Assembly: GCA_017627765.1 (NCBI GenBank)
Contig: JAGAGD010000047.1
Location: 1-49,686 of the forward strand
Direction of reading: 5' to 3'
Length of the DNA: 49,686 nt
From: Prevotella sp.
Lineage (GTDB): Bacteria; Bacteroidota; Bacteroidia; Bacteroidales; Bacteroidaceae
A program made the position numbers and the translations under genes. The notes under the pieces were generated by a model, which did no database searches, was not told the DNA's origin, and was given only the letters and a program-made list of their open reading frames with translations. This document shows positions 1 through 49,686 of this stretch, one piece after another (position 1 is the stretch's first letter; each line of letters begins with the position of its first letter).

Positions 1-105
1 AAAATTTTAAGTTATGTGCGAGGTTAGTTAATCAATTTTTTACCCAACTCGGCTCTGAAAATTGCAGGTTTTTCTCTCGGCAAAGGGTAGCTTTCTGAAA
101 CAGGT
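1..105 (-). repeat. R1 element, partial copy cut by the left window edge
   Basis: On the minus strand this reads like the first part of the R1 copies near 22.2 kb and 33.7 kb: it shares the GAGTTGGGTAAAAAATTG stretch and the preceding CTTGCAATTTTC-like stretch with small changes. The hairpin array that should follow lies outside the window to the left. Confidence 0.8.
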
Positions 106-109
106 TTCA

Positions 110-240
110 GATTGTTATAAGTTATGAGTTATAAGTTATAAGAACGGGAACTTTAACGTTAACTGTCAACTAAAACAACTATGAACTATGCATTACTAAA
201 GACTATGCATTATGCACTATGAACTATGCACTGATATCAC
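110..240. repeat. Low-complexity AGTTATAAG / ACTATGCA repeats
   Basis: About 30 bases of imperfect AGTTAT(A/G) repeats are followed by a short R3 tract (143-163: AAC at every sixth base) and then several copies of ACTATGCA and ACTATGAA. No open frame is present. The ATGCACTATG words also occur in the 39.7-kb inverted repeat, so this is probably a decayed dispersed element. Confidence 0.5.
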
Positions 241-275
241 ATTCCTTAATCCTTAATCTTTCATCCTTCATCATC

Positions 276-350
276 CACGATGCCGTTTCATCGTGTAAAC
301 ACACTCCTCAGTCACTTCGTGACAGCTCCCCTAACTTAGGGGAGCAATTT
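276..350 (+). repeat. R2 palindromic element, copy 1
   Basis: Three consecutive inverted repeats: CACGATG/CATCGTG, GTCAC-TTC-GTGAC, and CTCCCCTAA-C-TTAGGGGAG. The same block recurs at 478-550, at about 33531-33601 (reversed) and 49354-49431. Similar CTCC...GTCACTTCGTGAC blocks are familiar to me from many gut genomes, so the family itself may not be new. Confidence 0.85.
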
Positions 351-386
351 CTTTATTTGAGTATTTAATGTAACACAGATTTGTTC

Positions 387-450
387 AACGGGAACGAGAA
401 CTTTAACCTTAGACTTAACTTTATAACCTTAACTTTATAACCTTAACTTT
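387..450. repeat. R3 hexamer tract (NNN-AAC)
   Basis: AAC recurs every six bases from 387 (spacers GGG, GAG, TTT, CTT); the register then degrades into CTTAACTTTATAAC-type units. The tract directly follows R2 copy 1 and the linker ACACAGATTTGTTCAACG, which is also beside R2 near 33.5 kb. Confidence 0.75.
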
Positions 451-477
451 AGCTTTATTCCTTATTCTTTAATCCTG

Positions 478-550
478 TACGATGCTTTCATCGTGTAAAC
501 ACACTCCTCAGTCACTTCGTGACAGCTCCCCTAACTTAGGGGAGCAATTA
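478..550 (+). repeat. R2 palindromic element, copy 2
   Basis: Nearly identical to copy 1 from GTGTAAACACACTCC through the TTAGGGGAG arm. The first hairpin is shorter in the loop (CGATG-CTTT-CATCG), keeping the pairing while the loop changes. Confidence 0.85.
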
Positions 551-572
551 ATCTCACACTAATTTGTTTAAT

Positions 573-608
573 GAGAACGGGAACCTTAACGGGAACGAGA
601 ACGGGAAC
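573..608. repeat. R3 hexamer tract (NNN-AAC)
   Basis: Six AAC triplets in exact 6-bp register (576, 582, 588, 594, 600, 606) with spacers GGG, CTT, GGG, GAG, GGG. It follows R2 copy 2 as the previous tract follows copy 1, so the left edge holds two R2+R3 units in tandem. Confidence 0.8.
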
Positions 609-661
609 GAAAAAAGAGTTTTTGAAGAATACGCAAGTATTTGCGCGTCAACAAAAACTCT
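609..661 (-). terminator. Terminator for the sigma/GIN operon
   Basis: On the minus strand AGAGTTTTTG (661 to 652) pairs with CAAAAACTCT (624 to 615), with an inner CGCAA/TTGCG stem, and is followed by TTTTTCG. It lies 115 bases downstream of the stop of the GIN-domain gene. Confidence 0.6.
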
Positions 662-777
662 CCTGTCTATAGAAAACTAACTTTTGCGTTGGTTGTTATG
701 GCAACAACACCATTTGTATTCAGGTCTTGCAAATGCTCAACTTGTTTGGTTTGAAGTGAGCCGAAAACCTTTAAGAA

Positions 778-1743
778 TCAGAATTTATTCAGTTCAGATA
801 TATCAATTTTTGAGATGCCATCAGACTTTACGTCAGTACGGTCGGCAGTGCCCTTAACCTTGATGTTTGCAAATCCGTCGTTCTTTGCAATAAACTCTTC
901 GCAATCGCAATCAATCTTGATGCTTCCACTTCCATCATTGTCTATCTGAAGTTTCTTTCCCTTGAAGTTTATGTCAGCCGAGCAGGCTCCGTCGCTGTTA
1001 AGAAGAAAAGACTCTGCTTCAACATTCTGAATGAGCGAGCCTGAACCGTCTATATTTACCTTAACAAACTTAGACTTTACATCGCAGTTGAGTTTTCCTG
1101 AACCATCTATACTGAACATGATATTATTGGCGGCTGTAAACCTGCCATTTATCTTTGCGCTGCCGTCAATTCCTACCTTTAAGTCTTCCTTTGAGCGGAT
1201 GTCAGTGGCAAACGAAGAAGCACCGTCGCTTTCAAACTCGAAGTTCTTGCACTCTATGAGCTCGCCTTCCAGTTTCAGGCTTCCGTCGTTGTCTATCTTC
1301 ATGTCGTCTGCCTTGAAAGAAGAGAATTTGAAAGTCAACGCTCCGTCATTGATAATAGTATTCAGAGAAGGTGCTGTAAGATAGAGCGTAATGGAGGTGT
1401 TGCCTCCAAAAAGACGAGTTCTTTTCCTACCCACATACAGTTTTCCGTCCACTACATTGACGACAAGATTATCGAAAGCCTTTTCGGTTCCCTCAAACCT
1501 CACTTCGTAGTTGTTTGCCTGTTTATAGACCACACCAATACCTAATTCAGATCTAAGTCCATTGAAGTCTTTTATGTCATAGGTGCGACTAATAATATTG
1601 CCCTTCTTCTCCTCGTTGCTAAACTCTAAACTCTCAACATCAGTTCCATTAGTCAGTCGTGAGCCGAGCCCTTCAACAGTGCAGGACTGGAGTGTAAACA
1701 CAGCTGCAACCAAGGCAGCAAAAGATAATAATTGTTTTTTCAT
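778..1743 (-). CDS. Head GIN domain (DUF2807) lipoprotein, putative adhesin
   Basis: A 321-residue exported protein. The N terminus is a signal peptide ending in a lipobox (LQSC, Cys about residue 21), so it should be lipid-anchored, probably on the outer membrane. The rest is a run of short beta-strand repeats, each built around (N/S/I)DG(S/A), spaced roughly 17-20 residues (IDGSAK, IDGSGK, IDGSGS, SDGACS, NDGSGS, NDGFAN, SDGISK). This is the pattern of the head GIN / DUF2807 family, predicted beta-helical and often annotated as a putative auto-transporter adhesin. It is the last gene of the sigma-factor operon, 16 bases after the preceding stop, so it is probably an output of that regulator. 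Ligand and exact function are unknown. Confidence 0.85.
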   Translation of the reverse strand: MKKQLLSFAALVAAVFTLQSCTVEGLGSRLTNGTDVESLEFSNEEKKGNIISRTYDIKDFNGLRSELGIGVVYKQANNYEVRFEGTEKAFDNLVVNVVDGKLYVGRKRTRLFGGNTSITLYLTAPSLNTIINDGALTFKFSSFKADDMKIDNDGSLKLEGELIECKNFEFESDGASSFATDIRSKEDLKVGIDGSAKINGRFTAANNIMFSIDGSGKLNCDVKSKFVKVNIDGSGSLIQNVEAESFLLNSDGACSADINFKGKKLQIDNDGSGSIKIDCDCEEFIAKNDGFANIKVKGTADRTDVKSDGISKIDISELNKF

Positions 1744-1759
1744 ATATTATGATTGTTTT

Positions 1760-2158
1760 TTAGTTTTTCCTTTTAATTACAATAGTTACTTTCACGTTGT
1801 CGTATTTAAATGTCCTTACTCCACACTCAAGTCTGTAGATGCGCGACTGAGTGTCGGTGCACTGGCTTATGATCAAAGTCCTCCTGTCGCCGTTGCGGGT
1901 GTCTTCGTGCTTTCCTTTGCTTTTCTCAGCCTCGAAGGCACGAACTATCGGAGCTGCGCCGCTTCCGTCGATATTCAGAATCTTCACAACCTTGACGATG
2001 TTGCGTGTCTTAGGGTCGCGCTCAACTACTGACGTGAACTGCGAATCGCCGATGAGTGAGAGTTTCTCTACCACCCTGTCAATGCAATTCTGAGCCGAAG
2101 CAGAAACGCTGCAACACCAGACAAGCGTGATTGCCATTATGATTCTTCTTATAGTCAT
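1760..2158 (-). CDS. Small secreted protein in the ECF sigma operon
   Basis: About 132 residues with a signal peptide (TIRRIIMAITLVWCC...SASAQ) and a mature part rich in VxRDPKTRNIVKVVK-type strands. Bacteroidales proteins of this kind are, from memory, filed under DUF5024 or a related DUF; I am not certain of the family number. The frame is open upstream to 2224, but AGGAGG at 2163-2168 sits four bases before the ATG at 2158, and the upstream reading would overlap the previous gene by 47 bases, so I place the start at 2158. This is a clear Shine-Dalgarno in a group where such sites are often weak. Its position between the anti-sigma candidate and the GIN lipoprotein suggests a periplasmic role in the same response. 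Confidence 0.7.
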   Translation of the reverse strand: MTIRRIIMAITLVWCCSVSASAQNCIDRVVEKLSLIGDSQFTSVVERDPKTRNIVKVVKILNIDGSGAAPIVRAFEAEKSKGKHEDTRNGDRRTLIISQCTDTQSRIYRLECGVRTFKYDNVKVTIVIKRKN

Positions 2159-2177
2159 CATTCCTCCTATAGTTTTT

Positions 2178-2696
2178 TTATTTCGAGTCTTTGCATTTGC
2201 CGTTAGCCTCAAGCCGTGCTTCAAGATGCTCAGCCATAGCCAGAGCCTGCTCTATCTGAGGGCGAATCTCGTTGATGTTGTCATTACGCTCGCCGTCGAC
2301 AATGACATAACTGCCCTCGTATATCTCAGAATACAGTTCAGACTGACTATTCAGGTAAGCATTGTAGCCTGCAAAGGTAAGAACGAAAAGAGCAGCAACC
2401 GACGCAACAGCCAACCATACTTGTCGCATCTTCTTTCGCGGAAAGTCTACAATCTGTGCAGTTCCATCACTCTCTGAAGTGTCGGCAGACTTGCTCTTTT
2501 CGTTACCTATTGCACTAAGTTTCGCCATTCCTACAAAGAAATCGCGCATGGGCAGCAGTTCCGCGTCAACATCTGCGTTGAGAAAGTAGTCGTAAATCAA
2601 CTGTTCTTCGCTCAACGTGGTATTGCCGTCCATGTATCGGTCTGTAAGTTTCTTAACTTCATCAACCGACAAATTATTATAATTTTTTTTAATCAT
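2178..2696 (-). CDS. Single-pass membrane protein, probable anti-sigma factor
   Basis: 172 residues: an acidic N-terminal region with a zinc-finger-less anti-sigma-like helix (LTDRYMDGNTTLSEEQLIYDYF, about 17-38), a basic stretch, one membrane segment at about 93-113, and a periplasmic C-terminal part. The N-terminal pattern, with short spaced acidic residues and a helix ending near LPMRDF, is what is commonly seen in small Bacteroidales proteins encoded after ECF sigma factors. The role follows mainly from position directly downstream of the sigma gene and from topology (cytoplasmic N terminus to bind sigma, periplasmic sensor tail). It has no FecR domain. Its start is separated from the sigma stop by an R3 repeat tract. 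Confidence 0.65.
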   Translation of the reverse strand: MIKKNYNNLSVDEVKKLTDRYMDGNTTLSEEQLIYDYFLNADVDAELLPMRDFFVGMAKLSAIGNEKSKSADTSESDGTAQIVDFPRKKMRQVWLAVASVAALFVLTFAGYNAYLNSQSELYSEIYEGSYVIVDGERNDNINEIRPQIEQALAMAEHLEARLEANGKCKDSK

Positions 2697-2733
2697 ATCA
2701 TTCTAAATTCAAATATTTTTTATGAGTGGTGAC

Positions 2734-2814
2734 AACTTTAACCTTAACCTTAACTTTAACTTTAACCTTAACTTTAACTTTAACCTTAACTTTAACTTTA
2801 ACCTTAACTTTAAC
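2734..2814. repeat. R3 hexamer tract between sigma and anti-sigma genes
   Basis: Fourteen AAC triplets in perfect 6-bp register with only TTT and CTT between them; much of it follows an 18-bp higher-order pattern TTTAAC-TTTAAC-CTTAAC. On the minus (gene) strand it reads GTTAAA/GTTAAG. The TAA stop of the sigma gene (2812-2810) is made of repeat bases. Confidence 0.9.
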
Positions 2815-3289
2815 GGGATTTCTTTCTGATGAACATCATTCGCAAAGTCTGTCGTGCCCTGCTGAGTTGCTTTCTCACAGTCACCTCGTTTGAGCCTGTC
2901 AGTTTGGCAATCTCACTCATCTCCATTCCGTCAATGTGTCTGAGCCGCAAGATTATCTGTTGCTTTGGCGGCAGTTCCTCTATGAGCATCAGCATTTTGT
3001 CAACATACTCATTGGCAGAGTCAGCATCTTCAGCCGTTTCAGCATAATGGTGTTCGAGTTGATTCAGACTTTTCTTCATTCTCAACCTGCTGACGCATAC
3101 ATTCCTAAGAACAACCTTTGCAAGTCCGTCAATAGGGATTTTCAGTTCATCGTGCATGGTCCACATCTTAGCCAGCACATCCTGCACTGCATCTTCGGCT
3201 TCCTCCCATTGGCAGAGATAGCTCTTTGCAATGATGATAAGCGTTGGACGGAGTCTCAGAACCTCCCTGTTAAACTGCTCTTGTGTCAT
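2810..3289 (-). CDS. ECF-family RNA polymerase sigma factor
   Basis: 159 residues from the ATG at 3289. Sigma region 2 is at about 8-72 (AEDAVQDVLAKMW at 31-43 is the region 2.2/2.3 signature) and region 4 at about 100-152 (LPPKQQIILRLRHIDGMEMSEIA followed by the VTVRKQLSRAR recognition helix). Length and two-domain architecture fit an ECF sigma-70 factor. The frame continues to 3418, but a good promoter lies at 3365-3393 inside that extension, so the longer reading cannot be translated from it and the short start matches the usual family length. Expected to direct transcription of this operon and other surface genes. First gene of the four-gene minus-strand operon. Confidence 0.9.
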   Translation of the reverse strand: MTQEQFNREVLRLRPTLIIIAKSYLCQWEEAEDAVQDVLAKMWTMHDELKIPIDGLAKVVLRNVCVSRLRMKKSLNQLEHHYAETAEDADSANEYVDKMLMLIEELPPKQQIILRLRHIDGMEMSEIAKLTGSNEVTVRKQLSRARQTLRMMFIRKKSR

Positions 3290-3364
3290 ATTTACTTGCT
3301 GGCTCTCGGCAACTTTTCTGCAAGCGTGCAGTCTTTGTTTTGTCGCCTTTCTATTACTAATACG

Positions 3365-3393
3365 CAAAAGTAGTCTTTTTGTGACATCTTCAA
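3365..3393 (-). promoter_or_regulatory. Promoter of the sigma/anti-sigma/GIN operon
   Basis: Minus strand: TACTTTTG (3372-3365) matches the Bacteroidetes -7 box TAnnTTTG, with TTG at 3393-3391, 18 bases upstream. Predicted start near 3358, about 70 bases before the sigma ATG. Confidence 0.65.
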
Positions 3394-3440
3394 GCCACTT
3401 TTTTCTGTTTTTTTGCAAAAAAACATCTTCTATATTGTAA

Positions 3441-3490
3441 GAAAACGATAAGAGGGAAGCACATTCTCAAATGATGTCTTCCCTCTTATC
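3441..3490 (-). terminator. Terminator, 13-bp perfect stem
   Basis: GATAAGAGGGAAG at 3447-3459 is perfectly complementary to CTTCCCTCTTATC at 3478-3490. On the minus strand the stem is followed by TTTTCTT. It lies just after the stop of the truncated frame at 3522-3773, implying that a transcribed gene exists or existed there. Confidence 0.75.
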
Positions 3491-3521
3491 AATCGTTGTT
3501 TATGGTTTCTTTTTATTGTAA

Positions 3522-3773
3522 TTATTCCTTTACAGTTCTCTTTCTCAATTTCTTTATGTGGTATATCACCATCGGAATGGTTAATGTGATTAAGCCTAAT
3601 ATTTCAAAAAAGAGTGACTGTTTGGCTGTTGATTGTATGAAATCATCTTCCAAGAGAGGAAGTTCTCTCATGTCTTCGACATACAAAACCTCCAGCAATA
3701 ACCCAAAACTCCAAAATGCTATAATATCTATATATAGAAACTTATGGGATGTATAAACAAAAAATACGAAATA
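3522..3773 (-). pseudogene. Remnant of a small membrane protein (no ATG start)
   Basis: The minus strand has 83 sense codons between a stop at 3776-3774 and TAA at 3524-3522. The conceptual peptide has two hydrophobic stretches (DIIAFWSFGLLLEVLYV and FFEILGLITLTIPMVIY) around an acidic loop (MRELPLLEDDF), and a basic end (KKLRKRTVKE). That looks like a real membrane-protein tail, and a strong terminator sits directly downstream, but there is no ATG before the middle of the frame. It may be an N-terminally truncated gene or use a non-ATG start. I do not recognise the family. Confidence 0.4.
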
Positions 3774-3784
3774 TTAACATGCTT

Positions 3785-3832
3785 AGACTTTTAACAAACA
3801 TGAGAGAATGCCCAGATGCAGACATTCTCTCA
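3785..3832 (-). terminator. Terminator of the flavodoxin gene
   Basis: TGAGAGAATG at 3801-3810 pairs with CATTCTCTCA at 3823-3832 around a 12-base loop; the minus-strand tail is TGTTTGTT. About 40 bases after the flavodoxin stop. Confidence 0.65.
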
Positions 3833-3873
3833 CGTTATTATAAGAGTATTGGCGATGTAAATCATTCTGAAGT

Positions 3874-4365
3874 TTATAGTCCGATGGCAGCCAGCCAAGT
3901 GTCTATTCGTTCATCTGTCTTTTCTGGCTCATTTATCTCATCGAGTGCAAGTCCTACAAACTTTCCGTCAACGACACCCTCGCTGTCGTCGAACTTATAG
4001 CCATCGGTTGACACCTGACCAACGAGTTTTGCACCAGTATTCTTTACTGCACCATAGAGCGAAGCCAATGCTCCGCAGAAAGAGTCACCGTAGGACTCAC
4101 AGTCGCCAACGCTAAATAATGCGACTGTCTTTCCAGAAAGGTCAAGACCGTTCAGAGTGCTGCAAGCATCATACCAGTCGTCTTGCAGTTCGCCTATTCC
4201 CCATGTTGAAGAGCCAAGCAGAAGGATGTCGTAGTTCATAACATTGTCAGCCGTAAGGTCGGCAGCGTTAATCACTTCAGCACCGTCAAGTTTAGCGGCT
4301 ATCCTGTTAGCAATGTCCTCACATGTTCCTGTTGAGGACCCGTAATAAATTCCGATTTTTGCCAT
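3874..4365 (-). CDS. fldA: Flavodoxin, long-chain type
   Basis: 163 residues. FMN phosphate-binding loop GSSTGTCEDIA at 9-19, isoalloxazine loops around STWGIGELQDDW (53-64) and VGDCESYGDSFCGAL (85-99), and a C-terminal extension with the loop insertion of long-chain flavodoxins. It carries single electrons at low potential to cytoplasmic enzymes, replacing ferredoxin when iron is short; its partners here are not shown. It is a single-gene unit with its own promoter (4537-4567) and terminator (3785-3832). Unusually, the 165-base leader begins with an R3 hexamer tract. Confidence 0.95.
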   Translation of the reverse strand: MAKIGIYYGSSTGTCEDIANRIAAKLDGAEVINAADLTADNVMNYDILLLGSSTWGIGELQDDWYDACSTLNGLDLSGKTVALFSVGDCESYGDSFCGALASLYGAVKNTGAKLVGQVSTDGYKFDDSEGVVDGKFVGLALDEINEPEKTDERIDTWLAAIGL

Positions 4366-4457
4366 AATGTTAAGTTTTTAATGTTTATAATAAGTATGTT
4401 GGTTTCTTATATAGTGCATAGTTATGCTGGATGAATGATTAAGGAATAAAGATTAAC

Positions 4458-4523
4458 GTTAAAGTTAAGGTTAAAGTTAAAGTTAAAGTTCCCGTTCCCG
4501 TTAAGGTTAACGTTCCCGTTCTC
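4458..4523. repeat. R3 hexamer tract in the flavodoxin leader
   Basis: Eleven consecutive GTT-NNN units in exact register on the plus strand (NNN = AAA, AAG, CCC, AAC, CTC); on the gene strand this is NNN-AAC with GAG, GGG, GTT, CTT, TTT. It starts within about ten bases of the predicted flavodoxin transcription start, so it would form the 5-prime end of that mRNA. Confidence 0.9.
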
Positions 4524-4536
4524 ATAACCAGCACTG

Positions 4537-4567
4537 CAAAAATACGAACTTTACAGACTGCCTGCAA
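4537..4567 (-). promoter_or_regulatory. Promoter of the flavodoxin gene
   Basis: Minus strand TATTTTTG (4544-4537) with TTG at 4567-4565, 20 bases upstream; matches the Bacteroidetes TTG...TAnnTTTG pattern. Predicted start near 4530. Confidence 0.65.
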
Positions 4568-4629
4568 TACCCATATTTAATGATTTTGATGTCTCTGCCT
4601 CTGCTATTTTCTTGGTATCATCATAGCAA

Positions 4630-5409
4630 CTATCCCATTGCAACATCCATTACCATCATAAGCGTGAAACCTATGGCAAAGCCTATAGTGCTGAGATTGC
4701 TATGCTTACCGCCAGATGCTTCTGGGATGAGTTCCTCAACAACAACATAGAGCATGGCACCCGCAGCGAAGGCAAGCATATAAGGCAACACAGCCAGGAC
4801 AAGAGAAGAAAGCAGCAGCATAGCCAATCCGCCTATCGGTTCGACTATTCCGCTCAGGCTGCCTATAATGAAAGAACGCATACGGCTGTTGCCCTCTGCC
4901 CTCATTGGCATGGAGATGATAGCACCTTCAGGCACATTCTGTATTGCTATGCCAAGTGATACAGCCAGCATGCTTGCAAATGTCATTCCTTCTACTCCAT
5001 GCTCCGCTCCAGTAGACACAACTCCCACCGCCATGCCTTCGGGCAGATTGTGGATAGTCACAGCAAGAGCTATCATGGCAGTGCGCGACAGTTTCATTCG
5101 AGGACCTTCTTGCACATTGGTGCCAAGATGGAGATGAGGCGTGAGAACGTCGATTGAAAGAAGGAAAAGCACACCAACAAGCAGCCCCACTGCCGCTGGA
5201 ACAACTCTGAAAAAGCCTTCAGACGTTTGCATATCCATAGCAGGAATAAGCAGCGACCACACTGAGGCAGCAACCATGACGCCTGAGGCAAAACCGAGTA
5301 ATGACTTCTGGAGCAGCTCAGACATCTCGTCTTTCATGAAGAACACAAAAGCCGAACCAATCATTGTTCCAGCAAAAGGGATTAACAAGATAATAGAAAT
5401 TTCAAACAT
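4630..5409 (-). CDS. ZIP-family divalent metal transporter
   Basis: 259 residues with about eight membrane segments. The paired ZIP motifs are intact: HNLPEG at 120-125 in the fourth segment and QNVPEG at 157-162 in the fifth, which form the metal-binding centre, plus a His pair (PHLHLG, 91-96) in the preceding loop. This places it in the GufA/ZupT branch that imports zinc and related divalent metals across the inner membrane. Substrate cannot be told from sequence. It has its own promoter at 5439-5469, and is divergent from dxs. Confidence 0.9.
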   Translation of the reverse strand: MFEISIILLIPFAGTMIGSAFVFFMKDEMSELLQKSLLGFASGVMVAASVWSLLIPAMDMQTSEGFFRVVPAAVGLLVGVLFLLSIDVLTPHLHLGTNVQEGPRMKLSRTAMIALAVTIHNLPEGMAVGVVSTGAEHGVEGMTFASMLAVSLGIAIQNVPEGAIISMPMRAEGNSRMRSFIIGSLSGIVEPIGGLAMLLLSSLVLAVLPYMLAFAAGAMLYVVVEELIPEASGGKHSNLSTIGFAIGFTLMMVMDVAMG

Positions 5410-5438
5410 ATATGCATATTAAAATTATAGAACGGATG

Positions 5439-5469
5439 CAAAAATAATTATGATTGGGAAACTTGGCAA
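5439..5469 (-). promoter_or_regulatory. Promoter of the ZIP transporter gene
   Basis: Minus strand TATTTTTG (5446-5439), TTG at 5469-5467, spacing 20. Leader about 25 bases. Confidence 0.6.
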
Positions 5470-5519
5470 TACCTATTTTTAATTATTTTCAAAACAGCAA
5501 CAATTTGTGATAAGTATCA

Positions 5520-5592
5520 ATGCCGCAAAGCTTTATGACGGGATTTAAGAAAAGGCAACGGCAATGGCAGGTCAACACAATGCTTGCGGCAT
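5520..5592. other. Inverted repeat in the ZIP-dxs divergent region
   Basis: ATGCCGCAA (5520-5528) is complementary to TTGCGGCAT (5584-5592) across a 55-base loop. It sits upstream of the dxs -33 box in the 327-base gap that otherwise holds only the two divergent promoters. Could be an operator-type site; nothing else is visible there. Confidence 0.35.
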
Positions 5593-5634
5593 GATAGAAA
5601 AAGTATTAAAAAATAAAGTTTTCAGTTCCTTTTC

Positions 5635-5666
5635 TTTGTTTTTTAGTTTCTAATATCGTAACTTTG
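5635..5666 (+). promoter_or_regulatory. Promoter of dxs
   Basis: TTTG at 5635-5638, then 20 bases, then TAACTTTG at 5659-5666. Leader of about 65 bases to the ATG at 5737. Confidence 0.7.
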
Positions 5667-5736
5667 CACCGTTTTACACCTTATTATAATAATAAAGATA
5701 ACTGAACAAAATTTCTAAAGGTGACTCTGAAAGACA

Positions 5737-7704
5737 ATGGATGAATCGAAATATAAATTGCTAAGCCACATAAAATATCCTTCTGACTTGCGCAAACTGA
5801 AAGTTGAACAACTGCCAAAGCTGTGCAAGGAACTGAGAAGGGACATAATAGAGGAACTGTCTGTCAATCCAGGACACTTGGCTTCAAGTCTTGGCGCTAT
5901 AGAACTGACTGTAGCCTTGCATTATGTCTACAACACTCCCGACGACAGAATTGTATGGGATGTGGGACATCAGGCTTACGGACACAAGATACTGACAGGA
6001 CGTGCAGACAATTTCTGCACCAACAGAAAACTGAACGGACTGCGCCCTTTCCCTTCGCCAGAAGAAAGCGAATACGACACTTTCACCTGCGGCCATGCGT
6101 CGAACAGCATATCTGCAGCACTCGGAATGTCGGTAGCTGCCGAGCTGCAATGCAAAGAGAAGACACAAAACACAGAGAAGAAGGAGAACGAGAAGGAAAC
6201 CGAACAGGAGAAACGCCATGTAGTTGCTGTGATTGGCGACGGAGCAATGAGCGGCGGACTTGCCTTTGAAGGGCTCAACAATGTCTCTTCAACGCCAAAC
6301 GACATTCTCATTATTCTCAACGACAACAACATGAGCATCGACAGGTCGGTGGGCGGAATGAAGCAATACCTTCTGTGTCTCAACACCAACGAGACCTACA
6401 ACAACATAAGATTTCGTGTGTCGCAATGGATGAAACGACACGGAATGCTTGACGAGGCACGCAGAAAAGGACTCATACGACTTAACAATGCACTGAAGTC
6501 TGCCATAAGCCATCAGCAGAACATCTTTGAAGGAATGAATATCCGCTACTTCGGCCCATTCAACGGACATGATGTTGTTGAACTTGTAAGGCTGTTGCGC
6601 CAACTGAAACGCATGAGCGGACCTAAATTGTTGCACCTGCATACCGTGAAAGGCAAAGGATATAAACCAGCAGAACACGAGCAGACTGTTTGGCACGCAC
6701 CAGGAAAGTTCGATGCCGAGACTGGTAAACGTCAGCAGACAAGTTCTGTGGGCAAGCCTCTGAAATATCAAGATGTCTTCGGACACACCATATTAGAACT
6801 GGCAAAATCTAATCCTCGAATAGTGGGAATAACTCCTGCCATGCCTACAGGCTGTTCGCTAAACATAATGATGGACGAAATGCCTGAGCGCACTTTCGAT
6901 GTAGGAATAGCCGAAGGACATGCCGTAACGTTTAGCGCAGGACTTGCAAAAGAAGGTATGCAGCCTTTCTGCAACATATACAGTGCTTTCTCGCAGCGTG
7001 CCTACGACAACATAATCCACGATGCTGCCATCAGCCGATTGCCAGTAGTGATATGTCTTGACCGCGCAGGACTTGTTGGAGAGGATGGTCCTACTCATCA
7101 TGGAGCCTTCGACCTTGCTTTCCTCAGACCTATTCCACATCTGACTATTGCTTCGCCAATGGATGAACACGAACTGCGCAGGCTTATGTTTACAGCCCAA
7201 CTGCCCGACAAGGGTACTTTCGTCATAAGGTATCCTCGCGGATGTGGCGAACTTGTAGACTGGCGGTGTCCTCTCGAAAGAGTTGAAGTGGGAAAAGGAA
7301 GACGAATGCACGACGGCAGCGATGTGGCTATTTTGTCAATCGGTCCTATAGGAAACGAAGTTACTCACCTAATTGAAGAAGGCGTAGCTACAACAGACGG
7401 GAACCGACAAATATCTATAGCCCACTACGATATGCGCTTCCTCAAGCCTATTGATGAAGACATACTGAAAGAGGTTGCTTCGAGATTTGACAAAATAATT
7501 ACGATAGAAGATGGTGTCAGAAATGGCGGACTTGGCTCTGCTGTGGTTGAATGGATGGCAGACCATGACTATGCTAAGCGCATAAAGCGACTCGGACTGC
7601 CCGACGAATTTGTTGAACACGGAACAGTTCCTGAGCTTCGACACATTGTAGGAATAGACAAGGACGGAATAAGAAAGGCAATACTTGAGTTAATTGAGAA
7701 TTGA
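5737..7704 (+). CDS. dxs: 1-deoxy-D-xylulose-5-phosphate synthase
   Basis: 655 residues. This thiamine-diphosphate enzyme condenses pyruvate and glyceraldehyde 3-phosphate in the first step of the MEP isoprenoid pathway. [10 protein letters not shown] (44-53) holds the conserved His, GDG (167-169) starts the ThDP motif GDGAMSGG...NDNNMS, and the pyrimidine-binding half follows from about 340 with GIAEGHAV holding the catalytic Glu. The C-terminal transketolase domain is complete. An odd feature is a highly charged Lys/Glu/Gln insertion at about 139-160, just before [10 protein letters not shown], which makes the protein longer than the usual 620-640 residues. The TGA stop lies in the first bases of an R4 repeat. 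Confidence 0.96.
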
Positions 7705-7770
7705 CAATTACTTTCTCTCTCGAACTAAGGTTCTCTAACAATGACCTTTGGTTGACAATTGAGGATTACC
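7693..7770 (+). repeat. R4 element, copy 1
   Basis: TTGACAATTACTTTCTCTCTC followed by CTCGAAC-TAAGGTT-CTCTAAC and a GACCTTTGGTTGACAATT tail. It matches the copies at 10638-10725 and 39941-40001 apart from scattered changes; the second heptamer is degenerate here. It includes the dxs stop codon. Confidence 0.8.
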
Positions 7771-7811
7771 TTGTCTAAAAGAAAAGAACAATCATAAAAC
7801 ACTATACATAG

Positions 7812-9158
7812 ATGAAGATTATTATTGCTGGTGCATACGATATTGGAACTCATCTGGCTAAGTTGCTTTCCCGAAACAATCAGGACATTGTGCTGATTGA
7901 TGAAGACGAGGAGCGTTTGGCTAATGTTAGTACCGACTATGACTTGATGACGATTAACGAATCGCCATCAAATATCAGGACTCTGAAAGATGCAGGTACG
8001 CACAAGGCTGACTTGTTTATTGCCGTAACTCCCGATGAGAATCTGAACATGAACAGTTGTATCATTGCTCATGCCCTCGGAGCAAAGCGAACCGTAGCAC
8101 GCATTGACAATTATGAGCTAATAAGCCCTGAGCATCAGAATTTCTTCAAGAACTTAGGCATAGACTCTCTCATCTATCCAGAGATGCTTGCTGCTATCAA
8201 CATAATCAACGGCATGAAGATGTCGTGGGTAAGACAACGCTGGGATATCATTGATGGCGCGCTCGTAATGCTTGGAATAAAACTGCACGAGACTTGCGAA
8301 ATACTTGACAGACCTCTGAGAGAAGTCTGTGGACCTGAAGAACCTTATCACATTGTAGCCATTAAGCGCAAAGGCGAAACCATCATTCCTGGCGGTAACG
8401 ACCAGTTGAAACAATATGACCTAGTCTACTTCATGACTACAAAGAATTTCATACCCTACATTCGTCGCATCGTAGGCAAGGAACACTATGTTGACGTGAA
8501 GAACGTAATGATAATGGGTGGTGGAAGAACTGCGGTAAGGGCAGTCAAGATGCTGCCTGAATACATGGAAGCAAAGATTATAGAGGTTGATGCACATCGC
8601 TGCGAATATCTTAATAATGTAGTTGACACCGACCATGTTATGGTGATTAACGGCGACGGCCGCGACCTTTCTCTTCTCGTTGAGGAGAGCATAAAGAACA
8701 CACAAGCCTTTGTTGCCACAACAGGCAGCACAGAGACTAATATCCTTGCCTGCCTTGCTGCAAAGCGACTTGGAGTGAGAAAGACTGTGGCTATGGTGGA
8801 GAATCTTGACTATGTGAGCATGGCTGAGAGTTTAGACATTGGAACAATCGTAAACAAGAAAGCACTTGCTGCAAGCCATATCTACCAGATGATGCTTGAT
8901 GCCGACGTTCAGAACATACGCTTCCTGATGAATGCCAATGCCGACGTTGTTGAGTTCGCAGCACAAGAGGGTTCTAAGGTTACCCGCAAGAAGGTGCACG
9001 AACTGAATCTTCCAAAGGGAGCAACAATAGGAGGACTTGTCCGTCATGGCGTAGGACATCTTGTTTCGGGAGGCACGCAGATTGAGACAGGCGACACGGT
9101 TGTTGTCTATTGCCATGAAGTAAACCTGAAGAAACTAGAAACCTTCTTCAGAAAATAA
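7812..9158 (+). CDS. trkA: Trk potassium uptake regulator TrkA
   Basis: 448 residues in two tandem halves, each a Rossmann-type RCK-N domain followed by an RCK-C domain. The first nucleotide-binding loop reads IAGAYDIGTHLA (the usual GAGxVG is changed to GAYDIG, which I believe is common in this phylum), the second IMGGGRTAVRAV at about 234-245. The ATP/NAD-binding gating subunit sits on the cytoplasmic face of the TrkH channel and controls potassium import. trkH follows after 18 bases, so the two are co-expressed. R4 repeats stand just before trkA and just after trkH. Confidence 0.95.
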   Translation: MKIIIAGAYDIGTHLAKLLSRNNQDIVLIDEDEERLANVSTDYDLMTINESPSNIRTLKDAGTHKADLFIAVTPDENLNMNSCIIAHALGAKRTVARIDNYELISPEHQNFFKNLGIDSLIYPEMLAAINIINGMKMSWVRQRWDIIDGALVMLGIKLHETCEILDRPLREVCGPEEPYHIVAIKRKGETIIPGGNDQLKQYDLVYFMTTKNFIPYIRRIVGKEHYVDVKNVMIMGGGRTAVRAVKMLPEYMEAKIIEVDAHRCEYLNNVVDTDHVMVINGDGRDLSLLVEESIKNTQAFVATTGSTETNILACLAAKRLGVRKTVAMVENLDYVSMAESLDIGTIVNKKALAASHIYQMMLDADVQNIRFLMNANADVVEFAAQEGSKVTRKKVHELNLPKGATIGGLVRHGVGHLVSGGTQIETGDTVVVYCHEVNLKKLETFFRK

Positions 9159-9176
9159 CATATACACAATTAAGAA

Positions 9177-10634
9177 ATGATTAACTTCCGACTGATATAC
9201 AAGGTACTTGGACAGTTGCTTTTGCTTGAAGCCTCATTCATGATTCTATGTCTTATTATGGCTATCTACTACCAGCAAGACGACATTCTGGCATTTGCAA
9301 TTTCCATAATGCTTACTATTATCAGCGCATATACTCTGAAATATCTTGGTCGCGATGCAGAAAACAGCATGGGACGTCGCGATGCTTATCTTGTAGTCAC
9401 ACTGGCTTGGACGGTGTTCAGTCTTTTTGGAACATTGCCATATATGATAGGTGGCTACATCAACAATCCAACAGATGCTTTTTTCGAATCAATGTCTGGT
9501 TTCACTACAACTGGTGCAACCATATTAGACGATGTTGAAGTGCTACCACACGGCATTCTCTTCTGGCGGTCTTTGTCGCAATGGATTGGCGGTTTGGGAA
9601 TTGTGTTCTTCACTATTGCCATCCTTCCAGGGCTTGTTGGAGGAAATGTAAGGGTATTTGCAGCCGAAGCTACTGGTCCGCTGAGGGCAAGAATGCACCC
9701 ACGACTAAGCACTACAGCCAAATGGATATGGAGCATATACATTCTTCTGACAGCATTATGCTTCGGTGCTTTTTGGGCAGGAGGCATGAGTCTTTTCGAC
9801 AGCATCAACTATTCAATGACGACAACTGCTACAGGCGGATTCTCACCTCACAACGACAGTGTTGTCTACTTCCACTCATCAATTCTTGAATACACAAGCA
9901 TTCTATTCCAGTTTCTTAGCGGCATAAACTTCACTGTGCTGTATCTTGCAATTTTCAAGTTTAAGTTCCGTCAGTTAACCAAGAGCTCTGAACTGAAATT
10001 CTACATTACGATAGTACTGGTTTGTACCGCTATAATAATGTATCTGCTTATTACCCGCAACGGCTACGACATTGAGCACGCATTGAGAAGTTCGCTATTC
10101 CAGGTTGTATCATTCATAACCACTACAGGGCTTTTCAGCGACGATGCAGGAAAATGGCCACATCTAACTTGGGTAATCTTAGGATTTCTTATGTTTTGCG
10201 GAGCCTGTGCAGGTTCTACGAGTGGTGGCTTCAAGTGCGCACGAGGCGTAATGATACTAAAGGTTGTGCGCAATGAGTTTAAGCGAATACTCCACCCCAA
10301 GGCAGTGCTGCCTGTAAAGATTAACGGTCAGAGCATACCTCAGTCTTCAATTCTGACAATGATGGCATTCTTTGCTATCTTCATCCTTGCAGGACTCTGC
10401 ACAGCCACAATCATGATTGCTTTCGGAATAGACAACACCAATGCCATAACCATATCGCTAAGCTGCATGAGCAACGTCGGTCCATCACTCGGAACAGAAA
10501 TTGGTCCTGTAATGTCGTGGAGCACACTGCCAATGAGTGTCAAGTGGCTTTGTTCGCTATTGATGCTCATGGGCCGTCTTGAGATTTTCAGCGTGATAGT
10601 GCTTTTCACTCCGTCATTCTGGAAAGACAATTAA
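9177..10634 (+). CDS. trkH: Trk potassium transporter, membrane subunit TrkH
   Basis: 485 residues with about ten hydrophobic segments. The four selectivity-filter P-loops are recognisable: SGFTTTGATI near 110-119, TTTATGGFSPHN near 215, the SFITTTGLFS loop near 312, and MSNVGPSLG near 430. STSGGFKCAR (about 348-357) is the conserved intramembrane stretch. Forms the potassium-conducting inner-membrane channel gated by TrkA. Second gene of the trkAH pair, followed immediately by an R4 repeat. Confidence 0.95.
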   Translation: MINFRLIYKVLGQLLLLEASFMILCLIMAIYYQQDDILAFAISIMLTIISAYTLKYLGRDAENSMGRRDAYLVVTLAWTVFSLFGTLPYMIGGYINNPTDAFFESMSGFTTTGATILDDVEVLPHGILFWRSLSQWIGGLGIVFFTIAILPGLVGGNVRVFAAEATGPLRARMHPRLSTTAKWIWSIYILLTALCFGAFWAGGMSLFDSINYSMTTTATGGFSPHNDSVVYFHSSILEYTSILFQFLSGINFTVLYLAIFKFKFRQLTKSSELKFYITIVLVCTAIIMYLLITRNGYDIEHALRSSLFQVVSFITTTGLFSDDAGKWPHLTWVILGFLMFCGACAGSTSGGFKCARGVMILKVVRNEFKRILHPKAVLPVKINGQSIPQSSILTMMAFFAIFILAGLCTATIMIAFGIDNTNAITISLSCMSNVGPSLGTEIGPVMSWSTLPMSVKWLCSLLMLMGRLEIFSVIVLFTPSFWKDN

Positions 10635-10637
10635 TTT

Positions 10638-10725
10638 AATTGACAAATGACAATTGATAATTACTTTCCCTCTCGAACTAATGTTCTCGAACAGTGATCT
10701 TCGGTTGAGAATTGAAAATTATCAA
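10638..10725 (+). repeat. R4 element, copy 2
   Basis: Contains ACTTTCCCTCTCGAAC, then CTCGAAC-TAATGTT-CTCGAAC (two identical heptamers with starts 14 bp apart) and CAGTGATCTTCGGTTGA. Begins four bases after the trkH stop. Confidence 0.85.
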
Positions 10726-10761
10726 GAACTAAAAAACTTATAAACCCATAAAACCACAACC

Positions 10762-11913
10762 ATGAAAATGAACCTAACCGCAAGAAGATTAACAGCCATT
10801 GCCGTTATCATCTTTTCGTTCATCAATATAAACTCGCAAACACAACAGAAACGTTTGCCTTCTACACAATTTGCTGACAAACACATCTTCTGCCAGTCTG
10901 GTGACAACTATACTGAAGTAAGCTACCACATTGAGATGCCTAACGACAGCGAATGGCAACCTATAGTACTGAAAAAAGTTTTCGACAATGCAGCAAGCAA
11001 TCTCGAACAGAGCATAGAACGATTTGTAAGCAACTATGGCACACCTGTTGAGACCTTGCCTTATACCCACAAGAACCATACTCCCGTAGAGGCTGTTACT
11101 TGCACAATAGAAGACTATACTGGCGACTTCATCACCTTCTTTATATATAAGGAACATATACCTTCTACCATTTCTATGAAGCCGACAACGCAAGAGACTT
11201 CTTTTGTCACTCTCGACCTAAACCGAAACTGCCTGCTCACCAAGAGCAATGTATTCGACATGAAGAAATGCAAAGGAGCAAAGGCTATGCAAGAACTGCG
11301 CAGCCGCTTCACTGTTAACGACCAGTTTGCTGCAGCATTCAATTCTTTCGACGTAGCTAAGTTTGAGGGGAGCCTTGCTATTACCGATGGGCACTTCCTT
11401 ACACTTATGTTTACCGACAAAGAAGACAACAGCAAGTCGTATAATGCAACGGCTAATATCTACGACATTTTCAACTTCCTCTCGGCTGACATGAAGCGCT
11501 ATCATCCAGAAAATGGGACAGCTCCAGAAGCAAAGAAACAAAAGAACAGCGAGAACAGCACAAGCAATGCTACTCCACAAACTTCGGGAGAACGCATAAC
11601 GGAAGTACCCGACAAGATGCCTGAGTTTGGCGGAAACATCAACCAGTGGCTGTCGATTAACCTGCGCTATCCCGACATTGATGAGCAACTCAATGTAGAA
11701 GGAAAATGCGTGGTGCAGTTTGTCGTGGAAGTAGACGGCAGCATCAGCAATGTAAACATTGTAAAACACGTATCGCCTACCATTGACAGAGAATCGGCTC
11801 GCGTGGTGATGAATATGCCTCGATGGATTCCAGGAACAGTTGACGGCAAACCTACCCGATGCAGATTTGTTCTGCCTATCAACTTCAAACTGCAAGAACA
11901 AGTACAAGAATAA
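10762..11913 (+). CDS. Exported protein with C-terminal TonB domain
   Basis: 383 residues. An N-terminal signal (about 9-26, ending near INSQTQ) is followed by a roughly 220-residue region I do not recognise, a low-complexity Lys/Asn/Ser linker (about 250-275), and a TonB C-terminal domain from about 283 (MPEFGGNINQWL, YPDIDEQLNVEGKCVVQFVVE, RWIPGTVDGKPTRCRF). In TonB proteins this domain contacts outer-membrane receptors, but here there is no Pro-rich periplasmic spanner and the signal looks cleavable, so energy transduction is doubtful. Many Bacteroidetes exported proteins carry isolated TonB-C domains of unclear function. manA starts 21 bases downstream, suggesting one transcript. Confidence 0.8.
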   Translation: MKMNLTARRLTAIAVIIFSFININSQTQQKRLPSTQFADKHIFCQSGDNYTEVSYHIEMPNDSEWQPIVLKKVFDNAASNLEQSIERFVSNYGTPVETLPYTHKNHTPVEAVTCTIEDYTGDFITFFIYKEHIPSTISMKPTTQETSFVTLDLNRNCLLTKSNVFDMKKCKGAKAMQELRSRFTVNDQFAAAFNSFDVAKFEGSLAITDGHFLTLMFTDKEDNSKSYNATANIYDIFNFLSADMKRYHPENGTAPEAKKQKNSENSTSNATPQTSGERITEVPDKMPEFGGNINQWLSINLRYPDIDEQLNVEGKCVVQFVVEVDGSISNVNIVKHVSPTIDRESARVVMNMPRWIPGTVDGKPTRCRFVLPINFKLQEQVQE

Positions 11914-11934
11914 CGAAAAGAAAGGAGAAAGACT

Positions 11935-12897
11935 ATGCAACCATTAACATTCGAACCTCTGCTTAAGTCTACGATATGGGGTGGAGAAAAAATAATTCCA
12001 TTTAAGAACCTGAATATAGAACAGCCACAAGTCGGCGAAAGTTGGGAGATTTCGGGAGTTGAAAACAACGAAACCGTTGTTGCTTCTGGTGATTACAAAG
12101 GACAAACTCTCAACGAAGTGCTGAGCAAAGAGAAAGAAAGACTTGTAGGAACAGATAACTATAAACGTTTCGGCAATGAGTTTCCACTGCTCATAAAGTT
12201 TATTGATGCATGCCAAGACCTTTCAATTCAGGTCCACCCTACCGACGAGATTGCACACCGTCAGGGCAAAAGTCGCGGAAAAACTGAGATGTGGTACATA
12301 ATGAAAAGCGACAAAGGCGCACATCTGCGCAGCGGACTTAAAAAGAAAATTACGCCAGAAGAATACAAAGCTATGGTGGAGAATGATACCATCTGCGATG
12401 CCATTGCCGACTATGAGGTAAGCGAGGGCGACTGTTTCTTCCTGCCTGCTGGCCGCATACACTCAATAGGCACAGGCTGTTTCCTTGCAGAGATTCAGCA
12501 GACAAGCGACGTTACCTACCGTATCTACGACTTCAAACGCCGCGACAAAGACGGGAACCTGCGCGAACTGCATACAGAACTGGCTGCTGAATCTATTGAC
12601 TACAGCGTAGAGAACGACTATCAGACTCATTATGTTCCAAAGAAAAACGAAGGAGTGGGACTGGTCAGCTGCCCTTATTTCTCAACAGCCGTCTACGACT
12701 TGACAGAACCAATGACGCTCGACTATAGCGAACTTGACTCTTTCGTGATTCTTATAGGACTTGAAGGCGAAGCCGTTCTAACCGACGATGAGGGCAACAA
12801 GACAAGGCTATGTGGTGGTCAGACAGTCCTCTTCCCTGCAACTACCAAGACTATACAAATAGACGGCACAATAAAAATGCTTGAAACCTATGTGTAG
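11935..12897 (+). CDS. manA: Mannose-6-phosphate isomerase, class I
   Basis: 320 residues of the cupin-fold zinc isomerase that interconverts mannose 6-phosphate and fructose 6-phosphate, feeding mannose into glycolysis or supplying GDP-mannose synthesis. The zinc ligands are all visible: Gln99 and His101 in SIQVHP, Glu118 in GKTEMWY, and His176 in LPAGRIHSIG. LKSTIWGGEKI near the start is the typical opening of the short bacterial form. A second cupin barrel forms the C-terminal part. Follows the TonB-C gene by 21 bases and ends before a strong terminator. Confidence 0.94.
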   Translation: MQPLTFEPLLKSTIWGGEKIIPFKNLNIEQPQVGESWEISGVENNETVVASGDYKGQTLNEVLSKEKERLVGTDNYKRFGNEFPLLIKFIDACQDLSIQVHPTDEIAHRQGKSRGKTEMWYIMKSDKGAHLRSGLKKKITPEEYKAMVENDTICDAIADYEVSEGDCFFLPAGRIHSIGTGCFLAEIQQTSDVTYRIYDFKRRDKDGNLRELHTELAAESIDYSVENDYQTHYVPKKNEGVGLVSCPYFSTAVYDLTEPMTLDYSELDSFVILIGLEGEAVLTDDEGNKTRLCGGQTVLFPATTKTIQIDGTIKMLETYV

Positions 12898-12960
12898 TTG
12901 CATGCAAAGCGGAGCATGGAAACATAATTGTTTCAGATAAAGATATTTCATTTTAGCATA

Positions 12961-13018
12961 AAGAAGGCAGATGAAGCCCACCAATACTGGTTTACCTTCA
13001 TCTGCCTTCTTTATTTTT
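12961..13018 (+). terminator. Terminator of manA
   Basis: AAGAAGGCAGATGAAG (12961-12976) and CTTCATCTGCCTTCTT (12996-13011) form a perfect 16-bp stem followed by TATTTTTATTT. Confidence 0.85.
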
Positions 13019-13081
13019 ATTTACAAAGCACTGTCAGCCAATTACAGTAATAAACATACCGCAACTATGCGGAGTTTCAGA

Positions 13082-13474
13082 CTAATGCTTCTTATTCTTC
13101 TTATAATACTGCACTCCCCTCTTTACGTTTTCCTTTACAGCTTTAGATGAGAAGGTGGCACCAGTCACTCCGTCTATCTTTGCTTTAGCCGCCTTGTTCA
13201 CAGGCATGTCAACCCACTTGACGAGCAGGTTCTTCTTTACCTTAGCAAAATATTTAGGAGTTTCATTGTTTGGCAGAGCTTCAACCTTAACAATCTTATT
13301 GTTCTCAATATAGATTTTAAGAGGAGTCTGTCCGTTATATCCCTCCACATCGCGAGCTAGCGATGTGGTATTTATTATGGTCGTCTTGCCCTCGCGTGTC
13401 ATTACATTGCCCGCAGGCATCATAGACATCATAGCTAATACAGCTACTGAGGCTAATAATTTTTTCTTTATCAT
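13082..13474 (-). CDS. Exported FMN-binding domain protein
   Basis: 130 residues: signal peptide (about 1-24) and one FMN-binding domain of the NqrC/RnfG type. DGVTGATFSS at 101-110 matches the flavinylation motif in which ApbE attaches FMN through a phosphodiester to the Thr of TGAT; that would be Thr107. The protein should thus be a small periplasmic or surface flavoprotein carrying electrons. No ApbE gene or membrane electron-transfer partner is in the window. It stands alone between the manA terminator and ddh. Strongly basic tail (YYKKNKKH). Confidence 0.8.
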   Translation of the reverse strand: MIKKKLLASVAVLAMMSMMPAGNVMTREGKTTIINTTSLARDVEGYNGQTPLKIYIENNKIVKVEALPNNETPKYFAKVKKNLLVKWVDMPVNKAAKAKIDGVTGATFSSKAVKENVKRGVQYYKKNKKH

Positions 13475-13728
13475 AGTTTATATTGTTGTATTTTGTTTTG
13501 GTTCATAAACGAATCGAACACCTTGCCATACATTATTATATCTTACAGTTCCAAAGATGCAGGCATTTTGTATTTCAAAAAGTTCAGGAAAAAATCCAAA
13601 TGGCTTGCCTTTTGCATAGAAGATTTCAGCAGCTCGACTAAACTTTATACTTTTTCCGCTTTGATTAGTATATGAGTTAAGTCCTCTAATGCCGTATTAT
13701 TATACTCTAAAACATTATCTGCTGAAAT

Positions 13729-14628
13729 TTACACGAGTTTGCCAATCCATTCATCACGCTCGCCTGGAAGCATATCGATTACAGGAATCTCAACCATTGT
13801 GTAGCAACCTGGCTGCAAACGCATCGACGCACGTGCAACATTTACGAGAACCTGACCCGTAAGTGCAGGATTGTTTATGCTCATGTTGAATTCAAGCCGT
13901 TGGTTCTGAGTCTGACCGCTCACACCTTTGCGTACGAGATTAACTCCATGCCCCATGTCGCGGACATTGTCAACAGAGTCAACCGCATATACATGAGTTT
14001 CGTCGTTAGCAAAATATGGGTCTGCCTTGATTAGTGCCGTAACCTCTTCCAGTTTTGCACCGTCTTCCAGCTCTACATAAACCATTCGGCGATGTATGCC
14101 CTCACCCAGTGGTATTGTAACAGAGAGTGCATTCTTCACGCCCTCCTTAGAGCGCACGCAGACAGAGTGTCCCATAGACATACCAGGTCCGAAATTTGTA
14201 TAACTCAATCCTTTAGGAGCAAGGCTCTCCATGAGTGTGCGCACAACAGAGTCGCTTCCTGGATCCCATCCCGCAGCTATAACGCTCACACGACCATTCT
14301 CCTTGCATATAGGCATGAGATTCTTGCGGTATTCGGGAATAGAAGTGTGAATGTCAAAAGAGTCTACAGTATTTATTCCGAGAGGCAGAATCATGCGGGC
14401 ATATTCCTCGCAAGAACGTGTAGGAGTAGAAAGTATTGCAACATCCACATCTTTCAGTTCTTTAATGTCCTTGACAACCTCGTATGGAGTCAGTTCGAGA
14501 GGTTTATCCTTTGCTCCGTTTCGGCGCACTATCCCCGCAATTTCAAAATCGGGAGCTGCCTCAAGAGCTTGAATAGCATATCGTCCTATATTGCCGTAAC
14601 CAACTACGGCTGCTCTGATTTTCTTCAT
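13729..14628 (-). CDS. ddh: meso-Diaminopimelate D-dehydrogenase
   Basis: 299 residues. AAVVGYGNIGRYA (6-18) is the NADPH-binding loop, followed by the ddh-type signatures STPTRS, NTVDSFDIH and AAGWDPGSDS, and the substrate-domain NFGPGMSMGHSV. The enzyme reductively aminates tetrahydrodipicolinate directly to meso-diaminopimelate, a one-step route to lysine and the peptidoglycan cross-linking residue that bypasses the acylated intermediates. Length is usual for the short bacterial form. Transcribed alone from a good promoter at 14708-14737. Confidence 0.93.
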   Translation of the reverse strand: MKKIRAAVVGYGNIGRYAIQALEAAPDFEIAGIVRRNGAKDKPLELTPYEVVKDIKELKDVDVAILSTPTRSCEEYARMILPLGINTVDSFDIHTSIPEYRKNLMPICKENGRVSVIAAGWDPGSDSVVRTLMESLAPKGLSYTNFGPGMSMGHSVCVRSKEGVKNALSVTIPLGEGIHRRMVYVELEDGAKLEEVTALIKADPYFANDETHVYAVDSVDNVRDMGHGVNLVRKGVSGQTQNQRLEFNMSINNPALTGQVLVNVARASMRLQPGCYTMVEIPVIDMLPGERDEWIGKLV

Positions 14629-14707
14629 AATCTACAATTTTATTTTTACATTTTCAGTCAGCAAATAGTGGTAAACACACTTACATTGTGCCACTTATTT
14701 CAAGATG

Positions 14708-14737
14708 CAAAATTACAACTTTCTTGAATAAAAGCAA
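14708..14737 (-). promoter_or_regulatory. Promoter of ddh
   Basis: Minus strand TAATTTTG (14715-14708), TTG at 14737-14735, spacing 19. Confidence 0.6.
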
Positions 14738-14863
14738 CCATTTTAATAGAAAATCATTATTTTTTATGACAATATTAAACAAATTATGTCAGACTTCTAC
14801 TTAGTAAATAGTAGAACATAGAACAAAAACAACATGAAAACTTATTTTTTCAAGTCCCATTTT

Positions 14864-14893
14864 TTTGATTATCAATTAATTTCCGTAACTTTG
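14864..14893 (+). promoter_or_regulatory. Promoter of the ATPase/DUF4435 pair
   Basis: TTTG at 14864-14867, 18 bases, TAACTTTG at 14886-14893. Leader about 65 bases. Confidence 0.65.
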
Positions 14894-14964
14894 TAACGGA
14901 GTAGAAGCAGTATTGCAGCTGCGCTATACTCTAAACTGTTTATAACCCAAATGAACTGACAATT

Positions 14965-15792
14965 ATGCAGAAATATGCTGACTATATCCAACAAATAGAA
15001 ATTGACTCGCTCTGGTCGGGCCGCCGTCATATAAAGTGGGACCTCGACAAGAAGGTTAACATTCTGAGTGGTGTCAACGGAGAGGGCAAGAGTACTATTC
15101 TAAATAAAGTAGTGAAAAGTCTCTCTCAGGGCGGCGAGTTCCCGTCGCACATGTTAAAGGGCGTACATCTGAAGGTTGTACCCGAAGATGCAAAGTGGAT
15201 CAGATACGACGTGATTCGCTCGTTTGATCGTCCGCTTATGAATATTGATGTTGTTGCAAAGATGGACATCAGTCTTGCCACAGAACTTGACTGGCAACTC
15301 TTCCAACTTCAGCGCAAATATCTCGACTATCAAGTCAACATCGGCAACCGCATAATAGACGTATTGCGGAAAGGAGGTCCTGATGCAGCAAAAGAAGCTC
15401 AGCTCATAAGCGAACCCAAGAACCGATTCCACGACATTATTGACGAACTGTTTGCAAACACTGGCAAAAAGATAATAAGAACCGAAAACGAGATAAGATT
15501 TTCACAGATAGGCGAGACGCTCGTTCCTTATCAGCTATCAAGTGGCGAAAAGCAGATATTGGCAATATTGCTGACTGTTTTGATTCAAGACAACAAGCAC
15601 TTCGTTCTCTTCATGGATGAGCCTGAAGTGAGCCTGCACATAGAATGGCAAAAGCAGTTAATCGACCTGATTCTCGAACTGAATCCAAATGTCCAGATAA
15701 TACTCACCACCCACTCGCCTGCCCTTATCATGAGCGGATGGGCTGACATGGTGACTGAGGTTTCAGACATTACCGACAGAATTGACAACTGA
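14965..15792 (+). CDS. ABC-type ATPase (AAA_15/AAA_21-like), partner of DUF4435 protein
   Basis: 275 residues. Walker A GVNGEGKST (36-44), ABC signature LSSGEKQ (191-197), Walker B FVLFMDEP (213-220, Glu219 catalytic) and switch His in LTTHSP (His250). These are the motifs of the OLD/SMC-like ABC ATPases. The spacer between Walker A and the signature is only about 145 residues with no long coiled coil, so this is a compact member. The protein is cytoplasmic and has no nuclease domain of its own; the next gene encodes a TOPRIM-like protein. ATPase plus DUF4435 is the composition of PARIS (AriA plus AriB) anti-phage systems, though AriA proteins are, as I recall, longer. A chromosomal housekeeping role is equally possible given the neighbours. 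Confidence 0.85.
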   Translation: MQKYADYIQQIEIDSLWSGRRHIKWDLDKKVNILSGVNGEGKSTILNKVVKSLSQGGEFPSHMLKGVHLKVVPEDAKWIRYDVIRSFDRPLMNIDVVAKMDISLATELDWQLFQLQRKYLDYQVNIGNRIIDVLRKGGPDAAKEAQLISEPKNRFHDIIDELFANTGKKIIRTENEIRFSQIGETLVPYQLSSGEKQILAILLTVLIQDNKHFVLFMDEPEVSLHIEWQKQLIDLILELNPNVQIILTTHSPALIMSGWADMVTEVSDITDRIDN

Positions 15793-15819
15793 TAATCTTA
15801 CTGAAAATCTATGTTTCAT

Positions 15820-15846
15820 AGAGACTCTACATTTAGCGGAGTCTCT
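15820..15846 (+). other. Hairpin between the ATPase and DUF4435 genes
   Basis: AGAGACTC (15820-15827) pairs with GAGTCTCT (15839-15846) over an 11-base loop. No U-run follows, so it may slow polymerase or protect an mRNA end rather than terminate, setting the ratio of the two proteins. Confidence 0.5.
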
Positions 15847-15892
15847 TGATATATTCGACTTTCTATAGAACAAAATAAAAGAAGGAAAAAAG

Positions 15893-16915
15893 ATGCCAAG
15901 AAGACTACAAGACAATCTCTCATCAGCATATTTCGAGGCTGCCAACAAACTGACAACCAAGCAGGGCAGAAAGCGGATTGTGGCATACGTTGAGAGCTAC
16001 GACGACGTATTTTTCTGGCGAAACATATTAGGATGTTTCGAAACCGACAAGATATATTTTGAGGTTATGCTGCCCTCACGACAGAAACTATCAAGAGGAA
16101 AGAAATCTGCCATGATGGCAGCGCTCAACCATAAAGTGGGAAAGGAAATGATAGCCTGCGTAGATGCCGACTACGACTATCTGCTGCAAGGTTCTACAGA
16201 GATGTCGCGAGACATACTGCGCAATCCTTACATCATACATACATACGCCTATGCCATTGAGAACTATCAGTGCTATGCTCCTTCGCTGCACGATGTCTGC
16301 GTAATGGTTACTCTCAACGACAAAAAGATTTTCGACTTCGAAGCCTTCATAACAGACTATTCCAAGATTATTTTCCCTCTTTTTGTCTGGAACATCTGGT
16401 ATTATCGCAAAGGCGGTTTCAACGAGTTTACCATTTCCGATTTCAACACAATCATAACCACTGGACATATCAACTACGAAGATACTAACAGGGTTTTGGG
16501 AAAGTTGCGGCATAAAGTAAGCGTGAAAATACGCCAGCTGATAGAAAAGAATCCCAACGCAAAGGAAAGTTATCTTGCCCTTAAAAACGAGTTGAAACGG
16601 CTGGGAGTAACTCCAGAGACAACCTATCTCTTCATTCAGGGCCATCACTTATTCAACTCCGTAATAGTTCCACTGATGACACGCATATGCGACCTGCTGC
16701 ACCGTGAGCGCGAAAACGAGATAAGCCGCTCTGCCATTCACTCTACGCAGAAGAACAATGAGCTGAAAGCCTACAACCACAGTACGTCTGACGTTATCAC
16801 AATGCTTCGCAGAAACACATCGTTCAAGGATTCGCAGCCTTACAAGATGCTGCAAAATGACATAAGAAGACTGATAAACGGAAAGGAAAAACAAAACGAA
16901 GATTCTCTGAACTGA
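15893..16915 (+). CDS. DUF4435 (TOPRIM-like) protein
   Basis: 340 residues. The N-terminal third reads as a TOPRIM-type fold: IVAYVESYDDVFFWRNIL at 29-46 with Glu34, and IACVDADYDYLL at 87-98 with the D91-x-D93 acidic pair. This is the DUF4435 signature (usually VEGxDDxxFW; here Ser replaces the Gly after Glu34). TOPRIM domains use these residues to bind Mg for nucleic-acid cleavage. The C-terminal two thirds are helical and unrecognised. GAAGGA upstream of the ATG acts as a ribosome site. The gene follows an ABC ATPase by 100 bases, mirroring AriA-AriB of PARIS or a split OLD nuclease. Whether it is a nuclease is inference. Confidence 0.85.
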   Translation: MPRRLQDNLSSAYFEAANKLTTKQGRKRIVAYVESYDDVFFWRNILGCFETDKIYFEVMLPSRQKLSRGKKSAMMAALNHKVGKEMIACVDADYDYLLQGSTEMSRDILRNPYIIHTYAYAIENYQCYAPSLHDVCVMVTLNDKKIFDFEAFITDYSKIIFPLFVWNIWYYRKGGFNEFTISDFNTIITTGHINYEDTNRVLGKLRHKVSVKIRQLIEKNPNAKESYLALKNELKRLGVTPETTYLFIQGHHLFNSVIVPLMTRICDLLHRERENEISRSAIHSTQKNNELKAYNHSTSDVITMLRRNTSFKDSQPYKMLQNDIRRLINGKEKQNEDSLN

Positions 16916-16976
16916 GCTGGAATAACAAAATGCTCTGCGAAAAATAAAAGCAAAAAAGCATTTGAGTCCTTTTTTA

Positions 16977-17008
16977 TTTGGCAGTTTCCTTTCATAATAT
17001 TAACTTTG
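16977..17008 (+). promoter_or_regulatory. Promoter of the DUF6621-like gene
   Basis: TTTG at 16977-16980, 20 bases, TAACTTTG at 17001-17008; leader about 25 bases. It indicates that the ATPase/DUF4435 pair and the following genes are separate transcription units. Confidence 0.7.
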
Positions 17009-17039
17009 CAAAGATAAACAGTTATATTCAGAATAAGAC

Positions 17040-17630
17040 ATGAATAATCAGATAAACGACAATCAGACTTGGGCAGAAAACATTATAATCATAGACGCTG
17101 ACTATGCCGACAGTGTTGCCTTCGACCTTATTGTCAATTTTGAACGAATGCTCGAAAGGCGCATACCACAAGCCGACATTGCTCTATGGCTCGACTGTCT
17201 GGCACTCGACGGAGGTATACGCGAAGGAGAAAACGAAGTGCAGGTGATTCTAATACACGAGAAGAGCACCAAAAGCCTGAAGAACTTTGTTCCGTCGTCT
17301 ATAGATAAAGAACTGGACAAGAAGGCATTCAAAGACCATCTTGGCGAATTTATCATAAATGAAATACCAACCGAAAGCGTTGCGCCCAAAGAACAATTGT
17401 TCTGCGACGTCATACAGACCATGAGCAACCTTGCTGAGGTTAAACGCATAATTGCCGTTCCCGACATGGCTTACTACGACTCCGTCAGAACTGCCTTGCG
17501 CAATATTGACGAAGAAAAACGCATAACGCTGCTGGCTATGCAGCCTATGCCTGGAGGCAATTTCCGTCAGGAGATACTCGGATATTCACTAATGCAGGCT
17601 CTCGGAATACATGCCGACGAACTGAAATAA
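17040..17630 (+). CDS. Conserved Bacteroidales protein (DUF6621-like)
   Basis: 196 residues, cytoplasmic, no signal or membrane segment. Features seen: NIIIIDADYADSVAFDLIVNFERMLERRIP near the start, an acidic central strand region, VIQTMSNLAEVKRIIAVPDMAYYDS near 135-158, and a C-terminal GYSLMQALGIHADELK. From memory this is a Bacteroidales-wide protein filed as DUF6621; no function is known to me. It has its own promoter and is followed after 38 bases by an open frame leading into the polyamine dehydrogenase, so it may be co-transcribed with that gene and recA. Confidence 0.7.
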   Translation: MNNQINDNQTWAENIIIIDADYADSVAFDLIVNFERMLERRIPQADIALWLDCLALDGGIREGENEVQVILIHEKSTKSLKNFVPSSIDKELDKKAFKDHLGEFIINEIPTESVAPKEQLFCDVIQTMSNLAEVKRIIAVPDMAYYDSVRTALRNIDEEKRITLLAMQPMPGGNFRQEILGYSLMQALGIHADELK

Positions 17631-17815
17631 CATCTGAAGATTTACAATTAAATCATAAAAAGACCTACATGGCAAAAATATATCGATTAGAGCGCGATCG
17701 CCTCGACAACATAGAGCAGCGACATTCAGAGCAGAAGTCGGATATCTTTACCGACTACTGGTTTAAGCAGAAGAAAGAATCAATAAATAAAAACATCATA
17801 GAAGAACGACGCAAA

Positions 17816-19060
17816 ATGAATAGAGTACTAATGATTGGCGCAGGAGGTGTCGCCACTGTTGCAGCATTTAAGATAGCACAGAATGCTGACGTGTTTTCTG
17901 AGTTTATGATAGCAAGCCGCCGCAAGGAGAAATGCGACGACATTGTAAAAGCAATACATGCCAAAGGCTACACTATGGACATAAAGACCGCACAGGTTGA
18001 TGCTGACGAAGTGGACCAGCTGAAAACCCTCTTCAGCGACTATCAGCCAGACTTGGTCATAAACCTTGCTCTCCCTTATCAGGACCTCACAATCATGGAG
18101 GCTTGTCTGGCTTGCGGATGCAACTATCTTGACACCGCAAACTATGAGCCTAAGGATGAAGCCCACTTTGAATATTCATGGCAGTGGGCTTATAAGAAAC
18201 GCTTTGAAGATGCAGGTCTCACTGCTATTCTTGGTTGCGGATTCGATCCAGGCGTGTCTGGCATTTACACAGCATACGCTGCAAAGCACCACTTCGACGA
18301 GATGACTCACTTAGATATTGTCGACTGCAATGCCGGAGACCACCACAAAGCTTTTGCAACTAACTTCAATCCAGAGATTAACATCCGTGAGATAACTCAA
18401 AAAGGTCTCTACTACAAGGATGGAGAATGGATTGAAACAGAACCTCTTGAGATTCATCAGCCTATCACCTACCCTAACATTGGCCCGCGCGAAAGCTACT
18501 TAATGCACCACGAGGAACTGGAATCACTCGTAAAGAACTATCCAACTATCCGACAAGCTCGCTTCTGGATGACATTCGGAGAGCAATATCTGAAATACCT
18601 TGACGTTATTCAGAACATCGGCATGAGCTGCATTGACGAGATAACCTACGAGGCTCCACTGGCTGACGACCCTACAAAGACTGCACGCGTAAAGATTGTT
18701 CCACTGCAATTCCTCAAAGCCGTATTGCCTAATCCTCAAGACTTAGGCGAGAACTACGAAGGCGAGACTTCTATCGGTTGCCGCATTCGAGGACTGAAAG
18801 ACGGAAAGGAACGTACATACTACGTTTATAACAACTGCTCTCATCAGGCTGCCTACAAAGAGACTGGCATGCAGGGAGTGAGCTATACAACAGGTGTTCC
18901 GGCAATGATTGGAGCCATGATGTTCTTGAAAGGACTATGGAAAAAGCCTGGAGTATGGAACGTGGAAGACTTCGACCCAGACCCATTCATGGAGCAACTC
19001 AACATTCAAGGTCTGCCTTGGCATGAAGTGTTCGACGAAGAAAACGAAATAAAAGACTAA
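17816..19060 (+). CDS. Carboxynorspermidine/carboxyspermidine dehydrogenase
   Basis: 414 residues from the ATG at 17816, where the family's usual opening MNRVLMIGAGGVATVAAFK starts the NADPH Rossmann fold. Saccharopine-dehydrogenase-like enzyme that reductively condenses aspartate semialdehyde with putrescine or diaminopropane, giving carboxy(nor)spermidine; a decarboxylase, not in this window, completes the route used by Bacteroides for spermidine. GCGFDPGVSGIY, FNPEINIREI and GIPAM-like TTGVPAMIGAMMF are conserved blocks. The frame is open 49 codons further upstream to an ATG at 17669 (a Lys/Glu/Arg-rich stretch); I prefer the internal start because the Rossmann strand should lie at the N terminus. 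recA lies 93 bases downstream. Confidence 0.88.
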   Translation: MNRVLMIGAGGVATVAAFKIAQNADVFSEFMIASRRKEKCDDIVKAIHAKGYTMDIKTAQVDADEVDQLKTLFSDYQPDLVINLALPYQDLTIMEACLACGCNYLDTANYEPKDEAHFEYSWQWAYKKRFEDAGLTAILGCGFDPGVSGIYTAYAAKHHFDEMTHLDIVDCNAGDHHKAFATNFNPEINIREITQKGLYYKDGEWIETEPLEIHQPITYPNIGPRESYLMHHEELESLVKNYPTIRQARFWMTFGEQYLKYLDVIQNIGMSCIDEITYEAPLADDPTKTARVKIVPLQFLKAVLPNPQDLGENYEGETSIGCRIRGLKDGKERTYYVYNNCSHQAAYKETGMQGVSYTTGVPAMIGAMMFLKGLWKKPGVWNVEDFDPDPFMEQLNIQGLPWHEVFDEENEIKD

Positions 19061-19071
19061 CAAACAATAAT

Positions 19072-19123
19072 GATTAAAGCGGGAAAAGGCAGGCTTAGAC
19101 TTAGTTCCTATTTCGCTTTAATC
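19072..19123 (+). other. Inverted repeat in the recA leader
   Basis: GATTAAAGCG (19072-19081) and CGCTTTAATC (19114-19123) are perfectly complementary, enclosing 32 bases, in the 93-base gap before recA. No U-run follows. It could be an operator or an mRNA structure controlling recA; no SOS box of the E. coli or Bacillus kind is evident. Confidence 0.5.
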
Positions 19124-19153
19124 CTAAAAACCTTTAACAAAGAAACAGTAATT

Positions 19154-20185
19154 ATGGCAAAAAAAGAAAATGAGAATATGAACGGAACCGAACAGGAAGC
19201 ACGCCTGAAAGCCTTACAAGCGGCAATGAGCAAAATAGAGAAAGACTTCGGCAAAGGCTCAATCATGAAACTTGGCGACGAACATATTGAGAATGTTGAC
19301 GTTATCCCAACTGGCAGCATCGGCCTCAACGCTGCATTAGGCGTTGGAGGCTATCCTAAAGGCCGTATCATTGAGATTTACGGACCTGAGTCTTCAGGTA
19401 AAACCACATTGGCTATACACGCAATTGCAGAGGCACAGAAACAAGGCGGCATCGCTGCTTTCATTGATGCAGAACACGCTTTCGACCGCTTCTATGCAGA
19501 AAAACTCGGCGTTGACGTTGACAACCTTTGGATTTCACAACCCGACAATGGCGAACAAGCACTTGAGATAGCCGACCAGCTCATCCGTTCTTCAGCCATC
19601 GACATCATCGTAATCGACTCTGTCGCTGCCCTAACTCCTAAGAAAGAGATTGAAGGCGACATGGGCGACTCTGCTGTCGGTCTGCACGCACGACTTATGA
19701 GTCAGGCTCTGCGCAAACTTACTGCAACAATCAGCAAGACTAAAACGACCTGCATCTTCATCAACCAGATGCGTGAGAAGATTGGTGTAATGTTCGGTAA
19801 TCCTGAGACAACAACTGGAGGAAATGCTCTGAAGTTCTATGCTTCTGTCAGAATAGACATACGCAAGTCTACACAAATAAAGGATGGCGACAACGTACTT
19901 GGCAACCTTACTAAGGTTAAGGTTGTAAAGAACAAGGTTGCTCCCCCATTCCGCAAGTGCGAGTTCGACATCATGTTTGGCGAAGGAATATCAAAGATAG
20001 GCGAAATAATCGACCTCGGTGTTGAGTATGGCATCATCCAGAAGAGCGGTTCATGGTTCTCTTATCAAGGCTCAAAACTGGCTCAAGGCCGCGATGCAAC
20101 AAAAGACCTTCTGCGCGACAACCCCGAACTATGCGAAGAACTTGAGACTCAAATCATGGAAGCACTCAAGAACGATAAACAATAA
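19154..20185 (+). CDS. recA: Recombinase RecA
   Basis: 343 residues from the ATG at 19154. Walker A GPESSGKT at 77-84, the FIDAEHAFD strand with the catalytic Glu, Walker [14 protein letters not shown]-binding loop L1 ([23 protein letters not shown]) and L2 beginning [22 protein letters not shown]. It forms filaments on single-stranded DNA for homologous recombination and repair. The frame extends 28 codons upstream to 19070, but that reads through the leader inverted repeat and would add a tail absent from the family; MAKKENEN is the expected beginning. Ends in a strong terminator. Confidence 0.97.
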
Positions 20186-20210
20186 ACCATAAAACGATAA
20201 GCATATAAAC

Positions 20211-20252
20211 AAAAACAACCGCCAATCCTGTGAGATTGGCGGTTGTTTTTTT
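20211..20252 (+). terminator. Terminator of recA
   Basis: AACAACCGCCAATC (20214-20227) pairs with GATTGGCGGTTGTT (20234-20247) around a six-base loop and is followed by a T-run. Confidence 0.9.
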
Positions 20253-20320
20253 GCTTTTTATAAGATACAAAGTACTGGGAAAGGAAAGACTATCCACCCC
20301 ATCAGCACTCCCTCAGTCTT

Positions 20321-21259
20321 CTATTTCAGAAGATTGAGGGTTTCTTCTACTTCGTCTTCTAAGCGCTGCATGACGGTAGCGACAGGGAGGATTTCCTTAA
20401 TGGCTGAAGCAATCTGACCAATCTCTACTTCGCCGTTTTCTTGGTCGTCTTCGAAGATGCCGCGACGGGCAGAACCTGGAGGAACCAACTTGAGCAGTTC
20501 GTCTTTGTCGGCACCTTTCTTTTCTGCCTCATCAATACGGTTGAAGAGTTCGTTTTTAACCAGACGGGTTGGCGAGAGCAACTTCAGGGTGAGCATTGTG
20601 TCGCCTTCTTCGAGCGTTGAACAGCGTTTCTTGAATGCGTCTGACGCACTGCTCTCCTCCGTAAGGGCAAACAGTGTTCCTATCTGCACGCCCTCTGCAC
20701 CGAGAGCCATTGCTGCTACGATAGCTTGTCCTGAAGCGATGCCGCCTGCTGCGATGAGTGGAAGTGATGTAGCCTTGCGCACTTGCGGCACAAGCACCAT
20801 TGTCGTAGTCTCCTCGCGACCGTTGTGTCCGCCAGCCTCGAAGCCTTCGCACACAACTGCATCGACGCCTGCATCCTCACACTTGCGGGCAAACTTTGAG
20901 CTGCTTACCACATGAGCTACCTTAATGCCATGCTCATGCAGCATTGCAGTATATTTCTTTGGACTTCCAGCCGATGTGAAAACAATCTTAACACCTTCTT
21001 CAACAACTATCTTTACGAGTTCGTCGATGGCAGGATTCATCAAAGGCAGGTTTACGCCCCAAGGCTTGTCTGTTGCCTGCTTCATCTTGCTGATGTGTTC
21101 GCGGAACAACTCTGGAGGCAACGAACCAGCACCGAGCAGTCCGAGTCCGCCAGCATTACTAACTGCGGCAGCAAGACGCCATCCGCTTATCCACACCATA
21201 CCACCCTGAACGATGGGCTTCTCTATTCCGAAAAGTTCGGTTATTCTGTTTTTCTTCAT
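20321..21259 (-). CDS. FabK-like enoyl-ACP reductase / nitronate monooxygenase family
   Basis: 312 residues, an FMN TIM barrel. Conserved blocks: IVQGGMVWISGWRLAAAVSNAGGLGLLG (about 16-43), TDKPWGVNLPLM, AVVCEGFEAGGHNG with the catalytic His, LPLIAAGGIASG and GAEGVQIGTLF. The EGxEAGGHxG block and overall length fit both FabK (last reductive step of fatty-acid elongation) and nitronate monooxygenases; the resemblance to pneumococcal FabK is good through the first 200 residues. The C-terminal part is shorter than in FabK. Lies 68 bases after the trmD start-proximal unit on the same strand and may share its transcript. An inverted repeat CCCTCA...TGAGGG spans the stop codon. Confidence 0.8.
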   Translation of the reverse strand: MKKNRITELFGIEKPIVQGGMVWISGWRLAAAVSNAGGLGLLGAGSLPPELFREHISKMKQATDKPWGVNLPLMNPAIDELVKIVVEEGVKIVFTSAGSPKKYTAMLHEHGIKVAHVVSSSKFARKCEDAGVDAVVCEGFEAGGHNGREETTTMVLVPQVRKATSLPLIAAGGIASGQAIVAAMALGAEGVQIGTLFALTEESSASDAFKKRCSTLEEGDTMLTLKLLSPTRLVKNELFNRIDEAEKKGADKDELLKLVPPGSARRGIFEDDQENGEVEIGQIASAIKEILPVATVMQRLEDEVEETLNLLK

Positions 21260-21327
21260 CAGTTTGTCGTTTTTTTAGTTTATATGTCTTAAGTTCTTGA
21301 GTTTATAATCTGCAAACTCTTACAGTC

Positions 21328-22002
21328 TTATTTCAGCAGGTCGGGACGAAGTTTCTTTGTCCGTTCAAGAGCCTGTTCCATTTCCCATGCCTTTATCTTT
21401 GCCTCGTTTCCGCTAAGCAATATGTCGGGAACACGCCAGCCTTTATAATCAGCGGGACGGGTGTAGATGGGAGCCGAGAGCAAATCGTCCTGAAAACAAT
21501 CGGAAAGAGCACTCTGCTCGTCGCCTATCACTCCTGGAACAACCCTTACGATGGCATCTGCCATTACCGCAGCAGCCAGCTCGCCACCCGTAAGCACATA
21601 GTCGCCAATGGAAATCTCACGCGTAATGAGATGTTCACGAATGCGGTGGTCAATACCCTTATAGTGGCCGCAGAGTATTATGAGGTTTCCCTTCATTGAG
21701 AGTTCATTAGCCACATGCTGATTAAACTGCTCGCCGTCGGGCGAAGTAAAGATAACCTCATCATATTCTCTTTCAGCCTTCAGAGCAGAAATGCAGCGGT
21801 CGATGGGTTCGCACTGCATCACCATTCCAGCAAAGCCGCCATAAGGATAGTCGTCAACACGACGCCACTTGTCGAGGGTATAGTCACGCAGGTTGTGCAG
21901 ATGAATCTCTGCCAACCCCTTCTTCTGCGCCCGTGCCAATATAGACTCGTTGACAAATCCTTCCAGCATTTCGGGCAAAACTGTTATAATATCAATTCGC
22001 AT
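21328..22002 (-). CDS. trmD: tRNA (guanine-37-N1)-methyltransferase
   Basis: 224 residues from the ATG at 22002, which gives the normal opening [18 protein letters not shown]-class trefoil-knot enzyme that methylates G37 of tRNAs using SAM and so prevents frameshifting. Key blocks: [26 protein letters not shown] and [14 protein letters not shown], the knot and SAM pocket. The frame is open to 22041, but the promoter -7 box is at 22018-22011, so the upstream ATG is excluded. The predicted transcript begins only a few bases before the start codon, so this mRNA may be leaderless or nearly so. Confidence 0.95.
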
Positions 22003-22010
22003 AATCGTTG

Positions 22011-22041
22011 CAAATATAGCGAATTTTCGCCGATTATCCAA
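22011..22041 (-). promoter_or_regulatory. Promoter of trmD
   Basis: Minus strand TATATTTG (22018-22011) and TTG at 22041-22039, spacing 20. The expected start falls at about 22004-22006, against an ATG at 22002. Confidence 0.65.
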
Positions 22042-22145
22042 CCTTTTGCTTGCAAAATGCCTATTTCTTGCTATGTTTGGGAGAAGGAGTCATGACGTTT
22101 TAGCCATGAATCGGATTTATTGATAAAAGTTATTCTTCTTCTATA

Positions 22146-22256
22146 ATGGAAACTTACATTCTGAAAGCACTCTTCCGCTTCCTGCCTTTGCCGAGCGAAA
22201 AACTTGCAATTTTCGGAGCGCAGTTGGGTAAAAAATTGATTAACAAACCCCTCTGA
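22146..22256 (+). other. 36-codon frame at the start of R1 copy A
   Basis: ATG to TGA, with the peptide containing LPLPSEKLAIFGAQLGKKLIN. The same frame can be followed in the other R1 copies (LPRGKLAIF-stop-AELGKKLIN near 33.7 kb; LPREKPAIFRAELGKKLIN at the left edge), once interrupted by a stop. It may be a leftover of a gene carried by the element or a micro-protein; not a firm gene. Confidence 0.3.
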
Positions 22257-22398
22257 TAACTTAAAAATTTACGACCAAGCAAAAAGAAGCTGCAAAATAT
22301 GCGAGTATTTGGCAACTTCTCGCTGTTTTTAGTAAATTACTCAATATCAAGACATTATAGCTTTCATCGCAAAACTCATAACTGTTAAAAAAGTCAAA

Positions 22399-22493
22399 GG
22401 GCATCTTTCGCAGTGCGAAAGGGCACCTTTGGCACTGCAATATGCCACATATCGCACTGCGATATGCCACGTTTGACATCGCGAAAGGACACC
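22399..22493 (+). repeat. R1 hairpin array, 22-bp period (copy A)
   Basis: Four 15-base units start at 22406, 22428, 22450 and 22472, exactly 22 bp apart: TTTCGCAGTGCGAAA, TTTGGCACTGCAATA, TATCGCACTGCGATA, TTTGACATCGCGAAA. Units 1 and 3 are perfect 6-bp stems with 3-base loops; unit 4 has a damaged left arm. The 7-base spacers (GGGCATC, GGGCACC, TGCCACA, TGCCACG, GGACACC) are related to one another. Confidence 0.95.
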
Positions 22494-22634
22494 TTTCACT
22501 TTTTCGTTCCTTATGTTCGTTTACATTGTTTAAGCCGATTGATTAACAATTAAACGCTTTTTAGCATTTCGCATCGTGCCAAGTGGGAAAACGGCTCCAA
22601 ATCTTTTTCTAGAATGAAAGTTTTGGTTGACAAA

Positions 22635-22673
22635 AAAATCGGCTGTTTTTCGTCAAAAAAACAAGCCGATTTT
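22635..22673 (-). terminator. Terminator inside R1 copy A
   Basis: AAAATCGGCT (22635-22644) pairs with AGCCGATTTT (22664-22673); on the minus strand TTTG follows. It is placed to stop transcription from the 22756-25914 gene. The corresponding part of the 33.7-kb copy does not form this stem. Confidence 0.55.
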
Positions 22674-22755
22674 GAAAGTTACAATTTGTAAGTAAGGTGA
22701 ACATTAATCATTATTCTTTCACCCTTAATCCAGAATAGCACATAGTTGCTACGCT

Positions 22756-25700
22756 TTATTCTATGACTATCTTATTGGTAACAACCCTGCCGTCGGCATA
22801 ATGCTTGCGAACAATGTTGACACCCTTCTGAAGTCTTTCGAGCTTCATGCCGTTGAGAGTGAATATTTCCACACTTTCTGCAGTGCCGTTTCCGTCAGCG
22901 GTTGCATTGCTGATGCCATTATAGTCGGAACCATCGTTCCAGATAAGGACATCGTCAATCATGTAGAACACACCTGTTGTTCCATGATGGAAACCGATGC
23001 GCACTGTCTTGCCAGCAAGGTCTGTGAGTTCGAGTTTCTTGTTTTCCCACTTCATTCCGCGCTGTGGACGCCACATGAACAAGTCGGATGTCTCTTCACT
23101 CAGCACGTCATAGGCAGACATATCTTCGCCCATGCCTGCAATAACCTGAGTTGTTGTCTCATAGTTAGAGAAAGCATAGAAGTCGAGATATGTACGACCA
23201 GTTGCTGGAATTGTGATTTCTGGAGTGAGCAGATAGTGGTCTGGCTGCCAAGAGTGGCCGTAGTCGTCGCTCACATAAGAAGCAGCCGAAACGTTGTCGT
23301 GGTATGCAAAGTTGTAAGGAGTAATCATGTCGTAGAAGAAATACTCGTTAGTAGGAACAAATGCCATGCCATCGCCATCGGCATCTACATTCATCCAGTC
23401 CTTATATCCTGTTTCGAAGCCTTCAGTGACGAGCACCTCAGCCTCGCCATAGATTGGCATTTCGCCTTCTTCAGTAACCAAGTCGGTTGACAGTCCATGA
23501 CAAGCCACATCGAAGTCGCCTGCTGTTGTGTGGATGGTTACGGTGCCTTCATATTCATCAACATCCATAGGATAGAACACGAGTGTTACAGGCAGAGTCT
23601 CAACTGTAGCAGCCTCTTCTTCAGGAACAATGCCAAAGAACTCGTCGGTTCCGTCGATGCCAGTAACGCGGAGCGGATTCTGACCGAGATTTTGCAATAC
23701 AACAGTAGCATAACTCTTGCGCAGTTCGGTAGTCTCAGAGAAGTCTACGCTATTGGCATTGATAACTGCATTGTCAGGAAGATTAGCCTCAGTGTGCAGG
23801 GCAAGGTTGCTAAGCGTCAGTCGGTCGCTGCCAGTAGGTGTTGCATTCATCTTCTGATAGAGGAAGCGAACAACGTGATGACCTTCAGAGAAGCGCAGCA
23901 CTGACTCGTCGAACAGAGAAGAACTTGCGTTGCTTTCGCCTGCAAAGTCTTTCATGTTGGCACCATCAATGGTAATAATGGTTCCGTCTTTCAGAGTCTC
24001 ACCGCCAAGCCAGTCCCATTCTTTCTCGGCAGAACTGTTGTGACCTGTCCAAGAAAGGGTTGCTGTTGCACCAGCGATAACGTCAAATTCAGCCTCAAGC
24101 CATGACTCCATCTTGCCGTTTGGTGTCTTACCCGATGTAGAGTTGTAGGCAGTATTGCCATCAACCACGAATGGATTGTTGTAGTCGGTATTGAAAGTGA
24201 AATGTCCTTCGCTGACAATCTGCTGATAGTCGTAAGGCAGTTGTTCGAGTATTGCTGTGGCATGAACGGTAAATTCGCCAGCAGTTGTATTAACCTTGAT
24301 GTCGGCTTCGTGCTTGCCAAGTCCTTCGCCAGTAAAGGTAACAGGAACTGAGAGGGTTTCGAGAGTGGCGGCCTCAGCATCGCTAACTTCGCCACTGAAC
24401 TCGCCGTTGCCTTCAACAGAAATTACTTTCAGGTTGTTGTTACCCTTATTCAGAATCTCGATGTTTCCAGTAGCGGTAACAGGACGAGTGCTATAGAAGT
24501 AGTGTCCTAAGTCGAGTGTCTCGCTTTTCAGTTCTGCGCTGTTGTCCTCTAATGGATTAGAGTCGAGCGAGAGGTCGTAGATGAAACCTAAAGGTTTGTT
24601 TTCTGACAGTCCTGCAGCATAGTTGTCGGTATATGTATGGAAAGTCAGTTCTGCGGTATAGTCGCCTGACAAGAGAGTGTAATCGCCTGAAATGTCTACA
24701 GGATCTTCAGTGTTGATGTCGTTAGTGTTGATTAGTGCAGTGTAATACTGTATGCGGTCTTCATTAGGCAGCAAAGTGAAGAACAGTCTGTTTGGGCTTG
24801 CAGCACGCTGCTCTCCCTTCCAAGAGAGTTTTGCAATTTCGCCTTCTGGAACGCTGAAACTGATGATAAGTTTCGACTCTGTGTCGTCGCCTTCGTTTGA
24901 AGATACAGCAACAGTCTTTCCGAATGTAGTCTTGTCGATGACGAATGGGAAACCTGTTCCAGAAGAAAAACTAAACTGTCCTTTCTTGACTATCTGCTGA
25001 TAGTCTTCGGCTTGACTAACAACAGCCTTGACTGTGAGTTCCTGCTTGTTGTTGTTTTCGTCTGCAACAATAATCTTTCCCTGATAATTGGCATTGGCAA
25101 CAGTTGGCTTGAAAGAGAAACTAACTGCCACTTGGCTGCCACCTTCTATATTGCCTGTAGCATTGTCGGTTATTTCCAGACCGTCGCCTTCTGTCGTAAC
25201 TGTAAACTGTGTGGCATCTTTGCCCATGTTTGTAATAGTGAAACTGCCAGTCTGTTCAGAGCCTGGAGTCATATAGTTGTCAGAGAAGTCAACCTCCTGC
25301 TTGTCGAGTTGCAGGCTGGCACCATCTGCCATTTCGGTCATTTCAAACTCCACAAACCAAGGGTCTTTGCTTTGCAGCCAGTAACTTTCGTTGTAATCAT
25401 TCCATGTTGTCTGTGCAAAACCAAAGGCTTGGTCGGCAGTTATGGTTTTCTTGTCGGCTGAAACAGTAAATGTGGCTGCCTCATAGCCCTCGTAGTCATC
25501 CCAACCTTCTTCATTTGTAAAGAAGCGGCCAGCAAAAGGAACATAATAGAACGCGTTGCCCCAGTCGCTTGCATAAGGGCCGATGTTCTGATGATTCTCA
25601 AAGACAAAAGGTTCTTCCTCTAAGGGAGTTGCTATTGTCAGTTTATGAGTTGCCTCATCGTAATTACCTGTCAGTTGCTGATTGCATCCTTCAGCAGGTG

Positions 25701-25914
25701 TGTTTCCTAATTTTCCTTGTATCAGATTGTTCCAATTGCCTATTGTGGCTTCAGTGCCATCAATATTAACAGTCAGAGCAAATTGATACTCAACGCCATC
25801 GGGATTATACCAGTCGCCCGATGTACGCGCCTTCACCCAGTAGGCAGTGCCCTGTGCGAAGCCTGTAATGGCAACTCCAAGCACAATCACCATTGTAATC
25901 AATTTTCTTTTCAT
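22756..25914 (-). CDS. Large secreted protein with Ig-like repeats, choice-of-anchor J domain and T9SS-like tail
   Basis: 1052 residues with a signal peptide (ITGFAQG cleavage region near 20). The first roughly 190 residues form an unknown domain with a YWVKARTSGDWYNPDGVEY opening. Then three alternating units of Ig-like domains and DYQQIV(K/S)xG(Q/H)F(S/T)F jelly-roll-like domains can be seen (around 205-300, 305-560, 565-810). A choice-of-anchor J / cleaved-adhesin domain starts near EGFETGYKDWMN and includes YLLTPEITIPATGRTYLDFYA. The last roughly 40 residues (EIFTLNGMKLERLQKGVNIV...NKIVIE) look like the C-terminal signal used by type IX secretion in Prevotella. Likely exported to the cell surface, where it may bind protein or glycan; no catalytic motif was seen. 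Single-gene unit. Confidence 0.85.
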   Translation of the reverse strand: MKRKLITMVIVLGVAITGFAQGTAYWVKARTSGDWYNPDGVEYQFALTVNIDGTEATIGNWNNLIQGKLGNTPAEGCNQQLTGNYDEATHKLTIATPLEEEPFVFENHQNIGPYASDWGNAFYYVPFAGRFFTNEEGWDDYEGYEAATFTVSADKKTITADQAFGFAQTTWNDYNESYWLQSKDPWFVEFEMTEMADGASLQLDKQEVDFSDNYMTPGSEQTGSFTITNMGKDATQFTVTTEGDGLEITDNATGNIEGGSQVAVSFSFKPTVANANYQGKIIVADENNNKQELTVKAVVSQAEDYQQIVKKGQFSFSSGTGFPFVIDKTTFGKTVAVSSNEGDDTESKLIISFSVPEGEIAKLSWKGEQRAASPNRLFFTLLPNEDRIQYYTALINTNDINTEDPVDISGDYTLLSGDYTAELTFHTYTDNYAAGLSENKPLGFIYDLSLDSNPLEDNSAELKSETLDLGHYFYSTRPVTATGNIEILNKGNNNLKVISVEGNGEFSGEVSDAEAATLETLSVPVTFTGEGLGKHEADIKVNTTAGEFTVHATAILEQLPYDYQQIVSEGHFTFNTDYNNPFVVDGNTAYNSTSGKTPNGKMESWLEAEFDVIAGATATLSWTGHNSSAEKEWDWLGGETLKDGTIITIDGANMKDFAGESNASSSLFDESVLRFSEGHHVVRFLYQKMNATPTGSDRLTLSNLALHTEANLPDNAVINANSVDFSETTELRKSYATVVLQNLGQNPLRVTGIDGTDEFFGIVPEEEAATVETLPVTLVFYPMDVDEYEGTVTIHTTAGDFDVACHGLSTDLVTEEGEMPIYGEAEVLVTEGFETGYKDWMNVDADGDGMAFVPTNEYFFYDMITPYNFAYHDNVSAASYVSDDYGHSWQPDHYLLTPEITIPATGRTYLDFYAFSNYETTTQVIAGMGEDMSAYDVLSEETSDLFMWRPQRGMKWENKKLELTDLAGKTVRIGFHHGTTGVFYMIDDVLIWNDGSDYNGISNATADGNGTAESVEIFTLNGMKLERLQKGVNIVRKHYADGRVVTNKIVIE

Positions 25915-25965
25915 GTTTAACGATTTAATGAATTGGATTTTAATTATGTTTTATAAAAAAGCATG

Positions 25966-25973
25966 CAAAGATA
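25966..25973 (-). promoter_or_regulatory. Candidate -7 box of the large secreted-protein gene
   Basis: Minus strand TATCTTTG, about 50 bases before the start codon. No TTG at the right distance, so support is moderate. Confidence 0.4.
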
Positions 25974-26129
25974 ACTCTTTTTAAGAAAAGGAGATTATTA
26001 TTAATATGAAATTAAGTTAACAAAAAGAATGGAAACGACCGCCAGCTTAATTGATAATTCAAAATTAAACTACTGTCTCTAACTAATTTTGAGTGTGCCT
26101 GAGAGGAACGGAAACTATAAATATAAAAA

Positions 26130-26202
26130 TAACTTTAACCTTAATAGCAACTGAAAGGATTATAATTATCCGATAAATCAGTTAACACTAAGGTTAAAGT
26201 TA
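26130..26202 (-). terminator. Terminator of the ugd-transferase operon made of R3 hexamers
   Basis: TAACTTTAACCTTA (26130-26143) and TAAGGTTAAAGTTA (26189-26202) are perfectly complementary over 14 bp, with a 45-base loop. On the minus strand TTTTTATATTTAT follows. Both arms are R3 hexamer units in opposite orientation. Confidence 0.6.
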
Positions 26203-26242
26203 CAACTGTTCTCTTTTGCTTATCTACTCGTTAACTCGTAAA

Positions 26243-27340
26243 CTAACTGTTTTGCATCTGGATTCTCCACTCAAGCAGATAGTGAAACAAAGCGTAGACT
26301 ACTACATCTATAGCAATGATTATTGTTATAGACAACTGCATGAACTGGAAAAGCAGTATGTTTATTGCCACATAGAAGAAAGCAAGGGCAAGAATTACGA
26401 GCAAAGACTGATGCTGCGACAAACCTGTCTGCATCAGACGGTGATGAATATGATTTTTGTCAGCCTGAAAAAGATGCTGTTTCTTATACAGTCTTACAAA
26501 TACAACTCTGACGACATCGAACATCGGTACAAGCAGAAGAGTGAGCGACAACATAAGTCCATCGGTACGATATGACATGACTTGAGGATTATCCATAGCA
26601 AACTTTACGAAAAGGAAACCGAGAATAAAACCGAGAGTAAGGCTTCCCGAATCGCCCATGAATATCTTTCTGTTCTTCTCTGCATTGCCGAAGATGTTGA
26701 AATAAAGATATGGGATAAGCACACCCATCAACCCTGAAATGAGAATACAATAAGTCCAAACACCTTCACGCGCAAAACAAATAAGGAAACCGCCTAATGC
26801 TAAGAATGCCAAACCGCCAGCAAGACCGTCAATACCGTCAATAAGATTGATGGCATTGTCTATAAATACTATTACGAATATGGAAATAGGGATGCCTAAG
26901 TAAGCTGGTATCTCGGTCACTCCGAACAGCCCATAGAGATTGTTGATATACAAGCCTGAGAAAGAAACAAGCGCAGCAGCAGCAATCTGAACCATAAACT
27001 TTGTTCGCGCTCCTAAGCCTATGATGTCGTCGATGATGCCAACACCATAGATGAGCATAAGGCTAATAAAGAAAAATGCCGACCACAGATTGAGCGTTAT
27101 CTGCTCCTTGCCCGACACTCTGCCAAAGACAGCCATTGCAAGCAAGAAGGCAAGAAGCATGCTTGGCATAAAACATAAACCGCCAAGCCGAGGTATTGCA
27201 TTCTTATGCACCTTTCGCTCGTTTGGAATATCATAGAGATTTTTCTGCTTACAATAGTTGAGTATCTGCGGAATCATCACAAACCCGCTCAACATACTAA
27301 TGACAAAAGCAGCAATAGTAAATATTATGTTTTGACTCAT
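26243..27340 (-). CDS. Undecaprenyl-phosphate N-acetylglucosaminyl 1-phosphate transferase (WecA/MraY family)
   Basis: 365 residues, about eleven membrane segments. Catalytic blocks: IIDDIIGLG (Asp104-Asp105, Mg site), DNAINLIDGIDGLAGG (161-176), FMGDSGSL with Asp230, and the cytoplasmic HIHHRLM (297-303) that recognises the N-acetyl hexosamine nucleotide. The His motif and lack of a MurNAc-pentapeptide-type loop favour the WecA/TagO branch, which transfers GlcNAc-1-phosphate (or a related sugar) to undecaprenyl phosphate and starts O-antigen, capsule or glycan synthesis, rather than MraY. It overlaps ugd by four bases (ATGA), so translation is probably coupled. Confidence 0.88.
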   Translation of the reverse strand: MSQNIIFTIAAFVISMLSGFVMIPQILNYCKQKNLYDIPNERKVHKNAIPRLGGLCFMPSMLLAFLLAMAVFGRVSGKEQITLNLWSAFFFISLMLIYGVGIIDDIIGLGARTKFMVQIAAAALVSFSGLYINNLYGLFGVTEIPAYLGIPISIFVIVFIDNAINLIDGIDGLAGGLAFLALGGFLICFAREGVWTYCILISGLMGVLIPYLYFNIFGNAEKNRKIFMGDSGSLTLGFILGFLFVKFAMDNPQVMSYRTDGLMLSLTLLLVPMFDVVRVVFVRLYKKQHLFQADKNHIHHRLMQTGLSQHQSLLVILALAFFYVAINILLFQFMQLSITIIIAIDVVVYALFHYLLEWRIQMQNS

Positions 27341-28650
27341 TTACCTATACAGTGATATATAAAACCTTCGTTTTGCAATTCGTTTGCATCATATATGTTT
27401 CTGCCGTCAATTATAAACGGTGTGCGCATAGTGCGCTTCAGCACTCCCCATGTAGGCAGACGGAACTGCTTCCACTCTGTAAGCATCAGCAAGGCATCTG
27501 CATTCAGTGCAGCATCATACATGTCATTTGCATAATAAACGGTCTCACCTATCCTTCGTCGGCACTCATCCATTGCTATAGGATCGTAGACTCTGACATT
27601 GCAACCAGCCTTCTTCAGCAAGTCGATGACTACGAGTGAAGTTGCCTCGCGCATGTCGTCAGTCTCTGGTTTGAATGCCAGTCCCCATACAGCAATGGTC
27701 TTTCCCTTCAAGTCGCCTTTGTAAAAACGTTCCAGTTTCTCAAACAAGATACGTTTCTGACGCTCGTTTACTTCTTCAACAGCCTTCAGTACGCGCATTT
27801 CGTAGCCTTTCTTCTCAGCAGTCTTGATGAGAGCCTTAACATCCTTAGGGAAGCAACTGCCTCCGTAACCACAACCAGGATAGAGGAACTTTCTGCCTAT
27901 ACGGGTATCGGCACCAATTCCCTTGCGAACCATGTCGGCATCAGCACCAACCATTTCGCAAAGGTTTGCAATGTCGTTCATGAAACTGATACGTGTAGCA
28001 AGCATTGAGTTTGCTGCATATTTTATCATTTCAGCCGAAGGAATATCTGTGAATATAACACGTAAGTTGTTGAGAAGGAAAGGGCGATAGAGTCTTGTCA
28101 TCAGTTCCTTAGCCCGCTCCGACTCCACTCCTACGACGACACGGTCGGGCGACATGAAGTCTTTGATGGCAGCACCTTCCTTCAAGAACTCAGGATTTGA
28201 AGCCACATCGAAAGGAATATTAACGCCTCTTCGGTCTAATTCCTCTTGAATAGCAGCCTTAACCTTCTTTGCTGTGCCAACAGGGACGGTTGACTTAGTT
28301 ACGAGTATTGTATACTTGTTGATGTTTTGTCCGAACTGTCGTGCTACCTGCAATACATATTTCAAGTCGGCAGAACCGTCTTCGTCAGGAGGAGTACCAA
28401 CGGCACTGAATACCATTTCAACATTGTCGAGCACTTCAGTCAAGTCTGTAGTAAAACGAAGGCGGCCTTCACGATAGTTGCGAAGCACCATTTCGTCAAG
28501 TCCTGGTTCGTAGATAGGCACATCGCCAGCCACGAGCCGTTCTATTTTTGCCTTGTCAACATCGACACAAGTTACATTAACTCCCATCTCAGCAAAACAC
28601 GTTCCGCTGACCAGTCCTACATATCCTGTTCCAACAATTGCAATATTCAT
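27337..28650 (-). CDS. ugd: UDP-glucose 6-dehydrogenase
   Basis: 437 residues. It oxidises UDP-glucose in two NAD-dependent steps to UDP-glucuronate, a precursor of acidic surface polysaccharides. NAD loop GTGYVGLVS (7-15), SNPEFLKEGAA (151-161), Lys210 and Asn214 of the central domain (IKYAANSMLATR), and the catalytic Cys266 in GYGGSCFPKD. The C-terminal UDP-binding domain begins near KTIAVWGLAFKPETDD. Full length for the family. It is translationally coupled by a four-base overlap to the polyprenyl-phosphate sugar transferase, which supports a role in glycan assembly. Confidence 0.95.
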   Translation of the reverse strand: MNIAIVGTGYVGLVSGTCFAEMGVNVTCVDVDKAKIERLVAGDVPIYEPGLDEMVLRNYREGRLRFTTDLTEVLDNVEMVFSAVGTPPDEDGSADLKYVLQVARQFGQNINKYTILVTKSTVPVGTAKKVKAAIQEELDRRGVNIPFDVASNPEFLKEGAAIKDFMSPDRVVVGVESERAKELMTRLYRPFLLNNLRVIFTDIPSAEMIKYAANSMLATRISFMNDIANLCEMVGADADMVRKGIGADTRIGRKFLYPGCGYGGSCFPKDVKALIKTAEKKGYEMRVLKAVEEVNERQKRILFEKLERFYKGDLKGKTIAVWGLAFKPETDDMREATSLVVIDLLKKAGCNVRVYDPIAMDECRRRIGETVYYANDMYDAALNADALLMLTEWKQFRLPTWGVLKRTMRTPFIIDGRNIYDANELQNEGFIYHCIGK

Positions 28651-28744
28651 AGTGTTTTTCTGTGTTTATCCTTTTTTAATAATAACTGATTTATTTCTAA
28701 TATATTGTTTAAAGACTTATATTTTATTAGTAATCCTAATCATT

Positions 28745-29764
28745 TTACTTATTTATCAGCCTGCGGGCAGTTTCTATTATGGTATCTACGCCCTTCTTCC
28801 AGTCGCTATCGGCAAGCCCTACTTCTACATCGGGAGCTATGCCATGTTCTGTGCTTTTCTTTTCAACATCGAACATAGGGCAGGCAGAAAAGCGCACTCC
28901 CCAACCGCATGGCAACTCATTTGTGAAAGGCATTCCTGAGCCTCCGCCAGTCCAATCGCCTACGACTGTTACGTTATCCATCTGCTTCATGTACTTAACG
29001 AACTCGTTGGCAGCACTGAAAACTGAACGATTGGTAAGCACACATACTGGTTTGTGCCACCTTACTCCAGATGAAGGCTTAATGGTTTGCTTCTTTAAGT
29101 CGGAGAAATCGTTATGTCCTTTACCCGTCTTATGCTTCATATAGCCAACAAGCCGCTCTTCGTCAGTAAACCTTGCAGCCAGCTGCTCTGCTTCGGTTAT
29201 TCTTCCACCGCCATTGTTTCTCATGTCAATGATAAGTGCTTTGCATGGTGCAAGATACATCATTATATGGTCGAGGTTGCTCTCACCGAATCCACTTGAG
29301 AATGTATTGCAGCGTATGTAGCCTATATTGTCGTCGAGACGGCGATACTTCAGGCTGCCTGCTATTTTATAATCGGTGCCGAGATAGCGACGCTCAAGCG
29401 AGTCGGAGAAATTCTTTGGATAGTTTTCTTGCCACGACCAGTTGCGCCCAACATCGAAAGAGGAATAGAGATTGACATGACCATCGCGCAACTCCGACAG
29501 CATTTCTGCCAGAACTTCAAACAACTGCGACTGCCTTATGCCGCTGTCTACTCGCTTAGAATATCGGGTATATACTTCATTCCAGTCTACACCAAGTACC
29601 TCTTTCTTCTCATCGAAATAGCAATAGTGCTCGTCCATGATTTTCCAGAGTGCCTCAAAATTGCCCCTGGCAGAGTTGTCAAACTCGTCTTCGTCAATGC
29701 AAGAGACAAGAACAAATGGCAGAAAAAAGAGAAGAAGGGAAAAACGTTTCATAGGTATAGACAT
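28745..29764 (-). CDS. S41-family peptidase, lipoprotein
   Basis: 339 residues. Lipobox LVSC gives Cys22 as the likely lipidated residue. The N-terminal helical and cap regions are followed by the tail-specific protease fold: LSELRDGHVNLY, ALIIDMRNNGGG (177-187), and CVLTNRSVFSAANEF (241-255), where Ser250 is the probable nucleophile. There is no separable PDZ domain, as in many Bacteroidetes members. A second ATG four codons in (29752) is an alternative start. It begins one base after the DUF3316 stop, the last member of the operon headed by topoisomerase IV subunit A. Targets are unknown. Confidence 0.88.
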   Translation of the reverse strand: MSIPMKRFSLLLFFLPFVLVSCIDEDEFDNSARGNFEALWKIMDEHYCYFDEKKEVLGVDWNEVYTRYSKRVDSGIRQSQLFEVLAEMLSELRDGHVNLYSSFDVGRNWSWQENYPKNFSDSLERRYLGTDYKIAGSLKYRRLDDNIGYIRCNTFSSGFGESNLDHIMMYLAPCKALIIDMRNNGGGRITEAEQLAARFTDEERLVGYMKHKTGKGHNDFSDLKKQTIKPSSGVRWHKPVCVLTNRSVFSAANEFVKYMKQMDNVTVVGDWTGGGSGMPFTNELPCGWGVRFSACPMFDVEKKSTEHGIAPDVEVGLADSDWKKGVDTIIETARRLINK

Positions 29765-29765
29765 A

Positions 29766-30539
29766 TTAGAAGTATTTAGAATAGCCTACAATAAAAGAGT
29801 TTTCATAACTATGATACTTCAACTTGTGAAGTTTACTCTGACGATAGTTGCCAAGAAAACCTATGCGCAGAAAACTCTTACCGACAGGAATGTCAAGAAC
29901 AAGCTGCTGGCGCAGGCTTGGCGTAGTGGCTATTGTAGTTAAATCGAAATTGTGAATTGCATTGTCTTGCGATATTTCATAGTAAGACTGACCATACTTA
30001 GGCGTAAATGCAAAACCCACAAGTTGTGTGGCTGCAGAGTATCTTACAATCCAGTCGCGGCGCTTAACGGGGAAACTATATACAGCCTCAACCGAAGGCA
30101 TCAGCTGCAAACCCACTCTGAGCTGAGCTGGATTGTTCTGATTGCGCATGTTGTATGCTCCACCAACGTTGAAGCCAACACCTCCACCTGCTGCTATCCA
30201 TAACCTTTCGGGGATGACTTGCCAGTAGTGTTGCAGCAATAAGCGATAATCGCCCATCAGTTCGATAGTCTTGTTGTTGTCAGCACGATTGTCCATTGAG
30301 GCAAAATCAAGATTGAGAGACGACAGCCAAGCCCAGTTTTTCCACTTTGACTTACGCTGACGCTCGGCAAGGAAAGCAAAGTCAACACCAGAATAATGCT
30401 CTGACGACAGGTAGGTGTCAAGAAACTGCCTGCCGCCTAAAGCCACAGCATAAGAGCGATGCTGAGGTATTGAGTCTTGAGCTGCCATTCTGAGGCAGCA
30501 GAACTGCAAAAGAATTATGAATAATAGTCTACATTTCAT
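29766..30539 (-). CDS. Outer-membrane beta-barrel protein (DUF3316-like)
   Basis: 257 residues with a signal peptide ending near RMAAQDS. The mature part consists of alternating aromatic/hydrophobic strands and ends in an aromatic residue (VGYSKYF), as outer-membrane barrels do. The order of motifs (GGRQFLDTYLSSEHYSG, LNLDFASMDNRADN, GGGVGFNVGG) fits the Bacteroidetes DUF3316 family, whose function I do not know. It overlaps the end of the topoisomerase subunit gene by 11 bases and is followed by a lipoprotein peptidase one base later. A structural gene for an envelope protein nested in a topology-control operon is odd. Confidence 0.75.
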   Translation of the reverse strand: MKCRLLFIILLQFCCLRMAAQDSIPQHRSYAVALGGRQFLDTYLSSEHYSGVDFAFLAERQRKSKWKNWAWLSSLNLDFASMDNRADNNKTIELMGDYRLLLQHYWQVIPERLWIAAGGGVGFNVGGAYNMRNQNNPAQLRVGLQLMPSVEAVYSFPVKRRDWIVRYSAATQLVGFAFTPKYGQSYYEISQDNAIHNFDLTTIATTPSLRQQLVLDIPVGKSFLRIGFLGNYRQSKLHKLKYHSYENSFIVGYSKYF

Positions 30540-33270
30540 CGGGGAAAAGACTTAGTTGTCCTGTCATTTCGTCTATAACCTGCTGCTGGCTCTTGTCCTT
30601 GTCTGGGTCTAAGTTTTCTTCTTCAGCAACTGTTTCTGCTTCATTGTTTTCTTCAATTACTTCCTCGCTGTCGGGTTCTTCCTCAGATTCCTCACGCTTT
30701 ATAGGTTCAAGTTCTTCGATGCTTTCAATCTTCCATGTGGCAATGCGCTTGCCTTTAGCCTTGAAGCCTTTCACCCCTACGAAGTCCTCTACTTCTATTT
30801 CCATAGCAGGACGGATGGCATCTGCTCCTCCGAATATTACCTTCAGACGAGGATAACGCTCATCGGTAAGCAAAACAAGTTTTGAGTTAGGATTGTCGCC
30901 TATGTAGTTTTGGTGTCGCTTATTAGCCTCCATATTGAATCGTTTCACATAAGGATAGCCATGATTATCGGCATCGAACAGCACAGCAGTCCACACTTTG
31001 TGCTCGTCCCACTTCTCCAGTCTGAAGATGTTGTCTTCGTAGTGGTTGTTGAGGTCGATGTTTGAGAGATAGAAATCTCCGTTCTTCAACACAACAAGTA
31101 TTGACTCATTATCGTTGAATTCGCCAAGATATCTGCCATGCTCCTCATAGTTCAGTCGGTTGACATCGGGGTCGAACCACACCTTTCTGCCTCCCAGCGT
31201 AGAGTGGCCGTGACTCTTCAGTCCAATCCTATGCACTGGTTTCTTTGTCAGAATGTTACCTCTTGAGTTTCTGCCTTTAACAATAATGTCGGCAAAATCG
31301 CGCTCAAGGAATATATTTGTACGCGAAGTTATGGTCTTGCCCGTAGGCTCAAGCGTAATCTTTATCGTCTCTGCTTCTCCATTTGGATTTGCTGTGAAGT
31401 AGAGAATCTTTGAGCCAGGAGTGCCCATAGTGAGGTCGTTTTCCTTATCACGCTGAATGGAAGGTATGTTGAAACGCTTGATATAGGCATGTCCTTTCTT
31501 GCCGTCGCGATAGACAACATTATAGATTGTGCGCTTGTCGTTGCGTTTCCAAACCTGCACATGGAGTATGTTCTTGCCTACAAAGAGTTTCTCGGCTACT
31601 CGCGTAACCTTATACTTACCGTCTTTGTAGAATATGATTATGTCGTCAAGGTCGGAACAATTACATACGAACTCGTCTTTCTTCAGTCCTGTGCCTACAA
31701 AACCTTCCTGACGATTGATGTATAGTTTCTGGTTGGCTTCTGCCACCTTTGCAGCAACAATGGTCTCGAAGTTCTTTATCTCGGTGAGTCGTGGGTGCTC
31801 TGCCCCATATTTTTCTTTTATATAAGTAAACCACTTGATGGTTACATCGGTCATGTGTGCAAGGTCGTTTTCAATACCTTCTATCTCTTCGCGAATGCGA
31901 GCCATCAGGTCGTCTGCCTTGTCCTTGTTGAACTTCAGGATGCGCTGCATCTTTATTTCCATCAGTCGGAGGATGTCTTCCTTAGTTACTTCGCGAACCA
32001 TCTGCGGATAGAACGGAGTCAGTCTCTCGTCAACATACTCACAGGCAGCATCCATAGTTGCAGCATTTTCGAAAGGACGTCCCTTATAGATGCGTTCTTC
32101 GATGAATATTTTCTCAAGCGAAGCAAAGTGCAACTGTTCGAGAAGTTCGTCGCGACGAATCTGAAGTTCGCGCTCTATGAGCCGCTTAGTCTGCTCAGCA
32201 GAGTGAATCAGCACATCGCTGACAGTAGTAAACTTAGGTTTGTTGTTCTCTACTACACAGCAGTTTGGCGAGAGATTTATCTCGCAGTCGGTGAAGGCAT
32301 AGAGGGCGTCTATAGTCTTGTCGGAAGACACTCCAGCTGCAAGATGAACCTGAATTTCAACCTGTGCTGCTGTAAGGTCTTCCACCTTTCTTGCCTTAAT
32401 CTTGCCTTTCTCTACGGCTCTGGTTATTGACTCAATAAGTGTTTCTGACGTTTTTGAGAACGGAATCTCGCGAATGACGAGTGTCTTCTGGTCGAGTTTT
32501 TCAATCTTTGCTCTTACTTTCAGACTGCCGCCGCGCATTCCGTCGTTATACTTAGAAACGTCTATCGAGCCGCCTGTAGGGAAATCTGGATAAAGATTGA
32601 AATCCTCGCCTCGCAGATAACTGATTGCTGCATCGCACAATTCAACGAAATTGTGAGGAAGGATTTTTGAAGAAAGACCTACGGCAATGCCTTCTGCTCC
32701 TTGCGCCAAGAGCAAAGGGAACTTAACAGGCAGCGTTATCGGCTCTTTGTTTCTGCCGTCATACGACTTCTGCCATTCGGTTGTCTTTGGATTGAACACC
32801 ACGTCAAGGGCAAACTTCGACAGTCGCGCCTCAATGTATCGCGGTGCCGCTGCTCCCGCCCCCGTCAGAATGTTTCCCCAGTTGCCCTGAGTGTCGATGA
32901 GCAGTTCTTTCTGTCCCATCTGGACAAGGGCATCGCCAATGGAAGCATCGCCATGAGGGTGGAACTGCATGGTGTGTCCCACGATGTTTGCAACCTTATT
33001 GAAGCGTCCGTCGTCCATGCGCTTCATGGAGTGCAGAATGCGTCGCTGCACTGGCTTCAGACCGTCTTCTATGTGTGGCACGGCACGCTCAAGGATTGTG
33101 TAAGAGGCATAATCCAAGAACCAGTTTTGATACATTCCACTAAGATGGCGCACAGCCGATGCATCGAAACGATTGACAGGTTTGTAGTCTGAATGGCCTT
33201 CAGTCATTTCTTCTGTCTCACCTGCTTCATTTTCGTTTTGCTCTTCGAACTCTTTTATATCTTCATCCAT
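30529..33270 (-). CDS. parC: DNA topoisomerase IV subunit A (GyrA/ParC family)
   Basis: 913 residues from the ATG at 33270. Winged-helix DNA-binding region with ERAVPHIEDGLKPVQRRIL and the QFHPHGDASIGDAL stretch; catalytic Tyr in APRYIEARLS, which forms the covalent link to DNA. Tower and coiled-coil regions follow to about 500, then a C-terminal beta-pinwheel that lacks a clear GyrA-box (QRRGGKG), so ParC is preferred over GyrA. The C terminus is a long acidic low-complexity tail (Glu-rich, about 850-910). With ParE (not in the window) it decatenates and relaxes DNA. The first ATG at 33291 overlaps the promoter and is rejected. Confidence 0.9.
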   Translation of the reverse strand: MDEDIKEFEEQNENEAGETEEMTEGHSDYKPVNRFDASAVRHLSGMYQNWFLDYASYTILERAVPHIEDGLKPVQRRILHSMKRMDDGRFNKVANIVGHTMQFHPHGDASIGDALVQMGQKELLIDTQGNWGNILTGAGAAAPRYIEARLSKFALDVVFNPKTTEWQKSYDGRNKEPITLPVKFPLLLAQGAEGIAVGLSSKILPHNFVELCDAAISYLRGEDFNLYPDFPTGGSIDVSKYNDGMRGGSLKVRAKIEKLDQKTLVIREIPFSKTSETLIESITRAVEKGKIKARKVEDLTAAQVEIQVHLAAGVSSDKTIDALYAFTDCEINLSPNCCVVENNKPKFTTVSDVLIHSAEQTKRLIERELQIRRDELLEQLHFASLEKIFIEERIYKGRPFENAATMDAACEYVDERLTPFYPQMVREVTKEDILRLMEIKMQRILKFNKDKADDLMARIREEIEGIENDLAHMTDVTIKWFTYIKEKYGAEHPRLTEIKNFETIVAAKVAEANQKLYINRQEGFVGTGLKKDEFVCNCSDLDDIIIFYKDGKYKVTRVAEKLFVGKNILHVQVWKRNDKRTIYNVVYRDGKKGHAYIKRFNIPSIQRDKENDLTMGTPGSKILYFTANPNGEAETIKITLEPTGKTITSRTNIFLERDFADIIVKGRNSRGNILTKKPVHRIGLKSHGHSTLGGRKVWFDPDVNRLNYEEHGRYLGEFNDNESILVVLKNGDFYLSNIDLNNHYEDNIFRLEKWDEHKVWTAVLFDADNHGYPYVKRFNMEANKRHQNYIGDNPNSKLVLLTDERYPRLKVIFGGADAIRPAMEIEVEDFVGVKGFKAKGKRIATWKIESIEELEPIKREESEEEPDSEEVIEENNEAETVAEEENLDPDKDKSQQQVIDEMTGQLSLFPDEM

Positions 33271-33288
33271 AATTCTCACTTTATCCTG

Positions 33289-33296
33289 CAAAAGTA
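33289..33296 (-). promoter_or_regulatory. Candidate -7 box of parC operon
   Basis: Minus strand TACTTTTG. The predicted start lies about 12 bases before the ATG at 33270. A -33 TTG is not obvious (TTCGGC in its place). Confidence 0.5.
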
Positions 33297-33471
33297 CAAA
33301 AAAATATTTTAATGCCGAACTTTTCTTTTTCTTAATCGCAATTTATCTATATAAGTTTCACATTTAATAATGTTTTTTCAGTTGACAAGCTTAATTAGAT
33401 GAAAGATTAAGGAAGTAAAGATTAATGACCAGCCAAAGTCCTCATAACTCATAACTCAACACTCATAACTA

Positions 33472-33601
33472 GTTCCCGTTATCGGTATCGTTGAACAAAT
33501 CTGTGTGCGATTAAATACTCAAATAAAGAAATTGCTCCACTAAGTTAGGGGAGCTGTCACGAAGTGACTGAGGAGTATGTTGCCACCATGCAGCTGCATG
33601 G
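33472..33601 (-). repeat. R3 fragment plus R2 element copy 3 (reversed)
   Basis: A short GTT-CCC-GTT-ATC run (33472-33495) is followed by the linker TTGAACAAATCTGTGTG and the reversed R2 block: GTCAC-GAA-GTGAC and CTCC...GGGGAG (the last arm is mutated: CTCCACTAAGTTAGGGGAG). Where the other copies have a CGATG/CATCG hairpin this one has the 16-bp perfect palindrome CCATGCAGCTGCATGG (33586-33601). Confidence 0.8.
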
Positions 33602-33628
33602 TTCAGAGTTAAAGAAGAAAGAATAAGA

Positions 33629-33672
33629 ATTAAAGTTAAGGTTCCCGTTATCGTTCCCGTTAACGTTAAAGT
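33629..33672. repeat. R3 hexamer tract
   Basis: GTT at 33635 and every six bases to 33665, separated by AAG, CCC, ATC, CCC, AAC and AAA. It joins R2 copy 3 to R1 copy B. Confidence 0.85.
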
Positions 33673-33684
33673 CCTTTCAATTTG

Positions 33685-34200
33685 AAAGCAGTTTTCGGTT
33701 TCTTGTCCTTGCCAAGAGGAAAACTTGCAATTTTCTGAGCCGAGTTGGGTAAAAAATTGATTAACTAAACCTGCTGATAACTTAAAAATTTACGACTTAG
33801 AAAAATGAAGTTGCAAAATATGCGAGTATTTGGCGGTTTCTTGTCGTTTTTAGTAAATCGTTCAATATCAAGACCTTATACGTTTCGTCGTAAAACACAT
33901 AAGTGTTAAAAAAGTCAAAGGGCATCTTTCGCAGTGTGAAAGGGCACCTTTGGCACTGCAATATGCCACATATCGCAGTGCGATATGCCACGTTTCGCAT
34001 CGCGAAAGGACACCTTTCACTTTTTCCTTATGTTCGTTTACATAGTTTAAGCCGATTGATTAACAATTAAACACATTTTTGCATTCAGCCTCGTGCCAAG
34101 CGGAAAATCTTTCTCTAGAATTAAAATTCCGTTTGTCAAGATTTTTTACTTTTTTCGTCAATATTTTGGGCTGATTTTGGAAGTTACAGTTTGTAAGTTG
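33685..34200 (+). repeat. R1 element, complete copy B
   Basis: Same order of blocks as copy A at 22160-22693, with about one difference in eight bases and short indels. The AAATCGGC terminator stem of copy A is absent. Lies in the 1.2-kb gap between the divergent parC and 34508 genes, which holds no gene. Confidence 0.85.
33920..34014 (+). repeat. R1 hairpin array, 22-bp period (copy B)
   Basis: Units at 33927, 33949, 33971 and 33993: TTTCGCAGTGTGAAA, TTTGGCACTGCAATA, TATCGCAGTGCGATA, TTTCGCATCGCGAAA. Units 3 and 4 are perfect 6-bp stems; unit 1 is mispaired here while perfect in copy A; unit 2 is imperfect in the same way in every copy. Confidence 0.95.
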
Positions 34201-34397
34201 ACAGTTGACAAATAAAAGAGTTGACGGGTTAACGTTGAAAAATCTGAAAAATCATAGTAATCAGAATAGTCAGAATAATTTTGACAAAACGAGAAAATTG
34301 CGAGCGTTTTTTTACAACGTAAACAAGGAGGACTGGATAGTTATATATTTGTAGAATAACAAAAGAATTGTGAAAAAACTCCACGTCACACAACATC

Positions 34398-34431
34398 TTT
34401 GCGGCTTTTTCCGTAAATTTGTTGCGTGTTA
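34398..34431 (+). promoter_or_regulatory. Candidate promoter for the 34508 gene
   Basis: TTTG at 34398-34401, 22 bases, TAAATTTG at 34424-34431. A second TATATTTG at 34344-34351 lacks a -33 partner. Confidence 0.5.
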
Positions 34432-34507
34432 GTTAAACAATTAGGCAAGTTGACAAGGAGACGGGTTGACGAGTCAGACACACAAACTTAAAACTCATAA
34501 ATAAATT

Positions 34508-35101
34508 ATGGCGAACAAGAATATAAACATTTCAATAGCATTGGGAATGTTGGCAGTAATCATAGCCGTAGCATTCCGCCTTTTCTCTGAAGCCGACTTG
34601 TGGTTTCAGATGTTTTCTGCAATTCTCGGCGTGATAATAACAATAATAATAACCAACCTGCTGCTAAACAGCCAGACAAACAACGACATAGAGCGCGAGC
34701 GAAACTCTGAGATATTCAAAGAGAAACTGCGCATCTATCAGGAATTTCTGCAGGCTCTCTACGATGTTCTGAAAGAAGAGGCGGTCACTCCCGACGAGGC
34801 AATGCGCTTGCAGTTTCAGACTTCCTACATAGCAATGCACACCAGCAGCGAGAACATCTTGCAAATAAGCAAGAACGTGTCGAACATAGTGAAAATGTAT
34901 TCGCAATGTCCGAGCGAAAACGGCAAAAAAGTTATACAAGACCGCGAACTGCTCTTGCGCAACCTCTTCTCTATTGTTGAGATTTTCCGCAAAGAGCTAT
35001 ACAAGGACATGAAGGACTTCGACCGTGCCGACATAGACAAAGCAATTGTAAACTTCGACTATGTCTACGACTACTTCATGTCGAGTTGTAAAATAAAGTA
35101 G
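34508..35101 (+). CDS. Two-TM membrane protein with cytoplasmic helical domain
   Basis: 197 residues. Two adjacent membrane segments at about 8-25 and 33-53 precede a largely helical, charged region (EIFKEKLRIYQEFLQALYDVLKEE, about 69-92; and KVIQDRELLLRNLFSIVEIFRKEL). I do not recognise it. Similar layouts (short hairpin TM plus helical tail) are found in small uncharacterised Bacteroidetes proteins. The DUF4298 gene starts 56 bases downstream on the same strand and may be co-transcribed. It lies directly beside an R1/R2/R3 repeat island. Confidence 0.7.
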   Translation: MANKNINISIALGMLAVIIAVAFRLFSEADLWFQMFSAILGVIITIIITNLLLNSQTNNDIERERNSEIFKEKLRIYQEFLQALYDVLKEEAVTPDEAMRLQFQTSYIAMHTSSENILQISKNVSNIVKMYSQCPSENGKKVIQDRELLLRNLFSIVEIFRKELYKDMKDFDRADIDKAIVNFDYVYDYFMSSCKIK

Positions 35102-35157
35102 ACAGAATGTGAGCCATTAAGAACTAAACAACTCATCAACAGAAAAAAACTATCTCA

Positions 35158-35472
35158 ATGATTGAACGAATAAAAAAGATGGAAGAACTGTTCGACTCTG
35201 CGCAGCAAGCAGTTGAACAAATGGCAACAGCCCTTGACAGATATGCTGCATCGCAAGAATACATTGCAACACTAATTAAATACTACGAAGGCGATGAGTG
35301 GAAAGAAGACTATGCCGAAGACGAAGCGGGCAGACTGCCTGCCAACCTAAAACGCGGCATCCTTTCAGAAGACGGGATATGGAACCTGATGGTTGACATA
35401 AAAGAACTGAACGACAACTTAATCAGCCTCGCAAAGAGTATTGGCAAAAGCAGAACAAAAAAACAAGAATAG
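35158..35472 (+). CDS. DUF4298 domain protein
   Basis: 104 residues, cytoplasmic and helical. The ERIKKMEELFDSAQQAVEQM start, IKYYEGDEWKEDYAEDEAGRLP and NLKRGILSEDGIWNLMVDIKELNDNL together match my memory of DUF4298, a small family of unknown function found mostly in Firmicutes and Bacteroidetes. Full length. The strongly acidic middle and basic tail (KSRTKKQE) are notable. Follows the two-TM protein gene. Confidence 0.75.
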   Translation: MIERIKKMEELFDSAQQAVEQMATALDRYAASQEYIATLIKYYEGDEWKEDYAEDEAGRLPANLKRGILSEDGIWNLMVDIKELNDNLISLAKSIGKSRTKKQE

Positions 35473-35494
35473 AAGAAAAAAATGCACTTTATAC

Positions 35495-35525
35495 TTGCAA
35501 GTAAAATAAGAAATAACTATCTTTG
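35495..35525 (+). promoter_or_regulatory. Promoter of the candidate structured RNA
   Basis: TTG at 35495-35497, 20 bases, TATCTTTG at 35518-35525. No start codon with a meaningful frame follows, while a structured region and a terminator do. Start expected near 35532. Confidence 0.65.
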
Positions 35526-35531
35526 CAATCA

Positions 35532-35758
35532 TGAATCGCCAAAACAGAATGCCTATGTAACATAAAAAAGACTAAAGACATATAGAAACATAAGCGTAAT
35601 TGCTTTATTCTTGCTTTTGAAAATCGCCAAAATGAAAAAGCACCAAGAGTAAAAGTAATAACGCTCACGCTACGGCGTGGGCTTTTACTCGTATATGGTG
35701 CAATGGTGTTTGGCGATACCTCAAAAGCGTAGACGAAGTTTCAGTCCACGCTTTATTT
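35532..35758 (+). ncRNA. Candidate non-coding RNA or structured leader, about 225 nt
   Basis: Between the promoter at 35495 and a terminator at 35724 there is no gene but a long nested stem: ATCGCCAA (35623)/TTGGCGAT (35710), CACCA (35641)/TGGTG (35696), GAGTAAAAG (35647)/CTTTTACTC (35682), and inside it CACGC-TACG-GCGTG (35666-35679). The apex is a UNCG tetraloop closed by C-G, which favours action as RNA. A second ATCGCCAAAA copy near the 5-prime end (about 35534) competes for the TTGGCGAT strand. It may be an independent small RNA or the leader of the OmpX-like gene at 35857. I recognise no known RNA family in it. Confidence 0.5.
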
Positions 35759-35759
35759 T
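35724..35759 (+). terminator. Terminator of the candidate RNA, with alternative pairing
   Basis: AAAGCGT (35724-35730) pairs with ACGCTTT (35748-35754), followed by ATTTTTCTG. Its loop holds TTTCAGTCC (35739-35747), complementary to GGACTGAAA at 35782-35790, so a competing structure could prevent termination. Confidence 0.6.
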
Positions 35760-35856
35760 TCTGTCTACTTTACAACCTTTTGGACTGAAAAACATAAATA
35801 AACAATTATCAAAATGTAATTCTACATTTACTGAAAACTATTAAAACTATTTAATC

Positions 35857-36396
35857 ATGAAAAAATTATTATTTACATTGGCTATAACATTAGCAACTAT
35901 CAGCGCATCTGCACAAAAAGGAGTAAAAACGGTAGGAGCAAACGTATCTTATGGAACAGAAATCAAAAACATCGGAATTGGCGTTAAAGGGCAATATGGT
36001 ATTACTGATGCAATTCGCGGAGAAGCTTCATTAGACTATTTCTTCAAAAAAGATGGAATGTCTATGTGGGATGTAAACTTAAATGTGCACTATTTATTTC
36101 CCATAACTGAAAAGATAAAAGTATATCCACTCGCAGGATTAACATTTACAAATTGGAGATATGAGATTGCATGGGATTTTGAAGATGCCTTTGAAGGATG
36201 GTATTTAGACGAAGAGGATTATGAAGATATAAAAGGTAAAGAGTCATATACCGAGAGTGAATTTGGCATCAATCTCGGAGGCGGTATTCAATATGACATT
36301 ACAGATAAGCTAACTATTAATGCAGAAGCAAAATATCAGATTATAAGTAACTATAACCAGTTAGTATTAGGTATAGGAGTGGCTTATAAATTCTAA
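35857..36396 (+). CDS. OmpX/porin-like outer-membrane beta-barrel
   Basis: 179 residues. Signal peptide MKKLLFTLAITLATISASAQ, then an eight-strand-like pattern of alternating residues (GANVSYGTEI, GVKGQYGITDAI, GEASLDYFF, NLNVHYLFPIT, VYPLAGLTFTNW, FGINLGGGIQYDIT, NAEAKYQII, LVLGIGVAYKF) ending in Phe, the usual end of an outer-membrane barrel. There is a long acidic loop (FEDAFEGWYLDEEDYEDIKGKES). Function is unknown; the small barrel suggests a structural or adhesive surface role. The lipoprotein gene begins five bases later. Confidence 0.8.
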   Translation: MKKLLFTLAITLATISASAQKGVKTVGANVSYGTEIKNIGIGVKGQYGITDAIRGEASLDYFFKKDGMSMWDVNLNVHYLFPITEKIKVYPLAGLTFTNWRYEIAWDFEDAFEGWYLDEEDYEDIKGKESYTESEFGINLGGGIQYDITDKLTINAEAKYQIISNYNQLVLGIGVAYKF

Positions 36397-36401
36397 ACAA
36401 A

Positions 36402-36953
36402 ATGATAATAAAAAAAATTTTTTATCTGTTATTAGTGGGGCTAATTTCCATAGCACCAATCACTCTCATTTCCTGCGGGGATGACGAGGATGAATTTGAA
36501 AAAGATGACGACAGAGTATTTGGAATGCTTAATGTTAATGGAGAGACATTTTACTATGACGAATGCACCACACACTCAATCTTTGATGTTTCACGTAATG
36601 GAGGATATTCACACATCGATGTTTTTCTTAAGAAAGGAATGTGGTACGAAGCACCATTTATTTTCATGGACATCTATGTCAAAGAAAATGATTTATCGAA
36701 TATTAAAGGTAAGAAGCTTGAAATAACAGGTGGCAGTGTTGAGTATCGTGCAACAAGTCTATATTATTGCGATAGAGCATGGAGTGGAATCAAGTCTGGT
36801 AACATTACCGTCAAAGACATAAACACATCAAACAATACAATAACCTTAGAATTAGATAACATAAAATTTGATAAGCTTTATATTAATAAAGAAAAAACAC
36901 CAGAAAAAATAGTTGTAAAAGGAACTCTCAAATGTAATTTTTTTATTTGGTAA
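36402..36953 (+). CDS. Lipoprotein of unknown function
   Basis: 183 residues with a lipobox LISC (Cys about 25) and an acidic stretch just after it (GDDEDEFEKDDDR), compatible with the surface-export acidic signal (LES) of Bacteroidetes lipoproteins. The remainder is beta-rich (FGMLNVNGETFYYDEC, YSHIDVFLKKG, ITLELDNIKFDKLYI, KIVVKGTLKCNF). I do not recognise a domain. Codon usage and AT content are higher than in neighbours, as with the next-door barrel. Co-transcribed with the barrel gene (five-base gap). Confidence 0.7.
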   Translation: MIIKKIFYLLLVGLISIAPITLISCGDDEDEFEKDDDRVFGMLNVNGETFYYDECTTHSIFDVSRNGGYSHIDVFLKKGMWYEAPFIFMDIYVKENDLSNIKGKKLEITGGSVEYRATSLYYCDRAWSGIKSGNITVKDINTSNNTITLELDNIKFDKLYINKEKTPEKIVVKGTLKCNFFIW

Positions 36954-37044
36954 GATAATTTACATATCAAGTAGCATCTTTTTAAGCTATCTCTTTGAAA
37001 AAAATAATTTTTCCTTAATTTTTGGTTTATTCTCTATGAAATGT

Positions 37045-37082
37045 CCCGGCTATAATCATAATATAGTCGGGGTGTTTTATTT
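37045..37082 (+). terminator. Terminator of the barrel/lipoprotein pair
   Basis: CCCGGCTATA and TATAGTCGGG (one G-U pair) form a 10-bp stem followed by TGTTTTATTTAT. The next roughly 430 bases before glyS hold only a doubtful 49-codon frame (37236-37385) and no other feature. Confidence 0.7.
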
Positions 37083-37469
37083 ATATGCAAGCTTTTATTA
37101 AGAAAATTTCTCAATTCTTACAACAAAAATTCTCAATTCTCAGCATAATTATTTAAACTTTAAGTTTCTAAACCACTGACATCATGCGAATTATAGAACA
37201 AAAGACAATAATAAAAAACATCAATTGAAAAAGTTATGGTTAGCACTGAAGTCGGAAAACAAAATCTATCTAACGTTAAAAGCAAATTTAGCATATCGCT
37301 TATAATGTATAGTTTCAACTTGTCTGCCGACCTAAGCAACCTTAAGAAACTAAAACCTGTGAGCCAAGCGACATTGAAACCTTAAACATCAGGAGTTGAG
37401 GACTTCCGAAATTTCAGTTAAGACATCTAAAAAATCTAAAGAAAGCAACATTGTTTAATAGATTATTCG

Positions 37470-37477
37470 TATCTTTG
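37470..37477 (+). promoter_or_regulatory. Candidate -7 box of glyS
   Basis: TATCTTTG, 32 bases before the ATG at 37510. A TTG at 37451 is only 16 bases upstream, shorter than usual. Confidence 0.5.
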
Positions 37478-37509
37478 CATCCATTATTAGAATAATCTAA
37501 AAGAAAGAT

Positions 37510-39051
37510 ATGGCACAAGAAGACGTTTTCAAGAAGATTGTAAGCCATTGCAAAGAATATGGCTTTGTATTCCCAAGTAGCGACATATATGACGGACTGG
37601 CTGCGGTATACGACTACGGTCAGAACGGAGTTGAACTGAAAAACAACATAAAAGAGTATTGGTGGAAGTCTATGGTATTGCTCCATGAGAACATCGTGGG
37701 CATTGACTCTGCTATATTCATGCACCCGACTATATGGAAGGCAAGCGGACACGTTGACGCCTTCAACGACCCTCTCATCGACAACCGCGACTCTAAGAAA
37801 CGCTATCGCGCCGATGTACTCATAGAAGACCAGATTGGCAAATACGAGGAAAAGATTCAGAAAGAGATTGACAAGGCTAAAAAGCGCTTTGGCGATGCTT
37901 TCGACGAGCAGAAGTTTCGTGAGACCAATCCTCGCGTTCTGGCTAATCAGCAGAAGCGAGATGCGCTGCACGAGCGTTTTGCAAATGCTATGCAAGCCAA
38001 CGACCTTGCAGAACTGAAGCAGATTATCGTTGACGAAGGCATTGTTTGCCCTATCAGTGGAACAAAGAACTGGACCGACGTACGACAGTTCAACTTGATG
38101 TTCTCAACCGAGATGGGTTCAGTTTCAGATGCTGCCAACAAGATTTATCTGCGCCCAGAGACAGCACAGGGTATCTTCGTTAACTATCTTAACGTACAGA
38201 AGACAGGCCGCATGAAACTGCCTTTCGGTATAGCACAGATAGGCAAGGCTTTCCGCAACGAGATTGTTGCACGCCAGTTTATTTTCCGTATGCGCGAGTT
38301 TGAGCAGATGGAGATGCAGTATTTCGTTCAGCCAGGAACAGAACTTGAATGGTTCAACTACTGGAAAGAGTGGCGCATGAAGTGGCATCAGGCACTCGGA
38401 TTCGGCGCAGAGAACTATCGTTTCCACGACCACGAGAAACTGGCTCACTACGCTAATGCAGCATGCGACATTGAGTTCCACATGCCTTTCGGATTCAAGG
38501 AGGTTGAGGGTATACACTCTCGCACCAACTTCGACTTGTCACAGCACGAGAAATACTCAGGCAAGAACATCAAGTATTTCGACCCACAAACAAACGAAAA
38601 CTACGTGCCTTACGTGATTGAGACTTCTATCGGTGTTGACCGTATGTTCCTATCTATCATGTGCCACAGCTTCGAGGAGGAGAAACTTGAAAACGGCGAG
38701 ACTCGCACGGTACTGAAACTGCCTGCTGCACTGGCACCTGTGAAACTCTGCGTCATGCCACTTGTGAAGAAAGACGGACTGCCAGAGAAGGCTCGCGAGA
38801 TTATCAACAACCTGCGTTTCCATTTCAACTGCCAGTACGACGAGAAGGACTCTATAGGAAAGCGCTATCGCCGACAGGATGCCATCGGCACTCCTTACTG
38901 CGTAACTCTCGACTACGACACACTGAAAGACAATACTTGCACTCTGCGTTTCCGCGACACTATGGAGCAGAAACGAGTGAACATCGACGACTTGCAGCGA
39001 CTCATAGAAGACGAAGTGAGCATTGCAAGCTTGTTGAAAAAAATACAATAA
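37510..39051 (+). CDS. glyS: Glycyl-tRNA synthetase, single-chain type
   Basis: 513 residues, class II synthetase of the eukaryote/archaea-like alpha2 form. MVLLHENIVGIDSAIFMHPTIWKASGH is motif 1 territory; motif 2 is FRNEIVARQFIFRMREFEQMEM; motif 3 is YVIETSIGVDRMFLSIM. The RPETAQGIFVNY signature is typical of glycyl enzymes. A C-terminal anticodon-binding domain (LPAALAPVKLCVMPLVKKD onward, about 400-513) completes it. It charges glycine onto tRNA-Gly. The insertion domain is short, as in Bacteroidetes. The FKBP lipoprotein starts two bases after its stop. Confidence 0.97.
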   Translation: MAQEDVFKKIVSHCKEYGFVFPSSDIYDGLAAVYDYGQNGVELKNNIKEYWWKSMVLLHENIVGIDSAIFMHPTIWKASGHVDAFNDPLIDNRDSKKRYRADVLIEDQIGKYEEKIQKEIDKAKKRFGDAFDEQKFRETNPRVLANQQKRDALHERFANAMQANDLAELKQIIVDEGIVCPISGTKNWTDVRQFNLMFSTEMGSVSDAANKIYLRPETAQGIFVNYLNVQKTGRMKLPFGIAQIGKAFRNEIVARQFIFRMREFEQMEMQYFVQPGTELEWFNYWKEWRMKWHQALGFGAENYRFHDHEKLAHYANAACDIEFHMPFGFKEVEGIHSRTNFDLSQHEKYSGKNIKYFDPQTNENYVPYVIETSIGVDRMFLSIMCHSFEEEKLENGETRTVLKLPAALAPVKLCVMPLVKKDGLPEKAREIINNLRFHFNCQYDEKDSIGKRYRRQDAIGTPYCVTLDYDTLKDNTCTLRFRDTMEQKRVNIDDLQRLIEDEVSIASLLKKIQ

Positions 39052-39053
39052 CT

Positions 39054-39692
39054 ATGACAATGATTAAGAAAACCAACATTCTACGCCACCTTTGGCTGCT
39101 CGTCTTTCCACTGTTTATGCTCACGGCATGCAGCGAAAGCGACAACGAGCAAGAGGAGTTTCCCGACTGGAAGGCAAAAAACGAGCGTGCATTCAACACC
39201 ATCTATAATTCGGCTGTTGAACAACAGAAGGCTGGAAACAAGACTTGGAAAGTATTCAATGTGTACTCTAAGTCTGAGAGTGTTGCCACTGCACCAGAAG
39301 ACCACATCGTGGTGCGCGTCATAAACGAAGGCACTGGCAGCGGCAGTCCACTCTATACCGACACTGTGAGCATACACTACAGAGGAAAACTATTAGCCTC
39401 AACAAGTTATGCCGACGGCTATATATTCGACAGTTCTTGGGATGGTGAATATAACCTTTCAACGATGAAACCATTTCAGAAACGGCCCGTAAGCAACTTT
39501 GTTGATGGTTTTGCCACTGCGCTTCAGCACATGAACATAGGCGACAGATGGGAAGTTTACATACCATATCAGCTAGGATATGGCAAGAGCGGAACTACAT
39601 CATTAAGCATTCCAGGCTATTCTATGCTCATCTTCGACCTTACGCTCGTAGGATACAGTCGCGTAGGAACAACCGTTCCAGATTGGAAATAA
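39054..39692 (+). CDS. FKBP-type peptidyl-prolyl isomerase, lipoprotein
   Basis: 212 residues from the ATG at 39054 (a second at 39060). Signal peptide with lipobox LTAC; a linker; then an FKBP domain from about residue 95: TDTVSIHYRGKLL, GYIFDSSWDGE, KPVSNFVDGFATALQHMNIGDRWEVYIPYQLGYG, GYSMLIFDLTLV. It speeds proline cis/trans isomerisation in folding envelope proteins, from the periplasmic face or outer membrane. The conserved hydrophobic pocket residues are mostly kept. It is coupled to glyS (two-base gap), a pairing whose meaning is not evident. Confidence 0.9.
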   Translation: MTMIKKTNILRHLWLLVFPLFMLTACSESDNEQEEFPDWKAKNERAFNTIYNSAVEQQKAGNKTWKVFNVYSKSESVATAPEDHIVVRVINEGTGSGSPLYTDTVSIHYRGKLLASTSYADGYIFDSSWDGEYNLSTMKPFQKRPVSNFVDGFATALQHMNIGDRWEVYIPYQLGYGKSGTTSLSIPGYSMLIFDLTLVGYSRVGTTVPDWK

Positions 39693-39696
39693 ATAC

Positions 39697-39776
39697 ATAG
39701 TGCATAATTCACAGCAAATAGTTCATCGTTTTTCATTAGAAAATTAAAGAACTGTCTGCTGTGAGTTATGCACTAT
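39697..39776. terminator. Long inverted repeat after the FKBP gene
   Basis: ATAGTGCATAATTCACAGC (39697-39715) pairs with GCTGTGAGTTATGCACTAT (39758-39776) with one G-U pair over 19 positions, around 42 bases. It begins just after the stop codon. No clear U-run on the plus side; it may block RNase decay or terminate. The arms share words with the low-complexity region at 180-240. Confidence 0.45.
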
Positions 39777-39940
39777 TTGCTTAAGAAAATATAATCTGCT
39801 TTTTTCATAGATGAAAGCGGAGGTACTTACCGCTATCAGCAGGTCTGCAAGCAGCTATCAGACTCACTATTTATTTTATTAACCACAGGCAACAATTATC
39901 AACGTATCTACTACAAACCCTTCAAAAAAAAAAGAGAAAT

Positions 39941-40001
39941 AAATTGTCAACCGAAGGTCACTGTTCGAGAACTTTAGTTCGAGAGGGAAAGTAATTATCA
40001 A
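39941..40001 (-). repeat. R4 element, copy 3 (reversed)
   Basis: Reading on the plus strand, TTGTCAACCGAAGGTCACT is followed by GTTCGAG-AACTTTA-GTTCGAG and AGGGAAAGTAATTATCAA. Both heptamers are intact, 14 bp apart. Ends ten bases before the MATE start codon, so it probably forms part of that leader. Confidence 0.85.
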
Positions 40002-40010
40002 TAAAAAAAC

Positions 40011-41435
40011 ATGCTTCTATCAAAGGCTAAAAGCGAAGCACTGCTACTAAAGATACGCAATGGCGACATCATGAGCAGCAACGACAAACTCAACTTGATT
40101 TTCCAGTTGAGCCTGCCTTCTATTTTAGCACAAGTAACCAACGTCATGATGTTCTTCATAGATCAGGCAATGGTTGGACGGTTAGGAGCACAGGCAGCCG
40201 CTTCCATCGGATTGGTGGAAAGCACCACATGGCTTTTCGGCGGCATTGCAGGAGCAGTCTCAATGGGATTCTCCGTTCAGGTTGCCCATTTCATAGGAGC
40301 CAACGACTTTGAGAAAGCACGCCAAGTGGTGCGTCATGGAATAATTACAGCATTCTGCATGAGTCTGCTCATAATGCTGATAGCCGCCATTGTGTCGCAA
40401 CCACTGCCCTACTGGTTGCGCGGAGGTGCCGACATTGCACCCGATGCCAGCCGCTACTTCCTTATCTTTGCAATGGCTGCACCATTTTTCCAGATGAACA
40501 ATCTGGCTTCGTCTATGCTGAAATGCGAGGGCAACATGCGCATTCCAAGCCTTCTTAGCGTTGTAGTCTGCGTATTAGACGTAGTATTCAACTTCCTGCT
40601 TATCTTCCCTTCGCGAAGCATAAGCTTATTCGGCATCGACATTTTCATTCCAGGAGCAGGACTTGGAGTGACAGGTGCTGCTATAGGTACAGGACTCGCC
40701 TACGTTGTAGTTTCATTAACTCAGTCGTGGATGGCATTCTTCCGCTCAAAGATTCTCTCAGTCAGGATAAACCGCGAGCGGTTTGTCTTTGTTGGAAGTT
40801 ACCTAAAAAATGCCTTCAACATTGGGGCTCCAATGGCATTGCAGATGTTTCTGATGAGTTCAGCACAAGTGATAAGCACAGCCATAGTTGCTCCTTTAGG
40901 CAATTTTGCCATAGCCGCCAACACGTTTGCAATAACAGCCGAGAGCCTCTGCTATATGCCTGGCTACGGTATTGGAGATGCTGCCACAACACTTATAGGA
41001 CAGAGCATGGGAGCAGGACGCAGCGACCTCTGCCGCTCGTTTGCAAGAATGACGGTATGGTCGGGCATGATTATAATGGCTGTGATGGGTGTAATAATGT
41101 ATTTCTTCGCCCACGACATGATGGCAATAATGACTCCTGTAAGCGAGATTCAGCAACTGGGGGCACAAAGTCTGCGCATAGAAGCATTTGCCGAGCCTAT
41201 GTATGCTGCCTCAATCGTAACCTATAGCGTATGCGTTGGAGCAGGCGACACACTGCGCCCAGCACTCATAAACCTGTCGAGCATGTGGTTCGTCAGACTT
41301 ACCTTAGCCTATCTTCTTGCTAAAGACTATGGACTGCCTGGTGTATGGACTGCTATGGCTATAGAACTTACGTTCAGAGGAACATTATTCCTCATACGCC
41401 TATATCGCGGAAAATGGATGAAGAAAATAGTATAG
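40011..41435 (+). CDS. MATE-family multidrug efflux transporter
   Basis: 474 residues, twelve membrane segments in two six-segment halves. Conserved family blocks: QLSLPSILAQVTNVMMFFIDQAMVGRLGA in segment 1, FGGIAGAVSMGFSVQVAHFIGAND in segment 2, and the matching second-half block NTFAITAESLCYMPGYGIGDAATTLIGQSMGAG. It exports cationic drugs or metabolites against sodium or protons at the inner membrane; substrate unknown. An R4 repeat lies directly in front. It converges on the leucine-rich-repeat lipoprotein gene through a shared terminator. Confidence 0.93.
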   Translation: MLLSKAKSEALLLKIRNGDIMSSNDKLNLIFQLSLPSILAQVTNVMMFFIDQAMVGRLGAQAAASIGLVESTTWLFGGIAGAVSMGFSVQVAHFIGANDFEKARQVVRHGIITAFCMSLLIMLIAAIVSQPLPYWLRGGADIAPDASRYFLIFAMAAPFFQMNNLASSMLKCEGNMRIPSLLSVVVCVLDVVFNFLLIFPSRSISLFGIDIFIPGAGLGVTGAAIGTGLAYVVVSLTQSWMAFFRSKILSVRINRERFVFVGSYLKNAFNIGAPMALQMFLMSSAQVISTAIVAPLGNFAIAANTFAITAESLCYMPGYGIGDAATTLIGQSMGAGRSDLCRSFARMTVWSGMIIMAVMGVIMYFFAHDMMAIMTPVSEIQQLGAQSLRIEAFAEPMYAASIVTYSVCVGAGDTLRPALINLSSMWFVRLTLAYLLAKDYGLPGVWTAMAIELTFRGTLFLIRLYRGKWMKKIV

Positions 41436-41520
41436 TGATTCTCCGCTTTCAGGTTGAAGTTCCAAACATAAATAAATTCTGATATGCTTTTTGATATAGA
41501 TATATTAAAATGCATAATAA

Positions 41521-41561
41521 AATAAAAGGAGTGCAATCTCAACGAATGCACTCCTTTTATT
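41521..41561. terminator. Bidirectional terminator between MATE and LRR genes
   Basis: AATAAAAGGAGTGCA (41521-41535) and TGCACTCCTTTTATT (41547-41561) form a perfect 15-bp stem with A- and T-runs in both directions, between two convergent genes. Confidence 0.9.
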
Positions 41562-41575
41562 GCAAAACAAGCCAA

Positions 41576-42565
41576 CTAAATACTCTTTATCACATCCTTA
41601 TACTGACTCCATGCCACATCCGACTTATATCTTTCTACATACTCAGAAGGAACATAGATATAAAACGAATCATTGGTTACAGGAAACACATTAGTTCCTA
41701 ATGCTGGCGGTTCTTTTGCCATAATTACAACATCCTTCAGAGAACAGCACCCCCAAAAAGCCTTGTCGCCTATTGACTTTACATTTTTGCCAAGATGTAA
41801 CGACTTTAAATATATACATTCATCGAAAGCTCTATCCGAAATCTGCACATCACCATCTGGAATAGTTAAATCAGAAATCCCTACACAAGAAGTAAAGGCA
41901 CCACTTCCAATATATTTAAGATTGTCGGAGAACTCTACGCTAATATAAAAACAGCCATAGAATGCACTTGCACCGACATATTCCACATTCTTCAAATTTA
42001 TATTTTTCAACATTCCACAATGATAAAAAGCACTATCGCCAATAAACTTCACCGATGAAAGATCAATCTCATCAAGATTAATACATGAACTGAAAGCACG
42101 GCTTTCTATACTCGACAAACTACTTGGGATATTTATATTATAAAATTCACAGTCTTCAAATGCCTTTCTCCCTATTGTAGTGAGCTTATAATGAGTACTG
42201 TCAAGAACAACTTCCGTGCATAGGCTTATTGTTTCTATTCCACCATACTTGGGGTGAAATGGAGAAATGTCACTACCTCTTACAACCAAGAAGGTGTCAA
42301 CAATAGAATATTTTATGTAATTATTAATAGTATTATGTATGTGATTAATAAAGAAATCCTTATATTTTTCACCGTCAAATCCGTATAAAACATCTTTATC
42401 AAGCACACCATCCATATAAATATCGAAGTTTCTCACCTGAATAATTGAGTCGGATGGTACGTCATCAATAATAGGATCAATTATGTCATCATCTTTTCCA
42501 CAGCCTATCATGCTCATAACTATCGCCATTATGGCAAACAATGCTAATTGGTTAATCGTTTTCAT
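41576..42565 (-). CDS. BspA-type leucine-rich-repeat lipoprotein
   Basis: 329 residues. Signal peptide with lipobox MIGC (Cys about 22) followed by acidic residues. From about 130 to 300 there are LRR_5 (BspA/TpLRR) repeats, period about 23 residues, with the consensus IGxxAFxxCxxLxxIxLxxxxxxI: IGRKAFEDCEF, IESRAFSSCIN, IGDSAFYHCGM, VGASAFYGCFY, IGSGAFTSCVG, ISDRAFDECIY, IGDKAFWGCCS. BspA-like proteins mediate adherence in oral and gut anaerobes. The C-terminal portion (IYVPSEYVERYKSDVAWSQYKDVIKSI) is the usual end of this group. Single gene on the minus strand. Confidence 0.9.
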   Translation of the reverse strand: MKTINQLALFAIMAIVMSMIGCGKDDDIIDPIIDDVPSDSIIQVRNFDIYMDGVLDKDVLYGFDGEKYKDFFINHIHNTINNYIKYSIVDTFLVVRGSDISPFHPKYGGIETISLCTEVVLDSTHYKLTTIGRKAFEDCEFYNINIPSSLSSIESRAFSSCINLDEIDLSSVKFIGDSAFYHCGMLKNINLKNVEYVGASAFYGCFYISVEFSDNLKYIGSGAFTSCVGISDLTIPDGDVQISDRAFDECIYLKSLHLGKNVKSIGDKAFWGCCSLKDVVIMAKEPPALGTNVFPVTNDSFYIYVPSEYVERYKSDVAWSQYKDVIKSI

Positions 42566-42813
42566 ATTGTATATGTTTTATGAGTTAATTTTTGATTATA
42601 TAAATTCTTTAGTCTTTAAGTTGAAAGTTAATACCAAAACTATTTAATTACAAATATAAGAATTATTTTCAAAATTAAACATTTTTGGTTAGAATAATTA
42701 ACAAATATACCAAATCTTATTTCTTACTTTCACAACATAAACTCCCAAACAAACTATATTATTCTGCCATCTTGTCACACTTAAACAAAAGAAAAATGCA
42801 ATAAATTTCATTT

Positions 42814-42828
42814 TGGCACGGCGTTTGT
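42814..42828 (+). promoter_or_regulatory. Sigma-54-like promoter before dnaK
   Basis: TGGCAC-GGCGT-TTGT fits the -24/-12 pattern TGGCAC-N5-TTGC with only the last base changed. Predicted start near 42840, giving a leader of about 118 bases. No TAnnTTTG box was found in the rest of the gap (42566-42957), which is otherwise AT-rich with nothing else recognisable. Confidence 0.5.
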
Positions 42829-42957
42829 TATATATATGAATGAAAGCGCAAACAAACTTAAGATTGTGAGGTTTAAAAGAAAGACGATAACCTCCTTGAA
42901 ATAAACAAGCGCGTATTTAAATAATAAGAATAATAACAAATAAAAAAGATAAAAACA

Positions 42958-44889
42958 ATGGGAAAGATTATTGGAATTGACTTAGGTACAACTAACAGTT
43001 GCGTTTCTGTTTTCGAAGGAAACGAACCAGTTGTAATCGCTAACAGCGAAGGAAAGCGTACTACTCCATCAGTAGTAGGATTCGTAAAAGACGGTGAGCG
43101 CAAGGTGGGCGACCCTGCTAAGCGTCAGGCTATCACAAACCCAAAGAACACTGTCTACTCTATAAAGCGCTTCATGGGTGAGACCTACGAACAGGCACGC
43201 AAAGAGGCAGAGCGCGTTCCTTTCACAGTTGTAAACGAAGGCGGCTATCCACGTGTTGACATCGACGGACGCAAATATACTCCACAGGAGATTTCTGCTA
43301 TGGTACTTCAGAAAATGAAGAAGACAGCAGAAGACTATCTCGGACAGGAAGTAACAGAAGCTGTTATCACTGTTCCTGCATACTTCAGCGACTCTCAGCG
43401 TCAGGCTACAAAAGAAGCAGGACAGATTGCAGGTCTCGAAGTTAAGCGTATCGTAAACGAGCCTACAGCAGCAGCACTGGCTTACGGTGTTGACAAGGCT
43501 AACAAAGACATGAAGATTGCAGTCTTCGACTTAGGTGGCGGTACTTTCGATATCTCTATCCTCGAATTTGGAGGTGGCGTATTCGAAGTGCTTTCAACCA
43601 ATGGTGACACTCACTTAGGCGGTGACGACTTCGACCAGGTGATCATCGACTGGCTCGTAAACGACTTCAAGGCTAACGAAGGCATCGACCTCTCTAAAGA
43701 CCCAATGGCTATGCAGCGTCTGAAGGAAGCAGCAGAGAAGGCTAAGATTGAGTTGTCAAGCACAACTTCTACAGAAATCAACCTGCCATATATCTCAGCA
43801 GAAGGCGGTGTACCAAAACACTTGGTTAAGACTCTGACACGTTCACAGTTTGAACAGTTGGCTCATGGTCTCATCCAGGCTTGTCTCATCCCTTGCCAGA
43901 ATGCAGTACGCGACGCAAAACTCTCAACAAGCGATATCGACGAAGTTATCCTCGTAGGTGGTTCAAGCCGTATACCTGCAGTTCAGGCTCTCGTGAAGAA
44001 CTACTTCGGAAAAGAGCCTTCAAAAGGAGTTAACCCCGACGAAGTAGTAGCAGTAGGTGCATCTATTCAGGGAGCTGTGCTCAATCAGGAATTTGGAAAA
44101 GACGGAGGTATTGTTCTTCTCGACGTAACTCCTCTTACACTTGGTATCGAAACACTCGGAGGTGTAATGACAAAACTCATCGAAGCAAACACAACAATTC
44201 CTTGCAAGAAGAGCGAGACATTCTCTACCGCAGCCGACAACCAGACCGAAGTAACAATACATGTTTTGCAAGGTGAGCGCCCAATGGCAGCACAGAACAA
44301 GTCTATCGGACAGTTCAACCTTACAGGCATTGCCCCAGCTCGTCGCGGCGTTCCACAGATTGAAGTAACATTCGATATCGACGCAAACGGTATCCTCTCT
44401 GTATCAGCAAAAGATAAGGCTACAGGCAAAGAGCAGGCCATCCGAATCGAAGCAAGCAGCGGATTGAGCAAAGAAGAAATAGACCGCATGAAGGCAGAGG
44501 CAGAGCAGAATGCAGAAAACGACAAGAAAGAGCGTGAACGCATCGACAAGCTCAACCAGGCAGACTCAATGATATTCTCTACAGAGACATTCCTCAACGA
44601 AAATGGCGACAAGCTGCCAGCCGACCAGCGTCCAGCAATCGACAGCGCACTCCAAACTCTTAAGGAAGCTCACAAGAGCGGTGACCTCACAGCCATCGAC
44701 AATGCAATGAACAACCTCAACCAGGTCATGCAGACAGCCAGTCAGCAGATGTATAGTCAGGCAGGTCCTCAGCCAGGTGCCGATGCTGGTGCAGGTTTCA
44801 ACGGCCAGCAAGCAGGCGGTCAGCAACAGCAAACCAACCAGACCAATAACGACAACATCCAAGACGCTGACTTTGAGGAGGTGAAGTAA
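42958..44889 (+). CDS. dnaK: Chaperone DnaK (Hsp70)
   Basis: 643 residues. Nucleotide-binding domain with [14 protein letters not shown] at 4-17, the [29 protein letters not shown] and [13 protein letters not shown] blocks, and [11 protein letters not shown]; the substrate-binding domain starts after the hydrophobic linker VVLLDVTPL-type segment near 385; a helical lid and a Gly/Gln/Asn-rich tail end in DADFEEVK-type acidic residues. ATP-driven chaperone working with DnaJ and GrpE, neither of which is in this window. It is a single-gene unit with a terminator, and with a sigma-54-like promoter instead of the usual box. Confidence 0.98.
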
Positions 44890-44917
44890 TAGATTGAGAA
44901 CATAACGATACATAATA

Positions 44918-44956
44918 AAGCCCGTGTAGACTAAATGTTTACACGGGCTTATTTTT
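44918..44956 (+). terminator. Terminator of dnaK
   Basis: AAGCCCGTGTA (44918-44928) pairs with TACACGGGCTT (44940-44950), followed by ATTTTTATT. Confidence 0.9.
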
Positions 44957-45040
44957 ATTAATGCTTGTATAGATTCTAGCTTGGCCTGGGGTGGTTTCTT
45001 GTCTGCGGATAAACATGGTTTTTTACTAATGAAAAAACAA

Positions 45041-45195
45041 TGCAAATACAGAAACTATATTCTGGTATAACGGTTCTATAGCTCGCAATAATAAAGAATA
45101 CTGCAAATACAGAAACTATATTCTGGTATTACAGTTCTATAGCTCGCCTACAATAATAAAGAATAATGCAAATACTGAAACGATATTGTGGTGGT
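45041..45195. repeat. Tandem 61-65-bp repeat after the 45229 gene
   Basis: TGCAAATACAGAAACTATAT begins copies at 45041, 45102 and (diverged, partial) 45167. Each full copy includes TTCTATAGCTCGC, the complement of a sequence like the final codons of the adjacent lipoprotein gene, so the unit seems to derive from that 3-prime end. No coding frame runs through it. Confidence 0.8.
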
Positions 45196-45228
45196 GATGC
45201 CGTGAGAAATATAAAATGTCGTGTGTTT

Positions 45229-46158
45229 TTACAGTTCTACAGCTTGCCAACCATAGTCTTGATAGTAGCGTATTTTGAGGTTATGGCTATGCACATATTC
45301 TTGCAGTTGCTCTTTTCTTACTGCTTCTCTTACTTCCTGATTGGAGTGCATATTATGATATACTTCGTAGTGCTTGCCGAAGATGTGCTTGGCACTGGCT
45401 TCATTACCAGCACCATCTTCCGTTTGTTCAAAAGCTGTAACAACTGGTTTTCCATTATTCTGCCTTACAATCATGCAGCCTGAGTGATTGCCACCCGATA
45501 CCGTTTTCAACGTGTCGCCTGCAACATTATACCAATCAATCCAGCAGTCGCACCACACACGAGTCTCATTGCTGCCCTCCTCCTCCGCTACAATCATCAG
45601 CGTTGGTATGCAAAGTTGTCCCTGAAGATAGTGCGGTGCGATGTTCTTCGTCAGATAATTACACATGGCATTGCGTACAGCCTGTTCCTTGCGGTTTATT
45701 TCAATATGACGGATGCAGTCCTGCTTATGACCGTCGAAGTCTGACATCAGCCACTGCCCGTTCACTTTCTCCATGTACAGTTTGTGTTCCTCAACATCGC
45801 TGCTTTCGTCAAACGAGCCATCCTCCCATTTCTGCCTAACCTTGATGGTTGCAACAGCATGAGTCTTGTCTGTCTGCTCTATGCCAGTCACTTCATAGTC
45901 TGCTATCGAGCCTCCATTGCCTGTAACAAAGTAGTAGAGCCATTCATGATCCATAGCCTCATGCTCTGGCAGATGATTGAACATCGTGTCCAGCACGGCA
46001 TAGAAATCAGCTGTCATAAAGTCCTTCGACTGTTCCAGCAACTCATGGTCTGGAATATATTTACACAGTTCCGCAGCTCTTTCTCGCAAATACTCTTCTT
46101 TGTTGCCGCATGCACTAATCAGCAAGGCAGCAACAGCTATGACTATAAGTTTCTTCAT
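45229..46158 (-). CDS. Lipoprotein of unknown function
   Basis: 309 residues. Lipobox LISAC (Cys about 17). Two related halves can be made out: about 20-155 (YFVTGNGGSIADYEVTGIEQTDKTHAVATIKVRQKW, ending GQWLMSDFDG) and 165-300 (WIDWYNVAGDTLKTVSGGNHSGCMIVRQNNGKPVVTAFEQ). The first resembles NTF2-like/DUF3828 exported domains, but I am not certain. The C terminus is charged and helical (SNQEVREAVRKEQLQEYVHSH). Probably anchored in the envelope. Sequence related to its last codons recurs in the tandem repeat downstream. A -7 box is at 46247-46254. Confidence 0.7.
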   Translation of the reverse strand: MKKLIVIAVAALLISACGNKEEYLRERAAELCKYIPDHELLEQSKDFMTADFYAVLDTMFNHLPEHEAMDHEWLYYFVTGNGGSIADYEVTGIEQTDKTHAVATIKVRQKWEDGSFDESSDVEEHKLYMEKVNGQWLMSDFDGHKQDCIRHIEINRKEQAVRNAMCNYLTKNIAPHYLQGQLCIPTLMIVAEEEGSNETRVWCDCWIDWYNVAGDTLKTVSGGNHSGCMIVRQNNGKPVVTAFEQTEDGAGNEASAKHIFGKHYEVYHNMHSNQEVREAVRKEQLQEYVHSHNLKIRYYQDYGWQAVEL

Positions 46159-46246
46159 TCTTCCTTGATAATTATAGTTTTTCTATTAGTCAGATTTTAA
46201 TTCCGACTGGAATGGATGTGTCACTCTACATATTTCCTTAGCACTG

Positions 46247-46254
46247 CAAAGATA
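46247..46254 (-). promoter_or_regulatory. Candidate -7 box of the 45229 lipoprotein gene
   Basis: Minus strand TATCTTTG, about 90 bases before the start codon; no clear -33 TTG. Confidence 0.4.
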
Positions 46255-46325
46255 ATAAAAATTTCCCTTTCTTTTTATTTTATAATTTAATAGTGAAAAT
46301 ATTTTCACATAATCACAAACAAGAC

Positions 46326-46360
46326 TCCCCACATAGTCAAAAAAAACGGCTATGTGGGGA
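46326..46360 (-). terminator. Terminator of the 46396 gene
   Basis: TCCCCACATAG (46326-46336) pairs with CTATGTGGGGA (46350-46360); the minus-strand tail is GTCTTGTTTG. Confidence 0.6.
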
Positions 46361-46395
46361 TTTGATTTTCAAAAAGAATTAAAAATAAGTCTCGT

Positions 46396-46794
46396 TTACA
46401 TGAAGGCTTTGGCAATTAGTTTTGCAGTATCGCCTTCATAATAGCGAATTTCGGTTACTGGCTGATACTGGAAATCTACGAAACGGAATAGTTGGACTGC
46501 TGCGAAAGATTGTTTTTCAGAGACAGCCAATTCCAGTCGGAGGTTGCTTGTGGCAGCCTTTTCTATTTCACCCGTCTTCTCTACAACTTGTTGAAGAGTT
46601 GAGTTGTCGGCTTTCAGTATTTGCTCTATCTTTGAAGACTTATCGGGTGTGTACTCGTATGTTTCAAGACTAATTTTCTCACTTGTTGGAGAATATACCA
46701 GTGTTTTCTTCAGTCCTAAGAATGATTTATGCAGTTCTATGCTTGGATACTTCACGAGGCTGCTGCCTATTTCCATTTGACTTAATGATGCCAT
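46396..46794 (-). CDS. Hypothetical cytoplasmic protein
   Basis: 132 residues, no signal peptide or membrane segment. It opens MASLSQMEIGSSLVKYPSIELHKSFLGLKKTLVYSPTSEK and has a central helical region (KSSKIEQILKADNSTLQQVVEKTGEIEKA) and a beta-rich end (FRFVDFQYQPVTEIRYYEGDTAKLIAKAFM). I do not recognise it. It has a plausible terminator and stands alone between the 45229 lipoprotein and the corrinoid operon, so the context is not informative. Coding bias over the whole length and the terminator support a real gene. Confidence 0.6.
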   Translation of the reverse strand: MASLSQMEIGSSLVKYPSIELHKSFLGLKKTLVYSPTSEKISLETYEYTPDKSSKIEQILKADNSTLQQVVEKTGEIEKAATSNLRLELAVSEKQSFAAVQLFRFVDFQYQPVTEIRYYEGDTAKLIAKAFM

Positions 46795-46959
46795 AATTTC
46801 TTTTTTCTTTTTTGTGTTTATAAATATATGTTTAAGACGGAGACAGTAATTCAGTTCTCTGCCAAGATGTGAATGAACAGAAAACGAACTGCTTCCTATA
46901 AATAAATGTAGTTTCTGGAATATGAAACTAAAAACAAACTGTTGGAAAAAGAAATATGC

Positions 46960-47376
46960 CTAACGAATGATTCGCCTCAGCCAATATACATAGTAAAGGC
47001 ATGAGGCGGGGGCAAAGAGTGTGGCACTGCGTTGGTGCAGACTCTCGCCAAAGCAATCGAATAAGAGTGAATGAAACTTGTTGTGGAACTGAAAGCGACA
47101 GACTGTCCGCTCTGGGTTTGGTCCTGTAGTTGGCAGAACCCGATGATTGCGCGAACCCATCAGTTGTGATGTGCTGCGTGCATCGGTCAGTATTGCAGCC
47201 TGCGTTTGCAGATTTCTTATGTCAAGGTCGTCAACAGCATAGTTGGTTTCGTCTGATTTAGTGAAACTTGCTGAGTCTTCTGGCTGTGTCTGCAAACCAA
47301 TATTGATGCTGCTCGCAATGGGCATTAGAATCATTGCAAACAATAGGATGATGGCTTTTAGACTATGCTGCTTCAT
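46960..47376 (-). CDS. Small exported protein, third gene of the corrinoid operon
   Basis: 138 residues from the ATG at 47376. An N-terminal hydrophobic segment (AIILLFAMILMPIASSI, about 8-24) is a signal or anchor; the middle is polar and acidic (QPEDSASFTKSDETNYAVDDLDIRNLQ); the end is Arg-rich and aromatic (ASCLYYVYWLRRIIR). I do not recognise it. The open frame continues upstream to 47493, but that part is pure R3 repeat read as LKLRLK..., so it is discarded. The start codon abuts the R3 tract, which in turn abuts the cobD stop, so it is most likely in the same operon. A role in corrinoid handling is guessed from position only. Confidence 0.5.
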   Translation of the reverse strand: MKQHSLKAIILLFAMILMPIASSINIGLQTQPEDSASFTKSDETNYAVDDLDIRNLQTQAAILTDARSTSQLMGSRNHRVLPTTGPNPERTVCRFQFHNKFHSLLFDCFGESLHQRSATLFAPASCLYYVYWLRRIIR

Positions 47377-47377
47377 T

Positions 47378-47458
47378 AACTTTAACCTTAACTTTAACTT
47401 TAACCTTAACTTTAACCTTAACTTTAACGATAACGGGAACGGGAACGGGAACTTTAAC
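47378..47458. repeat. R3 hexamer tract between cobD and the next gene
   Basis: Fourteen AAC triplets in exact 6-bp register (47378 to 47458); spacers TTT, CTT, GAT and GGG. One end gives the TAA stop of cobD (47456-47454), the other lies one base from the ATG of the 46960-47376 gene. Confidence 0.9.
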
Positions 47459-48497
47459 CTTGGCTTTGGCTTCCTGCTTTTTCTTCGATACATTGTCTTA
47501 TTGCGGTGACGAGAGCATCGTTTTCGTCTTGCCGCTGGGCAGCAATGCGTATGTAGTGGCTGTCAAGATTTCTGAAGTTTGAAGCATCGCGTATCAGTAT
47601 GTGATGCTTCTCTGCCAGCGTCTGCTTCAGTTCTGCTGCTGTCATGCAGGCAATCCTTGCCAGCAAGAAGTTTGTTTCTGTAGGCATCACTTCCAGCCCT
47701 TCAATAGCCGTCAGCATGCCATACAAGCGCTGCGTCTCTTTCAGGTAGGCTTCCATGTCGTCAATGGCTTTCACTTCGTGGCTTAGCAACCACTTTGCAG
47801 CCTCTATAGCTATGGCATTTACCGACCAGGGGCGCACAAACTTTCGAAGCATGCTGATTATTTTAGGCGATGCAGTTACATATCCTATACGCAAACCAGG
47901 AATAGCATAGGTCTTTGTGAGCGAATGTATCTGAATGATGTTGCCGCAGTCTATTGCCTCCTTAGCCGACAAAACGGGTTGGGTGGTATGCTCTTCGTAC
48001 GACTGGTCTATGACAAGAAGATTTGTCCTGCCAGCAAGTCTTAGCATAGTCTGGCTGCCGTAAATCCTGCCTGTAGGATTATTGGGATTGCAGAGCCAGT
48101 AGGCCTCGCTGAAAGGAGTATGACCATCCGCATCTGGCGCCTGCGCGTCTTTTGTTTTCAATCCGAACATCAGGCAGGCATCCTCATATTCTCGAAAAGT
48201 AGGACTAAGTATAGACACCTCTGCACACCCCCTGTCTTTTATAGCCTGCGCAATGATGTAGATAGCATCGGTGGCTCCGTTTGCAGCCAGCACACATTCG
48301 GCTGTTATGCCTCTCTTCTCTGCTATCATCGCCTCAAGCGAATAAGGTTCTGGCTCCGGATAAGAGTCTATGACATCAAGTGTGCCTGCAAGATGTTTCT
48401 TCAGTTCCGACATGTCTGCATGACTATAAATGTTTGAACTGAAGTTCATTCTAATGTCTTTATATCTGAAGGCATCATCGCCGTGACCGTACAACAT
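47454..48497 (-). CDS. cobD: Threonine-phosphate decarboxylase, cobalamin biosynthesis
   Basis: 347 residues of the fold-type I PLP aminotransferase family (histidinol-phosphate aminotransferase-like). LAANGATDAIYIIAQ forms part of the cofactor pocket, LCNPNNPTGR the Asn/Pro loop, VIDQSYEEHT the Asp contacting the pyridine nitrogen, and HSLTKTYAIPGLRIGY carries the PLP-binding Lys. CobD decarboxylates threonine phosphate to (R)-1-aminopropan-2-yl phosphate, the linker joining the corrin ring to the nucleotide loop. Histidinol-phosphate aminotransferase is the main alternative, but the N-terminal MLYGHGDDAFRYKD and adjacency to a corrinoid adenosyltransferase favour CobD. Its start and stop both touch R3 tracts. 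Confidence 0.85.
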   Translation of the reverse strand: MLYGHGDDAFRYKDIRMNFSSNIYSHADMSELKKHLAGTLDVIDSYPEPEPYSLEAMIAEKRGITAECVLAANGATDAIYIIAQAIKDRGCAEVSILSPTFREYEDACLMFGLKTKDAQAPDADGHTPFSEAYWLCNPNNPTGRIYGSQTMLRLAGRTNLLVIDQSYEEHTTQPVLSAKEAIDCGNIIQIHSLTKTYAIPGLRIGYVTASPKIISMLRKFVRPWSVNAIAIEAAKWLLSHEVKAIDDMEAYLKETQRLYGMLTAIEGLEVMPTETNFLLARIACMTAAELKQTLAEKHHILIRDASNFRNLDSHYIRIAAQRQDENDALVTAIRQCIEEKAGSQSQG

Positions 48498-48500
48498 TTT

Positions 48501-48559
48501 AACTTTAACCTTAACTTTAACCTTAACTTTAACCTTAACCTTAACTATTAACTATTAAC
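48501..48559. repeat. R3 hexamer tract between the adenosyltransferase gene and cobD
   Basis: AAC at every six bases from 48501 to 48543 with alternating TTT and CTT spacers, then two 7-base TATTAAC units that shift the register by one. It fills almost the whole gap between the adenosyltransferase stop (48567-48565) and the cobD ATG (48497-48495). Confidence 0.9.
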
Positions 48560-48564
48560 CTTTA

Positions 48565-49056
48565 TTAAGCATTTTCGGCTAAGGCAAAGAGGAAGTCAGA
48601 CAAGCGATTGAACATCTGCATTGTCTTGGAGTCAACAGGATATTGCCGCGACAACGACCATAAGCGTCGCTCTACGGTGCGCGTCTGTGTGCGTGCCACA
48701 TGAACGAAGGCTGTCTGCGGATTGTTTCCTGGCAACACAAATCCCGTTGCCCTGCCTTCCATCAGCCTGTCTATAGCCCTCTCGAGCCTTTCTGCGATTT
48801 CGGCAGAATGCAGCTGGCGCGGGTTCTCCTGCCCCTCGGGTGTCGCTATGTGGCTCATCACAACCATCAGTTCCTGCTGAACATCCTCGATGAGTCCGTC
48901 ATGGTCTAATCCCGCGCTGCGCACAACACCGAGCAGAGAGTTGAGGTGGTCAATCTGTCCATTGGTCTCAATGCGGATGTCGTCTTTATCAACTCTCACC
49001 CCGCCCCTCAGACTTGTTCTGCCCCCGTCGCCTGTCTTGGTATATATCTGTTTCAT
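48565..49056 (-). CDS. PduO-type ATP:cob(I)alamin adenosyltransferase
   Basis: 163 residues from the ATG at 49056 (a GTG three codons earlier is possible). Conserved blocks: IYTKTGDGGRTSL at the N terminus (ATP site), LLGVVRSAG, LPGNNPQTAFVHVARTQTRTVERRL (the Arg/Glu helix) and FNRLSDFLFALA at the end. The trimeric helical-bundle enzyme adds the 5-prime-deoxyadenosyl group to corrinoid, giving coenzyme B12. First gene of the operon followed by cobD. I saw no cobalamin riboswitch in the upstream 100 bases. Confidence 0.92.
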   Translation of the reverse strand: MKQIYTKTGDGGRTSLRGGVRVDKDDIRIETNGQIDHLNSLLGVVRSAGLDHDGLIEDVQQELMVVMSHIATPEGQENPRQLHSAEIAERLERAIDRLMEGRATGFVLPGNNPQTAFVHVARTQTRTVERRLWSLSRQYPVDSKTMQMFNRLSDFLFALAENA

Positions 49057-49130
49057 ACTTCCCACTTTCTCTCGTTAGCGCATTATTCAAAAGAAAAAAG
49101 CAACTTTCTCCCCGTCGCCTTTTCTCACTG

Positions 49131-49162
49131 CAAAGGTAATTGTTTAATAAAGAATCTGCAAA
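49131..49162 (-). promoter_or_regulatory. Promoter of the corrinoid operon
   Basis: Minus strand TACCTTTG (49138-49131), TTTG at 49162-49159, 20 bases apart. Leader about 70 bases. Confidence 0.65.
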
Positions 49163-49190
49163 TATATCAAAACAAATTTTTATGAGTTAT

Positions 49191-49238
49191 GAGAACGGGA
49201 ACTTTAACCTTAACGAGAACGGGAACGAGAACGTTAAC
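49191..49238. repeat. R3 hexamer tract
   Basis: Eight AAC triplets in exact register (49194 to 49236) with spacers GGG, TTT, CTT, GAG, GGG, GAG and GTT. It uses most of the R3 vocabulary in one stretch and lies just upstream of the corrinoid operon promoter. Confidence 0.9.
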
Positions 49239-49251
49239 ATACGCCCCCTTG

Positions 49252-49313
49252 CCCCCTCTAACTTAGAGGGGGAATTGAAGATTGAGAACGAGAACGGGAA
49301 ATTTAACGTTAAA
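49252..49313. repeat. Palindrome plus R3 fragment
   Basis: CCCCCTCTAA-C-TTAGAGGGGG (49252-49272) is a near-perfect palindrome related to the last hairpin of R2. It is followed by an R3 fragment (49284-49313: GAG-AAC-GAG-AAC-GGG-AAA-TTT-AAC-GTT-AA). Confidence 0.75.
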
Positions 49314-49353
49314 AAATCTGAGACATCTGTGGCATCTGTGTGACATTAATCAT

Positions 49354-49431
49354 CCACGATGCCGTTGCATCGTGTAAACACACTCCTCAGTCACTTCGTG
49401 ACAGCTCCCCTAAACTTAGGAGAGCAATTAC
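49354..49431 (+). repeat. R2 palindromic element, copy 4
   Basis: CACGATG-CCGTTG-CATCGTG, then GTCAC-TTC-GTGAC, then CTCCCCTAA...TTAGGAGAG (one arm mutated). Directly joined to the R1 copy at the right edge. Confidence 0.85.
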
Positions 49432-49686
49432 TGCTTACAAACTGTAACTTTCAAAATCACTCCGATTTTTTGACGAAAAAAGTAAAAAATCTTGACAAAC
49501 GGAATTTTAATTCTAGAGAAGGATTTTCCGATTGGCACGAGGCGAAATGCTAAAAAGCGTTTAATTGTTAATCAATCGGCTTAAACAATGTAAACGAACA
49601 TAAGGAATGAAAAAGTGAAAGGTGTCCTTTCGCGATGCGAAACGTGGCATATCGCAGTGCGATATGTGGCATATTGCAGTGCCAAA
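49432..49686 (-). repeat. R1 element, partial copy cut by the right window edge
   Basis: The reverse of copies A and B: CTTACAAACTGTAACTTTC, ...CTAGAGAAGG, GATTAATTGTT-type blocks, then the hairpin array. Array units at 49628 (TTTCGCGATGCGAAA), 49650 (TATCGCAGTGCGATA) and 49672 (TATTGCAGTGCCAAA) keep the 22-bp spacing; the window ends on the last base of the third unit. Confidence 0.9.

Follow-up and report, generated by a model that had tools for sequence, protein, structure and literature searches.

A 22-bp lattice of palindromic units at the core of a dispersed non-coding element in Prevotella

Introduction

The window analysed here, 49,686 nucleotides of Prevotella sp. DNA, is one whole contig of a 2.48 Mb assembly in 120 contigs (source genome G000, 88% complete). 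It carries an array of short palindromes that follow one another at a constant distance of 22 bp. What is such an array, and what keeps its step constant? Tandem repeats of constant size (20–23 or 52 nt) and variable sequence, with several families per species, have been described in many bacteria, and a polymerising nucleoid protein or small RNAs were proposed for them (Subirana and Messeguer 2021, PMC8161180). The main text of that study mentions neither Prevotella nor any name beginning with Bacteroid-.

Results and Discussion

Geometry of the array

At 22399-22493, four units of 15 bp are set between five spacers of 7 bp, all in exact 22-bp register (Table 1). The preliminary description had placed the starts of the 15-base units 22 bp apart, which holds throughout 22406-22486, and its recurrence of the layout at 33920-34014 and, reversed, at 49621-49686 was confirmed, the latter copy being cut by the contig end. 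It had also let every unit form a 6-bp stem; in copy 1 this is correct for units 1 and 3 and fails for units 2 and 4, in which four of the six positions pair. Unit 4 of copy 2 (33993-34007) is a perfect palindrome, unlike its counterpart in copy 1. Part of the imperfect look of unit 2 comes from its outer bases, which match the adjoining spacers, and the spacers are themselves partly palindromic (AAAGG-GCA-CCTTT, ATATG-CCA-CATAT). A repeat finder applied to the window array reported five copies with spacings of 22, 22, 22 and 22, including the weak fifth unit at 22384.

Table 1. Coordinates of the array, its carrier element and the period-22 families of genome G108
Feature	Position	Strand	Remarks
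Array, copy 1	22399..22493	.	four 15-bp units, five 7-bp spacers, period 22
Spacer starts	22399, 22421, 22443, 22465, 22487		7 nt each
Unit 1	22406..22420	.	perfect 6-3-6 dyad
Unit 2	22428..22442	.	imperfect dyad, pairs 4/6
Unit 3	22450..22464	.	perfect 6-3-6 dyad
Unit 4	22472..22486	.	imperfect in copy 1, pairs 4/6
Weak fifth unit, same register, upstream of array	22384..22398	.	64% to unit 1 over 25 nt
Array, copy 2	33920..34014	.	layout as in copy 1
Array, part of copy 3	49621-49686	reversed	cut by contig end
Element copy 1	22153..22692	+	540 bp; sharp edges in 41-copy alignment
Left inverted end	22153..22167	+	15-bp palindrome CTTACATTCTGAAAG
Right inverted end	22678..22692	+	15-bp palindrome GTTACAATTTGTAAG
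Conserved core (lead-in, array, hairpin stretch)	22380..22556	+	fewest non-consensus letters; 22494-22520 less conserved
Internal repeat of left-end motif, beside array	22521..22535	+	80% to 22154-22168
Element copy 2	33674..34197	+	524 bp
Element copy 3	49434..49686	-	cut by contig end
Element copy 4	1..116	-	left arm only, no array, cut by contig start; match 1-86, end motif ~102-116 by eye
G108 period-22 families			PINSR; TTACGTGTAA type; ATATGACGTCATAT type (125724, 168406, 208771); CGATAGTACTTTTT type (75603); TTTCAAGCTGTCTGAACGCTAC (313977)
TTACGTGTAA/TTACACGTAA repeat	G108:C1 21609, 46020, 118581, 130497, 151244, 165161, 287097, 334683, 343212, 357950		in L190, L191, L194-L197, L203, L205, L206

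The array is the core of a dispersed element

A dispersed non-coding element of about 528 bp carries the array as its conserved core. Searching the source genome with a 29-bp piece of the array (up to three mismatches, blind to indels) gave 91 occurrences, which represent 90 copies with one counted twice; the reversed pattern gave none. The assembly breaks at this array-bearing repeat, and 28 of the 91 occurrences lie within 230 bp of a contig start.

We aligned 41 copies, namely those of the window and the best-scoring of 193 first-look candidates. The edges of the element are sharp, with the consensus dropping to 41–54% outside. Many copies carry a 15-bp palindrome at both edges, CTTTCAATCTGAAAG on the left and the inverted form on the right (CTTTCAGATTGAAAG, GTTACAGTTTGTAAG). 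Both ends are recognisable in 23 of the 41 copies; others are truncated or decayed at the ends. Eleven of the 23 two-ended copies are 528 bp long (range 517–540); roughly 530 bp had first been estimated for the element. Copy 1 ends at 22153 and 22692. The longest ORF that overlaps the element has 72 amino acids. The fourth element suspected at the left window edge proved to be a left arm (1 to ~116) without an array.

Three smaller features of the element and its surroundings were observed. ATTGATTAACAA occurs twice in the element (22235-22246 and 22538-22549) and, together with the left-end motif that recurs just past the array, resembles a smaller element nested in a larger one. Another dispersed repeat, which contains two small hairpins (..CATCGTGTAAACACACTCCTCAGTCACTTCGTGACAGCTCCCCTAACTTAGGGGAGC..), is often found near the element, in the window at ~270-355, 480-547 and 49355-49430 and, reversed, at ~33540-33605. 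Additionally, hexamer runs (GTTCCC, GTTAAC, GTTAAA) adjoin the left end of many copies, in the window at ~33640-33672 and 49195-49310, and the copy at locus L014 breaks into a repeat of this kind, as comparison with L038 shows.

The array keeps its register and is better conserved than the arms

The array is complete in 40 of the 41 aligned copies, the 41st being cut by a contig end, and none of the 40 contains an indel. Across 31 rows the 120 bp of array are free of indels, whereas the 281 bp of flank have 16 (p = 0.005); 11 of the 16 are concentrated in one T-rich stretch, and the aligned copies, as best matches, may miss copies with altered spacing. The constancy of the spacing, which had been set as a test of an ordered array, thus held in the aligned copies, and other species and unrelated sequences show the same 22-bp step (see below).

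Non-consensus letters per 1000 amount to 21 in the lead-in, 36.5 in the array, 100 in the short stretch after it, 38.6 in the hairpin stretch and 106–193 in the arms. Conservation is lowest at the inverted ends, with 237 and 181. The best-kept part of the window's element is a 22-bp dyad lattice. Such conservation could stem from selection on each copy, a constraint of mobility, gene conversion or a mutational difference. Changes private to single copies, counted in 29 well-aligned rows, are rarer in the array than in the flanks (6.5 versus 12.3 per 1000, p = 0.01), which weakly favours selection on each copy.

We favour the reading, at a probability of roughly 0.4, that the array is a double-stranded DNA lattice read by a putative oligomerising dimeric protein and spread by a non-autonomous mobile element. 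The lattice would offer two-fold symmetric sites every 22 bp and work as double-stranded DNA. A dimer of a host protein, or of one linked to the element, would occupy each 22-bp unit, in contact with the neighbouring dimers since 22 bp spans roughly two turns of supercoiled DNA. Two turns correspond to 22 bp only for a helical repeat close to 11 bp, as in supercoiled DNA. The step size would be kept, the sequence of the units would be free to drift between species and families, and the carrier would spread an array that is then retained. Protein binding, cooperativity and spread by a transposase are what we infer here.

Apparent mobility of the carrier

The carrier looks mobile, and is MITE-like and non-autonomous: it is short, non-coding and multicopy, with terminal inverted repeats in the 23 two-ended copies. 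One copy, at locus L014, interrupts another dispersed repeat that is intact at L038 1123-1241 (84% over 129 bp), the exact insertion point being blurred by hexamer repeats at the junction. Target-site duplications of the MITE kind were not found: among the 23 copies considered, which leave out the 18 of 41 without two recognisable ends, 20 show none and three show two bases, compared with 18.9 and 3.4 for shuffled pairs.

No cognate transposase with the same ends was found among the families DDE_Tnp_1, PF01797, PF02371 and PF04986. DDE_Tnp_1 was rejected as the mobiliser, as neither of the two genes in the source genome has the element's ends nearby. The 36 exact end sites include no IS-like pair, same-contig pairs being either ~510 bp apart, which is the element itself, or more than 7 kb apart. 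Y1_Tnp (PF01797) is present in 10 of 24 genomes searched and gave no match in G000, G108, G017, G361 or G408; mobilisation of the REP/RAYT type was rejected. IS110-type Transposase_20 gave no match in any of the five genomes, its controls being positive; IS91-type Y2_Tnp also gave no match in five genomes, where the controls were likewise without any match. The plasmid and phage collections held no match to the element, and the sister-genome stretches compared for empty sites shared no gene content.

Two known kinds of repeat invite comparison. Like the REP/BIME palindromes associated with RAYT, the window arrays are short palindromes in intergenic clusters; unlike them, they have an exact 22-bp step, and the array-richest genomes have no Y1 transposase. 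BrickBuilt, a MITE of Porphyromonas gingivalis with 19 copies and 1 to 22.8 units of 23 nt per element (PMC4596501), is similarly dispersed and intergenic, has inverted ends around a short tandem array and is predicted to fold. However, its units follow each other without spacers, and the text consulted reports no symmetry (PMC4596501). The 23-nt unit in variable number that marks BrickBuilt does not apply to the window element, with its 22-bp step and four units.

The preliminary description held that the ordered-array reading would fall if the element proved to be a known transposon, MITE or Rfam family. The inverted ends and mobile look go some way in that direction, as does a described repeat of the same geometry (PINSR, below); no Rfam match at the gathering score was obtained in the window.

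Alternatively, the element could be purely selfish and MITE-like. The array would then hold sites for the element's own transposase, absent or unrecognised, or for an accessory protein, and would serve mobility only, with no host function. Sharp inverted ends, a modal length shared by 11 of 23 copies, scattered intergenic positions and the interrupted repeat are all as expected for such an element, and no host role was found. The missing target duplication fits it poorly, as does the result that the transposase families searched yielded no gene with ends like those of the element; moreover, mobility alone leaves unexplained why the array has fewer private changes than the arms, and arrays occur in other species outside the window's element. 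We regard this explanation as rather unlikely.

PINSR has the same array geometry

PINSR is a 188-bp intergenic repeat of P. intermedia, with 177 and 184 copies in two strains. It also occurs in P. nigrescens, P. falsenii and P. disiens, lies downstream of tnaA and was reported without inverted ends (PMC4755523). An array locus of P. falsenii was matched in at least 46 of 398 genomes of the genus, with two candidates scored per genome. It is 100% identical in G017, and the P. intermedia-like genome G108 matches it over 187–191 bp. In 400 kb of G108 there are 40 copies of this repeat, some partial, with a consensus of 188 bp. A tnaA-like gene of G108 (E 2e-158, short of the curated cut-off for its family) has one copy 221 bp beyond its 3' end; the flanks examined of the tnaA-like genes of G361, G408 and G017 (the last on a cut contig) contain none. 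The P. falsenii-type 188-bp repeat is very probably PINSR, an assignment made by its length, the P. falsenii contigs and the tnaA-like neighbour rather than by the published consensus.

The PINSR-type repeat holds the 15+7 lattice in register (TTTTGCGTTCCAAAA, TTTTGCACGGTAAAA, TTTTGCATCGCAAAA, TTTCGCAATGCCAAA), a feature that the accessible text of the PINSR description does not mention (PMC4755523). By our reading, TGTAAATATTTTTC at one edge and GAATTATCTTTACA at the other agree as inverted repeats at 11 of 14 places, giving imperfect 14-bp ends. The 31 copies that we aligned were chosen near full length, so that the absence of indels among them is not evidence of a fixed register. Spacers 1–3 of these copies occur in linked states (18, 6, 5, 1 and 1 of 31), which may reflect subfamilies or fold-back.

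By sequence, the window element is not PINSR. No match between the two fell below E 0.05 in 503 kb of the source genome containing 41 copies, the best (E 0.08, 36 bp) lying inside the arrays, and of ten source-genome candidates for the P. falsenii locus two were scored and neither matched. Both repeats are dispersed, intergenic, non-coding and of high copy number, with four units in the 15+7, 22-bp geometry; they differ in length (188 versus ~528 bp), in spacers and in ends. The view that the array had no description must therefore be amended, since PINSR is a described repeat of the same geometry. For the 22-bp lattice of Prevotella itself, no account was found in the literature searched, subscription journals being mostly outside it. 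PINSR, thought private to the P. intermedia group, is hereby linked with arrays across the Prevotellaceae.

Relatives by sequence in other Prevotellaceae

Named genomes were searched with a pattern made of a full unit plus a partial one. At least 70 stretches matched; among the matches listed, 67 are from Prevotellaceae, two from one Spirochaetales MAG and one from a Wallbacteria MAG. Carriers among the matches listed include P. histicola, P. pallens, P. falsenii, P. aurantiaca, P. disiens, P. corporis and P. lacticifex, and further Hoylesella, Xylanibacter, Marseilla and uncultured Prevotella. Four or five units are present in 57 of the 71 arrays from the 70 listed stretches, by a count that advances 22 bp at a time and is allowed to pass over a single poor unit, so that the 7-nt spacing there is given by construction. 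The spacers vary between species, and both orientations occur.

The offsets not fixed by the pattern show the same step. Around 76 anchors in the 67 listed Prevotellaceae stretches, the unit (at least 10 of 14 places) recurs at -44 in 25%, at -22 in 39%, at +44 in 50% and at +66 in 28%, and no other offset except 0 and 22 exceeds 5%. Palindromicity peaks also at ±11 and 33, in part because units finish with AAA and their neighbours start with TTT. A strict pattern matched 7 of 398 genus genomes, the source genome included. This count is no measure of absence, as G016 has no strict match yet holds 12 period-22 arrays in 400 kb.

By eye, the arrays of all species had seemed to share a conserved hairpin tail. 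This was rejected: among intergenic period-22 arrays, a regular expression for the tail matched within 150 bp of 1 out of 37 in G108, 0 of 15 in G016, 0 of 11 in the source genome and 1 of 16 in a sample of 20 genomes. The two stretches of the Spirochaetales MAG (L096, L129) contain regular arrays of TTTTGCACTGTGAAA plus CAAAAGG at a 22-bp step, outside the Prevotellaceae.

Gene context and RNA folding

In the source genome the element shows no preferred gene orientation: in 42 rows, with one element counted twice, 8 copies lie in convergent gaps, 7 in divergent, 12 in codirectional and 15 at contig edges. The 68 arrays of other species are divided into 14 convergent, 24 codirectional, 9 divergent, 11 at edges and 10 inside short ORFs, and gaps without an array into 24 convergent, 57 codirectional and 28 divergent. 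In G108 convergent gaps hold 15 of 40 copies compared with 16 of 93 gaps without a copy, divergent gaps hold 4 of 40 compared with 24 of 93, and copies lie nearer to gene 3' ends. Such a distribution, with convergent gaps favoured and divergent ones avoided, would fit a terminator or just insertion at a distance from promoters; closeness to 3' ends is likewise what a terminator would predict. Copies in G108 are not regularly spaced along the chromosome (coefficient of variation 0.81, near random).

If transcribed, the arrays might instead act as a structured RNA that folds as a chain of small hairpins or one long hairpin, to serve as terminators or mRNA stabilisers. Folding predictions agree with this, as all eight strands of four arrays are far more stable than their shuffles (z -3.5 to -8.5), although palindrome arrays of any kind fold on both strands. 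Adjacent complementary spacers form long hairpins with T-runs in several species; the window copy has a single weak terminator-like site, with 0.8 expected. The gap preferences in G108 and the linked spacer states of PINSR-type copies point the same way. On the other hand, orientation is balanced in the source genome and little biased in other species, and termination as the sole function was rejected on that ground even though G108 leans towards it. Hairpins, moreover, do not need an exact 22-bp step. An RNA element is, in our judgement, unlikely.

Period 22 is shared by unrelated sequences

Period 22 is common in Prevotella in arrays of other sequence too. Of 187 tandem repeats in 400 kb of G108, 54 have this period and 25 the next commonest one, and at least five families of unrelated sequence share period 22. 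Of 22 period-22 arrays in G108 that are not PINSR, 19 lie in gaps between ORFs, two inside ORFs and one over an ORF start. With PINSR masked, the same 400 kb contain 18 chains (at 15 places) of at least three dyads at spacing 22, versus 1–6 for each other spacing from 16 to 30.

We extended the count to four unbiased Prevotella samples totalling ~1.52 Mb (400 kb each of G108 and G016, 358 kb of the source genome and 366 kb from 20 genomes). These contain 84 non-overlapping period-22 arrays, compared with 61 for the fifteen other periods between 15 and 30 together, so that 22 is by far the most frequent tandem period of this range. Removal of 21 PINSR-type arrays and 10 of the window's element leaves 53 versus 61, the most frequent other period, 15, having 15. 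Among arrays of at least three copies, with the two main families removed, period 22 has 19 and the others 10. In 248 kb from 20 non-Prevotella Bacteroidales genomes there were 3 period-22 arrays versus 21 others, with none of three copies, and in 50 kb of E. coli none of 10 tandem repeats had period 22. The 358 kb of the source genome outside the element held six such arrays, all of at most 2.5 copies and forming no convincing second family, so that this genome has only one.

Dyad symmetry at p < 0.05 was found in 20 of 84 period-22 arrays and in 3 of 61 others. Without the two main families the counts are 9 of 53 versus 2 of 61 (one-sided p = 0.015, rank p = 0.004), p values that are too small because related array copies are not independent. 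The other 44 of the 53 (p ≥ 0.05) are not clearly dyad-symmetric, which makes the argument from symmetry weaker than the pooled figure; outside the two main families, symmetry is only modestly enriched. A fixed step, a drifting sequence and frequent two-fold symmetry together form the pattern that a dimeric DNA-polymerising protein would impose, as in our preferred reading of a protein-bound lattice.

The constant-size repeats introduced above resemble the Prevotella arrays in their fixed step of ~20–23 nt, in having multiple families of one length per genome and in being mostly non-coding (PMC8161180). Several unrelated non-coding families of one length within one genome, the mark of such repeats, are present in G108 with its five or more. 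What sets the Prevotella arrays apart is a step of 22, symmetry in the main families, about four units per array and the carriage of two families on dispersed elements (PMC8161180). Those unexplained repeats thereby gain a sharply defined, symmetric, high-copy example, with which a putative binding protein could be fished directly. A broader form of the lattice reading would be a Prevotellaceae DNA-reading system with a fixed 22-bp step, in which one protein family or its paralogues polymerise on double-stranded DNA at many small arrays per genome, several of them unrelated in sequence and some spread by PINSR or the window's element, with the step and often the symmetry conserved and not the sequence. 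We put this forward tentatively, as possible though doubtful.

A copying mechanism with a 22-bp ruler, such as slippage or integration in two-turn steps, might build arrays of any sequence with the period as a functionless by-product, as the unrelated sequences that share period 22 in one genome and the many asymmetric arrays would suggest; but we know of no such mechanism, and the fixed unit number, the conservation above the flanks in ~90 dispersed copies and the symmetry excess make it improbable.

Several individual arrays outside the two main families are worth recording. Those at G108:C1 125724, 168406 and 208771 (L195, L197, L199) are near-perfect AAATATGACGTCATATTT palindromes at a 22-bp step. 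A repeat of ~95 bp in G108, unrelated in sequence to PINSR, is built nearly throughout from TTACGTGTAA/TTACACGTAA dyads at a 22-bp spacing (Table 1). Lastly, 22-bp arrays of other sequences occur in other Prevotella (L323 10982-11087, L312 13816-13914, L324 19269-19356, L325 4762-4845), one of which has a TGGAAC-N3-GTTCCA unit in the same 15+7 geometry.
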